A stretch of 64,000 nucleotides of DNA from Atopobium fossor DSM 15642 (lineage in GTDB: Bacteria; Actinomycetota; Coriobacteriia; Coriobacteriales; Atopobiaceae), in contig NZ_KI519553.1 of assembly GCF_000483125.1 (NCBI RefSeq), positions 62,001 to 126,000 on the forward strand, in the 5' to 3' direction. The position numbers and the translations under genes are program-made. The stretch's first letter is position 1, and each line of letters opens with the position of its first letter. Positions 1 to 64,000 of this stretch are shown in pieces. The notes beneath the pieces were generated by a model. The model did not search any database and had not been told where the DNA came from. It worked only from the letters and a program-made list of their open reading frames with translations.

Positions 1-2
1 AA

Positions 3-1895
3 CATCGCTCAAAGTTTGAAGAAGCTGGATTTACCAATATTCTTGATGAGGCATTGTGGAGACCTACGAGCGAAGGCCTGCTGCTTGCATATATAGCTCC
101 TAATGCTGTACCTGATCGTGCAGCAGGTGATCCTGCCTTGGTGTTGCCTGTTTACACACGGCTTTCCGATGCCGAAGAAAATGAGCGTAAGCGCTTGGGT
201 ATGCAAGTGCCTGCCCATGTTGCTCTTACTGGTACAGCAGATGCGCTTGCTGATGTGCATCTACAACTGCGCCCCATGAGTATAAATGATGTAGACCAGG
301 TAGCTGCACTTGAAGAAGCATGTTTTGCCCACTCCGTCCATAAACCTTGGACACGTACTATGTTTGAAGAGGAACTGTGTGCTTCTGGTCGTAGTTGGTG
401 GATTGCTCATGATAGAGGTCAAATCATTGGCGTTGCAGGTGGCATGCTTGTAGGCGATGACATGGAAATTGCAACCGTGGATGTGGCTCCCAATCGTCGT
501 CGCGAGAAAATCGCCTCACGTTTGATAGCACGTCTTGCCTACGATGCGCATATGCTCAATGCACAAAGCATTTCTCTGGAGGTATACGAGCATAATAACG
601 CTGCGTTAGCGCTGTATAAACACCTGGGTTTTGTGCAGGAAGGCACTCGTCCTCACTACTATGGCCCTGGTAATGCAGCATATATCATGCGCGCTACGCT
701 GCCCTTATCGGTAGATGTACAAGCGGGAGAAGTTGCGCCCGAGCCCCAGGCATCCATTCGTCCATGGCCAGTTGTAGCGGGCGAGCGCTCGGCGCAAACG
801 CAACAGATGCTTGCTCAGGCGGGTGATTTGATTTTGTCCATTGAGTCTTCTTGTGACGAGACAGCAATGGCAATCATAGATGCTCAGGGACAGATTTGCG
901 CCAATGTGGTGGCTACCTCCATTGACTTCCATGCTCGCTTTGGTGGAGTGGTGCCTGAGATTGCTTCTCGTAAGCATGTAGAGGCAATTGTGGGTGTTTT
1001 TGAAGAGGTCATGGCACAGGCGGGCGAGCATTTTGGTTGCGATACGCTGGAGCCTGCAGATCTATCTGCTGTTGGTGTAACGGCAGGTCCTGGTCTTGTT
1101 GGTGCGCTTGTAGTGGGTGTTGCCTTTGCTAAGGGTCTGTGTGTCGGAGCAAACCTTCCTTTGATTGCTGCACATCATTTGGAAGGACACTTGCTTGCTA
1201 ATTTGTTTGAGACTCCTGATTTGAAGCCACCCTTTGTGGCAAGTTTGGTTTCTGGTGGTAATACCATGTTGGTGCACGTGCGTGCTTGGGGAGACTATGA
1301 AATCTTAGGCACGACCATTGATGATGCAGTGGGAGAAGCTTTTGATAAGGTAGCCAAGGCACTCGGTCTGGGTTATCCAGGTGGTCCTATTATTAGCAAG
1401 TTGGCAGCACATGGTAACAAGAAAGCTATACATTTTCCGCGCGCTATGATGCATAGTCACGACTATCGCTTCTCTCTGTCTGGTCTAAAAACCTCTGTTA
1501 TTACTTACATCGAGAATCAAAACAAGGCTGGCATTTCCATTAATCTACCGGATTTAGCAGCCTCGTTTGAGGCAGCTGTTATTGATGTACAGGTAGCTAA
1601 GGCCATTGCTGCTGTAGAACAGACAGGCGTATCTGACTTTTGCGTTGGTGGAGGTGTTGCTGCAAACCCCTCTTTACGCGCAGAATACCAGCGTAAATTT
1701 GGAAAACGTGGTGTTCATGTAACGGTTCCTCCTCTGGCAGTGTGTGGCGATAATGGCGCGATGATAGCGGCTGTTGCCTTACGTAACTTCCGAGCACAAC
1801 AGTTTGCAGAGCTTACTTTGGACGCGGATCCTAATGCGGTTTTGGGCACGTGGTCGAGTTTGGTAGAGCCTGTTGTAAGTGCATGGGAACATTAA
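3..1895 (+). CDS. tsaD: TsaB-RimI-TsaD fusion protein, 5'-truncated by window edge
   Basis: Makes the t6A37 modification of ANN-decoding tRNAs. The frame is open from base 3 to the stop, so the true start lies outside the window. The first ~85 codons look like a TsaB C-terminus (LPVYTRLSDAEENER). Next is a GNAT domain of RimI type (from LRPMSIND, ~145 residues). The last ~355 residues are TsaD: SIESSCDE at the start, metal-binding HHLEGH at nt 1173-1190, then VSGGNT, DDAVGEAFDK and CGDNGAMIA. The three activities are usually separate genes; three-way fusion is, from memory, seen in some Coriobacteriia. Odd point: the acetyl-CoA loop of the RimI part reads RRREKIAS where family members have R/Q-x-x-G-x-G/A, so the first glycine is lysine. 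The TsaD part looks intact. The internal TTG at 54 is not a likely start because homology continues upstream of it. Confidence 0.9.
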   Translation, partial: HRSKFEEAGFTNILDEALWRPTSEGLLLAYIAPNAVPDRAAGDPALVLPVYTRLSDAEENERKRLGMQVPAHVALTGTADALADVHLQLRPMSINDVDQVAALEEACFAHSVHKPWTRTMFEEELCASGRSWWIAHDRGQIIGVAGGMLVGDDMEIATVDVAPNRRREKIASRLIARLAYDAHMLNAQSISLEVYEHNNAALALYKHLGFVQEGTRPHYYGPGNAAYIMRATLPLSVDVQAGEVAPEPQASIRPWPVVAGERSAQTQQMLAQAGDLILSIESSCDETAMAIIDAQGQICANVVATSIDFHARFGGVVPEIASRKHVEAIVGVFEEVMAQAGEHFGCDTLEPADLSAVGVTAGPGLVGALVVGVAFAKGLCVGANLPLIAAHHLEGHLLANLFETPDLKPPFVASLVSGGNTMLVHVRAWGDYEILGTTIDDAVGEAFDKVAKALGLGYPGGPIISKLAAHGNKKAIHFPRAMMHSHDYRFSLSGLKTSVITYIENQNKAGISINLPDLAASFEAAVIDVQVAKAIAAVEQTGVSDFCVGGGVAANPSLRAEYQRKFGKRGVHVTVPPLAVCGDNGAMIAAVALRNFRAQQFAELTLDADPNAVLGTWSSLVEPVVSAWEH

Positions 1896-1979
1896 TGTTT
1901 TTGAGGTGTTAGGGTTTCTTGTTATGGAATGACCGCTGGAAATCTAAGTGCATAAAAATATATAAGGTATCAATAATAT

Positions 1980-2013
1980 GCGACTGCTGGGGCAATTATC
2001 CGCAGTCGCTTTT
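1980..2013 (+). terminator. Rho-independent terminator after the tsaD fusion
   Basis: Perfect 8-bp stem GCGACTGC / GCAGTCGC with a 14-nt loop, followed by TTTT. It separates the tsaD fusion from the downstream ABC transporter. A terminator with the same stem sits at 35856. Confidence 0.8.
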
Positions 2014-2056
2014 ATGTCAAAGGTGTTTCTTTCTTAAAAAAGACGTGCAGTTTTGG

Positions 2057-2138
2057 CTCAGTTTAAGACTAGACTGAGTTATAGCACATGGAACTTTCAC
2101 GCATTAAGTTGCAAGGGGGAGGGGAATGGGTCCCCTCC
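2057..2138 (+). promoter_or_regulatory. Possible structured leader of the amino acid ABC operon
   Basis: Two hairpins lie between the terminator and the solute-binding protein start at 2191. The first is CTCAGTT (2057-2063) with GACTGAG (2072-2078). The second is GGAGGGG (2118-2124) with CCCCTCC (2132-2138) around loop AATGGGT. Neither has a T-tract. I cannot match them to a known riboswitch; they may be a cis-regulatory leader or an mRNA-stability element. Confidence 0.3.
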
Positions 2139-2190
2139 GGTTGTATGTGCGGAAGGGGTCACTCAAAACAGCTGGAAAGAAGGAACCAAC

Positions 2191-3150
2191 ATGACCTTAA
2201 ACACACATGAAGAAATACCATATAGTTCTTATTTATATAAGAAGGTCAAGCCCAAGCGTACCCAGTTTTCGCGACGCGACTTCCTCAAGCTTTCTGGCAT
2301 CTCGGTTTTGAGCATTGCAGGCGCATCCATTTTGACTGCCTGTGGCCCTGCAGCGGAAGGTACGGTAGACCTTGTCACCAATGAAGGAAGCACTTCTTCG
2401 AATACTGTTTTAGGTGATGGCAAAACCTTGCGCGTTGGTATGGAGGCTGCTTATGCCCCCTACAACTGGCAGGCTACTAGTGCATCCGATACTACTATTC
2501 CAATTCAGAATGTTTCTGGCGCCTATGCCGATGGATATGATGTGCAGCTTGCCAAAGTGGTTGCCCAAGCATTGGGCATGGAACCTGTTGCGGTAAAAAT
2601 GTCCTTTACTGGCTTGATTGATTCCCTCAACAATGGTCAGATAGACATCATTATGGCTGGTATGAGCGCTACAGATGAGCGCCGGCAAGCTATTGATTTT
2701 TCTGACCCTTACTTTGTGGGTGGTTTTGGCCTACTGGTAAAGGAAGATTCCCAGTATGTAGGTGCTACTTCATTGGCAGATTTTGATGGCGCTACGGTAT
2801 TGGGACAAAAAGATACCCTGTTAGATACCGTCATTGATGAAATTCCTCACGTAAATCACCTTACGCCAGTTGAGTCTGTTCCCTCACAACTGTCCCAGCT
2901 TAATCAGGGTACCTGTGATGCTATTACATACAATACAGAGAATACCAAGGGTTTGCTTCGTGCTAATAAGGGTCTAGTTGCCATTCAATTTGCTGAGGGT
3001 AAGGGCTTTAGTGAAACTGTTCCTTGCAATGCAGGCATTAAAAAAGGGCAGGACGCTATTCTCACCAAGATTAATGAGGCATTTTCTCAGATTTCTGATG
3101 ACGAGCGTACAAAGATTTTTGATGCGTGCGTAGAACGTCAACCAGCTTAA
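2191..3150 (+). CDS. Polar amino acid ABC transporter, substrate-binding lipoprotein
   Basis: Captures an amino acid outside the membrane and delivers it to the permease encoded next. The 319-residue protein starts at ATG 2191, behind AAGAAGGA; an open frame runs further upstream but through the leader hairpins, so it was not used. The N-terminus has a twin-arginine-like SRRDFLK followed by a hydrophobic stretch and a lipobox LTAC (cysteine ~residue 46), predicting a lipid-anchored, possibly Tat-exported protein. The mature part is of the SBP_bac_3 family: LRVGMEAAYAPYNW at the start, DGYDVQLAK, and DIIMAGMSATDERRQAIDFSDPY. Substrate is not readable; the family covers glutamine, histidine, arginine and cystine. 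First gene of a three-gene operon. Confidence 0.88.
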   Translation: MTLNTHEEIPYSSYLYKKVKPKRTQFSRRDFLKLSGISVLSIAGASILTACGPAAEGTVDLVTNEGSTSSNTVLGDGKTLRVGMEAAYAPYNWQATSASDTTIPIQNVSGAYADGYDVQLAKVVAQALGMEPVAVKMSFTGLIDSLNNGQIDIIMAGMSATDERRQAIDFSDPYFVGGFGLLVKEDSQYVGATSLADFDGATVLGQKDTLLDTVIDEIPHVNHLTPVESVPSQLSQLNQGTCDAITYNTENTKGLLRANKGLVAIQFAEGKGFSETVPCNAGIKKGQDAILTKINEAFSQISDDERTKIFDACVERQPA

Positions 3151-3203
3151 TTACTAACAAAAATTAACTTACACCAGTGCCTTTCTTGTAAGGAGTAATC
3201 CAG

Positions 3204-4481
3204 ATGAGTAACCGATCAGGTGACATGATGCTGCTGCGTACTAGATTTGTCGCATGTATGCATTTTATTAAAGCCGACCACCGTTATGTGCTCTTAGGCA
3301 CCAGTTTTATTGCATGTTTAGGCATGTGGCTTTCTAGTCAGGTTCGTAGTACCTGGAGCTTTTTGGCTCCGGTGTACACGCTTGAAGTTGTTATGTACTA
3401 CACGCTTTTTACCTTTGTAATCTTTTCTGTAATAGCTCTTGTTACTAAGCTGCTGCATTGGAAGGATTACGCTACAACCTCATGGTTTGTCTCGCCTTTA
3501 GCAAAGAAACTTGAGCGCATTGCTTCATATGTTGTGACCATACTTACCATTGTTTTGGCCGTTGACCGTGTGGTTATGGGTTTTGCTTATATTGTTGCGG
3601 CAAGTGTAGGTGCGCAAACCAATCCCGATGGTTTTTTGCCTAGCGCAGTATACATGGTTGCTCAGGGTCGAGCTATCTTTGCTCGCGGTATTCTCACTAC
3701 AGTTGAACTTGCTGTTTTTGGTACCGTTATTGCATTTTTCCTGGCAATCTTGCTGGTATTTGTACGTATCCAGCAAATTGACCGTCCCGATAATGATTTT
3801 GTGCGCTTTCTTAAGGTTATAGGTGTGGGTTTTGCAAAGCTGTATTCTGCTGTTGTGCGTGGTACTCCCATGATGGTGCAGTCGCTGCTTATTTATTTTG
3901 CTGGTTTTGCTGCACTGAGCTCAACGGGTATGTCCGCAGGTGAAATTGGTGCAATTTGGAGTACCTTTGTTGCTGGTTTGGTTACTATCTCACTTAATTC
4001 CACCGCATACATGATGGAGGTCTTGCGCGGAGGTATTGAGGCGGTGGATGCAGGTCAGAATGAGGCTGCACGATCTCTTGGTCTTTCGCAGTGGCAGGCT
4101 ATGACGCGTGTGGTATTTCCTCAGGGTATAAAAAATGCTATTCCTGCACTATCTAATGAGTTGGTAGTAAATATCAAGGACTCCTCGGTTTTGTCGGTCA
4201 TTGGCGTATTTGATCTTATGTTTGCAACTACTACCGTTGCAGGTATCTATTATCGTCAGCTGGCTGTGTATGCCGTAGCTACCGTGTGTTACCTCATTCT
4301 TACCATGGTTGCTTCCAAGCTACTTAGTATATTGGCTCATCGCCTAGAGGTAGCATCACCTGGCCCTGTACTGTCTACATCTGATATGACCCATACTCAT
4401 GGCGTGGCGGGTGCTAAGGCGGATCCCGCTAAGGTGGTAGTACATAAACCGCACACTACTACTTCTTCGACGGAAAGGTAA
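3204..4481 (+). CDS. Polar amino acid ABC transporter permease (HisM/GlnP type)
   Basis: Membrane channel of the importer. ATG 3204 has AAGGAG about 8 nt upstream. At 425 residues it is much longer than the usual ~220: roughly the first 150 residues carry extra hydrophobic segments before a canonical permease half starting near [19 protein letters not shown]. The ATPase-contact loop is clear ([21 protein letters not shown] with the A...G pattern), followed by [12 protein letters not shown]. The C-terminal ~45 residues are hydrophilic and end with histidine- and threonine-rich sequence. It lies 53 nt after the binding protein and 5 nt before the ATPase gene, so co-transcription is very likely. 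Confidence 0.9.
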
Positions 4482-4486
4482 GCATT

Positions 4487-5272
4487 ATGACTTCTATCGC
4501 TTCCATGACCCCCGTCACCTCTCAAGCTCCGGTTATCAAAATTGAAGCGTTACGCAAGAGCTTTGGCTCTCATGAGGTGCTCAAGAGCATTGACTTTGAG
4601 GTCTTTTCTGGCGAGGTGGTAACCATTATTGGTGCTTCGGGTTCGGGGAAGTCTACACTGTTGCGCTGCATCAATTTGCTTGAGACTCCTGATTCTGGCC
4701 ATGTATGGTTTCATGGACAAGATTTGGCTGCTCAGCATGTGGACGTTAACAAACTGCGTTCTAGCATTGGCATGGTGTTCCAAGGTTTTAATCTGTTTAA
4801 CAACCTGAATGTATTGGATAACTGTACTCTGGCTCCTACAACACTAAAAAAGATGAATAAGCCTCAAGCAGAAGAGGTGGCTAAAAAGCATCTTGAGTCT
4901 GTAGGTCTTCTTGACTTTGCTTATGCACCGGTTACCTCACTGTCTGGTGGTCAAAAGCAGCGCGTAGCTATTGCACGAGCGCTTTGCATGGAACCCGAAC
5001 TGATGTTATTTGATGAGCCTACCAGTGCTCTTGATCCAGAAATTGTAGGTGAGGTTCTTACGGTTATGCGCGATCTTGCAGCTCAAGGTATGACTATGGT
5101 TGTGGTTACACACGAGATGGACTTTGCAAAGAACGTCTCTGACAAGGTGGTATTTATGGATCAGGGTATTATTGCAGAGATGGATGCACCTCAAAAGTTG
5201 TTTTCCCATCCGCAATGCGATCGCACACGTGAATTTTTGTCTCGCTATTTGGAAGATACAAACATTCTTTAG
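4487..5272 (+). CDS. Polar amino acid ABC transporter ATP-binding protein (GlnQ type)
   Basis: Powers the importer by ATP hydrolysis. The 261-residue protein has Walker [11 protein letters not shown]-loop [13 protein letters not shown] signature LSGGQKQR, Walker [13 protein letters not shown] and the switch histidine in VVTHEM. These match amino acid importers of the GlnQ/HisP class closely. The start codon is 5 nt after the permease stop. The first ~15 residues before the ABC fold are a short extension. Followed by a strong terminator at 5307. Confidence 0.94.
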
Positions 5273-5306
5273 CCTATTGATTGAATAAACCTGTCTATAA
5301 CTCTTG

Positions 5307-5348
5307 GCGCACGCGCTAGACTAAAGCAGTCTACACGTGCGCTTTTTT
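5307..5348 (+). terminator. Rho-independent terminator of the amino acid ABC operon
   Basis: Long stem GCGCACG-cgc-TAGACT / AGTCTA-ca-CGTGCGC with a 5-nt loop, then TTTTTT. The T-tract ends just before the Shine-Dalgarno of the next gene. Confidence 0.85.
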
Positions 5349-5357
5349 GGAGTTGAT

Positions 5358-7013
5358 ATGAACCAACAACACCAACAACTTACCGTGATTTCGTCCAATC
5401 ACGTTTTTATTTCTGCCGATAAACCCAATGAGGCAGCTACGCTCGTGCTTAACGGAGACCATATCTCTCAAGTTTTGCCGCGTACAGCATTTGCTCAGTT
5501 TGCAACCCAGCCCGGTGCTCTTGATGTGGGCGATCAGTTTGTGTGTCCTGGCTTTCATGATGCTCATCAACACGTGTTTCATGCGGCGCTGTTTCCGTCC
5601 AAGCTGGCAACTGAATATGTAGGTACAAGCGAGAAGGACTGTGTAAATCACCTGCTGCAGTTTGCGGCTACGCGCCCTGGCAATGGTTGGGTTGTAAGCC
5701 ATGGTTGGCGTGAAACTGCATGGACTCCCAGCAACATTCCTACCTGCGCGTCTTTGGATGAAGCGTTTCAAAATAGGCCTGTTGCTCTGTATTCTGGGGA
5801 CGCTCACACCCTGTGGATTAATACCTGTGGTATGCGTGAGGTGGGTATTACGGACACTACAAAGCCCCCTGCGGGTGGTAGTTTTGAGAGGGATGAACGC
5901 GGCCATCTTACTGGCGTGTTGCGTGAAGCTGCAGCTATGGTGTATATTGCCCGCATTTTGTCCAGTTTTAGCATGGACGAGCTTACAGAAATTTATTCCA
6001 GTTACTTTGCACTTCTCAACTCCATGGGTATTACCAGCGTGTGTGACATGGCGCTATCTTTAGTTGCAGGTGCAGATGGCATTAATCCCCAGGTATATGA
6101 AGCACTGCAGGCAGAGGGCAAGTTGAGTGTCCGCGCTCATGTATACCCTACGCTTACTGATGATCTTTTTAATTTGGAGAAGCTACAAGAGCGTCTTACC
6201 GGTCCTAAGCTGCGTGCTCCTGGCTTTAAGCAGTTCTTTGATGGTGTTTCGAGCCAGCATACGGCCTGGTGCTCAGAACCATATACCAATGCGCGCTTTG
6301 TAGGAGATGTGGGTCGTCCAACAGTGCCTGCTGCTCGTATGCGCGAGTTGGTGCTTAAGGCCGCCAAAGCTGGTCATTCTGTGCGAATCCACACTATTGG
6401 AGATCGAGCAGTATCTGAGGCATTGTCCATTTTTGAAGAAGCACATATGCGATTTGGTGTACCCAGCCAGGGTGTTAATACCATGGAGCACATCGAGGAT
6501 ATTGTTCCTTCAGATCTTACACGTTTTGCTGCTGCGGGAGTGGTTGCTTCTGTGCAGCCGCCTCATGTAACCATTGAGCTTGCTCAACCTGCGCGAGATT
6601 TAGGAGAGCAGCGTGCTTCTCGTATGTGGCCATTTGCACAAATGGTGGATGCTGGAGCTACCTTAGCGTTGGGAACTGATGCTCCTGTTGTGCCTGCCAA
6701 CTCAGGTGATGTGCTGTATACCGCATGTACACGTAAAACCCCTGTAGACCACCAGCCTGCTGGTGGATGGTATCCCAAACATGCGTTGAATCGCATACAA
6801 GCACTTTCGTCTTATACACAGGGCAGTGCTGCTGCAACGGGTCGTGCACATGAACTTGGTACGTTAGAGCCTGGTATGTTTGCAGATTTTGCGGTATGGG
6901 ATACTAATTTACTAACCTGTACAGACGAGCAACTACAAAGTGCTCATCCTATACTTACCGTATGTGCTGGCGAGAAGGTTTTTGAGTGCGCTACGTCAAA
7001 CCGTGCGCAGTAG
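5358..7013 (+). CDS. Amidohydrolase family protein (YtcJ-like)
   Basis: Probable metal-dependent hydrolase of the amidohydrolase superfamily, cytosolic. The metal-binding HxH is in PGFHDAHQHVF near residue 70. Other landmarks are HTIGDRAV, TMEHIE and the late aspartate in ALGTDAPV; C-terminal GTLEPGMFADFAVWD is typical of the Amidohydro_3/YtcJ subfamily, whose substrates are mostly unknown. ATG 5358 follows GGAG; a GTG at 5337 in frame lies inside the terminator stem and was rejected. About 551 residues, the normal family length. The gap to nadE is only 18 nt, so the two may be co-transcribed. Confidence 0.85.
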   Translation: MNQQHQQLTVISSNHVFISADKPNEAATLVLNGDHISQVLPRTAFAQFATQPGALDVGDQFVCPGFHDAHQHVFHAALFPSKLATEYVGTSEKDCVNHLLQFAATRPGNGWVVSHGWRETAWTPSNIPTCASLDEAFQNRPVALYSGDAHTLWINTCGMREVGITDTTKPPAGGSFERDERGHLTGVLREAAAMVYIARILSSFSMDELTEIYSSYFALLNSMGITSVCDMALSLVAGADGINPQVYEALQAEGKLSVRAHVYPTLTDDLFNLEKLQERLTGPKLRAPGFKQFFDGVSSQHTAWCSEPYTNARFVGDVGRPTVPAARMRELVLKAAKAGHSVRIHTIGDRAVSEALSIFEEAHMRFGVPSQGVNTMEHIEDIVPSDLTRFAAAGVVASVQPPHVTIELAQPARDLGEQRASRMWPFAQMVDAGATLALGTDAPVVPANSGDVLYTACTRKTPVDHQPAGGWYPKHALNRIQALSSYTQGSAAATGRAHELGTLEPGMFADFAVWDTNLLTCTDEQLQSAHPILTVCAGEKVFECATSNRAQ

Positions 7014-7031
7014 CCTCAAGAAAGGGTTGTC

Positions 7032-8975
7032 ATGAAAGACGGATTTATGAGCGTTGCAGCCGTTACACCTCAGGTTAAGGTGGCTGATGTTGTCTATAAT
7101 GCTCAGCAATCTCTTGCAGCTATTATGCAAGCTGCTGCTGCGGGTGCGCGTATTATTGTGTTGCCAGAGTTGGGTCTTACGGGTTATACCTGTGAGGATT
7201 TGTTTTGGCAAGACGCCCTTCTTAATGCTTCAGATCAAGCACTTAACAAGCTTATTGATCAAACTGCTCAGCTTGATGCCCTTATCATGGTGGGCGTTCC
7301 TGCGCGTATTAATGCCAAGTTGTATAACTGTGCTGCCGTATTTTGTCACGGTGAGCTATTGGGTTTGGTGCCCAAAAAAGCGCTGCCCACCTATAACGAG
7401 TTTTATGAGAGTCGTCATTTTAGCGTGGGTCCTGATGCCACCTGTTTTGTAGATTTTGCTGGTCACGATTGCGTGACTTTTGGAGCTCAACAGTTGTTTA
7501 GTTGCTCAAGTATGCCAAATCTCATAGTAGCAGCAGAGATTTGCGAAGATTTGTGGATACCCCAACCGCCCTCAATTGCCGCTGCACTTGCAGGTGCTAC
7601 GGTTATCTGTAATCTCTCTGCGTCCAATGAAGTAGTGGGGAAGGCAGATTATAGGCGTGACCTTGTACGTGGGCAAAGTGCACGTTTGGTTGCTGGCTAT
7701 ATATATACCAGTGCAGGTTGGGGAGAGTCTACAACAGATGTAGTCTTTGGCGGACACAATCTTATATGTGAGAATGGCACAGTGCTTGCGCAGTCTGCAC
7801 CCTTTAGTGATGAACCCTGCATCTCGCAGATTGATCTTGACCGTCTAGCTGCAGAACGTCGTCGCATTTCTACATTTCAAACTGCGGCCGAAGCACGTGA
7901 CGCAGCAGACTTCTATGTGAATTACTTTAATATAGCGCTTACACCTACTCAGCTTACTCGTAACGTTAATCCGCATCCCTTTGTGCCCTCTAATACAATC
8001 CGGCGAGCCGAGCGTTGCGAGAATATCTTTGAGATTCAGGCACATGGTTTGGCTAAGCGCTTACAACACACTCACTCTCAGCATGTGGTAGTAGGTGTTT
8101 CTGGAGGCCTGGATTCTACGTTGGCGTCGCTGGTTTGTGCGCGAGCCTTTGATCTTCTCGACCTGGATCATGAAGGCATCATTGCAGTTACCATGCCTGG
8201 TTTTGGTACTACTGCACGAACACATAATAATGCTACGGAGCTTACAGCTGCTTTGGGCGCTACGCCACTCGAGGTTTCTATTGGAGATGCGGTCCGTCAG
8301 CACTTTGCAGATATTGGTCACGATGAAGCGGTTCATGATGTTACGTACGAAAACTCTCAGGCTCGTGAGCGCACGCAAATTCTGATGGATATTGCTAACC
8401 AAGAAAATGGTTTGGTTATTGGCACAGGAGATCTATCGGAGCTGGCGTTGGGTTGGGCTACCTACAACGGTGACCATATGAGTATGTATGCAGTTAATAC
8501 GTCCATTCCCAAGACGCTCATTCGTCATCTGGTGGCTTATGTTGCCGATAAATGCGAAAGCGAGGAGCTTTCTGCTGTGCTGCTAGATGTTTTGGCTACG
8601 CCTGTCTCTCCCGAACTGTTACCCGCAGATGCGGACGGCAAAATCTCACAAAAGACTGAGGACTTAGTTGGCCCCTATGAGCTGCATGATTTCTTCTTGT
8701 ATAACATGCTGCGTTGTGGTTTTCCTCCTGCAAAGATTTACCGATTGGCTCGTATTGCTTTTGATGGAACCAATGGCGCTCAGACATACGATAGTGTGAC
8801 CATTTTGTCGTGGCTTAAAGTGTTCTACCACAGGTTCTTCTCGCAACAATTTAAGCGGAGTTGCTTACCCGATGGTCCTAAAGTTGGTTCTGTTGCTGTG
8901 TCTCCTCGCGGTGATTTACGCATGCCGTCCGATGCGGTTGTGAATCTGTGGTTGGACCAGTTGGAAGAGCTGTAA
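7032..8975 (+). CDS. nadE: Glutamine-dependent NAD+ synthase
   Basis: Final step of NAD biosynthesis: amidation of nicotinic acid adenine dinucleotide with glutamine-derived ammonia. The 647-residue protein has two domains. The nitrilase-type glutaminase (to ~residue 280) shows the Glu-Lys-Cys triad in LPELGLTG, VPKKALPTYNEF and AAEICEDLW. The synthetase domain has the PP-loop VSGGLDSTLAS near residue 357 and later GTGDLSELALGWATYNGDHMS. ATG 7032 is preceded by GAAAGGG. The two-domain form is usual in actinobacteria. No clear terminator follows. Confidence 0.95.
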   Translation: MKDGFMSVAAVTPQVKVADVVYNAQQSLAAIMQAAAAGARIIVLPELGLTGYTCEDLFWQDALLNASDQALNKLIDQTAQLDALIMVGVPARINAKLYNCAAVFCHGELLGLVPKKALPTYNEFYESRHFSVGPDATCFVDFAGHDCVTFGAQQLFSCSSMPNLIVAAEICEDLWIPQPPSIAAALAGATVICNLSASNEVVGKADYRRDLVRGQSARLVAGYIYTSAGWGESTTDVVFGGHNLICENGTVLAQSAPFSDEPCISQIDLDRLAAERRRISTFQTAAEARDAADFYVNYFNIALTPTQLTRNVNPHPFVPSNTIRRAERCENIFEIQAHGLAKRLQHTHSQHVVVGVSGGLDSTLASLVCARAFDLLDLDHEGIIAVTMPGFGTTARTHNNATELTAALGATPLEVSIGDAVRQHFADIGHDEAVHDVTYENSQARERTQILMDIANQENGLVIGTGDLSELALGWATYNGDHMSMYAVNTSIPKTLIRHLVAYVADKCESEELSAVLLDVLATPVSPELLPADADGKISQKTEDLVGPYELHDFFLYNMLRCGFPPAKIYRLARIAFDGTNGAQTYDSVTILSWLKVFYHRFFSQQFKRSCLPDGPKVGSVAVSPRGDLRMPSDAVVNLWLDQLEEL

Positions 8976-9061
8976 AAAATAGTTCTGCTTGTCTTAGCTA
9001 ACTTTGTTTGATTATTTTCATTCACGGTATTGTCTTACGCAATATCTCAAATTGAGCGTAT

Positions 9062-9106
9062 ATATAGCTTATAGGATATATTGAAAATATATCCTATAAG
9101 CTATAT
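9062..9106. promoter_or_regulatory. Perfect 20-bp inverted repeat, putative operator of the toxin-antitoxin pair
   Basis: Arms ATATAGCTTATAGGATATAT (9062-9081) and its exact complement (9087-9106) surround TGAAA. It lies 23 nt upstream of the toxin start. Type II antitoxins commonly bind such palindromes to repress their own operon, and the arms contain TATAAT-like hexamers. A role as an RNA hairpin cannot be excluded. Confidence 0.7.
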
Positions 9107-9129
9107 TATGAGAAGACAAAGGGAAACCT

Positions 9130-9501
9130 ATGTGGGATGTACGTCTTGATTACATTACTGGATGGCTCGATAAGCAGGATGAATTAACAGTGGCATATAT
9201 CTTAGCTGCTTTAGAACTTTTACAACAGAAAGGACCAGCATTAGGGCGTCCTTTGGTAGACACTCTCAAAGGTACGAAAATTAAAAATCTCAAAGAATTG
9301 CGTCCTATATCTTTGGGAAATACAGAGGTTCGGATTATTTTTGCCTTTGATGTAGAGCGAAATGCAATCATGCTTTTTGGCGGAGATAAGTCAAGTGGCA
9401 AGAACAAAAAGGTCAAATGGTCAGGTTGGTATAAAAATGCTATTCCCGAAGCAGAAAGATTGTATTGGGAGCACTTAAAGAGGTTGGGAGGAAAAAAATG
9501 A
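9130..9501 (+). CDS. RelE/HigB-like toxin (phage Gp49-like)
   Basis: Predicted mRNA interferase toxin. The 123-residue protein has the Gp49/HigB layout: helical N-terminus (ALELLQQKGPALGRP), LKELRP with lysine and arginine residues, the strand VRIIFAFDVERNAIMLFGG, then a basic segment rich in lysine and a C-terminal helix. HigB-type genes precede their antitoxin, as here. The stop overlaps the antitoxin start by 4 nt (ATGA). Both genes sit behind the 9062 inverted repeat. Function is inferred from family and arrangement. Confidence 0.85.
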   Translation: MWDVRLDYITGWLDKQDELTVAYILAALELLQQKGPALGRPLVDTLKGTKIKNLKELRPISLGNTEVRIIFAFDVERNAIMLFGGDKSSGKNKKVKWSGWYKNAIPEAERLYWEHLKRLGGKK

Positions 9502-9800
9502 CTAGCCTTAGTGACTATATGCAGCAACGTGGTATTAGCGCAGAACAAATGGATGAAGCACGCAAAAATACTCAGATACACATCGATGCTTACAGTTTAC
9601 GTGAAGCTCGTAAAGCAAATTGTATGACCCAGGTTGAAATGGCACAAATCATGGGTATTTCTCAGAATCGTATTTCTCGGATGGAGAATGGTGATATCAA
9701 TGCAATGAGTCTCGATACTTTGCGTAAATACGTTGAAGCTCTTGGTGGCCGTATTACGCTGTTGGCCGAATTACCAACAGGCACGGTATCCATTATCTAA
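9498..9800 (+). CDS. XRE-family antitoxin (HigA-like)
   Basis: Predicted antitoxin and autorepressor. ATG 9498 overlaps the toxin stop and has GGGAGG 8 nt upstream; the frame is open further upstream but inside the toxin gene. The 100-residue protein has a Cro/C1 helix-turn-helix (MTQVEMAQIMGISQNRISRMENGD, in two parts, ~residues 42-65) followed by LRKYVEALGG. The N-terminal ~35 residues are acidic and helical and may contact the toxin. It probably binds the 9062 palindrome with or without toxin. Confidence 0.87.
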   Translation: MTSLSDYMQQRGISAEQMDEARKNTQIHIDAYSLREARKANCMTQVEMAQIMGISQNRISRMENGDINAMSLDTLRKYVEALGGRITLLAELPTGTVSII

Positions 9801-9865
9801 TGCTGTCCTAAATACTCATAGCTTTGCTGAGTGTATACCTAGGAAAATCTAGTAAGAAGTAAACT

Positions 9866-9918
9866 AAACCGCACTTTTGAACATCGGATACATAATCCTC
9901 AGTTCAAAGGTGCGGTTT
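9866..9918. terminator. Bidirectional terminator between convergent operons
   Basis: Stem of about 16 bp: AACCGCACTTTTGAAC (9867-9882) pairs with GTTCAAAGGTGCGGTT (9902-9917) with one internal T-G wobble. Flanking AAA and TTT runs fit termination from both sides: the toxin-antitoxin pair on plus, the transketolase operon on minus. Confidence 0.7.
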
Positions 9919-9995
9919 GCCTCCTGTAAAGCAATACATCTAGCTCATCATCTAACTCATATTGCCTAATATATTGTACTAATCTCTACTGCCTA

Positions 9996-10919
9996 CTACG
10001 CAATCTTAGAGAGTACGTTATCAACGGTTAGACCATATTTTTCTTTAAGTGCATCACCTGGTCCAGATTCAGTAAAGACATCATCGACACCAATCCTGTA
10101 AATAGGCGCATGTGAAGGTATATCGCAAACGGTTTCCGCCACCAGACTTCCTAGTCCACCAACAATACTATGGTTTTCAACAGTAATAATACGTTTAACG
10201 CTCTGAGCAAGATCGCGAAGTAGTTTGGTGTCTACTGGTTTGATGCTGCAGATATTAATAAGTTTGCCATTCTGACCATTTTGAATGGCAGCCTCAAAAC
10301 TTCTCATGGCTAGGTCTGTGGTTGATCCCTCATAAATAAGAGCAAAATCATTGCCTTTATCATAAATAATCTGGGCTTTGCCGAGCTTAATACTCTTAGT
10401 TGCTGATAAATTGGGTACGTTGCCGCGCGTTGTACGAATAAATACAGGACCATCAATTGCAATTGCGCATTCAATAGCATCATATAACTCATCAGGGTTT
10501 GAGGGGTCAAGAATGGTGAGGTCGGGAATAACGCGCATGAGTGCAATATCCTCATTAGCATGATGAGTAGCCCCATCATATCCACCATCCATACCATTGT
10601 GTGTGCCAATCATTTTCACATTAAGGTTGCCATAGCATGCTTGGCGGATTTGAGTCCAGCAGGTGCCAGTTATAAAGAGCGAGAAATCCACGAAGAAGGG
10701 GATACCTCCTTCAACAGCAATACCAGCTGCTGCAGACATAGCATTTTGTTCTGCTATACCCGTTTCAATAAAATGATTGGGATGCTTTGCAGCAAACTGA
10801 GCTGCGGTTGTTGATCCAGCAAGGTCTGCATCGAGTACAAAAATATTGGGATGTTTATCGAATGCTGCATTTAGAGCGTCACCGACAAGCGTGCGTAGAG
10901 AAATAAGCTGATAGTCCAT
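9996..10919 (-). CDS. Transketolase C-terminal subunit (PTS locus 1)
   Basis: Pyrimidine-binding and C-terminal half of a split transketolase. The 307-residue protein carries the catalytic glutamate region GIAEQNAMSAAAG, the conserved THNGMDGGYDGATHHANEDIALMR stretch (in two parts), and the C-terminal fold ending in ENHSIVGGLGS. Its start overlaps the stop of the N-terminal subunit by 1 nt (TAATG), so the two are translationally coupled and should form one enzyme with thiamine diphosphate at the interface. Last gene of the locus: regulator, IIB, IIC, TktN, TktC. Confidence 0.92.
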   Translation of the reverse strand: MDYQLISLRTLVGDALNAAFDKHPNIFVLDADLAGSTTAAQFAAKHPNHFIETGIAEQNAMSAAAGIAVEGGIPFFVDFSLFITGTCWTQIRQACYGNLNVKMIGTHNGMDGGYDGATHHANEDIALMRVIPDLTILDPSNPDELYDAIECAIAIDGPVFIRTTRGNVPNLSATKSIKLGKAQIIYDKGNDFALIYEGSTTDLAMRSFEAAIQNGQNGKLINICSIKPVDTKLLRDLAQSVKRIITVENHSIVGGLGSLVAETVCDIPSHAPIYRIGVDDVFTESGPGDALKEKYGLTVDNVLSKIA

Positions 10920-11737
10920 TACGCTGACACCTCCGATTCATGTGCTAAATCAGCTAACGCAATTTTGTATTGCTCATCGGTAATGCCCTTGGAATGCCAT
11001 ACAGGATTATTTTCCATAAAGCTGATTCCCTTTCCTTTAACTGTGTTAGAGATAATGGCATAGGGTGTATCCTGGGAATTCTTTGCTATATCAATAGCTG
11101 TAAGAATTTCATCCATGTTGTGCCCATCAATCTCAAGAACACTAAAGTTAAAGGCTTTGAGTTTATCCGCAAGTGGTTCAAGAGTTATATTGTCATCAGT
11201 GGGACCGCCTGATGACAGCTGATTGCGATCAATAAAAACTGCCAGGTTATTAAGCTTATAGTGCCCAATTGCCATGAAGGCTTCCCAATTCTGCCCTTCC
11301 TGTAGTTCACCATCACCAACAATGACATATACCATATGGTTGTCATGGTTAGTTCGTTTTGCCATGGCTATGCCAAAACCTGTAGAAAGACCTTGTCCAA
11401 GCAAGCCAGTTGTAGCATCAATTTGTGGATAGTAGCGCGCACAGGGATGACCTTGTAACTTTGAGTCTAATTGGCGAAACGTTGCATATTCCTTCTCAGT
11501 GACAAGGCCTTTCTCGGTAAACTCTGCATATAATGCGGGAGTACAGTGTCCTTTAGAAAGCACCAAACGTGCTCGTTGAGGATTATCAAAATCTATTTCA
11601 TTCTCATAGAGAGCGGTTAGAACATCAATGACCGAAAGAGAGCCGCCAACATGGCCAACTCCAGTCTCATGAACCATGTCTATAATGCGGCGCCTATTTT
11701 TATTTACAATGTGTGTAAGCTGTTTTGCAGTGTACAT
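10919..11737 (-). CDS. Transketolase N-terminal subunit (PTS locus 1)
   Basis: Thiamine diphosphate-binding half. Signatures are GVGHVGGSLS, VLSKGHCTPALYA, GLLGQGLSTGFGIA and the cofactor motif GDGELQEGQNWEAF...NN. ATG 11737 (MYTAKQ) has GAGAGGGG 10 nt upstream; a TTG nine bases earlier would be too close to that Shine-Dalgarno. 272 residues, normal for split subunits. It follows the IIC gene by 18 nt, tying this enzyme to the imported sugar, presumably a ketose phosphate or precursor. Confidence 0.92.
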   Translation of the reverse strand: MYTAKQLTHIVNKNRRRIIDMVHETGVGHVGGSLSVIDVLTALYENEIDFDNPQRARLVLSKGHCTPALYAEFTEKGLVTEKEYATFRQLDSKLQGHPCARYYPQIDATTGLLGQGLSTGFGIAMAKRTNHDNHMVYVIVGDGELQEGQNWEAFMAIGHYKLNNLAVFIDRNQLSSGGPTDDNITLEPLADKLKAFNFSVLEIDGHNMDEILTAIDIAKNSQDTPYAIISNTVKGKGISFMENNPVWHSKGITDEQYKIALADLAHESEVSA

Positions 11738-11755
11738 ACTAAGCAAACCCCTCTC

Positions 11756-13039
11756 TTATGCACCCATGAAGAGACGGCCAATGTACCAAATTAAGAGACC
11801 AATAAAGTTAAAATCGGTCTCCGGAAAAGCTGTGCCCGTAAGACCAATATTTGCCATAACGGGATAGATGAGTGCGGGACCAACAGCAATCAAGATACCT
11901 ACTACAAAGGCACCTGCAACACAGCCCTTCCAGCCACCAGTTGCGTTACCAAAGACGCCGGCAGTAGCGCCAATAAAGAAGTAAGGAACCGCTACGGGAA
12001 TAACTACGAGAGCGCCAATAGCACTCATGACAGCCATAGAAAGAAGACCACCAATATAGGCTGCGATAAAACCAATAACAGTAGCAGTAGGAGCAAAACC
12101 AAAGATAACGGGGCAGTCAAGTGCAGGTTTAGCATTAGGGATGAGCTTTTCGGAAATACCTACAAAAGCGCCTTCTATTTCACCCAAGAAGAGGCGTACG
12201 CCCGTAATAACAACATAAAGACCACCAGCAAATTTAAGGCCTTCAAAGAGTGGGAAAACCAGCCAATTTTGTCCATTGGATAGTGCTTCTACATTGCTTT
12301 GACCTGCTGCGATGCAAGCAACGTAGTAAATAATAATCATCGTTACTGCAACGCCGATAACATAGTCTTTAAAGATGCTTAGCCAACCAGGAAGTTTAAT
12401 ATCTTCAGTACTCTCTTCTGGATTTCCTACTTTAGATCCAATCCAACCAGCTAAAGCGTAACCAAGCGTTACATAGTGACCAATTGCAATTTCATTGCTG
12501 CCAGTAACTTTGTCCATGTATGGCTGTGCGATTGCAGGAAAGATTGCTGCGCAGAAACCAAGAATAATGCCACCAAAAATAACAATTACTGTATCGGGCA
12601 CTCCAAGTGCTTTAAACATAATAGAAATGAGAGCTGCAAAGTACAGATTGTGCTGACCTGTGAGGAAGATACTCTTAAAGGGCGTGATTCGAGCAACAAT
12701 AAGATTGCTTACAAAACCAATAAGCATGACCAACGAGACAATAGCGCCAAACTTTTCTTGTGCTAGTGCTGTCATGGCTTCAGCGAGTGGCAAAATGCCT
12801 TCAATGCCAAAGCCCGCTTGGAAAAGAGTTTGGAAGCTGGTGAGTGAACTCGCAACTGCAGCAGTGCCTATATTAAATACTAAAAATCCAATGATAGTTT
12901 TTAACGTACCCGTAAGAATTTTATGGGGTTTCTCATGCTGCAAAATAAGACCAGCCATAGCGATAAGACCAACTAGTACAGCAGCGTTTGCTAAAACATC
13001 AAATGCAACGACCTTAAAAATGGTCTGGACAAGTTCCAT
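11756..13039 (-). CDS. PTS ascorbate-type (SgaT/UlaA) IIC permease, locus 1
   Basis: Membrane transport subunit of a PTS of the ascorbate superfamily. 427 residues, with many hydrophobic segments and family features: HNLYFAALIS, GSNEIAIGHYVTLGYALAGWIG, GVRLFLGEIEGAF, PALDCPV and FFIGATAGVFGNATGGWKG. UlaA imports L-ascorbate, but related IICs carry other sugars and no ascorbate catabolic genes (UlaD, E, F) are in the locus, so the substrate is open. IIB lies just upstream; IIA is fused to the regulator. Confidence 0.9.
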   Translation of the reverse strand: MELVQTIFKVVAFDVLANAAVLVGLIAMAGLILQHEKPHKILTGTLKTIIGFLVFNIGTAAVASSLTSFQTLFQAGFGIEGILPLAEAMTALAQEKFGAIVSLVMLIGFVSNLIVARITPFKSIFLTGQHNLYFAALISIMFKALGVPDTVIVIFGGIILGFCAAIFPAIAQPYMDKVTGSNEIAIGHYVTLGYALAGWIGSKVGNPEESTEDIKLPGWLSIFKDYVIGVAVTMIIIYYVACIAAGQSNVEALSNGQNWLVFPLFEGLKFAGGLYVVITGVRLFLGEIEGAFVGISEKLIPNAKPALDCPVIFGFAPTATVIGFIAAYIGGLLSMAVMSAIGALVVIPVAVPYFFIGATAGVFGNATGGWKGCVAGAFVVGILIAVGPALIYPVMANIGLTGTAFPETDFNFIGLLIWYIGRLFMGA

Positions 13040-13053
13040 CGTTGTCTACCTCC

Positions 13054-13353
13054 CTATGCTTCACATGTTTTGTCATCAAGAAACTTTTTGAGCTTTTTGG
13101 CGATTTCCTCCTTATCCATAAGATTGTCGATGCCAATGATGTAGGGCACTTCGTTCTTTAGTTCATCTGCTAAGTCAGACATAGTGATAAATAAATCACC
13201 TTTAAAAGACTTCACTGCATCAAGCGTGTCATGATGAAGTTCAATGGGAAAATCATGTGCCTGTACTACTTGTTGAACTTTGATCTTAAGCATCATTGAA
13301 GAACCCATTCCGGTACGACATGCGATAAGTGCTTCATACGTTTTGGAGCTCAT
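13054..13353 (-). CDS. PTS ascorbate-type IIB, locus 1
   Basis: Phosphoryl carrier that passes phosphate from IIA to the sugar in IIC. 99 residues with the active cysteine in ACRTGMGSSMM (Cys12), the P-loop typical of SgaB/UlaB proteins. Located 14 nt before IIC and 25 nt after the regulator in transcription order. A basic and acidic C-terminus (KEEIAKKLKKFLDDK) follows the small Rossmann-like fold. Confidence 0.9.
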   Translation of the reverse strand: MSSKTYEALIACRTGMGSSMMLKIKVQQVVQAHDFPIELHHDTLDAVKSFKGDLFITMSDLADELKNEVPYIIGIDNLMDKEEIAKKLKKFLDDKTCEA

Positions 13354-13378
13354 GGGCTTATCACCCTTTCTGTGATGA

Positions 13379-15526
13379 TTAACAATCGATGGTTACGGTC
13401 ATCGTTTTCTCAAAGTGTTTGATTTGTTCGGTAATTTCAGACGAACGTGTTGCGTGAGCCATGCAGGCAATCGATGCCTCATCCTGAAGCAGCTCGCTTA
13501 GACATTGCAAGGCAGTCATATGTGTTTCTGGTCCTGTTGATGCAAGCATAAAGACATATTTAACAGGATCATTGCTCGTATTCCCGTATATAACGGGTGT
13601 CTTAAGTCTTGCAAGTGCCATACCTGTTTTACATACGCCAATAGTGCTACTTGCATGCGCCAAGGCTATTCCTTTGGTAATAACAACATACGGTCCATGC
13701 TCAGTAATATTTTTAATTACTTCATCGATATATGCTGGTGTAATTTCACCCGTTTTGACCAGTGGTTGACCAGCGGCTTCTACGGATGATTGCCATCCAT
13801 TGCAGGAAACATCCAAAATAATATGATCCTTGCTTAACAAATCACTTAACATAGGATCCTCACCTCCTTTTTCTCCTGTCTCTTTCTTCCTGTCTTCTAC
13901 ATAAGCTTGCAAGGCTGCAAGAAGCTTTGGTTCATCTTCTGAACGGGGGTACTGCTGCAGGATTTTTTGTAACTTTTTTGCGCTGTTGCTCATATCTACT
14001 GTGGATCTGGGGTCTTGTTTTGTATGGAATCCAAGCTGACTTAACTGAGCTGCAACTCTGGCACAATCTTCTTTATCCAGAAGTGGTCCTACTTTGAGCC
14101 ATGGGGTAGTTACCTTTGTAACGTTAGGGGGGAGAGTTGAAATAATGAGATCAACCTCATTAAGGGGAATGGTTGAAAGATGATGTGCAGCCAGTATAGA
14201 AACAATATCTAGGCTAAATTGCTGCTGTAAGCGAGAGGCTAAAAGTTCTGCAGTGCCGATTCCTGTGGCACACACTACAGCTACACGTGGTTTGTGTTGG
14301 TATGCTCGATGAATGCGAGCTAGAGAAGCTCCGAAGTGTACCAAAATGTATGACAGTTCATCTTCTGTAGGATTAATAAGTTGAGTGAGGCCACAACTAT
14401 TACTTTTTTGGCAGATAATCTTATACAAATCGCTATATTCTGTAAGTAGTTCTTCTCGCAAAGGATTAGAAAGAGCAAGATTGGCAGTTTTGCGGTTTGC
14501 TGCTGTTGCGATATGTTGAACTAAGTTGGTGTACAGCTTTGTATCTTGTTTAAATCCAGCTTGTACGTAGGAATCAACTGCGCTAATAAGGGCGGCGCAG
14601 GCTAGCTCAACTGCTGTATTAACCTGAGGCTCATCTGTTTCAACACGCCATCCATACAGTCCAACATGCAAGCCTATATACAGTAGTTCATCATCTGGAA
14701 GTTTAATCTCGAAGTAGTCATTTACTTGTTCAACGATGTAACTTGCAATCTTGTGTCGTACTTCATCAAGCTGATTAGTAGTGTCAAGTAAGTTGTTGTC
14801 TGAGGTTGTTTTATCGCCTATACCTTTAAAGCGTTTAACTGAAAAAAGAATATGAATGATTATTGCTTCAAACGATGCATCATCAAGCAAAATGGAGCAG
14901 TATGCTTCAGCATCACTTACAATGGCAGCCACTTCTTTTAGATTTTCAAGAGGAAAAAGTTCCTCATAATCATATGGATCAAATGTCATATGGAAGCATG
15001 AGAGATTTTTGTACTCTTTTACCAAAGCCGATAGAATTTCCCTTCGGATGGATTCATTTGCCTTAAGATAAAGCCCTTTTCCTGCTTCGGAAATTAACTC
15101 GGTATTATGTGCTAAATAGTATTTGCGTACTCCTGCCATGTCTCGAACAATCGTGTCATAGCTTACGGAAAAGTTGTCAGCAATTTCTTGCATGGTTACA
15201 TAGCGTTCGGACGACCAAGCAATATAAAATGCGGTTAGAAGTATGCGTTCTTTTACACTGAGTGGGTTCTTAGTAAAATCGCGTATATCATCAAGAAACT
15301 CTGACTTTATAAGACTTTGGCTGGTAATACTGGCGTGGAGATAGGCAATGTTGCGACAGATACTTATTGCTTCTGAGCCAATGCTAGGCTCAAGCACTGA
15401 GTTTAACTCGTTAATATCGTATCGAATCTGTCTTTTGCTCAGCGAGAATAAATCGGCAAATTCGTCCAAGCTGTATGAACCATGCTCAATAAGTAGCTGT
15501 AATTCTTTTCTCTGTCGACTGTTCAT
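13379..15526 (-). CDS. BglG/MtlR-type PTS-regulated transcription regulator with fused EIIB- and EIIA-like domains
   Basis: First gene of locus 1 and its likely activator. The 715-residue protein has N-terminal helix-turn-helix domains (SLDEFADLFSLSKRQIRYDI; a second near TMQEIADNFSVSYDTIVRDM), two PTS regulation domains in the middle, an EIIB-like domain (VAVVCATGIGTAELLASRL, ~residue 420) and a C-terminal EIIA of the Fru/Asc type (GIALAHASSTIG around the active histidine, ~residue 620). Since no separate IIA gene is present, the fused EIIA may phosphorylate IIB as well as sense sugar supply. HTH-class members of this family bind DNA rather than RNA. Confidence 0.88.
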   Translation of the reverse strand: MNSRQRKELQLLIEHGSYSLDEFADLFSLSKRQIRYDINELNSVLEPSIGSEAISICRNIAYLHASITSQSLIKSEFLDDIRDFTKNPLSVKERILLTAFYIAWSSERYVTMQEIADNFSVSYDTIVRDMAGVRKYYLAHNTELISEAGKGLYLKANESIRREILSALVKEYKNLSCFHMTFDPYDYEELFPLENLKEVAAIVSDAEAYCSILLDDASFEAIIIHILFSVKRFKGIGDKTTSDNNLLDTTNQLDEVRHKIASYIVEQVNDYFEIKLPDDELLYIGLHVGLYGWRVETDEPQVNTAVELACAALISAVDSYVQAGFKQDTKLYTNLVQHIATAANRKTANLALSNPLREELLTEYSDLYKIICQKSNSCGLTQLINPTEDELSYILVHFGASLARIHRAYQHKPRVAVVCATGIGTAELLASRLQQQFSLDIVSILAAHHLSTIPLNEVDLIISTLPPNVTKVTTPWLKVGPLLDKEDCARVAAQLSQLGFHTKQDPRSTVDMSNSAKKLQKILQQYPRSEDEPKLLAALQAYVEDRKKETGEKGGEDPMLSDLLSKDHIILDVSCNGWQSSVEAAGQPLVKTGEITPAYIDEVIKNITEHGPYVVITKGIALAHASSTIGVCKTGMALARLKTPVIYGNTSNDPVKYVFMLASTGPETHMTALQCLSELLQDEASIACMAHATRSSEITEQIKHFEKTMTVTIDC

Positions 15527-15583
15527 ACTTCATCACCACTTTAACTATGAGGGTAGGGAAGCTAGCCTTCAATACGCATTACA

Positions 15584-15600
15584 TTCACTCTTATAGTGAA
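15584..15600. promoter_or_regulatory. Inverted repeat upstream of the locus 1 regulator
   Basis: TTCACT-N5-AGTGAA, centred about 65 nt upstream of the regulator start at 15526. Position and form fit an operator, possibly for the regulator itself. Short, so chance is possible. Confidence 0.35.
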
Positions 15601-15707
15601 ATAGTTCTAGAGGTTGGAGACAATATATGTTCACATAGGAGTACATCTGAAAAGATGAAAGGTAAGCCTAAGAGATACCCTTCTCTTATGAAACTTGCTA
15701 TTACTAC

Positions 15708-15740
15708 TAGCTGTCTATTAGTTGTCCATTAGCTGTCCAT
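15708..15740 (+). repeat. Three tandem 11-bp repeats before an unknown gene
   Basis: Units TAGCTGTCTAT, TAGTTGTCCAT and TAGCTGTCCAT lie head to tail. The 11-bp period is one helical turn, which suits side-by-side binding of a regulator. The array ends 62 nt before the start at 15803. Confidence 0.6.
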
Positions 15741-15802
15741 CAATTATTGGGTATTCATCTTTAGGGATTGGAATTATCGATTTGAACATGTTAGGAGCAT
15801 AC

Positions 15803-16369
15803 ATGTCACATATTCACGGAGCGGTTGCTGCAGTATCTGATGCAGAATCTAAAGAATTAGTTGCAGTAAGCGTAGCTCAGAGTGAGTTGCTTGCACAAAG
15901 TGTTGGTCTTGGCATTACACTAAGCAACGCTATGTCTGCAATTCCTGGTTTTATTCCCTGTGGTCATGCATTTTCAGAACTCTTTTTAGGGCTTAAATTC
16001 AGCTTTGGAGAGGCGGCGCTTTCGGAGGTAGAGGCAGTAACTGAAGGAGTTCGTGCTCGTGCTGAACACGTTTCAAACCACCGAGGCGTAGAGCAAGGTA
16101 AACCCTTTGATCTAATGGTCTCCATGAGAGCTGATGGAGCTACAGCTGGTAAGCTCGCTCAGCTTATGGCAAGCCTACATGTGCTGGCCAGTCTTGCTGA
16201 GCGTGCACAAAGGCTGGGCGTAACTAATGATGAACTTAACAAGACTGTTGCGGAGTCACTTGCGCTTACTGCAAAATCAAAAGTTCAGTGCGAAGAATTT
16301 GCAAAAGCAGCAGACAGGGTGGCTCAGTTCATCCCCGTTGCCTTACAGATGCTTCAGCCTACTGAATAG
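15803..16369 (+). CDS. Uncharacterised alanine-rich helical protein
   Basis: I do not recognise this family. ATG 15803 has AGGAG 7 nt upstream, giving 188 residues (MSHIHGAVAAVSDAES...). The frame is open further upstream but without a better ribosome site. The sequence is rich in Ala, Glu and Leu and should be mostly helical, with no signal peptide. Residues ~35-60 (SVGLGITLSNAMSAIPGFIPCGHAF) are the most hydrophobic part and could be a re-entrant or buried helix. It sits between the divergent PTS locus 1 and a NimA-like gene 19 nt downstream, so it may share a transcript with the latter. Confidence 0.6.
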   Translation: MSHIHGAVAAVSDAESKELVAVSVAQSELLAQSVGLGITLSNAMSAIPGFIPCGHAFSELFLGLKFSFGEAALSEVEAVTEGVRARAEHVSNHRGVEQGKPFDLMVSMRADGATAGKLAQLMASLHVLASLAERAQRLGVTNDELNKTVAESLALTAKSKVQCEEFAKAADRVAQFIPVALQMLQPTE

Positions 16370-16388
16370 CATATCATGAAGAGTCTTT

Positions 16389-16895
16389 ATGCGTCGCAGG
16401 GATCGAGAGATTACAGACCCAGACCAGATTGTAAAGATTATCAAGAGTTGCGATGCATGCCGTATCGCGCTCAATGACCAGAGCGGATATCCTTACGTAA
16501 TTCCTCTCAATTTTGGCCTTGAGGTTGCGGATGATAAATACTATCTATGGTTTCATGGCGCAAACCGTGGAAAGAAGCTTGAGCTTATCGCTCGTGATAA
16601 CAGAGCGACCTTCGAGATGGATACCAATCATACTCTTATTATGTATGATGATCGCATGAGCTGTACCATGGGATACGCCAGCGTGATTGGGCACGGTCTT
16701 ATTGATATTGTCCCAAAGGAAGAAAAGATCCACGGTCTCAAGATCCTCCTGTCCCACTTCCATGAAAACGATTTCCCTATAAACGAGAAACTTCTCTCTG
16801 CTACCACTGTGTTCCGCCTAAGCGTTATCGATATGGTGGGCAAACGTCGAGACAATGTCCATCCTGGCGAGAAAAGCCGCGTACATGGAATTTGA
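16389..16895 (+). CDS. Pyridoxamine 5'-phosphate oxidase-like flavoprotein (NimA-type)
   Basis: Probable FMN-binding split-barrel reductase of the family that includes nitroimidazole-resistance protein NimA. 168 residues: MRRRDREITD at the start, GYPYVIPLNFG, then YYLWFHGANRGKKLELI, which is the FMN-phosphate-contact region, and CTMGYASVIGHGLID. Length and order fit the family. Members are common in anaerobes and most have no proven substrate, so resistance should not be assumed. Ribosome site is weak (GAAGAG). May be co-transcribed with the preceding unknown gene. Confidence 0.82.
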   Translation: MRRRDREITDPDQIVKIIKSCDACRIALNDQSGYPYVIPLNFGLEVADDKYYLWFHGANRGKKLELIARDNRATFEMDTNHTLIMYDDRMSCTMGYASVIGHGLIDIVPKEEKIHGLKILLSHFHENDFPINEKLLSATTVFRLSVIDMVGKRRDNVHPGEKSRVHGI

Positions 16896-16984
16896 TAGAC
16901 AGCAATAACGAGTCATGATGACACAGGTTGCATTGTCTTTGCTCAATAACAGAAATTAATGTATCTATCTGCCAAACTAATGTC

Positions 16985-17029
16985 TTTGTGCTTCCTCTAG
17001 TCATTATTAATATTAATAATGACTAGAGG
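16985..17029. repeat. Intergenic palindromic repeat, copy 1
   Basis: Perfect 36-bp palindrome at 16994-17029; its left half is CCTCTAGTCATTATTAAT. The 22-bp core (17001-17022) is identical in copy 2 and differs by one base in copy 3. TTTGTGC lies 9 nt before the core, also as in copy 2. Located between the NimA-like gene and groES. Confidence 0.8.
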
Positions 17030-17325
17030 CTATGGAAGCTAAAGAAAGCTTGCACTACGAGAGTTTTTAACATCAGATTGCACCATAGTAAAGATTGTAT
17101 AACTTTAAGCTGATATTTTAATCAACAACTTTAATACATATGTGCATAGGAGAAAATCTAAGTGTGTCATATAGAGATTTTTTCAAAATACTTGTGTATA
17201 TTTGCGCATGCTGGGTACTATCAACAACAGTAATAATGCAAGGTGGCAAAACGTCAGCCTTTGTGGTTCAACATTTTGCCTAAACAATCGCACGCCTTAC
17301 AGGCGTAATGGAAGGAAGGCTCATA
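17030..17325 (+). promoter_or_regulatory. Upstream region of groESL
   Basis: About 300 nt without a gene. It holds an inverted repeat GGCAAAA (17245-17251) / TTTTGCC (17274-17280) and a small hairpin CGCCTTACAGGCG just before the Shine-Dalgarno of groES. I see neither a CIRCE element (TTAGCACTC-N9-GAGTGCTAA) nor a clear HspR-type HAIR site, so the heat-shock control element is not identified. Confidence 0.4.
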
Positions 17326-17616
17326 ATGAAGCTCAAGCCATTAGGTGATCGCATTTTGGTAAAGCCCGCTCCTAAGGAGGAGAAGACCTCTTCTGGTCTG
17401 TTCATTTCCAGCGGTGCTCAGGAAAAGCCTCAGCAGGGTGAGGTTATTGCCGTAGGCGCTGGCAAGTACAACGATAAGGGCGAGCGTATTGCTCTGGATA
17501 TCAAGCCCGGTGATCAGGTGTATTACGGTAAGTTTGGTGGCAATGACGTCAAGATTGACGGCGAGGATTACCTGCTTCTTCGCGCCGATGACATTTACGC
17601 AATTGTGGAAGAGTAA
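17326..17616 (+). CDS. groES: Co-chaperonin GroES
   Basis: Lid of the GroEL folding chamber. ATG 17326 follows GGAAGGAAGG; 96 residues, full length. KLKPLGDRILVKPAP at the start, the mobile loop around EKTSSGLFISSGAQEKPQQG, and GDQVYYGKFGG then DYLLLRADDIYAIVEE at the end are all standard. It precedes groEL by 66 nt in the usual operon order. Confidence 0.97.
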   Translation: MKLKPLGDRILVKPAPKEEKTSSGLFISSGAQEKPQQGEVIAVGAGKYNDKGERIALDIKPGDQVYYGKFGGNDVKIDGEDYLLLRADDIYAIVEE

Positions 17617-17655
17617 CCCGCTAAGCTGGTAATTAGTTTTAATTATTTTGCGTAA

Positions 17656-19323
<1,668 letters not shown>

Positions 19324-19406
19324 GCCTGTACGGTTACAATCGCTCTCAACGCTTGTTAAGCGGCTCTAAAACGAGTACGTTTACCTGCGTATAATGCACG
19401 TTTACA

Positions 19407-19434
19407 GACCCCGTGATACCACGGGGTCTTTTTT
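19407..19434 (+). terminator. Rho-independent terminator of groESL
   Basis: GACCCCGTG (19407-19415) pairs with CACGGGGTC (19420-19428) over a 4-nt loop, then TTTTTT. Confidence 0.92.
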
Positions 19435-19527
19435 GTCGCTTTTATGCGCACACAAAGTGTACATAATGTTAGAATGCAATACATTAATTGTTGGTCAGCA
19501 TGTAACGCATAGACAGGGTAGGTTACC

Positions 19528-19968
19528 GTGAAGGAAATGCTTAAGCTCGAGAATATCCAGATTCTTCAGAGTGTGGAAGACTGGGAGCAATCCGTTCATG
19601 CTGCTGTTCAACCATTAGTAGATGCTGGCTATGCAGAAGCTCGTTATATTGATGGCATTATTGCCAATGCAAAAGAGCTTGGCCCCTACTTTGTTTTGTG
19701 CCCTGATTTAGCGTTACTTCATGCTCGCCCCGAGCAGGGTGCTCTTAAGCAGCAGCTTGCAGTAACTGTTTTGCGTGAGCCTGTCCGCTTTAAAGAAGAA
19801 GGCCCAGATGTTCGCTTGTTGGTTACGCTTGTAGCTACAGATTCTGATTCTCATATTAATGTCATGCGTCAGCTTGCCATGATGTTTGGTGACCCAACTA
19901 ATATTACTAAGGTTGCTCAAGCAGCATCTGAACAGGAGATTTATGACCTGTTCTTGGCACAAGAGTAA
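19528..19968 (+). CDS. PTS IIA, ascorbate/fructose-mannitol type, locus 2
   Basis: Receives phosphate from HPr and passes it to IIB. 146 residues with the active histidine in LALLHARPEQGA (~residue 71) and the usual EIIA-2 fold (SVEDWEQSVHAAVQPLVDAGYAEARYIDGI, in two parts). GTG 19528 is preceded by AGGGTAGG; the nearby ATG 19537 has no properly spaced site. First gene of a plus-strand locus in the order IIA, IIC, IIB, TktN, TktC. No regulator gene is attached, so control may come from a neighbouring PTS regulator. Confidence 0.88.
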   Translation: MKEMLKLENIQILQSVEDWEQSVHAAVQPLVDAGYAEARYIDGIIANAKELGPYFVLCPDLALLHARPEQGALKQQLAVTVLREPVRFKEEGPDVRLLVTLVATDSDSHINVMRQLAMMFGDPTNITKVAQAASEQEIYDLFLAQE

Positions 19969-20074
19969 CGGTAATAACACATATTCTTGTTTTGATCATC
20001 GTTTGACGTAGCGGGCGTCAACTGTGATATGCACGATTCGTATTGAGTAGCGAGTTTTTATTAAAGGGGGAAAC

Positions 20075-21490
20075 ATGGCAGTTGTAGATTTCTTTGTCAA
20101 CATCTTGTCTACGCCAGCAATTCTTGTTGGCCTTCTCGCTCTTCTTGGTCTTGCACTTCAGGGCAAGCCTATCGAAGACATTGTAATGGGTACCGTAAAG
20201 ACCATTGTTGGTTTCTTGGTACTGTCCGCTGGCGCAGGCTTTTTGCAGTCTGGCTCTTTGCTTGCATTTGGTGAGATTTTTAACTTTGCCTTTAACATGC
20301 AGGGTGTCGTTCCTAACAATGAGGCTGTTGTTTCCATGGCTCTTGAGCAGTTTGGTTCCGATACTGCACTTATCATGTGTGTTGGTATGATTCTTAATAT
20401 CGTGCTGGCGCGTTTTTCTCGTATGCGTTACATCTTCTTGACTGGTCATCACACGTTGTACATGGCTTGCATGCTCGCTGTAATCCTGTCCATTGGTGGC
20501 TTGGCTGGTGCGCAGCTCATCATTGCTGGTGGCTGCTTGCTTGCATTCATCATGGTTGTATCTCCCGCTTACTGTCAGCCTACCTTCAAGAAGGTAACCG
20601 GCACCGATGGCGTTGCTCTTGGTCACTTTGGTGGTATTGGTTATGCTCTTGCAGGTTTGGTTGGTAAGGCTTTTAAGGGCAGCAAGTCCACCGAGGAACT
20701 TAAGTTCCCCAAGCGTCTTATCTTCTTGCGCGATACTACCGTTTCTATTTCTATCACCATGATGGTTTTGTTTGTTATTGTAACGGGTATTGCCGTTGCA
20801 AAGGGTATTTTGACCGCAGATCCCACTCAGTTTGCGCACCTCAATGACCTGCTTAATGTTGGTACCGAGACTCACACCAACTGGATTGTATGGTCTTTGA
20901 CCTCTGGCATGAGCTTTGCTGGCGGCGTTTACATCATCCTGTCTGGCGTTCGTCTGATTGTTGGTGAGATTGTTCCTGCGTTTAAGGGCATTGCAGAGAA
21001 GCTCGTCCCTGGTGCAATTCCTGCAATTGACTGCCCTGTTGCATATCCTTATGCTCCTAACGCAGTAATCATTGGCTTCTTGGTATCTTTCCTTGCAGGT
21101 ATCATTGGCCTTCTGGTACTTACTGGCATCAATAGTACTATTCCTGTAGCACTCATTCTTCCCGGCGTTGTACCTCACTTCTTCTGTGGCGCAACCGCAG
21201 GTGTCTTTGGTAACGCAGAAGGTGGCGTGAAGGGTTGTGTAGCTGGCTCCTTTATCCATGGCCTTCTCATTACCTTCTTGCCCGCAATTTGCATGCCTGT
21301 ATTTACTGCACTTGGTTTTACCGCTGCTACCTTCTCTGATGCTGACTTCTCTTGGATGGGCATCCTGTTTGGTAATGCGGCTCAGGGTATTCAGGGCACA
21401 GCACTTATGATTGTTTGCATTCTTGTGTTCTGTGCACCTATTATCTACAACTTTGTTGCACCTAAGAAGGTTGTTGCTGAGCAAGAATAA
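20075..21490 (+). CDS. PTS ascorbate-type (SgaT/UlaA) IIC permease, locus 2
   Basis: Membrane component of the second ascorbate-type PTS. 471 residues, about 45 longer than the IICs of loci 1 and 3, the extra length being a hydrophobic C-terminal segment (ALMIVCILVFCAPIIYNF). Family features: LTGHHTLYMACMLAV, GVALGHFGGIGYALAG, GVRLIVGEIVPAF, PAIDCPVAYPYAPN, HFFCGATAGVFGNAEGG. ATG 20075 follows AAAGGGGG. Codons are strongly biased toward the groEL-like set, hinting at high expression. Confidence 0.9.
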   Translation: MAVVDFFVNILSTPAILVGLLALLGLALQGKPIEDIVMGTVKTIVGFLVLSAGAGFLQSGSLLAFGEIFNFAFNMQGVVPNNEAVVSMALEQFGSDTALIMCVGMILNIVLARFSRMRYIFLTGHHTLYMACMLAVILSIGGLAGAQLIIAGGCLLAFIMVVSPAYCQPTFKKVTGTDGVALGHFGGIGYALAGLVGKAFKGSKSTEELKFPKRLIFLRDTTVSISITMMVLFVIVTGIAVAKGILTADPTQFAHLNDLLNVGTETHTNWIVWSLTSGMSFAGGVYIILSGVRLIVGEIVPAFKGIAEKLVPGAIPAIDCPVAYPYAPNAVIIGFLVSFLAGIIGLLVLTGINSTIPVALILPGVVPHFFCGATAGVFGNAEGGVKGCVAGSFIHGLLITFLPAICMPVFTALGFTAATFSDADFSWMGILFGNAAQGIQGTALMIVCILVFCAPIIYNFVAPKKVVAEQE

Positions 21491-21522
21491 TGGCCTCACG
21501 GCTATATAATGAACTCGCAGGT

Positions 21523-21551
21523 TTGCCGGGGTGCATGCTGTGCCCCGGCAA
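21523..21551 (+). terminator. Stem-loop between IIC and IIB of locus 2
   Basis: TTGCCGGGG (21523-21531) / CCCCGGCAA (21543-21551), loop 11 nt, no T-tract. More likely an RNA processing or stability element that adjusts IIC and IIB levels than a strict terminator. Confidence 0.5.
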
Positions 21552-21611
21552 CTATTTATATGGTGTAGTTAGTACAATAAAACTGCACCTGCTCACACAA
21601 AGGAGTGAAGC

Positions 21612-21899
21612 ATGAAGGTATCAAAGATTATGTGTGCCTGTGGTTCTGGTCTTGGCTCGAGCCTCATGGTAGAAATGAACATTCAAGATGTTCTTAAGAA
21701 GATGGGTATTGAGGGCATTTCTGTTTCTCATTCAACCACTTCTGACGTAAAGCCTGGCGCTGCAGACCTGTTTGTTGTCGGCCGTGATCTGGCAGATTTC
21801 ATCAAGGATGTTCCTGAAGAGCAGATTGTGGTTCTTCAGAACATCATCGATAAGAACGAGCTGGAAGAGAAACTTCGCGAGAAGAATATTGAGGCTTAA
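21612..21899 (+). CDS. PTS ascorbate-type IIB, locus 2
   Basis: 95-residue phosphocarrier with active Cys10 in CACGSGLGSSLM. AAAGGAG stands 7 nt before ATG 21612. DLFVVGRDLADFI and VLQNIIDKNELEEKL complete the SgaB-like fold. Flanked on both sides by strong hairpins, unlike the tightly packed locus 1. Confidence 0.9.
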   Translation: MKVSKIMCACGSGLGSSLMVEMNIQDVLKKMGIEGISVSHSTTSDVKPGAADLFVVGRDLADFIKDVPEEQIVVLQNIIDKNELEEKLREKNIEA

Positions 21900-21909
21900 A
21901 TACACAGCT

Positions 21910-21974
21910 ATACACGACTGCCCAAAATCAGTTGTGTATTTGCACGCGCTGTAGGGGCATTGTTCCTGCAGCGC
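21910..21974 (+). other. Two consecutive hairpins between IIB and transketolase, locus 2
   Basis: First: ATACACGACTG (21910-21920) / CAGTTGTGTAT (21929-21939). Second: GCGCTGTAGG (21946-21955) / CCTGCAGCGC (21965-21974), each with one G-T or T-G pair. No T-tract follows. Likely mRNA processing or partial termination signals separating PTS and enzyme expression. Confidence 0.45.
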
Positions 21975-22004
21975 ATTATTTCGCATTATTTTTTGGAGAT
22001 ATTG

Positions 22005-22859
22005 ATGGATCAAAAAACGTTTGATGAACTTTCGCTATTTTGCGTGAAAGTTCGCAGAGATATCCTTCAGATGCTTATGAAGGTTGGTTCTGGCCATCTG
22101 GGTGGTTCAATGTCCATTGTTGAACTCATGAGCGTACTCTATGGTAAACACCTACGCTATGATGCAAGCAATCCTTTGTGGGAAGACCGTGATCGCGTGG
22201 TTCTTTCCAAGGGTCATGCTGGACCTGCTTGGTATGCCACGTTGGCAGAGAAGGGCTTCTTTGACCGTAATATGTTGCTTACTCTTAACGAGGGCGGCAC
22301 CAACTTACCTTCTCATCCCGATCGTATAAAAACACCTGGCGTAGATATGACTACTGGTTCTTTGGGTCAGGGTACTTCTACCGCTGCTGGTATTGCTACT
22401 GCTTTGCGTATGAAGGGTTCTGACAGGCGCGTATATCTTATTGTGGGCGATGGCGAGCTTAATGAGGGGCAGTGCTGGGAGGCATTTCAGTATATTGCGT
22501 CCAATAAGCTTAACAACTGCATTGTTATTATCGACTGGAATAAACGCCAGCTTGATGGCTCGCTTGAAGAAGTTATTAATCCCTTTGATATTGCCAAGAA
22601 GCTTGAAGCCTTTGGTTTTGCAACACAGCAGGTTAATGGCCAGGATATGAATGCTGTAGACGAAGTCCTTACCATTGCCGAGAATACCAAGGACACTGCA
22701 GTGGCTATTATTTTGGATAGTATTAAGGGTGCGGGTATTCCTTTCTTTGAGACCTATTCTGGCAATCACTCTGTGAAATTTAGCGCTCCTGAGGTTAAGA
22801 AGGCGGCAGATGAGGCACTTGCTCAATACGAGAAGATTTTAGAGGGGAGTGAGGTCTAA
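22005..22859 (+). CDS. Transketolase N-terminal subunit (PTS locus 2)
   Basis: Thiamine diphosphate-binding half of the second split transketolase. ATG 22005 is preceded by TTGGAGA; the frame extends upstream into the hairpin region but without a ribosome site. 284 residues with GSGHLGGSMS, VLSKGHAGPAWYA, GSLGQGTSTAAGIA and GDGELNEGQCWEAF followed by KLNN. The next gene starts within its stop (TAATG). Confidence 0.93.
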   Translation: MDQKTFDELSLFCVKVRRDILQMLMKVGSGHLGGSMSIVELMSVLYGKHLRYDASNPLWEDRDRVVLSKGHAGPAWYATLAEKGFFDRNMLLTLNEGGTNLPSHPDRIKTPGVDMTTGSLGQGTSTAAGIATALRMKGSDRRVYLIVGDGELNEGQCWEAFQYIASNKLNNCIVIIDWNKRQLDGSLEEVINPFDIAKKLEAFGFATQQVNGQDMNAVDEVLTIAENTKDTAVAIILDSIKGAGIPFFETYSGNHSVKFSAPEVKKAADEALAQYEKILEGSEV

Positions 22860-23818
22860 TGTTTAAACTTGCCAAAGATCGTGGCATGAACTCTCCTGAA
22901 CTTCGCGCTGTTGTAGTACATACACTCCAAGATCTCATGAATACCAACGACCGTGTTGTTGCTCTTGAGGCAGATTTGGGCGGTGCTTCCGGTTTTACCA
23001 AGATTGCACAAACCAATCCTGACCGCTTTGTGCAATGCGGTATCTCTGAAGCTAATATGGTTGGCGTTGCTGCAGGTATGAGCACACTTGGCTTTAAGCC
23101 CTTTATGCATTCGTTTGGACCGTTTGTATCCCGTCGCGTTTTTGACCAGGTATTTTTGTCTGGTGGCTATGCGCACAACACTATTAATATCTATGGCTCT
23201 GACCCTGGATTTTGTGTAGGCACCAATGGTGGCACTCACACTACTTGGGAAGACGTTGCGCTTATGCGTACCATCCCAGGAGCTATCGTATGTGATGCTG
23301 CAGATGCCACACAGTTGGATTGGATTATTCGCGAGTTTGCACAACTTGAAGGTGTGCATTACGTTCGCGCTAATCGCAAGGCAGTACGTGATGTGTATGA
23401 GCCTGGCTCTACTTTTGAGCTTGGTCGCGGCAATATTGTTCGTAAGGGTAACGATGTTCTTATTATTGCGGCCGGTCAACTGGTAAGCGAGGCTTTAGAT
23501 GCTGCAGAGATTTTAGAACAGCAGGGAATTTCTGCCGAGGTAATAGACATGTTTTGCATTAAGCCTCTGGATGAGAAATTCGTGCTCAGTGAAGCTGCAG
23601 AAAAGAAGGCAGTAGTTACCTTTGAGAACCACGGTGTTATTGGTGGATTGGGAGATGCTGTTGCAGCAGTTTTGGCAGAACATAGTGTGGCTGTGCCATT
23701 TAAACGTCATGGCGTTGTGGAGAGCTTTGGTCAGGTAGGTAGTCCAGATTACTTGCAAAAGGCATTTAAACTTACGACCAACGATTTGCTGGATACGGTT
23801 ACGGCACTTCTTAATTAG
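22859..23818 (+). CDS. Transketolase C-terminal subunit (PTS locus 2)
   Basis: 319 residues, coupled to the N-subunit by a 1-nt overlap. Contains the catalytic glutamate region CGISEANMVGVAAG, SDPGFCVGTNGGTHTTWEDVALMR (split here by its length), VFDQVFLSGGYAHN and VTFENHGVIGGLGDA. The N-terminal MFKLAKDRGMNSPELRAVV is slightly longer than in the other two C-subunits. Ends before a 38-bp palindrome. Confidence 0.92.
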   Translation: MFKLAKDRGMNSPELRAVVVHTLQDLMNTNDRVVALEADLGGASGFTKIAQTNPDRFVQCGISEANMVGVAAGMSTLGFKPFMHSFGPFVSRRVFDQVFLSGGYAHNTINIYGSDPGFCVGTNGGTHTTWEDVALMRTIPGAIVCDAADATQLDWIIREFAQLEGVHYVRANRKAVRDVYEPGSTFELGRGNIVRKGNDVLIIAAGQLVSEALDAAEILEQQGISAEVIDMFCIKPLDEKFVLSEAAEKKAVVTFENHGVIGGLGDAVAAVLAEHSVAVPFKRHGVVESFGQVGSPDYLQKAFKLTTNDLLDTVTALLN

Positions 23819-23837
23819 GTTTTGAATAAAGATAAAT

Positions 23838-23875
23838 AGTAATCCCAAAGCCAATTAATTGGCTTTGGGATTACT
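23838..23875. terminator. Perfect 38-bp palindrome, probable terminator
   Basis: Left half AGTAATCCCAAAGCCAATT is followed at once by its exact complement. As RNA it would form a long stem with minimal loop. It lies 20 nt after the locus 2 stop. There is no T-run after it (TCTAG), so it may act as an RNA end-protecting hairpin or as a protein-binding site rather than an intrinsic terminator. Confidence 0.6.
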
Positions 23876-24009
23876 TCTAGAACCTCGTGTTTTTATATTT
23901 GGATTAGGTATGTTCTGGTAGAACGAAAAATACATTTTCACAAATATTGAAAAAAAGTGGGTTTGTTTGAAAATCCCCTCTTAACTACGATTAATTTAGG
24001 AGGGGTCAT

Positions 24010-26124
24010 ATGAGTGTCAGAGTTGAACAACTATACAATTTAGTTTGCTGTGCCCATATTTCCATGCATGTTAGTGATTTTGCGGCACGTTTTGGAGTAA
24101 GTTCCCGAACGATTTACAATGACGTTAATCGCATTAACACTTTTTTACGTGCTTACAATAGAACATATATACAGAATAAACGCGGTATTCTCTCTTATGA
24201 ATATCTATCTACAGTTGCCTTTTCACAGCTAGTTAATGACAGAGAGCTGTTCTATATAGATCCTGAGTTTCGTCGTACTCGAATTGGTGAATTAATACTT
24301 ACGCTATCTGATGGATTTAGCATCGAAGATTTGCAGGCATATTACGACATATCACGGAATACTTTATTGCATGACATACAGTATATTAAAAATATCTTAC
24401 AAAAATACTCAATTAAGCTCACATCATTTCAGTTTGTTGGATATGTGGTTGAAGGTTCTGAAAAAGATATACGTAATGCACTCACCTCATTCTTTTTAAA
24501 TGATGAGTTCCTCTTTTACAAAAGCAATACTGTCTTTGAAGATTGCTTAAATAAGAGCAATGACTCTGCTTGCAATATCTCAGAGGTTGAAGAGTCAACA
24601 TCATTATCTACACTAGATTTTTCAGTCAAAATGCATGAGCTTATAGAAAAAATATGTAAAGACTTACAAGTTGAATTCAGCGATGCGTCTGTTGATTATT
24701 TAATTTGCTCTGCCTACGCATCGTATTGCAGGATACGAATTAATAAAAAAATAGTACTGGCCTCTCAGGTGATACCTACTACACGTGAATTTGAGATGGT
24801 AAAAAAGTACTCAAAAACACTTGAACAGATTTTTTCAGCGGAGTTATCGGCAGATGAGCTAGATTATGTGGCAAGTAAGTTACGTGAAGCATCAATTGTG
24901 CACTTTGATGATCTTGTATCGGAAAACTGGATAAAACTAGGTATTCTCATCGATAAGCTTATCGAAGATGTTTCCCATGCATTCCCATATGCTGGTTTTA
25001 TTGATGATGAAATGTTACGAGTGGGACTCCTTAATCATCTGCGTCCAGCATATTGGCGTGCAGTCAATCAGACCTTTATAGAAAATCCAATGCTGGATTA
25101 TGTCGCAAATCAATGTACTGAACTCTTTGATGTGGTAGAGGCTAGTCTTAAAATTGTTGAAAGCGAGTTAGATGTTCACTTTCCGATTGAGGAAGTAGCT
25201 TTCTTTACATTATTTTTTGCAGGGTCTTTGGAGCGAAATAAGCGTGCTGCGATACGTCAGACCAGCGTTATAGTTGTTTGTCGGGAGGGACTTGCTACCT
25301 CTCAGTTGATTAGGTCAAAACTAGAAACAAATTTCGATATAAATATTATTGGTGTTTATGGAGTTGCTGAAGCTAGACGTTGGCTTGAGAGTAATAACGT
25401 TGATGTTATTGTGTCTGTAGGGCATTTTTCATTTTCAGGTGAAAATGTTATTGAGGTTTCTCCTCAATTTAACCAAGTTGATTTTAGAAAATTACAAGAG
25501 AGTTTTCATTCTCAAACAAAGCCTGTGGACGTTGCAGAAATTATGTCCATTATTTTGCGTCACGCTTCACTTGAAGAAGATAAGAAAAAACTACTAATAA
25601 GTGATTTAAAGCAATACTTTGGACTCTCTTCAAAGTGTCTAGAAAATTGCAAATTAGAGAGAGGTGGCTATCAGCCTATGCTACATGAGGTTCTTACAAA
25701 AGACTTAGTGGAAGTAAATTATGAGGCGGCAGATCGAAATGATGCTGTACGTCGTGCAGGAAGATTATTAGTAAAAAGAGGCATCGCAGAGGAATCGTAT
25801 ATAGAAGCTATGATAGAAAACGTTGAGGTAAATGGTACCTATATAGTAATTGCTCCAGGAATTGCAATGCCACACGCCAGGCCAGATAAAGGAGCTAAAT
25901 CTATTGGCTTCGGAATAATTACGCTTAGGCATCCCGTTATATTTGGTCATCCAACGAATGATCCCGTAGAAATCGTTATCGCACTTTGTGCAATAGATCA
26001 CCAAACACATTTAAAAGCACTAGCAGAGCTTGCAGAAATTCTTGCAGATGAAACAAAAGTTAAGCAGATTAAGTTAGCAAATACGCCTGGTGAAATAATC
26101 AAAATCATGGAAGGAAGCGAGTAA
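24010..26124 (+). CDS. BglG/MtlR-type PTS-regulated transcription regulator with EIIB/EIIA domains, locus 3
   Basis: Likely activator of locus 3. 704 residues: N-terminal helix-turn-helix (SDFAARFGVSSRTIYNDVNR) and a second (SIEDLQAYYDISRNTLLHDI), two PRD domains, an EIIB-like part with the cysteine in VVCREGLATSQLI (~residue 425), and a C-terminal EIIA with the active histidine in GIAMPHARPDKGA (~residue 620). TTAGGAGGGG precedes ATG 24010. The base composition is more AT-rich than locus 2, suggesting a different history. IIB starts inside its stop (TAATG), so the fused EIIA probably feeds IIB directly. Confidence 0.9.
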   Translation: MSVRVEQLYNLVCCAHISMHVSDFAARFGVSSRTIYNDVNRINTFLRAYNRTYIQNKRGILSYEYLSTVAFSQLVNDRELFYIDPEFRRTRIGELILTLSDGFSIEDLQAYYDISRNTLLHDIQYIKNILQKYSIKLTSFQFVGYVVEGSEKDIRNALTSFFLNDEFLFYKSNTVFEDCLNKSNDSACNISEVEESTSLSTLDFSVKMHELIEKICKDLQVEFSDASVDYLICSAYASYCRIRINKKIVLASQVIPTTREFEMVKKYSKTLEQIFSAELSADELDYVASKLREASIVHFDDLVSENWIKLGILIDKLIEDVSHAFPYAGFIDDEMLRVGLLNHLRPAYWRAVNQTFIENPMLDYVANQCTELFDVVEASLKIVESELDVHFPIEEVAFFTLFFAGSLERNKRAAIRQTSVIVVCREGLATSQLIRSKLETNFDINIIGVYGVAEARRWLESNNVDVIVSVGHFSFSGENVIEVSPQFNQVDFRKLQESFHSQTKPVDVAEIMSIILRHASLEEDKKKLLISDLKQYFGLSSKCLENCKLERGGYQPMLHEVLTKDLVEVNYEAADRNDAVRRAGRLLVKRGIAEESYIEAMIENVEVNGTYIVIAPGIAMPHARPDKGAKSIGFGIITLRHPVIFGHPTNDPVEIVIALCAIDHQTHLKALAELAEILADETKVKQIKLANTPGEIIKIMEGSE

Positions 26125-26402
26125 TGTATAGACTTGTTACGGTATGCGGTGCAGGAGTTGGAAGCAGTATGATGCTCCGACTATTTGCCCAACAGATTTT
26201 GGATGCAGAGGGAATAGAAGCAGAGGTAGATGCATCGGATATAGGCTCTGTTGACCCTAGCGCATATGACGCTCTTATTACTACTTCTGATTTTGCAGAT
26301 GCATTGCGAGAAACCGAAACGCCGATTATTCGTATAGACAACATGATGGACAAGGCTTTTCTCAGAGAGCAACTACTTAAAACAATCGCTTCTATTAAAT
26401 AG
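26124..26402 (+). CDS. PTS ascorbate-type IIB, locus 3
   Basis: 92 residues with active Cys8 in VCGAGVGSSMM, then the SgaB-like fold and VDASDIGSVDPSAYDAL. Overlaps the regulator stop by 1 nt and lies 14 nt before IIC. Confidence 0.9.
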   Translation: MYRLVTVCGAGVGSSMMLRLFAQQILDAEGIEAEVDASDIGSVDPSAYDALITTSDFADALRETETPIIRIDNMMDKAFLREQLLKTIASIK

Positions 26403-26416
26403 GAGGTTGCAAAAAA

Positions 26417-27697
26417 ATGAGTGTATTTCTTTACATTGTTAATAACTATCTAAGTCAATCCGTTTTTATCATTGGGTTTGTAATTATTGCCGGTATGCTT
26501 GCAATGGGAAAGAAATGGAATCAAATTCTTCCTTCAGCAATTAAGGCCATGATTGGTTTCACCATGATTAACCTTGGTGGACAAACATTGGGTACTGCTT
26601 TATTGCCGCTAGCAACTATGATTTCTAAAGCATTTGGTACTACTGCAGCAGCTGCAACAGACATAGGAACAGCCTCTGCGGAATATATGGGAGAAATTGG
26701 TACCGAATTAGCTCTTATTTTTGCCTTTGGTTTTATTGTTAACTTGTTGTTGGCACGATTTACTCGCTTTAAGTTTGTTCATCTTTCGGCACATGTTTCT
26801 TTTTTCTATTCAGGATTACTTGCTGCTCTACTTAAGTACAATACTTCCTTATCATTTTGGGGCATTGTTTGTGCGGGATCAGTAATTTTAGGTTTATATA
26901 TGACATTTACCTGCGCTTATGTTAACTATTGTATTCAAGGTGTGAAAGGTGGAGAAGATATTACCCTTGCACATTCAAGCTCTTTTGGTCTTTTAACTGC
27001 TACCATTCTTGCTAAGACATTTGGTAATAAGGCCAACGATTTAGAAGAAATTAAAATCCCAAAGCAGTTTTCTTTCTTACGTGAAATGACTATTGCTCTG
27101 ACTTTAGTTATGACACTTCTTTTTCTCGTTGTAAGTATTTTTGCTAGTCCTACATGGGTTACTGAAAATATTTCTGGTGGAAAAGATATTTTAGTGTATT
27201 CAATTCTACAGGGTATTAGCTTTGGCATGTGGATAACAGTTATCATTACAGGCGTACGAATGATGCTTGCTGAAATTATTCCTGCATTTCACGGTATTGC
27301 TGAGAAGATTATTCCAGGTGCAAAACCTGGTCTTGATGTTCCACTGCTATTTCCAAATTATCCAACAAGTGTTATCGTCGGCTTCTTATGTAGCCTATGC
27401 TCTGGTCTTGTGGGCATGGTTGTGTTGGCAGCAATTGGCTATCCAGTAGTAGTGTTTCCTGCTCTTATTCCTACTTTCTTTACTGGTGCTGCTACTGCTA
27501 TTTTTGGAAATGCTCATGGTGGTGTGCGTGGTGCGATTATTGGTTCTTTGGTAAACGGTGTTCTCTTAATCGTGGGCCAAGCGCTTCTGTTGCCTATCGT
27601 TGGTTCCTATGCGCCTATTATGCGTATTCTTTCTGAGACAGATTATTGTGTTTATGGACCCATTCTCGGTTGGATTCTTCAGCTTTTACCTCTGTAA
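26417..27697 (+). CDS. PTS ascorbate-type (SgaT/UlaA) IIC permease, locus 3
   Basis: 426 residues, polytopic membrane protein of the UlaA family: SAHVSFFYSGLLAALL, GGEDITLAHSSSFGLLTA, GVRMMLAEIIPAFHGIAEKI, PGLDVPLLFPNYPTSV and FFTGAATAIFGNAHGG. AGGAGG lies 9 nt before ATG 26417. Its substrate-binding stretch (LAHSSSFG instead of the IGHYVTLG or LGHFGGIG of loci 1 and 2) differs, so it may take a different sugar. Confidence 0.9.
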   Translation: MSVFLYIVNNYLSQSVFIIGFVIIAGMLAMGKKWNQILPSAIKAMIGFTMINLGGQTLGTALLPLATMISKAFGTTAAAATDIGTASAEYMGEIGTELALIFAFGFIVNLLLARFTRFKFVHLSAHVSFFYSGLLAALLKYNTSLSFWGIVCAGSVILGLYMTFTCAYVNYCIQGVKGGEDITLAHSSSFGLLTATILAKTFGNKANDLEEIKIPKQFSFLREMTIALTLVMTLLFLVVSIFASPTWVTENISGGKDILVYSILQGISFGMWITVIITGVRMMLAEIIPAFHGIAEKIIPGAKPGLDVPLLFPNYPTSVIVGFLCSLCSGLVGMVVLAAIGYPVVVFPALIPTFFTGAATAIFGNAHGGVRGAIIGSLVNGVLLIVGQALLLPIVGSYAPIMRILSETDYCVYGPILGWILQLLPL

Positions 27698-27722
27698 TAT
27701 TTTTGTAAGGAGCAAAATAGCA

Positions 27723-28472
27723 ATGGGTAATAGAACTCTATCTGAGCTGAGCAATATGCCTTCTTTGTCGATTCAAGCAAGTAATACTGTTCTCTTTTTG
27801 ACATTTGGGTATCCAGAGTGGACTACATTTATTGAGCTGCTAAGACTTTTTAATAGATATGGTATTGGATATGTTGAACTTGGTATTCCTGTACAAAACT
27901 CATTTGCAGATGGAGAGATAATAAAGAAGGCAAATGCCCACGTATTACCTATTCTTACAAGGTCAAAAATCATTGAAGGATTAAAAGAAATTCGTGCTTA
28001 CTTTTCTTTCAAAATGATTTTAATGACTTATAAAGAGGGTATCGACAAATATGATTTAAGCTCTATCGATTCTACTCTATTTGATTCTTTGCTATGTGTA
28101 GATGAGTGTTATCCAGAAAGCGTTTTCCCAAACACGATTAGACTCTTTTCAAACGAACTTTCTGATCAGCAAATGATAGAGCGCGCAGAAAAAACGAGTG
28201 AATTTGCGTATATTATATCAGGTAAAGGAAAGACAGGCTCTCAAGGAACTCTTCAGACAGAATATATTAGCACCATCAATCGTTTGCGGAAAATGACTAC
28301 CAAAAAGAAATATGTCGGGTTTGGTATTAAAACTCGAGATGATGTCCTCAGTGTTTTGCAGAATGGTGCCGATGGGGTTATTGTTGGTTCTGAGCTAATG
28401 AGACATATCAATAATGGTGGAGTTAATGCAGCAGAAGAATATCTACAGGAGCTTGGCTTAACAAAATGTTAG
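27723..28472 (+). CDS. Tryptophan synthase alpha-like TIM-barrel protein of unknown substrate
   Basis: 249 residues, ATG 27723 with AAGGAG 10 nt upstream. It matches TrpA at the active-site level: ELGIPVQNSFADGE keeps the catalytic pair Glu and Asp (residues 52 and 63, the same 11-residue spacing as Glu49/Asp60), YIISGKGKTG corresponds to the Tyr/Thr-Gly loop, and VGFGI and IVGSEL to the phosphate-binding loops. Overall similarity to TrpA looks low, and no trpB or other trp gene is near. As the last gene of PTS locus 3 it takes the place that split transketolase has in loci 1 and 2. I infer an aldolase-like cleavage of the imported sugar phosphate giving glyceraldehyde 3-phosphate, but this is unproven. 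Confidence 0.72.
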   Translation: MGNRTLSELSNMPSLSIQASNTVLFLTFGYPEWTTFIELLRLFNRYGIGYVELGIPVQNSFADGEIIKKANAHVLPILTRSKIIEGLKEIRAYFSFKMILMTYKEGIDKYDLSSIDSTLFDSLLCVDECYPESVFPNTIRLFSNELSDQQMIERAEKTSEFAYIISGKGKTGSQGTLQTEYISTINRLRKMTTKKKYVGFGIKTRDDVLSVLQNGADGVIVGSELMRHINNGGVNAAEEYLQELGLTKC

Positions 28473-28515
28473 TAAATTGACTAGCGGAAAACAAAACTTT
28501 TTTAAGCCCCTTGAG

Positions 28516-29550
28516 TTATAAAGTGCTTTCTTGCCAACATGTTGTGCAGGGGAGCACTTTTTGCATGGGCGTTGCTCCATCGTTTTCCATCAAATTAAAA
28601 AGCATTTGACAGGCTTCAACACCTTCTTGCCTAACGGGTTCCAAAATGGTGGAAATAGAGGGTTTGGTAAGACTGCTCCACTCCTGGTTGTTTATACCAA
28701 GTAACCCGATTTTCTCGGGAATGAGGTGATGAAGTGGTTCTAATGCTTTAAATGTTCTTCCTAACATCCATTGGTGTGGTGTAAAAATGAGTGTTTTCTC
28801 AGAAGGGGTAATTGCATGCTGAAGCTGTTTGGTGAGTAGCTCTTCTGAGGGAGAAGTGTGGGTTACTGCAATTGACGTGTATTCAAAGTTGTGTGCGGAT
28901 ACGGCGTTGATAAAACCCTGCATACGTTCGGCACGCGTACGGTGATTTGCAGCAAAAGGCTCCGTATTTCTTCCATCGTCATTGAGGACTACAAAAGAGG
29001 TATATCCAGCTTCCATACAATGGCTTACCGCTGAGTACACTCCTTCGTAAAGATTTGTTTTAATCCATGAAGTATTGAAGTCGTATAAGTCTGTATCGTA
29101 AAAAACAACCTTTTTACCAGCAGCTTCTATGCGTTTGCGCACCTTCATGAATTGAGAAGTAGGTTGGACAATAAAGCCATCTACGCCAAGAGAGAGCATC
29201 TTCTCTGTATACATCGATTCAATATCAGATTGAAAATTTGTATTACAAAGAACCGTTTGATATTTGTGCTGTGCCGCAACTTCTTCGATGCCATTAATAA
29301 GCTGACCGCTCCATGCATTTGTGTTGTCTAGAATAAGAACAGCAATAACGCCTGTATGTGTCTCTTTAGAAGAGAGCATACGAGATTGTGCATTAGGTAC
29401 ATATCCTGTTGTAACAATAGCTCGTTCAATCTTTTTGCGGGTTTTATCGCTCATGCGATTAAATTGTCCATTTATGCAATAAGATACGGTAGCCGTAGAA
29501 GTCCCAGCAAGTTTTGCTATGTCAGAAATAGTAACTCGATTGCGGGACAT
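28516..29550 (-). CDS. LacI-family transcription regulator
   Basis: Sugar-responsive repressor, 344 residues. N-terminal helix-turn-helix VTISDIAKLAGTSTATVSY and hinge YVPNAQSRMLSS, then a periplasmic-binding-protein-like sensor ending in MLFNLMENDG. Divergent from the fructose-type PTS locus 4, with a LacI-type palindrome at 29679 in between, so it most likely represses that locus. The intergenic space to locus 3 on the other side is only 43 nt. Confidence 0.92.
   Translation of the reverse strand: MSRNRVTISDIAKLAGTSTATVSYCINGQFNRMSDKTRKKIERAIVTTGYVPNAQSRMLSSKETHTGVIAVLILDNTNAWSGQLINGIEEVAAQHKYQTVLCNTNFQSDIESMYTEKMLSLGVDGFIVQPTSQFMKVRKRIEAAGKKVVFYDTDLYDFNTSWIKTNLYEGVYSAVSHCMEAGYTSFVVLNDDGRNTEPFAANHRTRAERMQGFINAVSAHNFEYTSIAVTHTSPSEELLTKQLQHAITPSEKTLIFTPHQWMLGRTFKALEPLHHLIPEKIGLLGINNQEWSSLTKPSISTILEPVRQEGVEACQMLFNLMENDGATPMQKVLPCTTCWQESTL
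28520..28562 (+). terminator. Possible terminator of locus 3 inside the lacI 3' end
   Basis: AAAGTGCT (28520-28527) pairs with AGCACTTT (28553-28560) followed by more T; the loop contains the palindrome CAACATGTTG. It overlaps the last codons of the convergent LacI gene. Weak call because of the large loop. Confidence 0.35.
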
Positions 29551-29637
29551 GATACTCCTTTGAAATAAACCAAAACAGCATTTTTAGAATACTAGACTTC
29601 TTGCTATATTCCGCTTACAGAAAAATTAAATATTTTC

Positions 29638-29696
29638 TTGACTTTTATTCACAGTAACAAATATCGATAAAAAAGAACTAGTTAAACGTTTAACTA
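29638..29696 (+). promoter_or_regulatory. Putative promoter and LacI operator of PTS locus 4
   Basis: TTGACT at 29638-29643 is a fair -35 hexamer, with an AT-rich TATCGA 18 nt later as a weak -10. Just downstream is the perfect 18-bp palindrome TAGTTAAACGTTTAACTA (29679-29696), with the central CG typical of LacI-family operators. A repressor here would block transcription of locus 4. Confidence 0.6.
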
Positions 29697-29797
29697 AAAT
29701 TGTTAAGAAATATACATCTACCTGCGCTTACGGAATATTTCTTGTAGCAATAAAATCACCTGCCTAGACTTGGTGTTATTAAAGTACCCAAACGTAT

Positions 29798-29827
29798 GCA
29801 ATGTAAAAACATGTTTCCAAACATTGC
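29798..29827 (+). promoter_or_regulatory. Leader inverted repeat before locus 4
   Basis: GCAATGT (29798-29804) / ACATTGC (29821-29827) enclose a second palindrome AAACATGTTT (29807-29816). Could be an RNA leader hairpin or an additional regulator site. Confidence 0.35.
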
Positions 29828-29879
29828 TTAAACAAGGGTGAACGGTGGGAGTGGTCAATCAACAGGAGGGGGTTTGTGC

Positions 29880-30203
29880 ATGAAAATCGTAGCAGTAACA
29901 GCGTGTACCGTTGGCATTGCACATACCTTTATGGCTCAAAAGGCCATTGAGGATGAGTGCGAGAAAAGGGGCTTTGAGTACAAAGTAGAAACTCAAGGTG
30001 GGTACGGTGCCGACAACGAACTTGATGATGACGATATAGAGTCAGCCGATGGTGTTTTGCTTGCCGTTGATGTGGGCATTGAGGGCGACGAACGCTTTGA
30101 TGATAAACGCGACGAGGACCGCGTGCTAACTGTTGGTTCTGCTGATGTTATTCGTGATGCAGCTTCCGTCATTGATCGTTTGCTTGAGCAAATTGATGAG
30201 TAA
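29880..30203 (+). CDS. PTS fructose-family IIB, locus 4
   Basis: 107 residues from ATG 29880, behind AGGAGGGGG. KIVAVTACTVGIAHTFMAQKAI is the EIIB-Fru active loop with the phosphorylated cysteine near residue 9; most family members read CPTGIAHT here, this one CTVGIAHT. Middle part is very acidic (ELDDDDIESAD), and the end (VIDRLLEQI) is helical. First gene of the locus: IIB, IIC, GatZ-like, IIA, transaldolase, TktN, TktC. Confidence 0.88.
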   Translation: MKIVAVTACTVGIAHTFMAQKAIEDECEKRGFEYKVETQGGYGADNELDDDDIESADGVLLAVDVGIEGDERFDDKRDEDRVLTVGSADVIRDAASVIDRLLEQIDE

Positions 30204-30281
30204 TGCAAGTGAGTAATCGCGATGTATTAAGCATGTATCAAGTGTTGTATTGGTAATGGTCGTTTTTGTGAGAGGAACAAA

Positions 30282-31388
30282 ATGGCTGAAGAGACAAAAG
30301 AGAAGGCAAAAGAGAAGAAAAAGAAGGGTTTGTTTGATAACCTAGGCAAAGATCTTCTCAAGGCTTTTAACACAGGCGTTTCGTACTTTATCCCTATTGT
30401 TGTAGTGGGTGGTGTATTTCTAGCATTCTCCCTTGCTTCTGGTAAAGCAGGTGCAGAAGGCATGGAGGTCACCAATCCCTTCATGCAAAATCTCAATTTG
30501 ATTGGCATGGCCGGCATCAAAATGATGATTCCGGTAATGACTGCCTATATTGCATATTCGCTTGCTGGTAAGCCAGCCTTGGCACCAGGTTTTGTTATGG
30601 GTTACTTGGTTAACAACCCAGTTTCTGTAAATGGAACAGATGTATCTACGGGCTTTTTGGGCGGTATGATTTTGGCCATCTGTGTTGGCTACTGGGTAAA
30701 GTGGATGAAAACATGGCAGGTTAATGATGTTATCCGCACCATCATGCCTATTTTGATTATTCCTATCTTCACCTCTTTGATATGGGGTTTGCTTTACATC
30801 TATGTTCTTGCATTGCCATTGGGTGCATTTATGGGTTGGTTAACGGATTTGTTAACTGGCTTACAGGGTGGCTCTGCGGTAATCCTTGGTCTTGTTATTG
30901 GTCTTATGACTGCATTTGATATGGGTGGTCCCGTTAATAAGACCGCCTCTACCTTTACCATGGCTCTTATGACTACTAGTGTATATGGCCCTAACGGAGC
31001 ATTTCGCGTGGCCGTAGCTATTCCTCCTCTGGCTTGCGGTGTTGCTGCACTTATTGCGCGTAATAAGTTTGATGAGACCGACCGTCAGATGGGTATCTCT
31101 GCAATCTTCATGGGTTGTATTGGCATTACCGAAGGTGCAATTCCCTTTGCGGTAAAGGATCTTGCACGTACACTTCCGGGCATCATGATTGGTTCTGCCG
31201 TTGGTGCTGGTTTGGCAATGCTTCAGGGTATTGAGTGCTTTGTTCCTCACGGTGGCTTTATTGTTGCTTTTGCCACGAACAACATTGCCTTGTTCTGCCT
31301 AGACATTGTTATTGGCACGCTTATTGGTGCTGCCATCATGGTTGTCATGAAACCAAAGATGGAAACGTCAGGAACGGAAGTACGTTAA
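30282..31388 (+). CDS. PTS fructose-family IIC permease, locus 4
   Basis: 368 residues. After a lysine-rich N-terminus (KEKAKEKKKKG), about eight to ten hydrophobic segments follow with the EIIC-Fru hallmarks GVSYFIPIVVVGGVFLAFS, ALAPGFVMGYL, AFDMGGPVNKTA and ITEGAIPFAVKD. AGAGGAAC precedes ATG 30282. The following gene starts in its stop codon (TAATG). Confidence 0.93.
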   Translation: MAEETKEKAKEKKKKGLFDNLGKDLLKAFNTGVSYFIPIVVVGGVFLAFSLASGKAGAEGMEVTNPFMQNLNLIGMAGIKMMIPVMTAYIAYSLAGKPALAPGFVMGYLVNNPVSVNGTDVSTGFLGGMILAICVGYWVKWMKTWQVNDVIRTIMPILIIPIFTSLIWGLLYIYVLALPLGAFMGWLTDLLTGLQGGSAVILGLVIGLMTAFDMGGPVNKTASTFTMALMTTSVYGPNGAFRVAVAIPPLACGVAALIARNKFDETDRQMGISAIFMGCIGITEGAIPFAVKDLARTLPGIMIGSAVGAGLAMLQGIECFVPHGGFIVAFATNNIALFCLDIVIGTLIGAAIMVVMKPKMETSGTEVR

Positions 31389-32662
31389 TGGAAAAGCTCC
31401 CTATTAAAAAGTACGTTGAAGGCATGCTCAAACTGCAGGATTCTGGTACCTCATCTACCATGCTTGGTATTGGACCTATGTCTCCTAATTTGCTGCAGGC
31501 ATCATTTGAACTTGCACAAGAGCATGATTTTCCTCTCATGTTTATTGCAAGCCGCAATCAAGTTGATGCAGATGAGTTTGGTGCTGGCTATGTAAATGGT
31601 TGGGATCAGAATCGCTTTGCTGCAGATATTAAAACGGTTGCCGATAAGGTTGGTTTTGATGGCATGTACTACCTGTGCCGCGACCATGGTGGTCCTTGGC
31701 AGCGTGATGAGGAGCGCAATGCTCATCTGCCCGAAGCTGAGGCTATGGAGAAGGCAAAGGCATCATATCTTGCAGATATTAAGGCTGGCTTTGACCTGCT
31801 TATGATTGATCCAACCAAGGATCCTTTTGTCATTGGTAAGGTAATCCCGCTGGATGTAGTGGAGCGCCGTACCGTTGAGCTTATCGAGTATTGCGAGCAA
31901 CAGCGCAAAGCACTTGGTTTGCCCGAGATTGGCTATGAGGTGGGTACCGAGGAAACCAACGGTGGCTTAACGTCTGCCGATAAGTACGAGGAGTTTATCG
32001 AGTACTTGCAGGTAGAGCTTGGTAAGCGCAATCTTCCTATGCCAACTTTTATTGTTGGTCAAACGGGAACCTTAACGCGCTATACCGATCAGGTGGGTCA
32101 TTACGATTTCCAGAATGCTTTAGAACTCTCAAAGATGGCAAAGCGTTATGGTGTGGGTCTCAAAGAACATAATGCCGATTACATGGATGATGTTACCTTG
32201 CTTGAGCACATTCCTGCTCGTGTAACCGCGTCTAACGTAGCTCCCCAATATGGCACCGAGGAAACTCGTGCTTACCTAAAGTTGTGTGCTGTACAGGACA
32301 TTCTTGTTAAAGAAGGTCTTTGCAACACTCCATCAGAGCTCAAAAAAGTGTTACTAGTCAAGGCAATTAAAACGGAGCGTTGGCGCAAGTGGATGGTTGG
32401 CGAGCAGACCAAGTTACAGGTTGAAGATATTCTTGAAGACGAAGAATTATCTCTTAAAATTCTGGATATCTCGGGGCACTACGTATTTAATGACGATGAG
32501 GTTAAGGCAGAGATTAAGAAGTTGTACACTAACCTTGAAGCCGCTGGCATTGATGGTGCGCGTTATGTGGTAGATCACATTAAGCGTCCAATCCGCCAGT
32601 ATGTAGAGTGCTTGAACCTCGGGTCTTTGACTTCTCGCGTAGTTGCTGCGCTTAAGAAGTAG
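31388..32662 (+). CDS. GatZ/KbaZ-like protein (class II tagatose-bisphosphate aldolase non-catalytic subunit family)
   Basis: 424 residues. The GatZ/KbaZ family supports class II tagatose-1,6-bisphosphate aldolases GatY/KbaY, and some members may act on their own. Recognisable pieces are FIASRNQVDADEFGAGYVNG, YYLCRDHGGPWQRDE, FIVGQTGTLTRYTDQ and GLKEHNADYMDD. No gatY, kbaY or other class II aldolase gene is in the window, so the partner is missing or the protein works alone, for example as an epimerase or lyase on the phosphorylated sugar. Start is ATG 31388, overlapping the IIC stop by 1 nt. A terminator-like hairpin follows at 32688. Confidence 0.8.
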   Translation: MEKLPIKKYVEGMLKLQDSGTSSTMLGIGPMSPNLLQASFELAQEHDFPLMFIASRNQVDADEFGAGYVNGWDQNRFAADIKTVADKVGFDGMYYLCRDHGGPWQRDEERNAHLPEAEAMEKAKASYLADIKAGFDLLMIDPTKDPFVIGKVIPLDVVERRTVELIEYCEQQRKALGLPEIGYEVGTEETNGGLTSADKYEEFIEYLQVELGKRNLPMPTFIVGQTGTLTRYTDQVGHYDFQNALELSKMAKRYGVGLKEHNADYMDDVTLLEHIPARVTASNVAPQYGTEETRAYLKLCAVQDILVKEGLCNTPSELKKVLLVKAIKTERWRKWMVGEQTKLQVEDILEDEELSLKILDISGHYVFNDDEVKAEIKKLYTNLEAAGIDGARYVVDHIKRPIRQYVECLNLGSLTSRVVAALKK

Positions 32663-32687
32663 AGTTTCGAGTAGTTCGGTAAAGCTT

Positions 32688-32719
32688 GAGCGGCTGGCAT
32701 GTGCTGGCCGCTCTTTTTT
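32688..32719 (+). terminator. Internal terminator between GatZ-like gene and IIA, locus 4
   Basis: GAGCGGC (32688-32694) / GCCGCTC (32707-32713), 12-nt loop, then TTTTTT. It stands 18 nt upstream of the GTG start of IIA, so part of the transcripts should end here while the rest read into IIA, transaldolase and transketolase; a separate downstream promoter was not seen. Confidence 0.75.
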
Positions 32720-32731
32720 AGGGAGGTAATT

Positions 32732-33184
32732 GTGGCAAAGTTTGTAAGCTCAGAGCAAGTATTTGTAAATGTTGATGTGGATACTCGCGAGAAGGCCCTG
32801 GAGTTTATCTCTCAAAAGGGTGCTGAGCTTGGTTATGGCGATGCTGATGCTATTTTTAAGGCATTTATGGCTCGTGAGGACGAGGGTGCAACAGGCATGG
32901 AAAATGGCTTTGCTGTTCCTCACGCAAAGAGTGACGTTATCAATAAGGCTGGTTTGCTATTGGTAAAGTTGGCTGCTCCTGTAGAGTGGCCTTCGTTTGA
33001 TGATCAGCCTGTAGACGTTGCCTTGGCTTTGTTGGTTCCTGGTCTTGAGGCTGGTACTACTCACCTGCGTCTTTTGTCTAAGGCTGCTGTTATGCTTATG
33101 GACGAGAATTTCCGTAACTCGGTACATGCAAGTGATGATCCTCAGGCTTTGGCAGACCTTATTAACGATGGTCTTGAGGATTAG
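32732..33184 (+). CDS. PTS fructose-family IIA, locus 4
   Basis: 150 residues from GTG 32732, with GGGAGGT 5 nt upstream. The active histidine is in GFAVPHAKSD (~residue 66). LLSKAAVMLMDENFR near the end fits the Fru/Mtl IIA fold. It completes the fructose-type IIABC set even though IIA is separated from IIB and IIC by the GatZ-like gene and a terminator hairpin. Confidence 0.9.
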   Translation: MAKFVSSEQVFVNVDVDTREKALEFISQKGAELGYGDADAIFKAFMAREDEGATGMENGFAVPHAKSDVINKAGLLLVKLAAPVEWPSFDDQPVDVALALLVPGLEAGTTHLRLLSKAAVMLMDENFRNSVHASDDPQALADLINDGLED

Positions 33185-33240
33185 TTGGATTTGAGGATTA
33201 GTATCTAAAAAAGTATCGAAGTAAAAAAGGAGAGCAGCAG

Positions 33241-33927
33241 ATGAAGTTTTTTATCGACACAGCCGATCTTAAAGATATTGAAGAGGCAGCAAGCTGGGGC
33301 ATTTTAAGTGGCGTAACCACTAACCCAAGTCTATATGCTCGTACCGGTGGTAAGCTGGCAGACTTTGAGGACCACATGGTCAAGATTTGCAAGATTGTTG
33401 GCGAGGATATTCCTGTTTCTGCAGAGTCCACAGCCGAGACCACTGAGGACATGATTGCTGAGGGTGTACGCTTGGCTTCTTTGGCTCCTAACATTGTGGT
33501 TAAGCTTCCTATTTGTGAGGAGTCTTTGCCTGCAACGCATGAGCTTGCTAAGCGCGGTATTCGTGTAAACATGACGCTGATTTTCTCGGCAACTCAGGCA
33601 TTGTTGGCTGCCCGCGCTGGTGCACGCTACATTTCACCTTTTGTTGGCCGTTTTGATGACATTGCAGATGATGGCTTAGCTCAGCTGGAAACCATCGTAG
33701 ACGCAGTTAAAAACTACGACTATGGCTATTGGGAGCAGGAGGGCGGCCCCGAGATTATTACTGCCTCTGTCCGCACGCCTAACCACGTAACGCAGGCTGC
33801 ACTTATGGCTGCAGATATTGCAACGGTACCCTTTGCTGCGCTTAAGAAGTGCGTGCACCATCCTCTTACCGATAAGGGCTTGGAGGGTTTTGCTGCAGAC
33901 TGGGCTAAGGTTGTTGCTCAGGCTTAG
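33241..33927 (+). CDS. Small transaldolase / fructose-6-phosphate aldolase-like protein
   Basis: 228 residues of the TalC/FSA class: MKFFIDTADL at the start, SGVTTNPSL, the Schiff-base lysine in NIVVKLP (Lys88), MTLIFSATQALLAARAGA and ISPFVGRFDD. Decameric enzymes of this class either transfer dihydroxyacetone units between sugar phosphates (transaldolase) or cleave fructose 6-phosphate; sequence alone does not decide. Next to transketolase it completes the non-oxidative pentose phosphate reactions, so transaldolase is the more natural reading. GGAGAG precedes the ATG. Confidence 0.92.
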   Translation: MKFFIDTADLKDIEEAASWGILSGVTTNPSLYARTGGKLADFEDHMVKICKIVGEDIPVSAESTAETTEDMIAEGVRLASLAPNIVVKLPICEESLPATHELAKRGIRVNMTLIFSATQALLAARAGARYISPFVGRFDDIADDGLAQLETIVDAVKNYDYGYWEQEGGPEIITASVRTPNHVTQAALMAADIATVPFAALKKCVHHPLTDKGLEGFAADWAKVVAQA

Positions 33928-34002
33928 CTTGTTTGATTTTGTGGTTTTGGCTAGTTGGTTTTCGGCTGCTTGCTATGAAGCTTTGAGGAGAACACACAAC
34001 TC

Positions 34003-34833
34003 ATGGAAATTGTTGAGTTAAAAAAGATTGCCAACGAGATTCGCAAAGGCATCATTGTTGGCGTTCATGCAGCTAAATCTGGTCACCCTGGTGGCTCGTT
34101 ATCTGCTACCGAGATTTTTACCTATTTGTACTTTGCAGAGATGAACGTGGACCCCGCACATCCCCACGATCCCAAGCGCGATCGTTTTGTGTTGTCTAAG
34201 GGTCACTGTGCGCCTGGCCTGTATGCTACCCTGGCTCAGAAAGGCTTTTTTGCCAAGGAAGAACTGGCTACACTGCGCCATATTGGTTCTATCTTGCAGG
34301 GTCACCCTAATATGAATGACACACCTGGTGTAGACATGTCTACGGGTTCTTTGGGCCAGGGTATTTCTGCTGCGGTGGGTATGGCTACATCCGCTAAGCT
34401 CTACGGCGATGATTTTCACGTTTACGCTCTGCTGGGTGACGGTGAGATTGAAGAAGGCCAGGTGTGGGAGGCCGCTATGTTTGCAGGCAACCACAAGCTG
34501 GATAACCTCACCGTTATTGTGGACAACAACAATCTACAGATTGATGGTTCTGTTACCGAGGTCAATTCGCCATATCCTATTGACGAGAAGTTCCGTGCAT
34601 TCAACTTCCATGTGATTAATGTGGCTGATGGCAATGACTTTGAGCAGCTCCAAGCTGCCTTTGAAGAAGCTCATACCGTGTGCGATATGCCCGTTGCTAT
34701 TGTATGCAAGACCATCAAAGGCAAGGGTGTTTCCTACATGGAAGATCAGGTGGGTTGGCACGGTAAAGCACCAAATGATGAGCAATACGAGCAGGCTCTT
34801 CTCGAGCTAGAACAGATTGGAGAGCAGCTGTGA
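34003..34833 (+). CDS. Transketolase N-terminal subunit (PTS locus 4)
   Basis: 276 residues: HAAKSGHPGGSLSATEI, VLSKGHCAPGLYATLAQKG, STGSLGQGISAAVGMA and the thiamine diphosphate motif GDGEIEEGQVWEA followed by DNLTVIVDNN. It is closest in style to general-purpose split transketolases, and with transaldolase upstream may be the main cellular enzyme. GAGGAG lies before ATG 34003. Confidence 0.93.
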   Translation: MEIVELKKIANEIRKGIIVGVHAAKSGHPGGSLSATEIFTYLYFAEMNVDPAHPHDPKRDRFVLSKGHCAPGLYATLAQKGFFAKEELATLRHIGSILQGHPNMNDTPGVDMSTGSLGQGISAAVGMATSAKLYGDDFHVYALLGDGEIEEGQVWEAAMFAGNHKLDNLTVIVDNNNLQIDGSVTEVNSPYPIDEKFRAFNFHVINVADGNDFEQLQAAFEEAHTVCDMPVAIVCKTIKGKGVSYMEDQVGWHGKAPNDEQYEQALLELEQIGEQL

Positions 34834-35774
34834 GTGAGGTAAAGAAGATTGCTACGCGTGACAGCTATGGCAATGCATTAGTAGAGCTCGGTCACGAGCA
34901 CGAAGACATTGTAGTGCTGGATGCAGATTTGGCTGCTGCTACCAAGACGGGCATGTTTAAGGCGGCATTTCCTGAGCGCTTTTTTGACGCGGGTATTGCA
35001 GAGAGCAACCTTATGGGTCTAGCTGCAGGTATTGCTACTACAGGCAAGGTTCCTTTTGCTTCCACCTTTGCTATGTTTGCTGCGGGTCGTGCATTTGAGC
35101 AGATTCGTAACTCCATTGGCTACCCGCACCTTAACGTGAAAATTGGTGCCACTCATGCAGGTATTTCTGTTGGCGAGGATGGTGCAACTCACCAGTGTAA
35201 TGAGGATATTGCACTTATGCGTACCATTCCCGGTATGGTAGTTATGACCCCTGCAGATGACGTAGAGGCACGTGCCATGGTTCGCGCTGCGTACGAGCAT
35301 GAGGGACCTGTGTATATGCGCTTTGGTCGCTTGGCCGCACCTGTGTTTAACAACCCTCAGACCTACCAGTTTGAGTTAGGTCGTGGTATTACTTTGCGTG
35401 AGGGCAGCGATGTAACCATTGTTGCATCTGGTCTTATGGTTTCTGCTTCTATGGAAGCTGCTGCTGCACTTGCCCAGAAAGGTATTGATGCTGAGGTTAT
35501 TAACATCCACACCATTAAGCCTTTGGATGAAGAATTGGTTGTTGCTTCTGCCGCTAAGACAGGCAAGGTTGTAACAGTGGAGGAGCACTCCATCCTTGGT
35601 GGCTTGGGTGCCGCTGTTGCAGAGTGCTTGGGCGAGAAGCAACCCACACTCATGCGTCGTATTGGCATTCATGATGTGTATGGCGAATCTGGTCCTGCTT
35701 TGGATTTGCTTGCTAAGTATGGTTTGGATGCTGCTGGTATTGAGCGTGAAGTGAGTGATTTTGTAGGTTTGTAG
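34830..35774 (+). CDS. Transketolase C-terminal subunit (PTS locus 4)
   Basis: 314 residues from GTG 34830, overlapping the N-subunit stop by 4 nt (GTGA). Contains DAGIAESNLMGLAAG with the catalytic glutamate, THAGISVGEDGATHQCNEDI, GPVYMRFGR and TVEEHSILGGLGAA. The last residues (DFVGL) are encoded within an 8-bp tandem repeat, so repeat-number change would alter the C-terminus. Confidence 0.93.
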   Translation: MSEVKKIATRDSYGNALVELGHEHEDIVVLDADLAAATKTGMFKAAFPERFFDAGIAESNLMGLAAGIATTGKVPFASTFAMFAAGRAFEQIRNSIGYPHLNVKIGATHAGISVGEDGATHQCNEDIALMRTIPGMVVMTPADDVEARAMVRAAYEHEGPVYMRFGRLAAPVFNNPQTYQFELGRGITLREGSDVTIVASGLMVSASMEAAAALAQKGIDAEVINIHTIKPLDEELVVASAAKTGKVVTVEEHSILGGLGAAVAECLGEKQPTLMRRIGIHDVYGESGPALDLLAKYGLDAAGIEREVSDFVGL

Positions 35775-35783
35775 GTTTGTAGG
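35760..35783 (+). repeat. Three tandem copies of TTTGTAGG across the transketolase stop codon
   Basis: Exact 8-bp units at 35760, 35768 and 35776, followed by TTTGT. The TAG stop (35772-35774) lies in the second unit. Slippage would replace or keep the stop depending on unit count. Confidence 0.85.
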
Positions 35784-35855
35784 TTTGTGCACTAAGTTCT
35801 TTGCACAAAACTCCCGACACAAAAAACATCCATCACAGAGGTACCCATCATTAGT

Positions 35856-35894
35856 GCGACTGCTGGAAATGTCTGGCAGTCGCTTTTTATTTTT
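35856..35894 (+). terminator. Rho-independent terminator of PTS locus 4
   Basis: GCGACTGC (35856-35863) / GCAGTCGC (35876-35883) and TTTTTATTTTT. The 5' arm with loop start GCGACTGCTGG is identical to the terminator at 1980. Confidence 0.88.
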
Positions 35895-35935
35895 GTGCTG
35901 CGTCATGTCATTATTAATATTAATAATGACATGAC
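35892..35935. repeat. Intergenic palindromic repeat, copy 2
   Basis: Perfect 34-bp palindrome at 35902-35935, left half GTCATGTCATTATTAAT. Core 35908-35929 equals copy 1, and TTTGTGC again precedes the core by 9 nt. It follows directly on the terminator T-tract. Confidence 0.8.
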
Positions 35936-36020
35936 AAGTCTGAAACTAGAGCATTACCGTGTGGTCCTCGCTGCTCTAACGCTGCTACAATAGAAAACCA
36001 TGCAAGAAGGAGGACCTGCA

Positions 36021-37655
36021 ATGGCGGACGAAAACCACGATTTTCTCGACAGCCTTATAGATATTCAGAGCGATTGGAATGCTGTATCCAATCCGCTGGA
36101 TACGGTGCTGGGAATGTTTTCGACGGATCCCGAGCAGGCCAAACCGTTTAATCCAGGTGATTATAAATTCCGCCCGCGTGCCAATACGATTCCCTGTACA
36201 CGTTGCATGACTAAGGATGAAGGCACTTGTTCTGCTTGTATAGATGTGTGCCCGGTTAATGCCATTACTATCGATAAGAGCGCGATTCGCGTATCCGATG
36301 CGTGTCGTAAGTGTGGTTTGTGTATTGCAGCGTGCCCAACCGATGCATTTACGGATTCTCATCATTCTGCACGTCAGCTGTATGACGATATTGCTAAGGC
36401 ATGTTCATCTCATGAGGTGTGCTATGTGACCTGTACGCGTGCACTCAAGCGCAAGCCGGAGGAGAATGAGATTTTACTGCCCTGTGTAGGTGCGGTGCCT
36501 ACCGAGGTATGGTTCTCTATTTTGGTTGACTATCCCAACGTAAGTGTGTATTTGCCCGATGGTATTTGTGACAAGTGTCAGACCACTACGGGCGAGGCTT
36601 GTTACGTTGAGTTTATTGGTCGTGCTGAGGAGCTTACGGGTCGTTCTGTAGGATTGGAAACGAATGCCCGAGAGCTTAATCATGCAAAGAAGCGCAGTTA
36701 TGAGCGTAGGCAGTTTGTAAATAATGCCATGCAGGTTGGGCAAAATGTGCTGTCCATAAGCAACCCCGTGTTGGCAAGCGCGCAGGCAGTGCAGCGCAAG
36801 TTGCAAGAGCACGGTAGGCAGATTAATGAACTGCAAAATTCTTTGGAACGTATTGCGGGATCGTCTACGTCTGCACGTCGCAAACGTACGATTGTGCAAA
36901 AGCGTCAGTTGGTATTAAGTGCACTGCAGGATCATCCGCGCTTGGCCGAGCGTTTTGAGCCTCAGGTAGCAGTGTGTGATAGCACAAAATGCACCTCTTG
37001 TGGCCTGTGTGTGGATGTGTGCCCCACGCATTGTGTGGATCTTGATCCTCGTGGTCATGTTACCGTGGAACCCATTTATTGTATGGATTGCAGCGCATGT
37101 ATACGTACCTGTCCTACCAATGCTCTGTTCATGGAGCCATTTGATCCTAAGCTGTTGGTGGTTAAGGATGAAACTGCCGCTCGTGCAGAAGAAGCACTTG
37201 AGCGTCAAAAAGCAGAGGTTGCACGCCTAAAAGCGCAAGGCAAGCAGCAGCTTATGCGTGGTTTGGCAGCACTGGAGTCTCATGGTGAGGAAGGTCAAAT
37301 TACAGCTCAGGGTATCGGTGCAGCAATTAAAGCCGTTACTACGTTTGACGATGAGCTCATTGATACTGCGCTTGTAGCCGTTGAATCGGATACAGCTGCC
37401 AATACGGATGTAGTTGCTAAAGTTGCTGAGCCCACTGAGTCTACCGAGCCCACTGAGTCTACCGAGTTCGTAGCACCACCCGTATTTATGGCAACTCAGC
37501 GAGCAGTACAGATGTCCGTAACCTCATCTGATACCATTGCATACCAGCAAAACACTGCGGATGTAAATGTGGATGAGCTACCTCATGTATGTAAGATTGT
37601 TCCAAGCGGACGGGCTTCTCTGCAGGCGGTAAAGCTTGTGTCATCAACAAGGTAG
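36021..37655 (+). CDS. Polyferredoxin-like protein with four [4Fe-4S] motifs
   Basis: Likely electron carrier, cytosolic, 544 residues. AAGGAGG is 8 nt before ATG 36021. Two ferredoxin modules: one at ~residues 55-110 (CSACIDVCPVNA, CRKCGLCIAACPTDA) and one at ~320-375 (CTSCGLCVDVCPTHC, CMDCSACIRTCPTNA). Between them is a cysteine-containing region (LPCVGAVPTEVW, DGICDKCQTTTGEACYVE) and a helical, probably coiled-coil stretch (~220-305). After ~residue 385 comes a charged helix and a low-complexity tail with PTEST repeats. No partner oxidoreductase gene is adjacent; I do not recognise a named family. Confidence 0.75.
   Translation: MADENHDFLDSLIDIQSDWNAVSNPLDTVLGMFSTDPEQAKPFNPGDYKFRPRANTIPCTRCMTKDEGTCSACIDVCPVNAITIDKSAIRVSDACRKCGLCIAACPTDAFTDSHHSARQLYDDIAKACSSHEVCYVTCTRALKRKPEENEILLPCVGAVPTEVWFSILVDYPNVSVYLPDGICDKCQTTTGEACYVEFIGRAEELTGRSVGLETNARELNHAKKRSYERRQFVNNAMQVGQNVLSISNPVLASAQAVQRKLQEHGRQINELQNSLERIAGSSTSARRKRTIVQKRQLVLSALQDHPRLAERFEPQVAVCDSTKCTSCGLCVDVCPTHCVDLDPRGHVTVEPIYCMDCSACIRTCPTNALFMEPFDPKLLVVKDETAARAEEALERQKAEVARLKAQGKQQLMRGLAALESHGEEGQITAQGIGAAIKAVTTFDDELIDTALVAVESDTAANTDVVAKVAEPTESTEPTESTEFVAPPVFMATQRAVQMSVTSSDTIAYQQNTADVNVDELPHVCKIVPSGRASLQAVKLVSSTR
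37431..37466 (+). repeat. 18-bp tandem duplication inside the polyferredoxin gene
   Basis: Two exact copies of CCCACTGAGTCTACCGAG, in frame, encoding PTESTE twice in the low-complexity tail. Confidence 0.85.
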
Positions 37656-37736
37656 CTGTAAGGAAAATAACGCACTACACCAGGCAAAGGCCTGTAATCA
37701 TTAAAGAATGAGCACGCTGTAAGGAAAGGTAAGGAC

Positions 37737-38801
37737 ATGTCTCTGTCCATTGGAATAGTTGGTCTTCCTAACGTTGGTAAGTCTACGCTGTTTACTGCGC
37801 TCACGCGTAAAGGCGGTTTGGCGGCAAACTATCCGTTTGCAACGATTGATCCCAACGTGGGTATTGTGGATGTGCCTGATGCGCGTCTGTTTGAGTTGGC
37901 AAAGATTATTAATCCGGGCAGAATTGTGCCTGCAACCGTTGAATTTGTGGACATTGCTGGCCTAGTAAAGGGTGCAAATGCAGGTGAGGGTTTGGGCAAC
38001 CAGTTTTTGGCCAACATTCGCGAGACAGATGCTATTTGTCAGGTGGTTCGTTACTTTAGCGATCCTGATGTTGTGCATGTAGAAGGTCGAGTTGATCCTG
38101 CTTCTGACGTAGAAATCATCAATACCGAACTCATTTTGGCTGACCTTGCCTCTCTGGAAAAGGCCTTGCCCAAGATTGAGAAAGAAGCAAAGCGTGATAA
38201 GGATGTGTTGCCTAAGCTAACTATTGGTCGTAAGTTAGAAGCTTGGCTTAACGAGGGCAATCGTGCTGCTACTATGGAAATGACTGAGGACGAACGCACT
38301 GCGGCTCATGATTTGTTCTTGCTCACCATGAAGCCTGTGCTATACGTGGCTAACGTGGATGAAGATGGTCTTAACAAGGAGCTTGCGCCTATTGATGGTC
38401 AGCAACCTATTGCGGTGTGTGCCGAAGTGGAAGCAGAGTTGGCAGATCTTGCTCCAGAGGAGGCCGAAGAGTATCTGGAGTCACTGGGCCTTGAGAAGAG
38501 CGGTTTGGAGACGCTGGCTCAGGCAGCATACAAGTTGCTTGGTTTGCAAAGTTACTTCACTGCCGGAGAGATGGAAGTAAAGGCGTGGACCATTCCTATT
38601 GGTGCCAAGGCTCCTCAGGCCGCCGGTGTGATTCACTCTGACTTTGAGCGCGGCTTTATTAAGGCTGAGGTTGCTAGCTACGAGGATTATGTGACCTTGG
38701 GTGGTGAAGCTGGTTGTAAAGCAGCTGGTAAGTTGCGTATAGAAGGCAAAGAATACGTTGTTTCTGATGGTGACGTTATGCACTTTCGCTTTAACGTATA
38801 G
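37737..38801 (+). CDS. ychF: Redox-regulated ATPase/GTPase YchF (OBG family)
   Basis: Conserved ribosome-associated nucleotide hydrolase. 354 residues. G1 motif GLPNVGKST (~9-17), the NYPFATIDPN switch region, DIAGLVKGANAGEGLGNQFL, and LYVANVDED in place of the usual NKxD, which fits the ATP preference of YchF. The C-terminal TGS domain ends in YVVSDGDVMHFRFNV, the family's standard tail. AAGGAAAGGTAAGG precedes the ATG. Confidence 0.96.
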   Translation: MSLSIGIVGLPNVGKSTLFTALTRKGGLAANYPFATIDPNVGIVDVPDARLFELAKIINPGRIVPATVEFVDIAGLVKGANAGEGLGNQFLANIRETDAICQVVRYFSDPDVVHVEGRVDPASDVEIINTELILADLASLEKALPKIEKEAKRDKDVLPKLTIGRKLEAWLNEGNRAATMEMTEDERTAAHDLFLLTMKPVLYVANVDEDGLNKELAPIDGQQPIAVCAEVEAELADLAPEEAEEYLESLGLEKSGLETLAQAAYKLLGLQSYFTAGEMEVKAWTIPIGAKAPQAAGVIHSDFERGFIKAEVASYEDYVTLGGEAGCKAAGKLRIEGKEYVVSDGDVMHFRFNV

Positions 38802-38881
38802 GGTTTGGTTTGTACATACCTGCTTTTTGTACTTACATGCACGTGTATTAAACGGTTAAAGCTAATTAAATAGCTAACGAT

Positions 38882-38916
38882 AAAGACTGTAGCTTAATAA
38901 GTGCTACAGTCTTTTT
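38882..38916. terminator. Terminator between ychF and the LCP gene
   Basis: AAAGACTGTAGC (38882-38893) / GCTACAGTCTTT (38903-38914) with 9-nt loop and T-run; usable in both directions between convergent genes. Confidence 0.85.
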
Positions 38917-38954
38917 GGTGCCTCTAGTAATTATTAATATTAATAATGACTAGA
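38914..38954. repeat. Intergenic palindromic repeat, copy 3 (one mismatch)
   Basis: 38923-38954 reads TCTAGTAATTATTAAT then ATTAATAATGACTAGA: 32 bp with one mismatched pair. TTTGGTGC precedes it. As in copy 2 it abuts a terminator T-tract. Confidence 0.75.
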
Positions 38955-39002
38955 CAGCGCTTAAGCTAAGAGCAAAGCCGTTGTACTAATACGCGTCTGC
39001 AG

Positions 39003-40481
39003 CTATCCGTTGGACTTATCGGCACCAACAATCAAGATAACATCGTAGCTTGTATCATAAGAGCCATCGTTCTTTATGACCTCAATGTCTCCGCCCAATG
39101 CCTTATTAACAGCGTTGGCGCGAGCCTCATGGTCGCCGTTATACACAATGAGCGTATGAGAGTAGTTGTTCCTGGCGGTGTCTGCTACAGCATCAAAGCC
39201 CTGGTTGGACAGTGAACTACTAATCCTACCCGCAAGGCCTGTTACGCCAGCGGCGTTCAGTACATGTACACTGCCCGAATATTCGGTGGCGTTTGTGGTG
39301 GCACTGGATGTAGCGGCGGAATTGGAGTCAGAGCTGGAAGAACCACTACCGTTGGGACTATTGTTAATGCCGCCCGTAACGCCTGCTAAGCCCTTGGTGG
39401 GGTTATCGTCCTCACTCTCGTAAGGGGAGAGGCCCTGGTCCACGCGTTGCATCATCTTCTTCCAAGCAGCGGTGTTGCAGATTTCATACCAGGTTTCGTT
39501 AACATACTTAGAGGTAGTTGGCTCCATACCGTGATAGATGTCTGTGGCGGAGTTAAGACCACGTAAAGAGGTAGCCAGACCAATAATAGAGTTAACGTCC
39601 ATGTCTGTGGTAACAGAACCAGAAAGTTTGGCAATAACGCTTGCCATGGTTACGGGGTCTAGCTGCAAAATCTTTTTACCAATGGCAGAAATCACCATAC
39701 GCTGATTGGCTGCACGATACATGTCACCATCGCCGTAGGCATCGTAGGCATGACGAGCTCGGCACAACACCAACGCCTGCTGACCATTAAGCGTTTGCTG
39801 TCCAGCCTCTACTACCTGACCAGTACCCTTTGAGTCGTCTACCTTAATGGGAACATTAACATCAATGCCGCCAATGGTGTCTACTACAGAAACAAAGTTG
39901 TCAAAGTCAATGTCTGCATAATGGGAGATGGGCACGCCGGCAAATTTGGAAATGACTTCGGTGGCATAGCTTGCACCACCCAAAGCATAGGCAGCATTAA
40001 TCTTTTGCTTTCCGTTTTTACCCATGTCTACCAGGGTGTCTCGGTGAATGGACACCAGCGTAACCTTCTTGTTTTTGGGATCAACGCGCGCCAACATAAT
40101 GGAGTCGGAACGATACGCATGATTATCCGCGCCGTAATCCTTGCTATTTACGCGCTCCTGGTCCTTGTCTACGCCCAGAAGCAAAATGTAAAAGGGGTCG
40201 CCCGCCTCAGTTACATGCAGCTGGTTGAGCAGTGCATTATCAATACCAGCGCGCAAGCTTGCATTGATGCCACTAATGTAAATCCAGGCGACAATAACTA
40301 CTGCAGCCAAGGCGGTGCCAAATACGGTGGCAAAGCCTTTCAAAAACGATTTGCGCGTGCGCTTCTTGCGTAGGGAAGTATAACGGTCTAGTGCAGCGGC
40401 ACCGCGCGAGATTGCGTTTGATGCGTCCGAAGATGCCAGGGACTTCTCGATCTTCTCGGCATGCTTGGTTTTACGAGACAC
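39003..40481 (-). CDS. LytR-CpsA-Psr (LCP) family cell-wall assembly protein
   Basis: Probably transfers a polyprenyl-linked glycopolymer to peptidoglycan. 492 residues; GTG 40481 with GGAGC upstream. One N-terminal membrane helix (~46-68, after a KKRTRKS basic cluster), then the LCP domain: LLLGVDKDQE, RSDSIMLARVDP with the catalytic arginine/aspartate region, VSIHRDTLV, KINAAYALGG and DTIGGIDV. After a serine- and asparagine-rich linker (~380-400) there is a LytR_C domain (VHVLNAAGVTGLAGRISSSL). Single gene, divergent from guaA. Confidence 0.92.
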   Translation of the reverse strand: MSRKTKHAEKIEKSLASSDASNAISRGAAALDRYTSLRKKRTRKSFLKGFATVFGTALAAVVIVAWIYISGINASLRAGIDNALLNQLHVTEAGDPFYILLLGVDKDQERVNSKDYGADNHAYRSDSIMLARVDPKNKKVTLVSIHRDTLVDMGKNGKQKINAAYALGGASYATEVISKFAGVPISHYADIDFDNFVSVVDTIGGIDVNVPIKVDDSKGTGQVVEAGQQTLNGQQALVLCRARHAYDAYGDGDMYRAANQRMVISAIGKKILQLDPVTMASVIAKLSGSVTTDMDVNSIIGLATSLRGLNSATDIYHGMEPTTSKYVNETWYEICNTAAWKKMMQRVDQGLSPYESEDDNPTKGLAGVTGGINNSPNGSGSSSSDSNSAATSSATTNATEYSGSVHVLNAAGVTGLAGRISSSLSNQGFDAVADTARNNYSHTLIVYNGDHEARANAVNKALGGDIEVIKNDGSYDTSYDVILIVGADKSNG

Positions 40482-40659
40482 GCGAGCTCCTTATATCAGT
40501 CTATGTCGTGCGACTTTCGCGATTATGTTACGAACTGTCGTCTTGTTGTCACAATTCATCTATCATACCGAGTATAAAGGTTCAGCGGAATGAGTATCGC
40601 AATTCCGTCATCTTGCCACATAGCACGCGCAAAAACCCATGCGGACCGGAGGAACATTA

Positions 40660-42285
40660 ATGCCACAGAGCACGAATTCAAACATTAATTCAACCACCAA
40701 TTCAGACGCAAATCAGCTGGTAGTCGTACTGGATTTTGGTGCTCAGTACGGTCAGCTTATTGCACGTCGCGTACGTGACCTGCGTGTGTACTCAGAAATC
40801 GTTCCATGTGATATTACAGCAAGTGAACTTGCAGCTATGCAGCCTTCTGCCATTATTTTGTCTGGCGGACCTGCTTCGGTATATGCGCAGGATGCCCCAG
40901 AGATGGATCCTGCAATTTTTGATATGGGCCTGCCTATTTTGGGCTTTTGCTATGGCGAGCAAATCATGGCAAAAACCCTTGGCGGCAATGTTGCTCATAC
41001 CGAGAAGGGCGAGTATGGTCCCGCAACCTTGGTACGCAGCGGTGAATCTCGTTTGTTGGATGGCACTCCTATGGATGCCCAGACGGTATGGATGAGCCAT
41101 CGCGATGCTGTAAACGTGGTGCCGGAAGGTTTTACCGTTACTGCCTCTACACAAACTTGCCCCGTGGCTGCGTACGAGAATGCAGACCGTATGATGTTTG
41201 CTACTCAGTTCCATCCCGAGGTTCGTCACACGGAGCATGGCACCACCATGCTGTCCAATTTCCTGTTTAACATTTGTGGACTTGAGGCAAATTGGACCAT
41301 GGATAACGTTATTGATACCAAGGTAGCAGAGATTCGCTCCCAAATTGGTGATGACAAGGTAATCTTGGCGCTTTCTGGTGGTGTGGACTCTGCTGTTACG
41401 GCGGCGTTGGTTCACCGTGCGGTGGGGGACCAGCTTACCTGTGTGTTTGTAAACCATGGCATGTTGCGCAAGGGTGAGCCAGAAAATGTAGAGAAGGTCT
41501 TTACGCAGGAATTTAACATTCCTCTGGTGCATGTTCAGGCTCAGGAGCGTTATGCACGTCTGTTGGCTGGTGTTACCGATCCAGAGAAGAAGCGCAAGAT
41601 TATTGGCCGCGAGTTTTGGAAGGTCTTCTTTGAAGAGGCCCAAAAGCTGGACGGCGTAAAATTCCTTGCGCAGGGCACCATTTATCCTGACATTATTGAG
41701 TCTGGCGCGCGTAAGACGGGTGGCAAGGCTTCCACCATTAAGAGCCACCACAACCTGATTCCATTCCCAGAAGGCGTTCGCTTTGATTTGGTAGAGCCTC
41801 TCGATCACTTCTTTAAGGATGAGGTGCGTGCGTTGGGTAGTGCACTTGGCTTGCCCGATGCTATGGTGCATCGCCAGCCGTTCCCCGGTCCTGGCTTGGC
41901 TATTCGCATTATTGGCGAGATTACTGCTGAAAAGCTTACTACGTTGAAGGATGCAGACCTTATTGTCCGAGAAGAGCTGGATGCTTACAACCAGCGTTTG
42001 TTTGAAGAGACAGGCGAGCGTAACTCTGAGCACGCCTGCTGGCAGTACTTTGCAGTATTGCCCGATATTCGCTCTGTTGGCGTAATGGGTGACGAGCGTA
42101 CCTATGGTCGTACGGTTATTTTGCGCGCAGTTGAGTCCAGCGATGCCATGACCGCAGACTGGGCAAAGCTGCCATACGACGTTTTGGGCCGTATTTCTGG
42201 TCGTGTAGTAAGTGAGGTTGAAGGCGTTAACCGTGTAGTGTACGACATTACACCTAAGCCGCCTGCAACGATTGAGTGGGAATAA
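40660..42285 (+). CDS. guaA: GMP synthase (glutamine-hydrolysing)
   Basis: Amidates XMP to GMP. 541 residues from ATG 40660 with GGAGGA upstream. Class I glutaminase with nucleophile cysteine in GFCYGEQ and histidine/glutamate in FHPEVRHTEHG; ATP-pyrophosphatase P-loop LSGGVDSAV; dimerisation domain with FPGPGLAIRI and the C-terminal TIEWE. Family members usually have GxCYGMQ, so Glu in place of Met is a small deviation. The guaA 3' end (GAGTGGGAATAA at 42274-42285) is a known integration target for genomic islands, and accessory genes begin right behind it. Confidence 0.97.
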   Translation: MPQSTNSNINSTTNSDANQLVVVLDFGAQYGQLIARRVRDLRVYSEIVPCDITASELAAMQPSAIILSGGPASVYAQDAPEMDPAIFDMGLPILGFCYGEQIMAKTLGGNVAHTEKGEYGPATLVRSGESRLLDGTPMDAQTVWMSHRDAVNVVPEGFTVTASTQTCPVAAYENADRMMFATQFHPEVRHTEHGTTMLSNFLFNICGLEANWTMDNVIDTKVAEIRSQIGDDKVILALSGGVDSAVTAALVHRAVGDQLTCVFVNHGMLRKGEPENVEKVFTQEFNIPLVHVQAQERYARLLAGVTDPEKKRKIIGREFWKVFFEEAQKLDGVKFLAQGTIYPDIIESGARKTGGKASTIKSHHNLIPFPEGVRFDLVEPLDHFFKDEVRALGSALGLPDAMVHRQPFPGPGLAIRIIGEITAEKLTTLKDADLIVREELDAYNQRLFEETGERNSEHACWQYFAVLPDIRSVGVMGDERTYGRTVILRAVESSDAMTADWAKLPYDVLGRISGRVVSEVEGVNRVVYDITPKPPATIEWE

Positions 42286-42407
42286 TACACAGTAAAAAGT
42301 GTATTAGTTATACCAAGTGATTTGAGGTTTTCTGGAGTGTGATTTAGTTCACCCAGTTTGCCCCGAAAAGGTGCAAGCAGAAGGAAAACCGCAGTTCAGA
42401 CACTGTA

Positions 42408-42444
42408 AAGGCTAGGTAGATTTAAGTTTCTGCCTAGCCTTTTT
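42408..42444 (+). terminator. Terminator downstream of guaA
   Basis: AAAGGCTAGG (42408-42417) / CCTAGCCTTT (42433-42442) with further T residues. About 120 nt after the guaA stop; the stretch from 42286 to 42407 shows no gene. Confidence 0.8.
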
Positions 42445-42510
42445 CATTATGTTTGTTATAGCAAATGCGCTCTGGTTACATCGGCTGCTCTCAAGTTTCT
42501 TTCAGAAAAT

Positions 42511-42527
42511 GGAACCATTTGGGAACC
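42511..42527 (+). repeat. Left imperfect inverted repeat of the accessory island
   Basis: GGAACCATTTGGGAACC, with a third GGAACC at 42542. The reverse complement of 47523-47539 (GGAACCAAACGGGAACC) matches at 14 of 17 positions. Lies 28 nt outside the last gene on this side. Confidence 0.5.
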
Positions 42528-42554
42528 AGGAGCGAAAGGTGGGAACCGCTAAGT

Positions 42555-43187
42555 CTAACTTAAATAAAATGCTGAATTGAGCACCAGGGTTTCATCCTTA
42601 ATCTCAGCCTGCTTGTTTGAGTCCAGAACCCTCCCTGCATCATCAAAGCTGGTAATTTTTGTTAGATGCATCTCTCCCGGGCCCCCGTTAAGCAACTCGG
42701 TCCTATAGATACAAACAATCACTACAAATAACGCCGAAAAGGCATGAAGGAGATTGCCTAAGTTTGCCTCTGCATAGTGCTCCGCTCGATGGTGCTTCAC
42801 CTTGTTGTAAGCCGACCACCAACCTAGACCACTCACGTCGCAATCCCCGTCGAACCACTCTGCCCACGGTGCAATGGAAAGCTCGGTCCTCAGAAACTTA
42901 ACTTTTGAGCCCTCGAACTCTGACGCATAGTTCGCTTTAACAAAATTACGGTAATACTCGATGTTCAACTTCTTCGCAAGTAGCGGATTGCTTTCGTCGT
43001 GAGCGCGCATTAAATCTTTTAATGCGACATCTACTTCAGAGCACACAGCTAAAAACAACTTCGCTATCTGAGCGCTATAGGTACAGAAATTCGCCTGTTC
43101 AGGTTCGACGAATTTGAATAGCTCAATCAGGTCATCCTCAAGAAGCAGGAAGTAATCCCAATGAATTTCACCTAATGATTTTGACAT
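42555..43187 (-). CDS. Uncharacterised protein, possibly HEPN-like
   Basis: 210 residues of unknown function. The notable piece is WWSAYNKVKHHRAEHYAEAN (~residues 123-142), an aromatic-plus-KxKHxR pattern that I associate with small helical proteins near restriction and defence genes; HEPN nucleases use R-x4-6-H, which this segment only loosely resembles. The rest is helical with a hydrophobic stretch (LHAFSALFVVIVCIY) just after. ATG 43187 has AAGGTGG 7 nt upstream, overlapping the end of the hsdS frame (12 nt away), so it is translated from the same transcript. Confidence 0.6.
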   Translation of the reverse strand: MSKSLGEIHWDYFLLLEDDLIELFKFVEPEQANFCTYSAQIAKLFLAVCSEVDVALKDLMRAHDESNPLLAKKLNIEYYRNFVKANYASEFEGSKVKFLRTELSIAPWAEWFDGDCDVSGLGWWSAYNKVKHHRAEHYAEANLGNLLHAFSALFVVIVCIYRTELLNGGPGEMHLTKITSFDDAGRVLDSNKQAEIKDETLVLNSAFYLS

Positions 43188-43199
43188 CGGTAAACCACC

Positions 43200-44546
43200 T
43201 TACCCGATTAGCGTCATGAATATTTCGACACGCTCTGCGATGCGATGCTGCTCGGCGTGTGGCGGAACGGGAACGAGAAGCTTGCCCAGCGCCTTACTGT
43301 TGACATTCGGTTGTCCGGTACCAGAGGCAGCCTCAACAAGTTGTTGCCAGTACCAAGAGCTACCCAAGTATCGGTTGATGTAGTCGGCAAGCTTCGTATT
43401 AACCAAGGATAGGCGGATTAAGTATGAAGCAAAAACAGATGGTTGTTCGGGGAGGGATTTGACCACGAAGCTCTTCCCCACTGTTCCTCCCGTACGAGCA
43501 ATCAAAACATCATCGATTTGAAGAGCGCAAGATTCGAGATCTTTTGGGTTGTCCTTGCAAAAAGGAATCGCTTCCCATGCAACTTTTCCATTCTGGATAT
43601 CCGTGATGTGCAGTATCTTTACCGATCCGTTGACAGATGCGGACGATGTATGCCCGTACTGAATTGATCTACAGAGCGAATCCATCCGAGACCACTCCCA
43701 GCCCTCGGGAATCTCGAACGGAATCTCGTCGTCGATGTATACAGGGATGGATCTACCGCTGTGCTCGAACCAGGAGCCGTTTTCGCGGTAGATGACCGGC
43801 TCGCCGCCCTTTGGCACCTTGATCCTCTTCTCCTTGATGAGCTTTGCGCGTTCCTCTCGGATGAGATCAAGCAAAACGCTGGCCGGTTCGTCGGCGGGGT
43901 CTTGCTCTACCAGATTGCTTTGCACCGCCATCTGGAGCACCGATTTGCGCAGGCGGTCCGGCAGGGCGGCGTCCAGGGCCTCCCGTGCGTCCTCGAGCCT
44001 GCCGTACTCCTCGACCAGAGGCATGAGCTCGTCGATGCTCTCGACGATGCGGCGCTGCTCGGCTAGGGGCGGGATGGGAACTAGCGCTTTCTTGACTTTA
44101 TCTATGTTGAGATTTTTGACGGCCGAGCCAGCAGCAGCTTTAGAGAACTGGTCGAACATCATCGAGCTGCTTAGGAGGCTATACAGGAAATCGACATCGA
44201 ATGCCAAGTCTGGTTTTCTAAGGACAAGCCAACCGTCATGAATACAACCACTTGTCTTCATGATATAGGGCCGTCCAAAGCTCATAGAGTTTGTAAGCAG
44301 GAAATCGCCCGCCTCGACAAAGCGGCTTTTCTTTAACCCCTCTGGGATAATCCTCTCAGCCGTTGAAAAAAATGTATTTGCCGCCTTTATCGGTATCGCC
44401 AATCTTTATCCAATTGATGCCATCTGGCGACTCGGTGACATATCCTTAATTGGGCGAGGTGATCCTCCTCGTTCAATTTCAATGAGGCTGCCAATTCTGC
44501 TCCACTCCCAGACCTCAGGGATATCAAACAGGATTTCGTCGTCCAT
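43200..44546 (-). pseudogene. hsdS: Type I restriction-modification specificity subunit (HsdS), frameshifted
   Basis: Target-recognition subunit with two TRDs: LVPIPPLAEQRRIVESIDEL and the following helix mark the first conserved region, and PEGWEWSRMDSL opens the second TRD. The gene starts at ATG 44546 (GAAGGA upstream, MDDEILFDIPEVWEW) but hits TAA at codon 47. Two compensating defects explain this: one base is missing near 44437-44445 (GGSPRPIKD continues as VTESPDGINWIKIGDTDKGG in the next frame) and one extra base sits in an A7 tract at 44366-44372 (forward strand), after which the original frame resumes at STAERIIPEG. The C-terminus stops early (VEIFMTLIG), without the second long helix. 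No hsdM or hsdR is in the window. It may be an inactive relic, a silent cassette, or phase-variable. Confidence 0.85.
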
Positions 44547-44562
44547 GCTTCCTTCTTACTAG

Positions 44563-44640
44563 TACGTGTTTTACGACTATCTGGATTGAAGTATAGTAGT
44601 ACGGATTTTACTAGTCAATAAGTTGTGATACGGTTTTTAC
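44563..44640. promoter_or_regulatory. Three direct repeats TACGnnTTTTAC in a divergent promoter region
   Basis: TACGTGTTTTAC (44563-44574), TACGGATTTTAC (44600-44611) and TACGGTTTTTAC (44629-44640); the last two continue as TAGT and TGGT. They lie between the divergent hsdS and HTH genes and are good candidate sites for the double-HTH protein. Confidence 0.55.
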
Positions 44641-44668
44641 TGGTTTATCATGTATTACAAATAACTGA

Positions 44669-45700
44669 ATGCCCAAACGAAACGAGACGCCCATGGAGAG
44701 TTCCAGACCCGGCAGAAAAAGATTTGCGAACATGCTCAAGTTCCTGAGGGAACTCAACAATGCCATGACCCAGGACAAGCTGTCCCAGGAGTCCGGCGTC
44801 GCCGTCGAGCTCATCCAGAACTACGAGCAGGAGAAAAGCTTGGCCAAGGACGAAAACAAGGAGCGCCTAGCCGAGGCCCTTGGGGCCTGCCCCGCCGTTT
44901 TCCTGGCCATCGATCTGAGGGACCGCGTCTCTAACGAGGTGAACGACGAAGTCAGCGTGGTGGCCCAGCTGCTGTTCCAGATCGCCAGCTCCTACGACCT
45001 GAGGCCCGTCTACGACGAGGGCAACGTGAACATCAGCTACGGCCTTGCCGGCAATGGTGGCTACATCGAGCACGCCCTTGCGGAGTGGGTCGAGCTTGCC
45101 GAGGCGGAACATCGCAACACCATGCTAGCGGTCGATTCGGGCAAGTCGAAGGTGGAGACTGCCATCAGGGACAGGATCGCGGAGCGCTCCTTCCGCGAGC
45201 TGAGGAAGTTCGAGACGGGCTACAACAAGCCCTACAAGGCCAGCGACTACCCCACTTGCCCTCCGAGGCTCGGAGAGACCGTTAAGCGCCTTAGGAGTGC
45301 TTGTGGGCTTACACAGGACGATCTTGCCATGGCCGCAGGCGTGAGCGTATTCACCGTGCGCGGCTACGAGCAAGGCAAGCGTACACCCAACGACGAGCAG
45401 CGTGTTGCCATCGCCAAGGCCTTGGACGTGCCGCCCGAGGTGCTGATCGACTTCGGCATCACCAACCCCAACGAAGCTTTCCACTACCTGATGGAGATGA
45501 CCCACGTGTACTACATGACACCGCAGATGGGCATTATCGGACCGGTTATTGCGGACGATAGGAACCTGATTAGGATCGGCTTGCCCAAGCGGCCGAGCCT
45601 CGACAAGCTGTTCCACGATTGGTATTTCGCCTGGGTCGAACTCCAAGAGACTGGCGACACCAAGAAGTATCAAAACTGGCAAGACCATTACGAGGGATAG
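44669..45700 (+). CDS. Double helix-turn-helix (XRE) regulator of the island
   Basis: 343 residues with two Cro/C1-type HTH domains: MTQDKLSQESGVAVELIQNYEQ (~residues 33-54, split by its length) and LTQDDLAMAAGVSVFTVRGY near residue 205. Between and after are helical parts with no domain I recognise. It is clearly richer in G and C than its neighbours, a sign of separate origin. No convincing Shine-Dalgarno precedes ATG 44669 or the in-frame ATG 44693, so the transcript may be nearly leaderless. It ends 13 nt before the KAP-type NTPase and probably regulates that gene and the divergent hsdS unit through the TACG repeats. Confidence 0.78.
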   Translation: MPKRNETPMESSRPGRKRFANMLKFLRELNNAMTQDKLSQESGVAVELIQNYEQEKSLAKDENKERLAEALGACPAVFLAIDLRDRVSNEVNDEVSVVAQLLFQIASSYDLRPVYDEGNVNISYGLAGNGGYIEHALAEWVELAEAEHRNTMLAVDSGKSKVETAIRDRIAERSFRELRKFETGYNKPYKASDYPTCPPRLGETVKRLRSACGLTQDDLAMAAGVSVFTVRGYEQGKRTPNDEQRVAIAKALDVPPEVLIDFGITNPNEAFHYLMEMTHVYYMTPQMGIIGPVIADDRNLIRIGLPKRPSLDKLFHDWYFAWVELQETGDTKKYQNWQDHYEG

Positions 45701-45713
45701 GAGTTGTTCGAAT

Positions 45714-47516
45714 ATGAGCGAAATGAACCCTACGTCGTGGCTGACTGATCAATTTCTAGACTACGTAGATGACGCAAACCATAGGTATGCTGTCGTCCTT
45801 GAGGGCGAATGGGGCTCTGGCAAAACACACTATCTCGAAACCGTTCTTGCCCCAGCCCTTAAAAAGCACGGTAAAACCCTTATCAGGGTTTCCTTGTTTG
45901 GAGTAAAAGACTCACGCGATCTTTATGAGAAGCTTGTAGCAGCGCTTTTGCACCTAAGCGAAGATGATAAGGGCAAAAAGAAGGCAGCCCTCCGCGGCGC
46001 TGTCTCTCAAATTCCAGCTTTGTTTTCTACGCTTACTAACTTGGTGGGCGTTCCTATCAACTTGAACGCGAACGCCAAAACAGTCATTGATTTACTCATC
46101 GGAGAAAAGCACGTTGTCGCATTCGACGATACCGAACGTCGTGCCGAGGATGCAGATGATTTGTCGTTGTTTGGAGCTATCAACGATTTAGTGGAAGGCA
46201 AAAACGCCAAAGTAATACTTGTAACAAATGGAGCCGATAGCGGAAATTCTAATCAAAGAGGTTTTGATCGAGACATCAGAGAAAAACTTGTATGGAAGAT
46301 TTTCCCCTACAAGCCTTCTTCCAATGATTTGGTAAACGATATTTTCGGTAGTCACGACTTCGGCAATACTACCATCGACCGCCTCGAATGCATACAATCA
46401 GCCGCGGTTTTGGCAAGCTGCAACAATGTCAGGTCGATGCTCAGAGCGGAACCGTTCATCAAAGATATTTGCTCCATTTCGGCATTAGAACGTGAATCGA
46501 TCGCAGAGTCAACACGCCAACGCGCATTGATCGACGCGATTCACTTTGCTTTGCTGAGATGCAAAGGCGTTGACCTCAAGGGGGAAATTACTTACGAGGA
46601 AAAGGCCGGGCTTACTCCAGAGTATATGGTCTATCTTGGAAAAAAAGAGCTGAGGGAGAAGTATGCGGATTTCGCATGCATTGAAGAGTACTTTGACCCT
46701 CGCAGTGTCACCAGCGAAATCAACCTCGAAGAAGGCTTCTTAAGCTATGTGGAAAGGCGCTACCCAGATTCGCCAGATACCGTCGAGTTTCTAGAAATCA
46801 AAGACGCCCTAGCGAATTTCCACGAACTAAGTGACGGTGAAATGGCTCCCATCATCGCACGTCTAACCTCATCAATTCGCAAGGCGAAGTACTCACCATC
46901 TTTGATCAGAGACGCGGTTAGCTGGAATTGTCAGCTAGCTGACCTTGGCTTCGACAACTTGCTTTCGCAAGAAGAACTTACGAATTGCTGCAAACAAACC
47001 ATCGACAACGACCCAGCTAAAGCACAGGCATTCTTTAAGAATGGGGCTTTTCTCTTCTCTCCGGCAACCGAGGAAATAGAAACAATTTTGGCGACGCTAA
47101 GGGACCATTCAGACAAAGCCTATCTAGAGCGCATCAAACTAGACAACTCAATGGAAATAGACCTGTCGCAAGCCAACTGTGGCATCAACCTCGCTTGCAG
47201 AATGGACGAAACCTGGAAGAAAGACGCGGGGCACATACTTGATTACCAGCCCAAAACGATAGTTGCCGCTTTCCTCGCTTCAGACGGAAGGGGACAAAAC
47301 GAAATCAGGAATGTTTTCATTTGCATGAGGTCGTACTTCTTCTCGTTTATGGTTGATGGGGACTTTGCTAATTGGCTAGAGGGAATCAAGCAGTTACTTA
47401 TTGATTCCGCGGACTGCGAGCACATGACAGACCTCAGGAAAAACTGGTTCATTAGCAACATAGACGATCTGTTATCCCAAGTTAGCCAGAGAGCAGAGTC
47501 CAGTAGAGACAGTTAG
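45714..47516 (+). CDS. KAP-type P-loop NTPase, candidate defence ATPase
   Basis: 600 residues. Walker A GEWGSGKT (31-38) follows a short N-terminal segment (NPTSWLTDQFLDYV), and Walker B VVAFDDTER lies at ~134-142; this start-to-Walker layout and the FDD motif are those of KAP/P-loop STAND-like ATPases. A sensor-like KVILVTNGAD follows. The C-terminal ~350 residues are helical and unassigned, with no membrane segment typical of classical KAP proteins. AGGAG is 10 nt before the ATG. Such NTPases recur in phage-defence islands, but here the defence role is inference from context: HsdS, a possible HEPN protein and an XRE regulator are adjacent. Confidence 0.72.
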   Translation: MSEMNPTSWLTDQFLDYVDDANHRYAVVLEGEWGSGKTHYLETVLAPALKKHGKTLIRVSLFGVKDSRDLYEKLVAALLHLSEDDKGKKKAALRGAVSQIPALFSTLTNLVGVPINLNANAKTVIDLLIGEKHVVAFDDTERRAEDADDLSLFGAINDLVEGKNAKVILVTNGADSGNSNQRGFDRDIREKLVWKIFPYKPSSNDLVNDIFGSHDFGNTTIDRLECIQSAAVLASCNNVRSMLRAEPFIKDICSISALERESIAESTRQRALIDAIHFALLRCKGVDLKGEITYEEKAGLTPEYMVYLGKKELREKYADFACIEEYFDPRSVTSEINLEEGFLSYVERRYPDSPDTVEFLEIKDALANFHELSDGEMAPIIARLTSSIRKAKYSPSLIRDAVSWNCQLADLGFDNLLSQEELTNCCKQTIDNDPAKAQAFFKNGAFLFSPATEEIETILATLRDHSDKAYLERIKLDNSMEIDLSQANCGINLACRMDETWKKDAGHILDYQPKTIVAAFLASDGRGQNEIRNVFICMRSYFFSFMVDGDFANWLEGIKQLLIDSADCEHMTDLRKNWFISNIDDLLSQVSQRAESSRDS

Positions 47517-47522
47517 ATGGTT

Positions 47523-47539
47523 GGTTCCCGTTTGGTTCC
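47523..47539 (-). repeat. Right imperfect inverted repeat of the accessory island
   Basis: GGTTCCCGTTTGGTTCC, 6 nt after the KAP-type NTPase stop. Pairs with 42511-42527 (14 of 17). Each copy contains two GGAACC hexamers 11 bp apart. Confidence 0.5.
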
Positions 47540-47624
47540 AAAACTGCTGAAACCTGGTAGCAACCCAGTAAACTACGTGAACTCAAAGTAACTGGAGGAC
47601 ACTGGAGTAATCGAATCCCTCGTA

Positions 47625-47636
47625 GAGTGGGAGTAG
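47625..47636 (+). other. guaA-3'-end-like 12-mer, possible attachment-site remnant
   Basis: GAGTGGGAGTAG resembles the end of guaA, GAGTGGGAATAA (10 of 12), and both read Glu-Trp-Glu-stop. Position ~110 nt beyond the last island gene fits a far-end att site. No integrase gene is present, and a chance match is possible. Confidence 0.4.
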
Positions 47637-47707
47637 ATAAATTTGGAGTGTTTGATAAATTCCTGATTTGTAGAGATAGAGAAATAATAATTTAGAAGGA
47701 AGTCAAT

Positions 47708-48468
47708 GTGGGCACTGGAAAAGCAGAGGTAAAAAGGCAAATTATAAAATGGCCAAAGCGGTTACGAACAGTGTATTGGGAAAACAGTGTCCTGACTTTT
47801 GATGGAGAAAAGCAATTTGAAGTCCCAGAATTGAGTTCGGAGATCATGGAGCGGCTTGCCGGCTACACTCTAGTGGGCTTCCATGTGAAAGACTATCCCA
47901 TAAGAGATGAACTGCTGGCCCCCTTCGCTGGACACAGAAAGCATGGTCAACTTTGGTGTGAAGGACAGTGCCCTCACCGATGCTTGCTTTCCCATCTTTT
48001 CCACTATGCCCAAACTTACGATATCTGCTGCTGGATGGCAACACCAACATCAACGGCAGTAGCCTTTCCACCCTGCAAGGCTGCAGGCTGGATCTTTTGA
48101 CCCTTAACCATACCGGGCTGGATGATACCGGTCTGCTCCAGGCAGCCTCCATCCCCAAGCTCTCCCACATCCAAATTGACCATACCGCTGTTACTTATGA
48201 GGACCTGTTGACCATTTGGGAGAAGTATGTGAGTGAAAAGCTCCGTATGGGTTATCGACCTCTGGTTCTCTCATACAGTGTCCAGGGTACCTACAAGAGG
48301 GAACAGTTCCTTGATGCGGAGCAGATTACTCGGAACAATCTCTACATCTACACCAGAGATAAAAACAACAGCCTTAACCATCGCTTTCTCATGAAGTGGG
48401 TGGGCGAGAGCTGGAAGATTGACGCGGTGCAGGAGCGGCTGAATGGCTGGCAGCGGGGAGGATTGTGA
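47708..48468 (+). pseudogene. Leucine-rich-repeat-like gene broken by two frameshifts
   Basis: Three frames carry one protein. From GTG 47708 (AAGGAAG upstream) it reads to about LLAPFAGHRK; the sequence then continues one base on as VNFGVKDSALTDACFPIF (47942-47995), and again one base on from about 48010 as LRYLLLDGNTNINGSSLSTL to the stop at 48468. Each step fits one extra base, near 47940 and in the AAA of 48008-48010. The middle has LRR-like spacing (LRYLLLDGN, LDLLTLNHTGLDD, LSHIQIDHT). Function unknown. The look is Firmicutes-like, suggesting transfer. Confidence 0.65.
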
Positions 48469-48531
48469 TGCGGTATTGTGGTATTGCGAAACCTAAATTG
48501 ATAACTTTGAATTTGGAGAGAGACAATCAAG

Positions 48532-48846
48532 ATGAATGAATTTAATGAATATGTTCGCGATAGTTTTTCTGAATCCGGCGATATTGTCATAAAACCTATG
48601 ATGGGCGGATACCTTGTATATTTCAACGGAAAGCTGATAGGTGACATTGGCAATAATGAACTGTTTTTAAAGAGAACGCCGACATCGGACAGGCTGCTTG
48701 CAGATTCCGAACTGCGTTATCCGTATGAAGGTTCAAAGACCCTGATGCATGTATTTGATAGTTTTGATGATAAGGCTCTAATTCTGGAACTTCTGGATGG
48801 TATGTATGCTGACCTTCCGGAAAAGAAACCCTCGAAAGCCAGATGA
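48532..48846 (+). CDS. TfoX N-terminal domain protein
   Basis: 104 residues, single TfoX_N-like domain: IKPMMGGYLVYFNGKLIG, then ELFLKRTPTSDRLL and YPYEGSKTLM. In gammaproteobacteria TfoX/Sxy drives competence, but isolated N-domain proteins like this are widespread and uncharacterised, so no competence role should be inferred. GGAGAGAG precedes ATG 48532. 34 nt before the hydrolase gene. Confidence 0.75.
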   Translation: MNEFNEYVRDSFSESGDIVIKPMMGGYLVYFNGKLIGDIGNNELFLKRTPTSDRLLADSELRYPYEGSKTLMHVFDSFDDKALILELLDGMYADLPEKKPSKAR

Positions 48847-48880
48847 GAATGACAAACTCTAATTTGTGGGGTGTTGAAAC

Positions 48881-49657
48881 ATGATATTTCATGAATTCGG
48901 CGATAAGAATTCCCCGCATATAGTACTGATACACGGTGGAGGCAATTCTTGGTGGAATTACCTTCGGCAAGCGCGCATGCTATCAGATAAATACCATGTA
49001 ATTTTGCCAACACTCGATGGCCATGGAGAAGAGTATCAAAAAAGTTATGTTTCAACCGAAGATTCCGCACGGCAAATTATGGACTATATAAAAAATAATT
49101 TTGATGGGGAATTATTCGCTGTAGGTGGCGTTTCTCTGGGCGGTCAAATTGCAATCGAGTTATTGTCATTGGATAGCGATATAGCTCAAAAGGCAATAAT
49201 AGATGGGAGCATCTGCATCCCTCAGCCAAAACTAGCGCAAATTAGTGCAGTTATCGTAAAGCTATTTGGGAAACTCATATTCAGTAAATCGGCCTGCAAA
49301 ATACAGTTGAGCTTAATGAAAAAAATGTATCCTGATATGGCCTATCCAAAAGAAATAGAAACCTATTATATGGAGGATATGCCACGGACTCCCATCAAAA
49401 CATTAGTGACTATGTACCAAACATATATGGGTGGATATAGACTTAAATGCGCCATTAAAGAAAGCAGGGCGCGGGTTTTATATATTTACGGCGAAAAAGA
49501 AATGGACTGTGTCAAGGAGTCAGCCAAGCTGTTTCAGAAAATGCATCCGCATTGCACTCTCTATGAAGCCAAAGGCTATAACCATGGATACCTATCAGCT
49601 TATCTACCTTTAGAGTGGATGGACCTAGTTAATTCATTTTTGGAAAACAATGTTTGA
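48881..49657 (+). CDS. Alpha/beta hydrolase
   Basis: 258 residues. Oxyanion-hole HGGG (~residues 19-22, LIHGGGNSWW), nucleophile elbow GVSLGGQ (serine ~87) and a C-terminal histidine in YNHGYL (~230); the acid is probably in YGEKEMD. Substrate unknown. AT-rich and Firmicutes-like in codon use, as the two genes before it. Weak ribosome site (GGGGTG). Confidence 0.85.
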   Translation: MIFHEFGDKNSPHIVLIHGGGNSWWNYLRQARMLSDKYHVILPTLDGHGEEYQKSYVSTEDSARQIMDYIKNNFDGELFAVGGVSLGGQIAIELLSLDSDIAQKAIIDGSICIPQPKLAQISAVIVKLFGKLIFSKSACKIQLSLMKKMYPDMAYPKEIETYYMEDMPRTPIKTLVTMYQTYMGGYRLKCAIKESRARVLYIYGEKEMDCVKESAKLFQKMHPHCTLYEAKGYNHGYLSAYLPLEWMDLVNSFLENNV

Positions 49658-49727
49658 TTCAAGCCACAGAGTCACCCAATAAATCCCGTTCTGTCTGTGC
49701 AGATGATAGTGCGATTAAAGCAAGTAT

Positions 49728-49800
49728 GTATATTTATTGCCGATATCGGCAATAAATATACTCTTTCTGTTATAATAATCCCATCAGGTTTTTGCCGATA
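49728..49800 (+). promoter_or_regulatory. 34-bp perfect palindrome and third half-site, probable Fic operator
   Basis: Palindrome 49728-49761, left half GTATATTTATTGCCGAT, contains TTGCCGATA facing its own complement. A further TTGCCGATA stands at 49792-49800, touching the Shine-Dalgarno. TATAAT at 49771-49776 is a good -10 between the two. Likely bound by the HTH domain of the Fic protein itself. Confidence 0.65.
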
Positions 49801-49815
49801 AGGAGGTTGGACCCG

Positions 49816-50721
49816 ATGGGGTTTCTTTCTGCTGCTGAGATTGCCAAGCTTTGGGGTGTGTCCGAGAGGAGTGTCCGCAACTACTGTTCCCAGGGTCGCG
49901 TGCCAGGTGCCTTTCTCACGGGAAAAACTTGGAATATCCCCGCCGATGCAGCAAAACCCATTCGCTCAAATGCAAAAGTGTCTGCAATAAATCCTCTACT
50001 TATGCGTCTTCATGAAGAAAAGACGTCAAAAATCAAAGGCGGTATCTATCACAAGGTTCAGATTGAGCTAACTTATAACTCCAACCATATCGAGGGAAGT
50101 AGGCTTTCTTTTGACCAGACGCGCATGATCTTTGAAACTGCGACCATAGGTATCGAGGATGAAATCATATGCGTAGATGATATTGTGGAAACCCAGAATC
50201 ACTTTCGCGCAATTGACTACATCATCGACCATGCGCAAGACCCTCTTTCTGAGGTCATGATTAAAGAACTTCATCGCATCCTAAAAATTGGAACAACAGA
50301 TTCTGCGAAGGATTGGTTTGCTGTTGGGGAATATAAGCGCTTGCCAAACGAGGTTGGTGGACGACAAACCACTCTTCCAGAAAATGTCGCCAAAGAAATG
50401 AAGGCACTCTTAAAAACGTATGATCCTCACGTAAAACATACCCTCAAAGACATCATCGACTTCCATGTGCACTTTGAGTGCATCCATCCCTTCCAAGATG
50501 GTAATGGCCGTGTGGGTAGACTCGTAATGTTCAAGGAATGTCTCGTTAGCAACGTGGTGCCGTTTATCATCGCTGATGACATGAAGTCCTTCTACTATCG
50601 CGGACTTGCTAAATGGAATAACGAAAAAGGATATCTCACTGACACTTGCCTTGCAGCACAAGATAGGTTTAAAGCTACACTTGATTATTTTCGGATTGCA
50701 TATACCGAAAATGGCAATTAA
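49816..50721 (+). CDS. Fic family protein with N-terminal helix-turn-helix
   Basis: Predicted AMP-transferase (or related NMP-transferase). 301 residues from ATG 49816, AAGGAGG 9 nt upstream; the frame is open from a TTG at 49792 that lies within the operator half-site. N-terminal MerR-like/helix-turn-helix (FLSAAEIAKLWGVSERSVRN, ~2-21). Inhibitory motif SNHIEG (~89-94), which in class II Fic proteins blocks the ATP site, and the catalytic HPFQDGNGRVGR (~223-234), fully conserved. Partner antitoxin is not needed in this class. Self-regulation through the 49728 palindrome is likely. Confidence 0.9.
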   Translation: MGFLSAAEIAKLWGVSERSVRNYCSQGRVPGAFLTGKTWNIPADAAKPIRSNAKVSAINPLLMRLHEEKTSKIKGGIYHKVQIELTYNSNHIEGSRLSFDQTRMIFETATIGIEDEIICVDDIVETQNHFRAIDYIIDHAQDPLSEVMIKELHRILKIGTTDSAKDWFAVGEYKRLPNEVGGRQTTLPENVAKEMKALLKTYDPHVKHTLKDIIDFHVHFECIHPFQDGNGRVGRLVMFKECLVSNVVPFIIADDMKSFYYRGLAKWNNEKGYLTDTCLAAQDRFKATLDYFRIAYTENGN

Positions 50722-50820
50722 GCCACTCAATGCTAATTTAATCTCATGAGGAAAGTAAAAAATCTCACCAATCACTGCGCTGCTGTTAAATTCAAGCTCT
50801 CTACTCGCAACCAGTCTTTC

Positions 50821-51423
50821 CTAAATCACCCCGGCTTTCTCGAAGTGTTTTTTCATAAGCCTTAAGGAGATGAGTGCGCCCGCTAGGCTCGTTGCTATCG
50901 TAAGAACAACCATTCCCACATACACAGGAGCCGAGAATAGAGCAATAAACTGCGCCATGGTCTCGTCGGTAAGGCGCAGAATCTCTTGGCGTTCGGAAAG
51001 ATATTGAGTAGCAGAGAGGTATATGGGAAGGGTATAAAGCGCCGATTGCAAGGTGCAGCCGGTAACGTAGGCTGCAACAATTCCTTTTTTGTTTACGTAT
51101 CCAATGCGTGTGGCAACCACCTCTGCAATGGTCCATCCTGCTATGCTGCCTAAGACGCCAAGAATATTTGCTGCCATCAAACCAGGCAATACGTTTATGG
51201 TCCCCATGATGAGAAACGTTCCAGGCTTTTTAACCTTTGTAGCAAGAAGCAGGTAGGCTATCGAGGTAAAGAAGCAGACTATGGGTATGTTGGCAACCGT
51301 ACCTATAATGGTAAGACCCGCAATGCCGCCTACTACAAAAAAGATGAGAAGAGATAACGCGCCAAAAACTCCAATGGATACGAGGTCACGAGGTCCTATG
51401 GCCGAGATTTCATCTTGCTTCAT
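50821..51423 (-). CDS. ECF-type S component, MptD/Trep_Strep family
   Basis: Membrane substrate-binding subunit of an energy-coupling-factor transporter. 200 residues, about five to six hydrophobic segments; DLVSIGVFGALSLLIFFV opens the fold, GLMAANILGVLGSIAGW is central, and the C-terminus is basic (RLMKKHFEK). Substrate unknown. Last gene of the TetR-led operon, 66 nt after the T component. Confidence 0.82.
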   Translation of the reverse strand: MKQDEISAIGPRDLVSIGVFGALSLLIFFVVGGIAGLTIIGTVANIPIVCFFTSIAYLLLATKVKKPGTFLIMGTINVLPGLMAANILGVLGSIAGWTIAEVVATRIGYVNKKGIVAAYVTGCTLQSALYTLPIYLSATQYLSERQEILRLTDETMAQFIALFSAPVYVGMVVLTIATSLAGALISLRLMKKHFEKAGVI

Positions 51424-51489
51424 AACGATTCCTTTCTTTGTTTAAGAGCGAACGTACTTTTTTATCAGGTCAGTTTTGCCTGGCTGTTA

Positions 51490-52200
51490 TCACCGTGGTC
51501 CAAATTGAAGCCACATAAGCATTCCGGCTGCTAGGAGGGCCAAAACAGCCGCTACAGCATCCTTTGTCCCAAAAGACAGGGGATGTAGCACGGTTGGCTG
51601 CTTGTTACTGCCTAAACCACGCGCAAGTGCGGACGCCGCAAGCTCGTCAGACACTCTCATGCTCCTCATAAGAAGGGGCACTATCAAAAACTCACACACA
51701 AGGATAGGATGGCTGAGCATATAACCTCTACCTTCTAGTACACGTCGCGTCTTCAGGCTCTCTATGAGCTGTGAGGCGTCCTTGCGTATAGTGGGGAAGA
51801 ATCTCAGGATAACCATGCACGGAATGAGGATTGATTGCGGAGCTCCCATAACCTGCAATGCGGTAAGCAGGCTTTGCATCGAAGCTGCCATAGACAGAGA
51901 TACTCCCAAAAGAGCTAACACCACAAACTTCTGTGCTATGTAGCTCAGCATGACTACGGCAACCACAAGTGATGTGCTGCCGATTTTCTCGACAAGAGCC
52001 ATACCAACAGCAATGATGACGTAGACGGCAGATAAGACAATGCACGGTCGCCATGCTCCGGCTGCAAGCGCGCAGAAAACTCCTATAGTACAGGCCACAT
52101 GAGCTGCTTCTGGTTGGTTGGAAATTATTGCCGTAATACCTAGGAGACAAACGGAAAATAAAACTGTTCGCGGGTCTAGACATGTGCAGGGATACTTCAT
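51490..52200 (-). CDS. ECF transporter T component (CbiQ/EcfT-like)
   Basis: Transmembrane coupling subunit, 236 residues. LDPRTVLFSVCLLG at the N-terminus and the coupling-helix signatures ESLKTRRVLEGRGY and DELAASALARGLGS, the latter with the Ala-Arg-Gly box that contacts the ATPases. ATG 52200 overlaps the ATPase stop by 4 nt (ATGA). Confidence 0.9.
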   Translation of the reverse strand: MKYPCTCLDPRTVLFSVCLLGITAIISNQPEAAHVACTIGVFCALAAGAWRPCIVLSAVYVIIAVGMALVEKIGSTSLVVAVVMLSYIAQKFVVLALLGVSLSMAASMQSLLTALQVMGAPQSILIPCMVILRFFPTIRKDASQLIESLKTRRVLEGRGYMLSHPILVCEFLIVPLLMRSMRVSDELAASALARGLGSNKQPTVLHPLSFGTKDAVAAVLALLAAGMLMWLQFGPR

Positions 52201-53750
52201 TGTGCGTCTTCCCTCCAAAGCAAGTTCAAAAGCCTTTCTCGCGTTGACCCACTAAGCACAAAGTCATCAACGATACGACTGTCTTTTAGATGGAGGATGC
52301 GCGTGCAAGCGGAAAGAAGAAATTCAAAATCGTGCGAGACAGCAAATACGATGCGTTTGGACCGCGCAAGTGATTGGATTGCGGAAGCAACCCTCTCCAT
52401 GTTTTCTCTGTCCAGACCACTCGTTGGCTCATCAAAGAAATATACACAGGCCTTATCGACAAGAGCGCAGGCTATAGTGAGACGCTGTTTTTGACCGCGC
52501 GAGAGCGTTGCGGGATGCGCTTCCCGCATATCCCATAACCCCAGTTCTCTAAGCGCGTACTGGCAGGCCTTAATATCTCTTCGTCCGCCCACTAAAAGTT
52601 CTCCCAGCACACTATCGCTAAAAAGCTGATAGTCAGGATCTTGCATAATGAGTCTAATCCGTCCAAGTCGTTCCTTGGGGGAAAGAGGCTTACCGTCAAT
52701 GGACACGCTACCCTGATTTTCTTTTTCGAGTCCACAGCACAGGCGCGACAGAGTTGTCTTTCCTGCACCGTTTTGCCCTATGATGCCAATTACTTCGCCA
52801 GATTGTGCCGAGAAACTCAAAGGACCTATAGCACCGGAGTTGCGTACGTTTGATTTCGCTCTTTCCGATAAGCCCTGCGAGCAGTATGAAAACCCGAGGT
52901 TTTTTACCTCAAAGTTTATCTCTTTGGTCTGTGGCAAAAATTGCTGGTAAGTAAGGCTACATTGTGATGCAGCAGATGTAATCCGTAGTGCCGATTCCAA
53001 CGTAAGACTTCTAAGGCCCATATCAGAAAGCAAACCATCATTAAGACGCGCTGCATCTTTGGCGCTGTACGCATGGGATATGACACCGTCTTTGATAACA
53101 ATCATGCGATCGAATAATCCAGACAGATAAAAGAGGCGATGTTCTAGGACAATGACAGTTTTTCCCTCACGCTTCAATTTGGATAACGTTTTTCTGAGGG
53201 TTGCTACAGCTTCTATGTCGAGGTTTGCAGAAGGCTCATCAAAGATATATATGGATGGTTTCATTGCATAACAAGAGGCAATGGCTATCATTTGCATCTC
53301 TCCACTTGAGAGATTGAACACACTTTTATCTCGAAGATGATCAATTTTCATACGACAAAATGCATCATCCATACGCGCCATGATGTCAGTACGTGCCAAC
53401 CCTGCATTTACGCAGCCAAATGCTACCTCACTTGTGGTGTCCGTCATAAAAAACTGGCTGCGGGGATCTTGAAAAACCGAACCAACCAGCTTTCCGATTT
53501 TTCCAATATCAAGCTTGCGTGTATCGTTCTCACCAATCTTGGTAGTTCCTTCTAGGTTTCCTTCGTAAAAATGGGGGATAAGCCCGTTAATAAGACGAGC
53601 AATGGTGGTTTTTCCACAGCCACTTTTTCCTGTCAGGAGTAAAAAATCACCTTCGTGGATATCCAAATTAATGCTTTGGATTGCAGTATTGTCTTTTCCT
53701 GTATATTGAAACGTCACCTGGTCAAGAGTGATGTGCGCAGATGCATTCAT
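52197..53750 (-). CDS. ECF transporter ATPase with two fused ABC domains
   Basis: 517 residues with two complete ATPase modules, equal to EcfA plus EcfA'. First: Walker A LTGKSGCGKTT, signature LSSGEMQ, Walker B IYIFDEPSANLD. Second (from ~residue 270): GQNGAGKTT, LSRGQKQR, CVYFFDEPTSGLD. ATG 53750 overlaps the upstream ABC gene by 4 nt. With T and S components behind it, it forms a full importer. Confidence 0.93.
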   Translation of the reverse strand: MNASAHITLDQVTFQYTGKDNTAIQSINLDIHEGDFLLLTGKSGCGKTTIARLINGLIPHFYEGNLEGTTKIGENDTRKLDIGKIGKLVGSVFQDPRSQFFMTDTTSEVAFGCVNAGLARTDIMARMDDAFCRMKIDHLRDKSVFNLSSGEMQMIAIASCYAMKPSIYIFDEPSANLDIEAVATLRKTLSKLKREGKTVIVLEHRLFYLSGLFDRMIVIKDGVISHAYSAKDAARLNDGLLSDMGLRSLTLESALRITSAASQCSLTYQQFLPQTKEINFEVKNLGFSYCSQGLSERAKSNVRNSGAIGPLSFSAQSGEVIGIIGQNGAGKTTLSRLCCGLEKENQGSVSIDGKPLSPKERLGRIRLIMQDPDYQLFSDSVLGELLVGGRRDIKACQYALRELGLWDMREAHPATLSRGQKQRLTIACALVDKACVYFFDEPTSGLDRENMERVASAIQSLARSKRIVFAVSHDFEFLLSACTRILHLKDSRIVDDFVLSGSTRERLLNLLWREDAQ

Positions 53751-55465
53751 GTGTGATCTTCCGTTTTGTTTCCCTGTCCCCAGAGGGCTCGATAATAGCC
53801 ATCGCTCTTCTCGAGCAACTGTTCGTGAGTGCCTTTCTGCACAATGTTTCCTTGCTGCATCACGATTATCTGGTCGGCCGAACGAATAGTACTCAGATGG
53901 TGTGCCACCACTAGTACTGTTCGGTTTTGTGCAAGTGCAGAAACAGCCTTTTGCAGGAGTACTTCGTTGATGGGGTCTACACTACTGGTCATCTCGTCCA
54001 GCACGAGGATAGGAGCATTTTTCAAAAAAGCACGGGCCACGGACAGCCGCTGTTTCTGACCGCCCGAAAGACCAATGCCATTTTCTCCAATGGGTGTCTC
54101 GTAGCCCTGTGGAAGTGACATTACAAATTCATGGATACACGCTTTTTTGGCTGCTTCTACTACTTCCTCGTGTGTTGCGTCTGCCTTGCCAATGCGGATG
54201 TTTTCCTCAATGGTGTCCGCAAACAAGCGAACGTCCTGCATAACAATGCTAATGGAGGCAAGAAGGTCGTCGTAGGGAATATCTCTTACATCCACGCCAC
54301 CAATGCTCACACTTCCTGTATCAACGTCCCAAAATCTTAAGAGAAGGTTGGTCAGCGTGCTTTTTCCTGATCCAGACTCACCTACGAGTGCTGTCATGGT
54401 GCGCTCAGGAACCGTAAATGTTGTTCCAGACAACTCAAACGAATCTCTACCATAGGAGAAGTGCACTTGATTAAACTCGATTGAGTGAGACGAGGGCATA
54501 TGCGCCTTCTTTGGTTCAGGAACAGAAGTCGCGCAAATGATTTTCTCTATCCTGTGGAAACTGTCCTTTACTTTGAGGTAGTTCATCCAGTGTGACTCCA
54601 TTGCAAAGAACGGCTTATAAAATTCTACGCTTGCCACAATGAATCCTATGTAGACAAATAAAGGCAGTGAGTGAGTTTGCACAAGCAAGGCGCCACCTGT
54701 TGCCATAACCACAAAGGCAAGGTCTGCTACAAAGTTGTAGACGGACAAAACAAATGCTTTGTTTTGTGATGCTGTTTTACTGCTCTTATCAAAGTTTGTT
54801 ACCGTCATTTCGAGTCTGCGGTCGAGTTTTTCACTTTTTGCAAAGGCCTTGAGCAGCGGGATTCCCTTTACGTATTCAACAAACAAACTTGTCATGTCTG
54901 CTGCATCGTCACCACATACACCTTCGAGGACCTGTGCCTTTCTGAGTCCCATTACAAGAAGAGTAAGGGCAATGGGTAGGGTTGAGATCATGAGTAGTGC
55001 CATGCGCCAATCAACGATACTTGCAGCTATGAGTAGGATTGTTGCAACGATGAAGTCGGCTGTCATTCTCGTCCAGATATGTCCCACGACCATTTCCATG
55101 TTGTCGATGTCTTTGTGGACAATATCACTAATTTCTCCGAGACGTTCTGCTGTGTAAAAACCAAGGGAGAGTGTTTTTAGGTGCCTGACAACAGCGATTT
55201 TGATTTCCAACACAAGGTCAAATCCCGCGCAGTGCTTTTGTTTATCGGCAACAATGCTGCTGATTCCTTTGATAAGAAGAAGACAGATAAGTGCTATCCA
55301 GTAGGGTATAAGGTCGTTCGTTTTGTTTAAAACCGAATGAATAGCTACAAGAACGATAAAGGCCATCGCCACGCTGGAGAGTGCGTAGATTGAAAAAGCT
55401 ACAATGCTGGTAATCATCATGCGCCGCCCAGCGGGAGTCATCTTCTCCAGAATCTGCCTTACCAT
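53747..55465 (-). CDS. ABC half-transporter (membrane domain plus ATPase), second of pair
   Basis: 572 residues from ATG 55465 (GAGGTG upstream), overlapping the preceding gene by 7 nt. Six-helix membrane domain to ~residue 310, then ATPase: Walker [18 protein letters not shown], Walker B ILVLDEMTSSVDPINE. Exporter-type fold, but the DEMTS-VDP-NE wording recalls YbtQ/IrtB siderophore importers. Acts as heterodimer with the next feature. Placement with an ECF importer suggests joint uptake of one nutrient, perhaps a metal complex; inference only. Confidence 0.88.
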   Translation of the reverse strand: MVRQILEKMTPAGRRMMITSIVAFSIYALSSVAMAFIVLVAIHSVLNKTNDLIPYWIALICLLLIKGISSIVADKQKHCAGFDLVLEIKIAVVRHLKTLSLGFYTAERLGEISDIVHKDIDNMEMVVGHIWTRMTADFIVATILLIAASIVDWRMALLMISTLPIALTLLVMGLRKAQVLEGVCGDDAADMTSLFVEYVKGIPLLKAFAKSEKLDRRLEMTVTNFDKSSKTASQNKAFVLSVYNFVADLAFVVMATGGALLVQTHSLPLFVYIGFIVASVEFYKPFFAMESHWMNYLKVKDSFHRIEKIICATSVPEPKKAHMPSSHSIEFNQVHFSYGRDSFELSGTTFTVPERTMTALVGESGSGKSTLTNLLLRFWDVDTGSVSIGGVDVRDIPYDDLLASISIVMQDVRLFADTIEENIRIGKADATHEEVVEAAKKACIHEFVMSLPQGYETPIGENGIGLSGGQKQRLSVARAFLKNAPILVLDEMTSSVDPINEVLLQKAVSALAQNRTVLVVAHHLSTIRSADQIIVMQQGNIVQKGTHEQLLEKSDGYYRALWGQGNKTEDHT

Positions 55466-57219
55466 GACGACACCTCTTTGATATCCCAGTTGTCTGCCTG
55501 TTCTTGCTTGGCAATCATCTCCTGATAAAGGGGGCATGTGCGCATGAGTTGCTCATGTGTTCCAGAGCCGACCACGCAACCCGTATCCATCACTACAATC
55601 TGGTTGGCTTCTCGAATGGCATGCAAGTGGTGAGCTATAGTCACAATGGTTTTGTCGCAAGACAAATCGTCTATGGCTTCTTGGATAAGTGCCTCATTTT
55701 TTGCGTCAACTGCAGCCGTTGCTTCGTCAAGGATGATAATAGGAGCATCTTTTAGCATCACACGCGCAATCGAGATACGCTGACGCTCGCCGCCTGATAA
55801 CTGAACGCCGGCTTCTCCAGCAACTGTTGCATAACCCTGTGGGAGTGCAGAAATAAAATCGTGAATGCGTGCTCTTTGAGCAGCTTCGACAACCTCCTCA
55901 TGTGTTGCGTCTGGTCGGCCAATAAGAATGTTCTCCTCAATACTCTGGTTGAAGAGAAAAACGTCCTGTTGGACTATGGAGAAGAGGCTTGACACCTGAC
56001 TCTCGGAAAGACAAGACAAATCTTGCCCACCCACGGTGATACGGCCGCTATCAGGCTTCCAAAACCCCATGAGCAGGCTTGCAAGTGTGCTTTTTCCACA
56101 TCCTGAAGAGCCTACAAGTGCGTTAGTGCTACCTTGCTTAAATACCAGATTGATTGAGCTGAGTGCCTGCTTTCTTTTGTTGCTATTCTCGTTAATCTGT
56201 GGATAGGAGAAGGAAACTTCACTTAGCTGTATATCACCCATTTGAGGTTTTTTGGCACTTGTAGTGAGGTATGTCGCCTCGACACCCAGTACAGATTCAA
56301 TGCCCGTCATTGCCTGGTCAAACATGAAGCGATAATGCTGTAAGGTAGCTATTTTAGCCACTGAAGACGTGAAGGCTGCGGAGAACACCATAGCTAAAAT
56401 GAGGCGTTCGATAGATATGTCGCCCATGGAAAGAAGCCATGTTCCCACGATCAATACAAGTACGGTTCCGGACTCCATAAACAGGGCGATAAGTGCCATG
56501 GGAATCGAAACATCATTCATGGAGCTAGTTGCCCAACTTACGTAGTCGCGTGCTGCCTTGATGGTCTGCTCTGTCTTGCGTTCTTCCTTCCCAAATGCTT
56601 TAACAACCGTTATGTTGGCAACGTATTCCATAAGACTGTTCTGCATGCAGGAAGCGTATTGAGCTACCACCTCGAAGCCTTTTGTCCAGGCAGGGGCTGC
56701 AGCTTTTTGCACGAGCCACATAAAAGGTAGACCTGCCATCATGCACAGCGCAAGTCGCCAGTCAACTACAAGCATGAGGACTAATGCGGCAACGGGAAAC
56801 AGAGCTGCCGATGCTGATTCGGGAAGCCCATGGGCAAGGTATATTTCCACCTGTTCCACATCATTGCGGATGATATTTGCAAGGTCTCCTGGCCTTCTAA
56901 TCTGAAAGAAGCCCAGAGGAAGTTTTTTTAGATGACGCACCATGCGCAACCGAATATCCGTCAGACATGAATATGCTGCTTGGTGTGCCTTCCACGTTGC
57001 GACGTATATGCACCCTGCCTTTATTGCTAGGCATACCACCATGACTGCTGCTGCACAAACAATCGCCTTTGATGAAAGAGTGCCTTGCATAACTAAATGA
57101 ACGAGGTAAATCACTATGATCGTAGGAGCAAGTCCAAGAACTGTTCTGATTAGAAACATGGCGTTTGAGAGGCGACTTTTTGCTGTCATCTCTCTTACTA
57201 GTTCCTTCTTTCTTTTCAC
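55459..57219 (-). CDS. ABC half-transporter (membrane domain plus ATPase), first of pair
   Basis: About 586 residues. GTG 57219 chosen because GGGAG is 8 nt upstream; ATG 57189 has no well-spaced site. Membrane domain with LKKLPLGFFQIRRPGDLANI (coupling region) and an ATPase: GSSGCGKST, LSGGERQR, Walker B IIILDEATAAVDAKNE. Downstream gene starts within its last codons. Transcribed from the promoter at 57306-57338. Confidence 0.88.
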   Translation of the reverse strand: MKRKKELVREMTAKSRLSNAMFLIRTVLGLAPTIIVIYLVHLVMQGTLSSKAIVCAAAVMVVCLAIKAGCIYVATWKAHQAAYSCLTDIRLRMVRHLKKLPLGFFQIRRPGDLANIIRNDVEQVEIYLAHGLPESASAALFPVAALVLMLVVDWRLALCMMAGLPFMWLVQKAAAPAWTKGFEVVAQYASCMQNSLMEYVANITVVKAFGKEERKTEQTIKAARDYVSWATSSMNDVSIPMALIALFMESGTVLVLIVGTWLLSMGDISIERLILAMVFSAAFTSSVAKIATLQHYRFMFDQAMTGIESVLGVEATYLTTSAKKPQMGDIQLSEVSFSYPQINENSNKRKQALSSINLVFKQGSTNALVGSSGCGKSTLASLLMGFWKPDSGRITVGGQDLSCLSESQVSSLFSIVQQDVFLFNQSIEENILIGRPDATHEEVVEAAQRARIHDFISALPQGYATVAGEAGVQLSGGERQRISIARVMLKDAPIIILDEATAAVDAKNEALIQEAIDDLSCDKTIVTIAHHLHAIREANQIVVMDTGCVVGSGTHEQLMRTCPLYQEMIAKQEQADNWDIKEVSSW

Positions 57220-57249
57220 AAGAGTTGCTCCCTTCAAGACTAAATTTAA

Positions 57250-57338
57250 ATTCGATATTAAATGTATATAAAACCTAGCATTGGTTTACCTTGACTAACT
57301 ATATCATTATAGAATTAATATTCAATATTGAATGTCAA
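57250..57338 (-). promoter_or_regulatory. Promoter with two TetR-type palindromes upstream of the ABC/ECF operon
   Basis: On the minus strand TTGACA (57333-57338) and TATAAT (57306-57311) are 21 nt apart. Between them lies ATTCAATATTGAATG (57320-57334, forward reading); a related ATTCGATATTAAATG is at 57250-57264. Both have TTC-n-ATATT-like palindromic form and are likely sites for the adjacent TetR protein. The long spacer suggests a regulated promoter. Confidence 0.6.
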
Positions 57339-57395
57339 TAGCAAGCGCTAGGAATGAGTGGCGAGAAAACCCTGCAGGATACTAGGATGTTTTTG

Positions 57396-57965
57396 TCACA
57401 GGGAGTTAACCCCTTCGTAATAACATTGAGCGATGAGTGCCAACATATCACGTGCCTCGTTTTTGCTGCGGTAATGACGAGCTACTTCCATCAGACTCTC
57501 TACAAAATTGTTTGCGAGCACGTGAGCAAGCAAGTCTGGGTAGTGTAGGGAGGCATGCCTGTTTACCATGAAGCGGATATGCCTCTCAATGCTTTTAACA
57601 AAATCATCCTTTGTATGCTCGTAGGCGGTACCCTGGCTTTTGTCGACAAGAATGACGAGTAGCTTGTGATGAACCAACATATCGAGTAAAGGTCCCTTAG
57701 CTGCAATCTGAAATCTCTCCGAAGGCGTATCTGCGAGGATTGACTCTTCCTCATGTGCAATACGGTCAAAATCAAGAGGAACAGACGACACAACGGCCTC
57801 GAAAAGCTTCTCTTTGTTCTTAAAATATGAGTACAAAAGGCTTGCCGACACATCAGCAAGCTTTGCAATGTCCTGCATCTTAGCGCTGCGAAAATCTTTC
57901 TCGTAGAACACTTGGATAGCTGCGGCAAGTATGCGTTCGCGCACCTCTTCCTTGAGAACCTGCAT
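57396..57965 (-). CDS. TetR-family regulator
   Basis: 189 residues. N-terminal HTH: RERILAAAIQVFYEKDFRSA then MQDIAKLADVSASLLYSYFKNKEKL. C-terminal ligand/dimer domain undetermined. Upstream of and co-oriented with the ABC/ECF operon, with palindromes between, so probably its repressor; a possible autoregulatory repeat lies at 58041. Confidence 0.9.
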   Translation of the reverse strand: MQVLKEEVRERILAAAIQVFYEKDFRSAKMQDIAKLADVSASLLYSYFKNKEKLFEAVVSSVPLDFDRIAHEEESILADTPSERFQIAAKGPLLDMLVHHKLLVILVDKSQGTAYEHTKDDFVKSIERHIRFMVNRHASLHYPDLLAHVLANNFVESLMEVARHYRSKNEARDMLALIAQCYYEGVNSL

Positions 57966-58040
57966 GCTCTACCTCTCAGCTCCTCTTACTGTTTTTTGCA
58001 TGGTTCATTATTGATTTATTTTAAGCGATGTCTTTTAAGC

Positions 58041-58057
58041 TTCAAATTAATTTTGAA
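58041..58057. promoter_or_regulatory. Inverted repeat upstream of the tetR-like gene
   Basis: TTCAAATTAATTTTGAA, near-palindromic with TTCAAA/TTTGAA ends, 76 nt before the TetR start. Related to the TTCAATATTGAA sites of the ABC promoter, so possibly the same regulator. Confidence 0.4.
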
Positions 58058-58173
58058 TTATTACAAAATGGTTGTATATCGAATATCTTATGAGATCTGT
58101 AAATTAAAAGGTGTTCAGTCCGGACTTTCCAGCAGTTTTTGCAATAAAGCTGCCCCCTAGAAAGGAGACGAGC

Positions 58174-58776
58174 TTGTTTTGGAATAACGTTTCTCCCATA
58201 TACGACCTGTTTGAGAATCTATATAACAAAAAAGTTTACGTGGATACCGGTAAAAGGGTTGCAGAACTTATCACTAATACTGATGACGTGCTTGAATGTG
58301 CCTGCGGAACTGGTGCAATTACAGTATACGTTGCCCCTAGGTGCAAGAGTTTGATTGCAACGGATTACGCAGAGGGCATGCTCAAACGTGCGTCACAAAA
58401 ATGTGCTCACTTTAATAATGTGACATTCCAAAAAGCCGATATTACACATACAGGTTTTAAAGATGCGTCCTTTGATAAGGTAATCGCAGGCAACATAATT
58501 CATCTTCTGCCTGAGCCCGAGAAAGTTCTTGCGGAACTCGAGCGTGTCGTGCGACCTGGAGGCAAACTCATCATTCCGACTTATATCAACAAGTCTAAGA
58601 AGTCTAGTAGTGTTGCTGCACACTTCATTAAGCGACTGGGGGCAAACTTTCAAAACCAATTTGACTTGAACTCATACAAACAGTTCTTTAGCAAACTGGG
58701 ATATGAGGATGTTGAATATATAGTCGTAGATGGCAGAATGTCCTGTGCAATCGCAGTGATAAGTGTCTCTCTTTAA
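58174..58776 (+). CDS. Class I SAM-dependent methyltransferase
   Basis: 200 residues from TTG 58174, chosen because AAGGAG stands 9 nt upstream; the open frame further upstream lacks a site. FWNNVSPIYDLFEN at the N-terminus resembles UbiE/MenG-like enzymes; motif I is LECACGTGAI, then SFDKVIAGNIIHLL and RVVRPGGKLIIPT. Substrate unknown. Divergent from the TetR/ABC operon, and such methyltransferases often accompany those transport operons. Confidence 0.85.
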   Translation: MFWNNVSPIYDLFENLYNKKVYVDTGKRVAELITNTDDVLECACGTGAITVYVAPRCKSLIATDYAEGMLKRASQKCAHFNNVTFQKADITHTGFKDASFDKVIAGNIIHLLPEPEKVLAELERVVRPGGKLIIPTYINKSKKSSSVAAHFIKRLGANFQNQFDLNSYKQFFSKLGYEDVEYIVVDGRMSCAIAVISVSL

Positions 58777-58946
58777 TATCAGAAATGTGTCACCTCTTAT
58801 AAAACATCAATATAATATCCAAGTTTTAGCCCAAAAGCAGAAACACTATGTTCTAGCTGGGTATACCTAATACAGTTGTGGAGGGATTCCTCAAAAACTA
58901 GGAAGAAATTCTCCATGCATCCCCATCCAAAGGAGAGAAGGTAGCT

Positions 58947-59798
58947 ATGAACAAACCGACCGATTGTTTTGTGCTTTCAAACGGAGTAGAGATTCCGTGT
59001 GTTGGCTTTGGAACTTGGAAGGCGGAAAACGGAGCACAAGCCAAACAGGCCGTTCTCGATGCACTCAATGCAGGCTATGTGCATATTGATACGGCAGAAG
59101 ACTATGGTAACGAGCAGAGTGTGGGTGACGCCATTAAGGAGTCGGGTATTGCGCGTGATAAGCTCTTTGTTACCTCTAAGCTGCAAAATCGTTTCCATAA
59201 CTACCATCTTGCGTTAGGTGCCTTTGAGGAAACCATGTACAAACTGCAGCTCGATTACCTTGATCTTTTTCTCATCCACTGGCCCAATCCTATTTTCTTC
59301 CGCGATCACTGGCAGCAGGCCAATGCAGGTGCTTGGAAGGCTATGGAAGAACTTTACAAAGCAGGAAAGATACGAGCTATTGGTATCAGCAATTTCCTAC
59401 CTCGTCACATCGAAGAGCTTATGAAGACAGCAGAGATTGCGCCTATGGTCAACCAGATTCGTTTGTGTCCTGGTGAGACGCAAGATGAGCTTGTAGACTA
59501 CTGCCGTGAGCGCGACATTGTGCTTGAAGCATATAGTCCTTTTGGCCATGGTGATGTATTTGGTGATAATACCCTACAATCCATTGCGGATACGTATGGC
59601 AAGAGTGTTGCGCAAGTATGTGTGCGTTGGAGTTTGCAGCGTGGTTATTTACCCCTGCCAAAGTCGGTTACTGTCAACCGTATTAACGAGAATATCGACG
59701 TGTTTGATTTTGAGCTGACAGCAAAAGATATGGATACAATCTCTCATTTACCTGGATATGGTGGCTTCCATACCAATCCTGACCTTACTAATTTCTAG
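58947..59798 (+). CDS. Aldo/keto reductase
   Basis: NAD(P)H-dependent reductase, 283 residues. Catalytic tetrad visible: Asp in HIDTAEDYGNE with Tyr just after, Lys in FVTSKLQN and His in LFLIHWPNP. GISNFLPRHIEEL and the C-terminal cofactor loop PLPKSVTVNRINEN are standard. AAGGAGAGAAGG precedes ATG 58947. 40 nt before the alcohol dehydrogenase, so a two-gene operon for carbonyl/alcohol conversion is likely. Confidence 0.93.
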   Translation: MNKPTDCFVLSNGVEIPCVGFGTWKAENGAQAKQAVLDALNAGYVHIDTAEDYGNEQSVGDAIKESGIARDKLFVTSKLQNRFHNYHLALGAFEETMYKLQLDYLDLFLIHWPNPIFFRDHWQQANAGAWKAMEELYKAGKIRAIGISNFLPRHIEELMKTAEIAPMVNQIRLCPGETQDELVDYCRERDIVLEAYSPFGHGDVFGDNTLQSIADTYGKSVAQVCVRWSLQRGYLPLPKSVTVNRINENIDVFDFELTAKDMDTISHLPGYGGFHTNPDLTNF

Positions 59799-59838
59799 TT
59801 TTACAAAACCACGTGACCTTTTTTGAAAGGAACGTTCC

Positions 59839-61014
59839 GTGAACAATTTTAGCTACTACTCACCAACTTACTTTGATTTTGGTAATGATGCCGAGTCTCA
59901 TACGGGTCAATTGGTAAAACGTTTTGGCGGCAACAAGGTCCTCATTCATTATGGCGGCGGCAGTGTTGTTCGTTCAGGTCTTCTCGATAGAGTAAAAGAT
60001 TCTCTCAAAGAAGAGGGGATTGCATATGTTGAGTTGGGTGGCGTGCGACCTAATCCGCGTAGTGGTCTGGTATATGAGGGTATCGAGCTTGTCCGTTCCA
60101 AAAACGTTGACTTTATTTTGGCGGTTGGCGGAGGCTCTGTTATTGACTCAGCAAAGGCAATTGCGGCTGGTGCTACCTATGACGGAGACTTCTGGGACTT
60201 CTTTAGTGGCATGCACCCTGAGGTAGCTTTGCCTATTGGTACCGTACTTACTATTGCTGCTGCAGGTAGCGAAGGTAGTCCTGATTCTGTAGTTACTCAT
60301 GAGGATGGCATGCTTAAGCGTGCTATGTCGAGTGATGTGTTACGTCCTAAGTTCAGCGTTTTAAATCCTGCACTTACCCAAACTCTACCTGCTTATCAAA
60401 CAGCTTGTGGTGTTACCGACATTATGGCGCACTTATACGAGCGCTATCTTACAAACACAGAAGATGTTGAAGTTACCGACCGCATGATTGAGGGCTTATT
60501 GCTTACGATGGTGCACGAAGGTCCGCGCGTAATTGCTGATCCTCATGATTATGGTGCGCGTGCAAATATCATGTGGGCAGGAACCCAGGCGCATAACAAT
60601 TCTTGCGGCGTTGGGCGTAGCCAAGATTGGAGTAGCCATACAATCGAACACGAACTTTCCGCATTGTACGACTGTGCTCATGGTGCCGGACTTGCTGTTA
60701 CCATGCCGGCAGTTTTTCGGTATGTAATGAAACATGATGTGAAGCGCTTTGCACAAGTTGCTGTTCGTGTATGGGGATGTCAGATGGATTTTGCTCATCC
60801 CGAGCGCACCGCCAAAGCTGGAATTGATGCACTGCAGCATTTCTTGGTTTCTATTGGAATGCCATCAACTCTGGAGGAACTTGGTGGTAAGGAAGAGGAC
60901 ATTTCCAAACTGGTTGAAGTTTTGTTCCATGGCGTGGAACAAGGAGGCACCATTGGAGGTTTCACTCCTTTGGACACCAAAGACTGTGCTGCTATTTATC
61001 GTATGATGCTGTAA
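59839..61014 (+). CDS. Iron-containing alcohol dehydrogenase (BdhA/YqdH-like)
   Basis: 391 residues, GTG start with GAAAGGAACG upstream. NAD(P)-binding GGGSVIDSAKAIA (~residues 95-107), LTIAAAGSEGSPDSVV, and metal ligands in GVTDIMAHLYERY and HELSALYDCAHGAGLA. The family reduces aldehydes such as butyraldehyde or glycols; substrate undetermined. Followed by a bidirectional terminator. Confidence 0.92.
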   Translation: MNNFSYYSPTYFDFGNDAESHTGQLVKRFGGNKVLIHYGGGSVVRSGLLDRVKDSLKEEGIAYVELGGVRPNPRSGLVYEGIELVRSKNVDFILAVGGGSVIDSAKAIAAGATYDGDFWDFFSGMHPEVALPIGTVLTIAAAGSEGSPDSVVTHEDGMLKRAMSSDVLRPKFSVLNPALTQTLPAYQTACGVTDIMAHLYERYLTNTEDVEVTDRMIEGLLLTMVHEGPRVIADPHDYGARANIMWAGTQAHNNSCGVGRSQDWSSHTIEHELSALYDCAHGAGLAVTMPAVFRYVMKHDVKRFAQVAVRVWGCQMDFAHPERTAKAGIDALQHFLVSIGMPSTLEELGGKEEDISKLVEVLFHGVEQGGTIGGFTPLDTKDCAAIYRMML

Positions 61015-61041
61015 TTGCGTCTCTACTATAGATGTATATAC

Positions 61042-61075
61042 AAAAAGCGGATGGTAGGTGCAGCCATCCGCTTTA
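61042..61075. terminator. Bidirectional terminator
   Basis: AAAGCGGATGG (61044-61054) / CCATCCGCTTT (61064-61074), 9-nt loop, A-run before and T-rich after; serves the dehydrogenase (plus) and the ABC pair (minus). Confidence 0.85.
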
Positions 61076-61106
61076 ATGTATTTCTGTAACTCAACCAAGA
61101 CTTTCT

Positions 61107-62855
61107 CTAACCTAATTTCCACCCTGTAGTTGCTTGGCGCAACGTAATAAAACGTCGATAGATCCCTTCTTCATCCATAAGCTTTTCATGGGTACCGCGC
61201 TGCACTATACGGCCCTTATCTAAAACCAGAATTTGGTCTGCAGACTGTACAGTATTGAGCCTATGGGCTATAGAAATTAAGGTTTTACCCTGAGTTAGTT
61301 CTTGAATTGCTGCCATTAGCTCATGCTCATTTTCGGGATCTACATTAGATGTCGCTTCGTCTAGGATTACGATGGGAGCATCCTTCATAATGGCTCGTGC
61401 AATGGAAATACGTTGCTTTTCTCCGCCGCTAAAGTTGCCACCACCTTCTTCCACCAAAGTATCGTAGCCTTTTGGTAATTCCATAATGAAGTCGTGGCAT
61501 CGTGCTCGTTTGGCTGCTTCAATTACTTGGGTACGAGTAGCATTGGGTACGCCAAATCGAATATTGTTTTCTATGGTGTCATTAAACAAGTATACGTTCT
61601 GGAATACCATGGATATGTGTTCCATGAGGCTTTCCGCTGTTCCTTCTCGTACATTGTGTCCACCTATATACACTGTGCCGGCATCCACATCCCATAAGCG
61701 TGATATAAGGTTGGCAAGTGTGGTTTTACCTGAACCTGATGGTCCTACAAAAGCGCAGCTTGTGCCCTCAGGTATGCTTAAACTTACATCGTGAATCACA
61801 TCATTATTGCCGTAGCTAAAAGACACATGATTTAGGTCAATATTGTAATTATCTAGTACAAGAGGCTTTTTAGTAGTGTCTTGCTGAGGAATAGAGCATA
61901 CCTCGTCAATTCGATTAAGCTCATTTCCAATCTTTTTAGTGAGAAAAGCACTGTTGTTTGCAATGATGAGTTCGCCATAAATCATAAATGCAGCAGCTAG
62001 TAAGGTTAGCGTCCAGCTCAGAGATAGTGTCTTGTTAAGATAGAGTACACAAGCTGCAAAAAGTACTCCACAGCTTGCTAGATTAAACACGAGGACATAC
62101 AGCTTAAGCAGTCCATGCGCAGATGCTTCTTGATGCTCATCGGCAGCACGCTTCATCTCGAAGGCATCCTTCGCTTTAGCAAGGGATTTATCGGGAGATG
62201 TGTACATACGTAATACAGCCATACCCTGAGCATATTCAAAAATTGCATCGCTCATAACTTCCTGAGCTGCAAGGACCTCTTGGGTAGCTTTGCCAGAGCG
62301 CTTGAGCAATACATTGAGTACTAATAAACCAGCAGCAATACCTAAAAAGGTAATACCGGCAATGGGTGGCGCTACAAATAAGAAAGACACGCCTAAGATG
62401 ATTGCCATAGCTACGCCACCAGATAATCCAGTCATACAGATAGTCATAAACTCCTCAAGTTGGTGCACAGTAGTGGTAAGTGTGGTGGTAATGGCAGCTA
62501 ACTTTTGTTCCGAGAAAAAACCCATAGGAGCGCTTTTTAGCTGGTCTCCAATACTGAGCCGTAGATCTCGAAAAATATGAAAGCCTTCAGCGTCCATTTT
62601 AATGTCTACCATATATTGGCAGGCGTACTGTCCTGCAATACTAACCAGTAGCATACCAAGGCATTGTAGAGCTACCAGTCCGTTTAAGGCATGGAGGTGT
62701 TCTGTGGCCCACCAGATGGACCCTAGCATACCGGCCATAAAGAAGCCCTTAAGAACATTGAAGACCATGCCTTGAAGCAGATTTGTATGGGATTGGGCGG
62801 AAAAACGAGCAGCTAAATCCAAAATACGTTTAATAACTGCATACATACTGTTCAT
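61107..62855 (-). CDS. ABC half-transporter, second pair, downstream member
   Basis: 582 residues. N-terminal six-helix domain, coupling region LKSAPMGFFSEQKLAAI, ATPase with Walker A GPSGSGKTT, signature FSGGEKQR, Walker B IVILDEATSNVDPENE. The signature starts with Phe rather than Leu. The wording is like IrtB/YbtQ. ATG 62855 follows AAGGAG closely (3 nt); ATG 62846 is an alternative. 10 nt after the partner gene. Confidence 0.88.
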   Translation of the reverse strand: MNSMYAVIKRILDLAARFSAQSHTNLLQGMVFNVLKGFFMAGMLGSIWWATEHLHALNGLVALQCLGMLLVSIAGQYACQYMVDIKMDAEGFHIFRDLRLSIGDQLKSAPMGFFSEQKLAAITTTLTTTVHQLEEFMTICMTGLSGGVAMAIILGVSFLFVAPPIAGITFLGIAAGLLVLNVLLKRSGKATQEVLAAQEVMSDAIFEYAQGMAVLRMYTSPDKSLAKAKDAFEMKRAADEHQEASAHGLLKLYVLVFNLASCGVLFAACVLYLNKTLSLSWTLTLLAAAFMIYGELIIANNSAFLTKKIGNELNRIDEVCSIPQQDTTKKPLVLDNYNIDLNHVSFSYGNNDVIHDVSLSIPEGTSCAFVGPSGSGKTTLANLISRLWDVDAGTVYIGGHNVREGTAESLMEHISMVFQNVYLFNDTIENNIRFGVPNATRTQVIEAAKRARCHDFIMELPKGYDTLVEEGGGNFSGGEKQRISIARAIMKDAPIVILDEATSNVDPENEHELMAAIQELTQGKTLISIAHRLNTVQSADQILVLDKGRIVQRGTHEKLMDEEGIYRRFITLRQATTGWKLG

Positions 62856-62865
62856 ACGCTCCTTT

Positions 62866-64000
62866 TCATAGTCCTAGTGCTTGCATATGACTTTCCCACA
62901 TGCGGGCATAGGTAGGACAGCTTGCGAGCAATTTGGTGTGTACTCCACGACCCACAACACGTCCGTCTTTTACTACGACGATACAATCGGCGTTTTGAAT
63001 AGTGGATAGTCGATGGGCAATTACGATAAGAGTTTTATCGGCTACCAGCTTGCTTAAGGCCTCTTCAACGTAAGATTCATTCTCGGGGTCCGCATAGGCA
63101 GTGGCTTCATCCAGGATGATGACAGGAGCATTTTTGAGAATAGCACGGGCGATAGCAATGCGCTGGCGTTCTCCGCCCGAAAGACGCCCACCCGCTTCAC
63201 CTGCCAGCGTATGGTAACCCTGAGGAAGTGCACGGATAAACTCATCGCAACAAGCCATGGATGCCGCTTTGCGCACTTCATCATCAGTAGCATGTGGTCG
63301 TCCGAGTCTAATGTTATCGGCAATACTTGTGTCAAAGAGGAAGGTGTCTTGGGATACATAAGAGATGTGCTCTGCCAGCTGTGATGATGGTATGCTTTGC
63401 ACGTCTTGTCCGCCAAAACGTACGCATCCGCTTGTAGCGTCCCAAAAACCAGCCATGAGTTTTGCAATAGTTGATTTGCCAGATCCACTTGGTCCTACAA
63501 TGGCGGTTACCTGTCTAGGTTTAGTCTCTAAGCACACATCGTGCAGTACTTCTACACCGTTATGGTAGGCAAAGGACACATGGTCTAAGACAAAACTTTC
63601 TGCGTTAAGCTCCACTCGTTTGGCAGGGCGCATAAGTTCAGGAGTGTTTAAAAAGTCCCAGATAACGTTAAGGCATGTATCCATAACAGCAATTTGACTT
63701 GCAGCCTGAGCAAACTTCATGACAGGTCCTATACAACTCAAAGGAATGCTAATGCAAGCAAGAAATGCAGGTAGACTTAACGTTTCTTGGGACATAAACA
63801 GTACGCCTAGAGGTAAAGCTATCAGTAGTGTGCAAGGCATAACAGAGCGAATAGCTGCCATCCATACCCAGCTTTGCTTGAACCAGCTTATGGTACTGTC
63901 GTGATAGTCGTTTACTGCATCTGAAAATGCTGCATATGATGATGCAGTACGTCCAAATGCCTTAATAACCTGGATACCGTTTACATATTCCACGAGCGAA
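62866..64000 (-). CDS. ABC half-transporter, second pair, upstream member (N-terminus beyond window)
   Basis: The frame is open to the window edge, so the start and probably four or more membrane helices are missing. Visible: VEYVNGIQVIKAFGR of the membrane domain, Walker A GPSGSGKST, signature LSGGERQR, Walker B VIILDEATAYADPENE. The AYADPENE wording is typical of IrtA/YbtP-type siderophore importers. Heterodimer with the next gene is expected. Confidence 0.88.
   Translation of the reverse strand, partial: SLVEYVNGIQVIKAFGRTASSYAAFSDAVNDYHDSTISWFKQSWVWMAAIRSVMPCTLLIALPLGVLFMSQETLSLPAFLACISIPLSCIGPVMKFAQAASQIAVMDTCLNVIWDFLNTPELMRPAKRVELNAESFVLDHVSFAYHNGVEVLHDVCLETKPRQVTAIVGPSGSGKSTIAKLMAGFWDATSGCVRFGGQDVQSIPSSQLAEHISYVSQDTFLFDTSIADNIRLGRPHATDDEVRKAASMACCDEFIRALPQGYHTLAGEAGGRLSGGERQRIAIARAILKNAPVIILDEATAYADPENESYVEEALSKLVADKTLIVIAHRLSTIQNADCIVVVKDGRVVGRGVHTKLLASCPTYARMWESHMQALGL

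Follow-up and report, generated by a model that had tools for sequence, protein, structure and literature searches.

A guaA-bounded island of Atopobium fossor as a probable deletion derivative of an integrative element of Coriobacteriia

Behind guaA in the window (the whole 64,000-nucleotide stretch of DNA that was analysed) lie two divergent gene pairs of defence type, and the question is whether they form an immune system of their own or belong to something larger. The ORF list bears out the four frames of the first-pass annotation at 42555-43187(-), 43200-44402(-), 44669-45700(+) and 45714-47516(+), and profile searches agree with the pairs it proposed, namely HTH plus KAP-type NTPase on the plus strand and a type I S protein plus an ORF with WWSAYNKVKHHR on the minus strand. 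We put the probability at about 80% that this island arose by deletion from a guaA-specific integrative element of Coriobacteriia, intact forms of which were found in two genomes, G274 and L143. The features are:

40639..42285, plus: guaA (GMP synthase), ORF; host gene, its 3' end being the integration site
42274..42285, plus: attL core GAGTGGGAATAA, last guaA codons; exact match to the copy at 47625
42286..42530, plus: conserved left end of the element, aligned with the G274 and L143 left ends
42290-42304: CAGTAAAAAGTGTAT, inverted operator-like copy in the left end; inverted match to 44628-44642
42407-42442: terminator in the left end
42511..42527, plus: left inverted arm GGAACCATTTGGGAACC, probable integrase arm site
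42555..43187, minus: ORF1, 210 aa, predicted HEPN-like fold, associated with type I R-M
43200..44546, minus: hsdS remnant, joined at its 5' end to the start codon of xis and carrying two single-base frameshifts
44538..44546, minus: putative deletion junction, ATGGACGAC (xis codons 1-3) joined to the hsdS DDE codons; start region as in L143 and G274 xis
44563..44644, plus: divergent control region, three operator-like repeats (44563-44578, 44600-44615, 44629-44644)
44669..45700, plus: double-HTH (XRE-type) regulator, 343 aa, two HTH_3-type domains
45714..47516, plus: KAP-type AAA+ NTPase, 600 aa, soluble, C-terminal half all-helical; putative cargo behind the HTH gene
47523..47539, minus: right inverted arm GGAACCAAACGGGAACC
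47625..47636, plus: attR core GAGTGGGAGTAG, duplicated guaA end; exact match to the guaA end at 42274

The island (42286-47636) is bounded by the 3' end of guaA and by a duplicate of that end. A second GAGTGGGA core stands at its far end, and its ends and control region are common to the members that bear an integrase. The GGAACCAnnnGGGAACC arms are inverted at 42511-42527 and 47539-47523; two such arms were obtained in 0 of 100 shuffles. ORF and profile searches found no integrase within the island. An integrase and xis of its own, present in G274 and L143, are absent between the att sites, and the best integrase relative elsewhere in the genome is 33% alike over half the length. Because no integrase lies between the att sites, the window copy is termed a decayed derivative and not a functional member. 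No tRNA genes occur in the window, and no Rfam family reached threshold in the region. The precise ends of the island, that is, the duplicated guaA 3' ends and the inverted arms, were absent from the first-pass annotation; what had been a loose "defence island" gains boundaries, a target site and a history.

Across Coriobacteriia the guaA end, with its core GAGTGGGA, is much used for integration, often by several elements in tandem. A guaA orthologue is present in 108 of 120 genomes of the order. Downstream of guaA, the 62 guaA loci examined in the order carry 38 extra forward copies of the core and 0 reverse copies, where 0.15 are expected; 24 of these loci have at least one extra core, and as many as four extra copies occur in a row. 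Many of the att-bounded guaA segments are without an integrase of this family. No empty site was found in same-genus genomes: G218 has a guaA array with cores at 209, 3304 and 8057, and in G237 the DNA behind guaA is unrelated and a second core is absent within 15 kb. The open-access papers searched yielded no literature on guaA elements in Coriobacteriia.

Intact double-HTH elements were found only twice, both in other families of the order, and the reconstruction of the parent therefore rests on these two relatives. Their common layout is attL, restriction genes, mob-int-xis, then the divergent double-HTH gene with a differing effector, and attR. The G274 island (13.6 kb) reads att, GmrSD, hsdS, hsdM, hsdR region, mob, int and xis, followed divergently by HTH (57%), effector and att; the L143 element (7.9 kb) reads att, ScaI-type REase and MTase, NikA-like mob, int and xis, followed divergently by HTH (76%), Apea-HEPN and att. 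In its left end, operators and promoter the window copy agrees with both, the left end (42286-42530) being 72-74% identical. Single-HTH relatives in other guaA elements are likewise placed on the opposite strand, with att on one side and xis-int on the other. The sequences show that the intact relatives are inserted by a tyrosine recombinase into the final 8-12 bases of guaA, which stays whole while its end is duplicated on the far side. The hsdM and hsdR genes of the parent are inferred from G274 and from the neighbours of ORF1 elsewhere.

The event that reduced the window copy may be read at the 5' end of hsdS. Here ATGGACGAC is followed by GAA, and we compared this junction with xis ATGGACGACTAT and with the (I)DDE of hsdS, which is CIDDEIPFEIPEGWEW in G274. 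A deletion via GACGAC microhomology would have taken out xis, int, mob, hsdR, hsdM and the start of hsdS, leaving an element that is no longer self-mobile. hsdS would have decayed after the deletion, the regulator and KAP NTPase staying intact; the intact NTPase frame may simply come from the recency of the deletion. The ORF called within the remnant is a type I S protein by its match (E 1.6e-18), as had been annotated, but its start is not the real 5' end of the gene. About 83 N-terminal codons are lost, and the frame is broken by two single-base indels, one near 44438 and one in a 7-base homopolymer near 44366, as well as by an in-frame stop; the frameshifts could be assembly errors. The absence of hsdM and hsdR from the island, also claimed earlier, is correct; hsdM does occur at two loci elsewhere in the genome, which also has several S genes. 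The island thus has neither the hsdM and hsdR nor the intact S subunit of a type I R-M system.

On gene order, ORF1 belongs with hsdS, because a homologue lies directly after hsdR-hsdM-hsdS in G251. It gave no match in Pfam, PADLOC or NCBIfam. Structure prediction models it as a HEPN fold, as had been suspected (pLDDT 75; leading matches HEPN or HEPN-like, Z 9.4-6.7; no Foldseek E below 0.001), but the catalytic R-x(4-6)-H motif is missing: YNxxKH replaces RNxxxH, and the catalytic Arg is Tyr in five of five sequences.

Two other accounts have to be weighed against a deletion. That hsdS and ORF1 serve as a spare source of specificity for the genome's other type I systems is suggested by the two hsdM loci and several S genes just mentioned, but we rejected it as hardly credible, hsdS being truncated and frameshifted and no more than 25% identical (E 7e-5) to an S frame of those loci. 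It is less far-fetched, though still unlikely, that the form without int is a cassette which integrases encoded by other guaA elements move in trans, in the manner of integrase-less SCC-type elements. Its two cores and two arms are intact, many att-bounded guaA segments are without this integrase family, and G201 also has no int between its cores. Such segments may, however, use integrases of other kinds; the genome has no close integrase, and the N-terminus of hsdS is cut exactly at the xis start codon and then frameshifted.

The NTPase matches KAP_NTPase (PF07693) with E 5e-9 and 36.2 bits against a curated cut-off of 20, and its Walker A (G31-K37) and acidic Walker B (D138-D139) are conserved in 12 sequences. 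No membrane segment is predicted (top 19-residue hydropathy 1.26). The PADLOC candidate PDC-S49, for which no curated cut-off is given and no open-access literature was found, matches the N-terminal 230 residues of the protein with E 3e-28, the match taking in residues 13-240 of a 624-position profile. The predicted fold has an AAA+ core like TnsC, MuB, ORC and Cdc6 and nothing function-specific; the C-terminal half is barely reached by these matches. By sequence, solved structures include no convincing relative. Homologues occur in 13 other genomes of the class, several of them beside type I R-M, GmrSD, AAA-subtilase or AbiE genes, which together with the PDC-S49 match upholds the earlier view of a defence-type island tied to guaA. 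Plasmids hold only 26-27% relatives, nearly all in Klebsiella; annotated phages and viral contigs hold none. A phage origin of the island genes was considered and rejected, the NTPase having no relatives in annotated phages, and HTH and NTPase none in viral contigs. Its family, fold and neighbours make phage defence the most likely surviving role of the NTPase, as an AAA+ ATPase whose C-terminal helical half would sense or transmit a signal; this suspected role is guilt by association, the PDC-S49 match being limited to the N-terminal 230 residues.

The two halves of the regulator are 35% alike, and at a low NCBIfam score the protein resembles antitoxin-type XRE proteins. The base composition said to set the island apart differs for this gene only (GC 0.59, GC3 0.81), the NTPase being at 0.468 and the window at 0.454. 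Of the three operator-like repeats, the second (44600-44615) overlaps the -35 of the predicted minus-strand promoter 44618-44590. Of 379 genomes of the order, 3 have the operator pattern, and these are the very ones that carry the double-HTH gene (control 0); neither the pattern nor relatives of the HTH protein were found in viral contigs. Judged by this distribution and by gene order, the HTH gene, operators and promoter are parts of the guaA-specific integrative element, with HTH divergent to xis-int. In the intact form the XRE-type regulator would be transcribed divergently from xis-int-mob; the three repeats in the shared promoter are its likely operators, and the regulator therefore probably represses excision. 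It may also bind the similar sequence at attL.

The gene behind the regulator differs from element to element: the KAP NTPase in the window, Apea-HEPN in L143 and a 365-residue protein of no assigned family in G274. At guaA in G201 an OLD-type TOPRIM protein stands behind a truncated HTH gene, and in the G044 guaA array an nSTAND protein stands behind an HTH tail remnant. In these five genomes the effector starts 2-13 bases after the regulator stop, is interchangeable and is usually of a defence family. By this comparison of sequences, the gene behind HTH is swappable cargo and the HTH gene the element's own; the effector is probably co-transcribed with the regulator and controlled by it.

The slot also bears on the reading of HTH plus NTPase as a stand-alone antiphage module, here one that had moved into a guaA island. 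The two genes lie on the same strand with 13 bases between them, and the NTPase has its PDC-S49 match and defence neighbours. The pair is not kept, however: the double-HTH gene is near none of the other NTPase loci, no other HTH locus found has the NTPase, and elsewhere HTH is followed by other effectors and tied to xis-int. We consider such a module very unlikely, and the reading of the two genes as one system is corrected. A toxin-antitoxin pair, in which HTH keeps a toxic effector repressed or neutralised until infection leads to loss or inactivation of HTH, deserves somewhat more credit but is doubtful. The operon order from regulator to effector, the precise swapping of effectors after the HTH stop and the low-score likeness to antitoxins speak for it. 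In G201 and G044, on the other hand, the effector frame is intact with HTH truncated or reduced to a tail, so HTH is not strictly needed to keep the effector harmless, and single-HTH relatives leave little or no space for an effector.

The island is most probably a worn-down remnant of a mobile element of gut Coriobacteriia, of a known kind, and not a new stand-alone immune system. Its fixed effector slot behind a conserved regulator offers an easy route to new defence genes of gut Actinobacteria, which can be collected by reading the gene after the double-HTH gene. We offer tentatively, as a possibility with the odds against it, that a family of such guaA elements maintains a defence slot for one gene right after its repressor, and that a shared control region couples excision of the element to an exchangeable immune effector, release of the repressor by phage or DNA damage firing the effector and readying the exit. 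If this were true, the effectors of unknown kind in the slot, among them the KAP NTPase and the 365-residue protein of G274, would at once give a set of new antiphage genes.

Among known systems, type I R-M loci with a HEPN-like gene after hsdS, such as hsdR-hsdM-hsdS-ORF1 in G251, share with the window the order hsdS then ORF1 family, 12 bases on; the window lacks hsdR, hsdM and the hsdS start. The NTPase is like KAP P-loop NTPases (PF07693) and PDC-S49 in its Walker A GEWGSGKT, its FDDTERR motif and its homologues in defence neighbourhoods. It has no predicted membrane segment, whereas many, not all, KAP members have membrane helices in the P-loop domain, and it matches PDC-S49 in the N-terminal part only. 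Integration at guaA and GAGTGGGA is already known from GIsul2, which with other islands integrates in the guaA 3' end at the core 5'-GAGTGGGA-3' (PMC9376610); guaA is also mentioned in a survey of where streptococcal ICEs integrate (PMC4701971). Target, core and duplicated ends are the same in GIsul2-type islands as in the window, and islands with more than two att sites are found there too (PMC9376610). Those islands differ in being described from gamma-proteobacterial hosts and in having sulphonamide resistance cargo (PMC9376610), against restriction and defence cargo in Coriobacteriia; unlike them, the window copy is without any integrase. P2/P4-type prophages and satellites have anti-phage hotspots, and Vibrionaceae prophages have a slot between cI repressor and integrase (PMC9122126). 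As in the P2/P4-type hotspots, a single slot for a variable defence gene lies beside conserved mobile-element genes (PMC9122126), but in the guaA elements it lies behind the regulator, away from int, in a non-phage element of Coriobacteriia.

The island downstream of guaA (42286-47636) is real and well bounded; it is a mobile element of a known kind, in a decayed state. All four genes proposed for it in the first-pass annotation are present.

Genes of the island
42555-43187, minus strand: ORF1, no match in Pfam, PADLOC or NCBIfam
43200-44402, minus strand: hsdS frame, type I S protein
44669-45700, plus strand: double-HTH gene, two HTH_3-type domains (Pfam)
45714-47516, plus strand: KAP NTPase gene (Pfam KAP_NTPase, 36.2 bits, cut-off 20)

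Only the HTH gene (GC 0.59; 0.81 at third positions) has the deviating base composition ascribed to these genes; the NTPase gene has 0.468, near the 0.454 of the window as a whole. The last bases of guaA, GAGTGGGAATAA (42274-42285), are duplicated as GAGTGGGAGTAG at 47625-47636; the 64 kb window holds no third copy, one mismatch being tolerated. The two guaA ends enclose a pair of inverted arms, GGAACCAnnnGGGAACC, at 42511-42527 (plus) and 47539-47523 (minus), and two such matches occurred in 0 of 100 shuffles. The duplicated ends (cores) and inverted arms are marks of insertion by a site-specific recombinase.

Just outside the island, an NTF2-fold immunity protein (Imm-NTF2, E 1.5e-13) is encoded at 47968-48468. 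The Imm-NTF2 gene looks frameshifted, since the upstream ORF (47708-48100) runs into it in a different frame. Beyond the island, an A+T-richer stretch (GC ~0.40-0.45) encodes a Fic/DOC family protein (49792-50721) whose N-terminal part matches a helix-turn-helix; a TfoX_N-like gene and an alpha/beta hydrolase-looking ORF precede it.

Full-length relatives of the double-HTH protein are rare, being found in genome G274 (57%) and at locus L143 of an Eggerthellales MAG (76%); the copy in the Adlercreutzia genome G201 (75%) is truncated. The G274 element, also at guaA, is 13.6 kb long and runs att, GmrSD-like gene, hsdS, hsdM, hsdR region, mob, int and xis, these genes all on one strand, followed by the divergent HTH gene, a 365-residue gene and att. 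The L143 element (7.9 kb, between cores 4756 and 12627) carries a ScaI-type restriction enzyme and methylase, a NikA-like mob, int (Arm-DNA-bind_4, SAM-like and catalytic domains) and xis, then the divergent HTH gene and an Apea-HEPN protein. The left end of the window island is 72-74% identical to both left ends in an alignment spanning CAGTAAAAAGTGTAT, a terminator and the arm. In other guaA elements (L101, L133, L138, L140, L113), a single-HTH relative sits in the interval from att to xis-int and is encoded on the strand opposite to xis-int. An HTH gene is thus a regular component of elements of this type; in the window it has become a tandem double unit, its two halves being 35% alike.

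The xis-HTH intergenic region is near-identical among the window, L143 and G274 and includes three repeats of the type TACGnnTTTTACkA, the second overlapping the -35 box TTGACT of a predicted minus-strand promoter. Promoter-like matches found here by the promoter scan did not exceed chance in number, so support for the promoter comes from conservation and not from the scan. Of 379 genomes of the order, 3 contain a 20-base pattern from this region, and all 3 also have the double-HTH gene; its reversed control was never found in the 379. Directly behind attL, all three elements have a related sequence in inverse orientation. We infer that the repeats are operators of the HTH protein.

The start of xis in L143 and G274 reads ATGGACGACTA.. 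(M-D-D-Y). The same start codon and upstream DNA in the window run into hsdS, ATGGACGACGAA.. (M-D-D-E-I-L-F-D-I-P-E-V-W-E-W), where the intact G274 hsdS has ..C-I-D-D-E-I-P-F-E-I-P-E-G-W-E-W.. preceded by ~83 further residues. The simplest event would be a single deletion joining the AT-c/g-GACGAC of hsdS to that of xis. It would have taken the hsdS start, hsdM, hsdR, mob, int and the greater part of xis, leaving ORF1 behind together with hsdS. An ORF1 homologue directly follows hsdR-hsdM-hsdS in G251. Two single-base indels ~70 bases apart lead to a stop in hsdS; unless they are assembly errors, they were acquired after the deletion. The window's genome retains no integrase of the G274/L143 kind; the best match reaches 33%, along half of the length. 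Two further type I R-M loci in this genome, L042 (G000:C1:494000-509000) and L043 (G000:C2:135000-146000), have several hsdS pieces in both orientations and an integrase-like gene close by, and are probably invertible, phase-variable specificity loci. A second guaA island without int, in G201 (L075, 8258-8400), has the start of an EcoRI-type-methylase-like ORF joined to the truncated HTH gene; it is an independent deletion, the effector again being spared.

The first-pass annotation had also suggested that the HTH and NTPase genes may be one stand-alone antiphage module. This grouping was mistaken: NTPase homologues occur in 13 other genomes among 298 of the class, with the HTH gene near none of them. 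The slot behind the HTH gene is filled as follows.

Effector slot behind the HTH gene
Window: KAP NTPase, 13 bases after the HTH stop
G274: 365-residue protein, no domain match, 13 bases after the HTH stop
L143: Apea-HEPN protein, 2 bases after the HTH stop
G201: OLD-type ATPase-TOPRIM, then Abi_2 protein; HTH truncated
G044 (L119, guaA array): nSTAND protein, ~1220 residues; HTH reduced to a tail

Five cases with five different genes make the neighbour of the HTH gene interchangeable cargo, and the intact effector frames beside defective HTH genes in G201 and G044 argue against a strict toxin-antitoxin relation. In G194 (L039), the neighbours of a similar nSTAND protein are GmrSD and a homologue of the NTPase.

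Elsewhere the NTPase homologue directly follows hsdM-hsdS-hsdR (G181, G216) or lies near GmrSD and nSTAND, AAA-subtilase, GmrSD and RiboL-PSP HEPN, AbiEi or AAA_21 genes. Conserved motifs are Walker A GEWGSGKT and DDxER. The model (pLDDT 80) combines an AAA+ core resembling TnsC, MuB, ORC and Cdc6 with a second half made up entirely of helices; the protein has no predicted membrane helix. Judged by family and neighbourhood, it most likely serves in defence as a soluble AAA+ ATPase, its helical part being a sensor or transmitter. Distant relatives (26-27%) occur on 68 plasmid records, 67 of them Klebsiella (e.g. NZ_CP115683.1); among the matches listed, these plasmids are mostly ~110 kb and mostly non-mobilizable, and may be phage-plasmids.

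ORF1 had been guessed to be a HEPN protein. Its model is helical (pLDDT 75), and the top structural matches are HEPN or HEPN-like (Csm6 HEPN, Z 9.4; 4nqf, 8.9; HI0074, 8.8; HEPN-MNT, 7.4), with Z under the safe level for helical bundles. An invariant YNxxKH stands where HEPN has RNxxxH, and each of the five sequences has Tyr where the catalytic Arg would be; a HEPN fold is thus likely and RNase activity doubtful.

DNA downstream of guaA was compared in ~60 genomes of the same order (62 loci). Within 20 kb, 38 extra cores are forward and none reverse, versus 0.15 forward cores expected from mononucleotide shuffles. Extra cores are present at 24 or more loci, or 22 when the window and G201, chosen for other reasons, are excluded; L091 and L108 have five consecutive cores, i.e. 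four extra copies. About a quarter of the loci have integrases akin to that of G274/L143, mostly 0.9-1.7 kb behind guaA. L091, L108, L119 and others form tandem arrays of up to five cores per genome, with many segments lacking an integrase of this family; the arrays look like elements stacked one behind another, much as in composite SCC islands. In the open-access literature we found no paper on guaA-end integration in Coriobacteriia. The gamma-proteobacterial island GIsul2 uses the identical core, 5'-GAGTGGGA-3', at the guaA end (PMC9376610), whereas the hosts here are Coriobacteriia; the type of site is therefore already known, and the regulator-linked effector slot is a useful twist on a known kind of mobile element.
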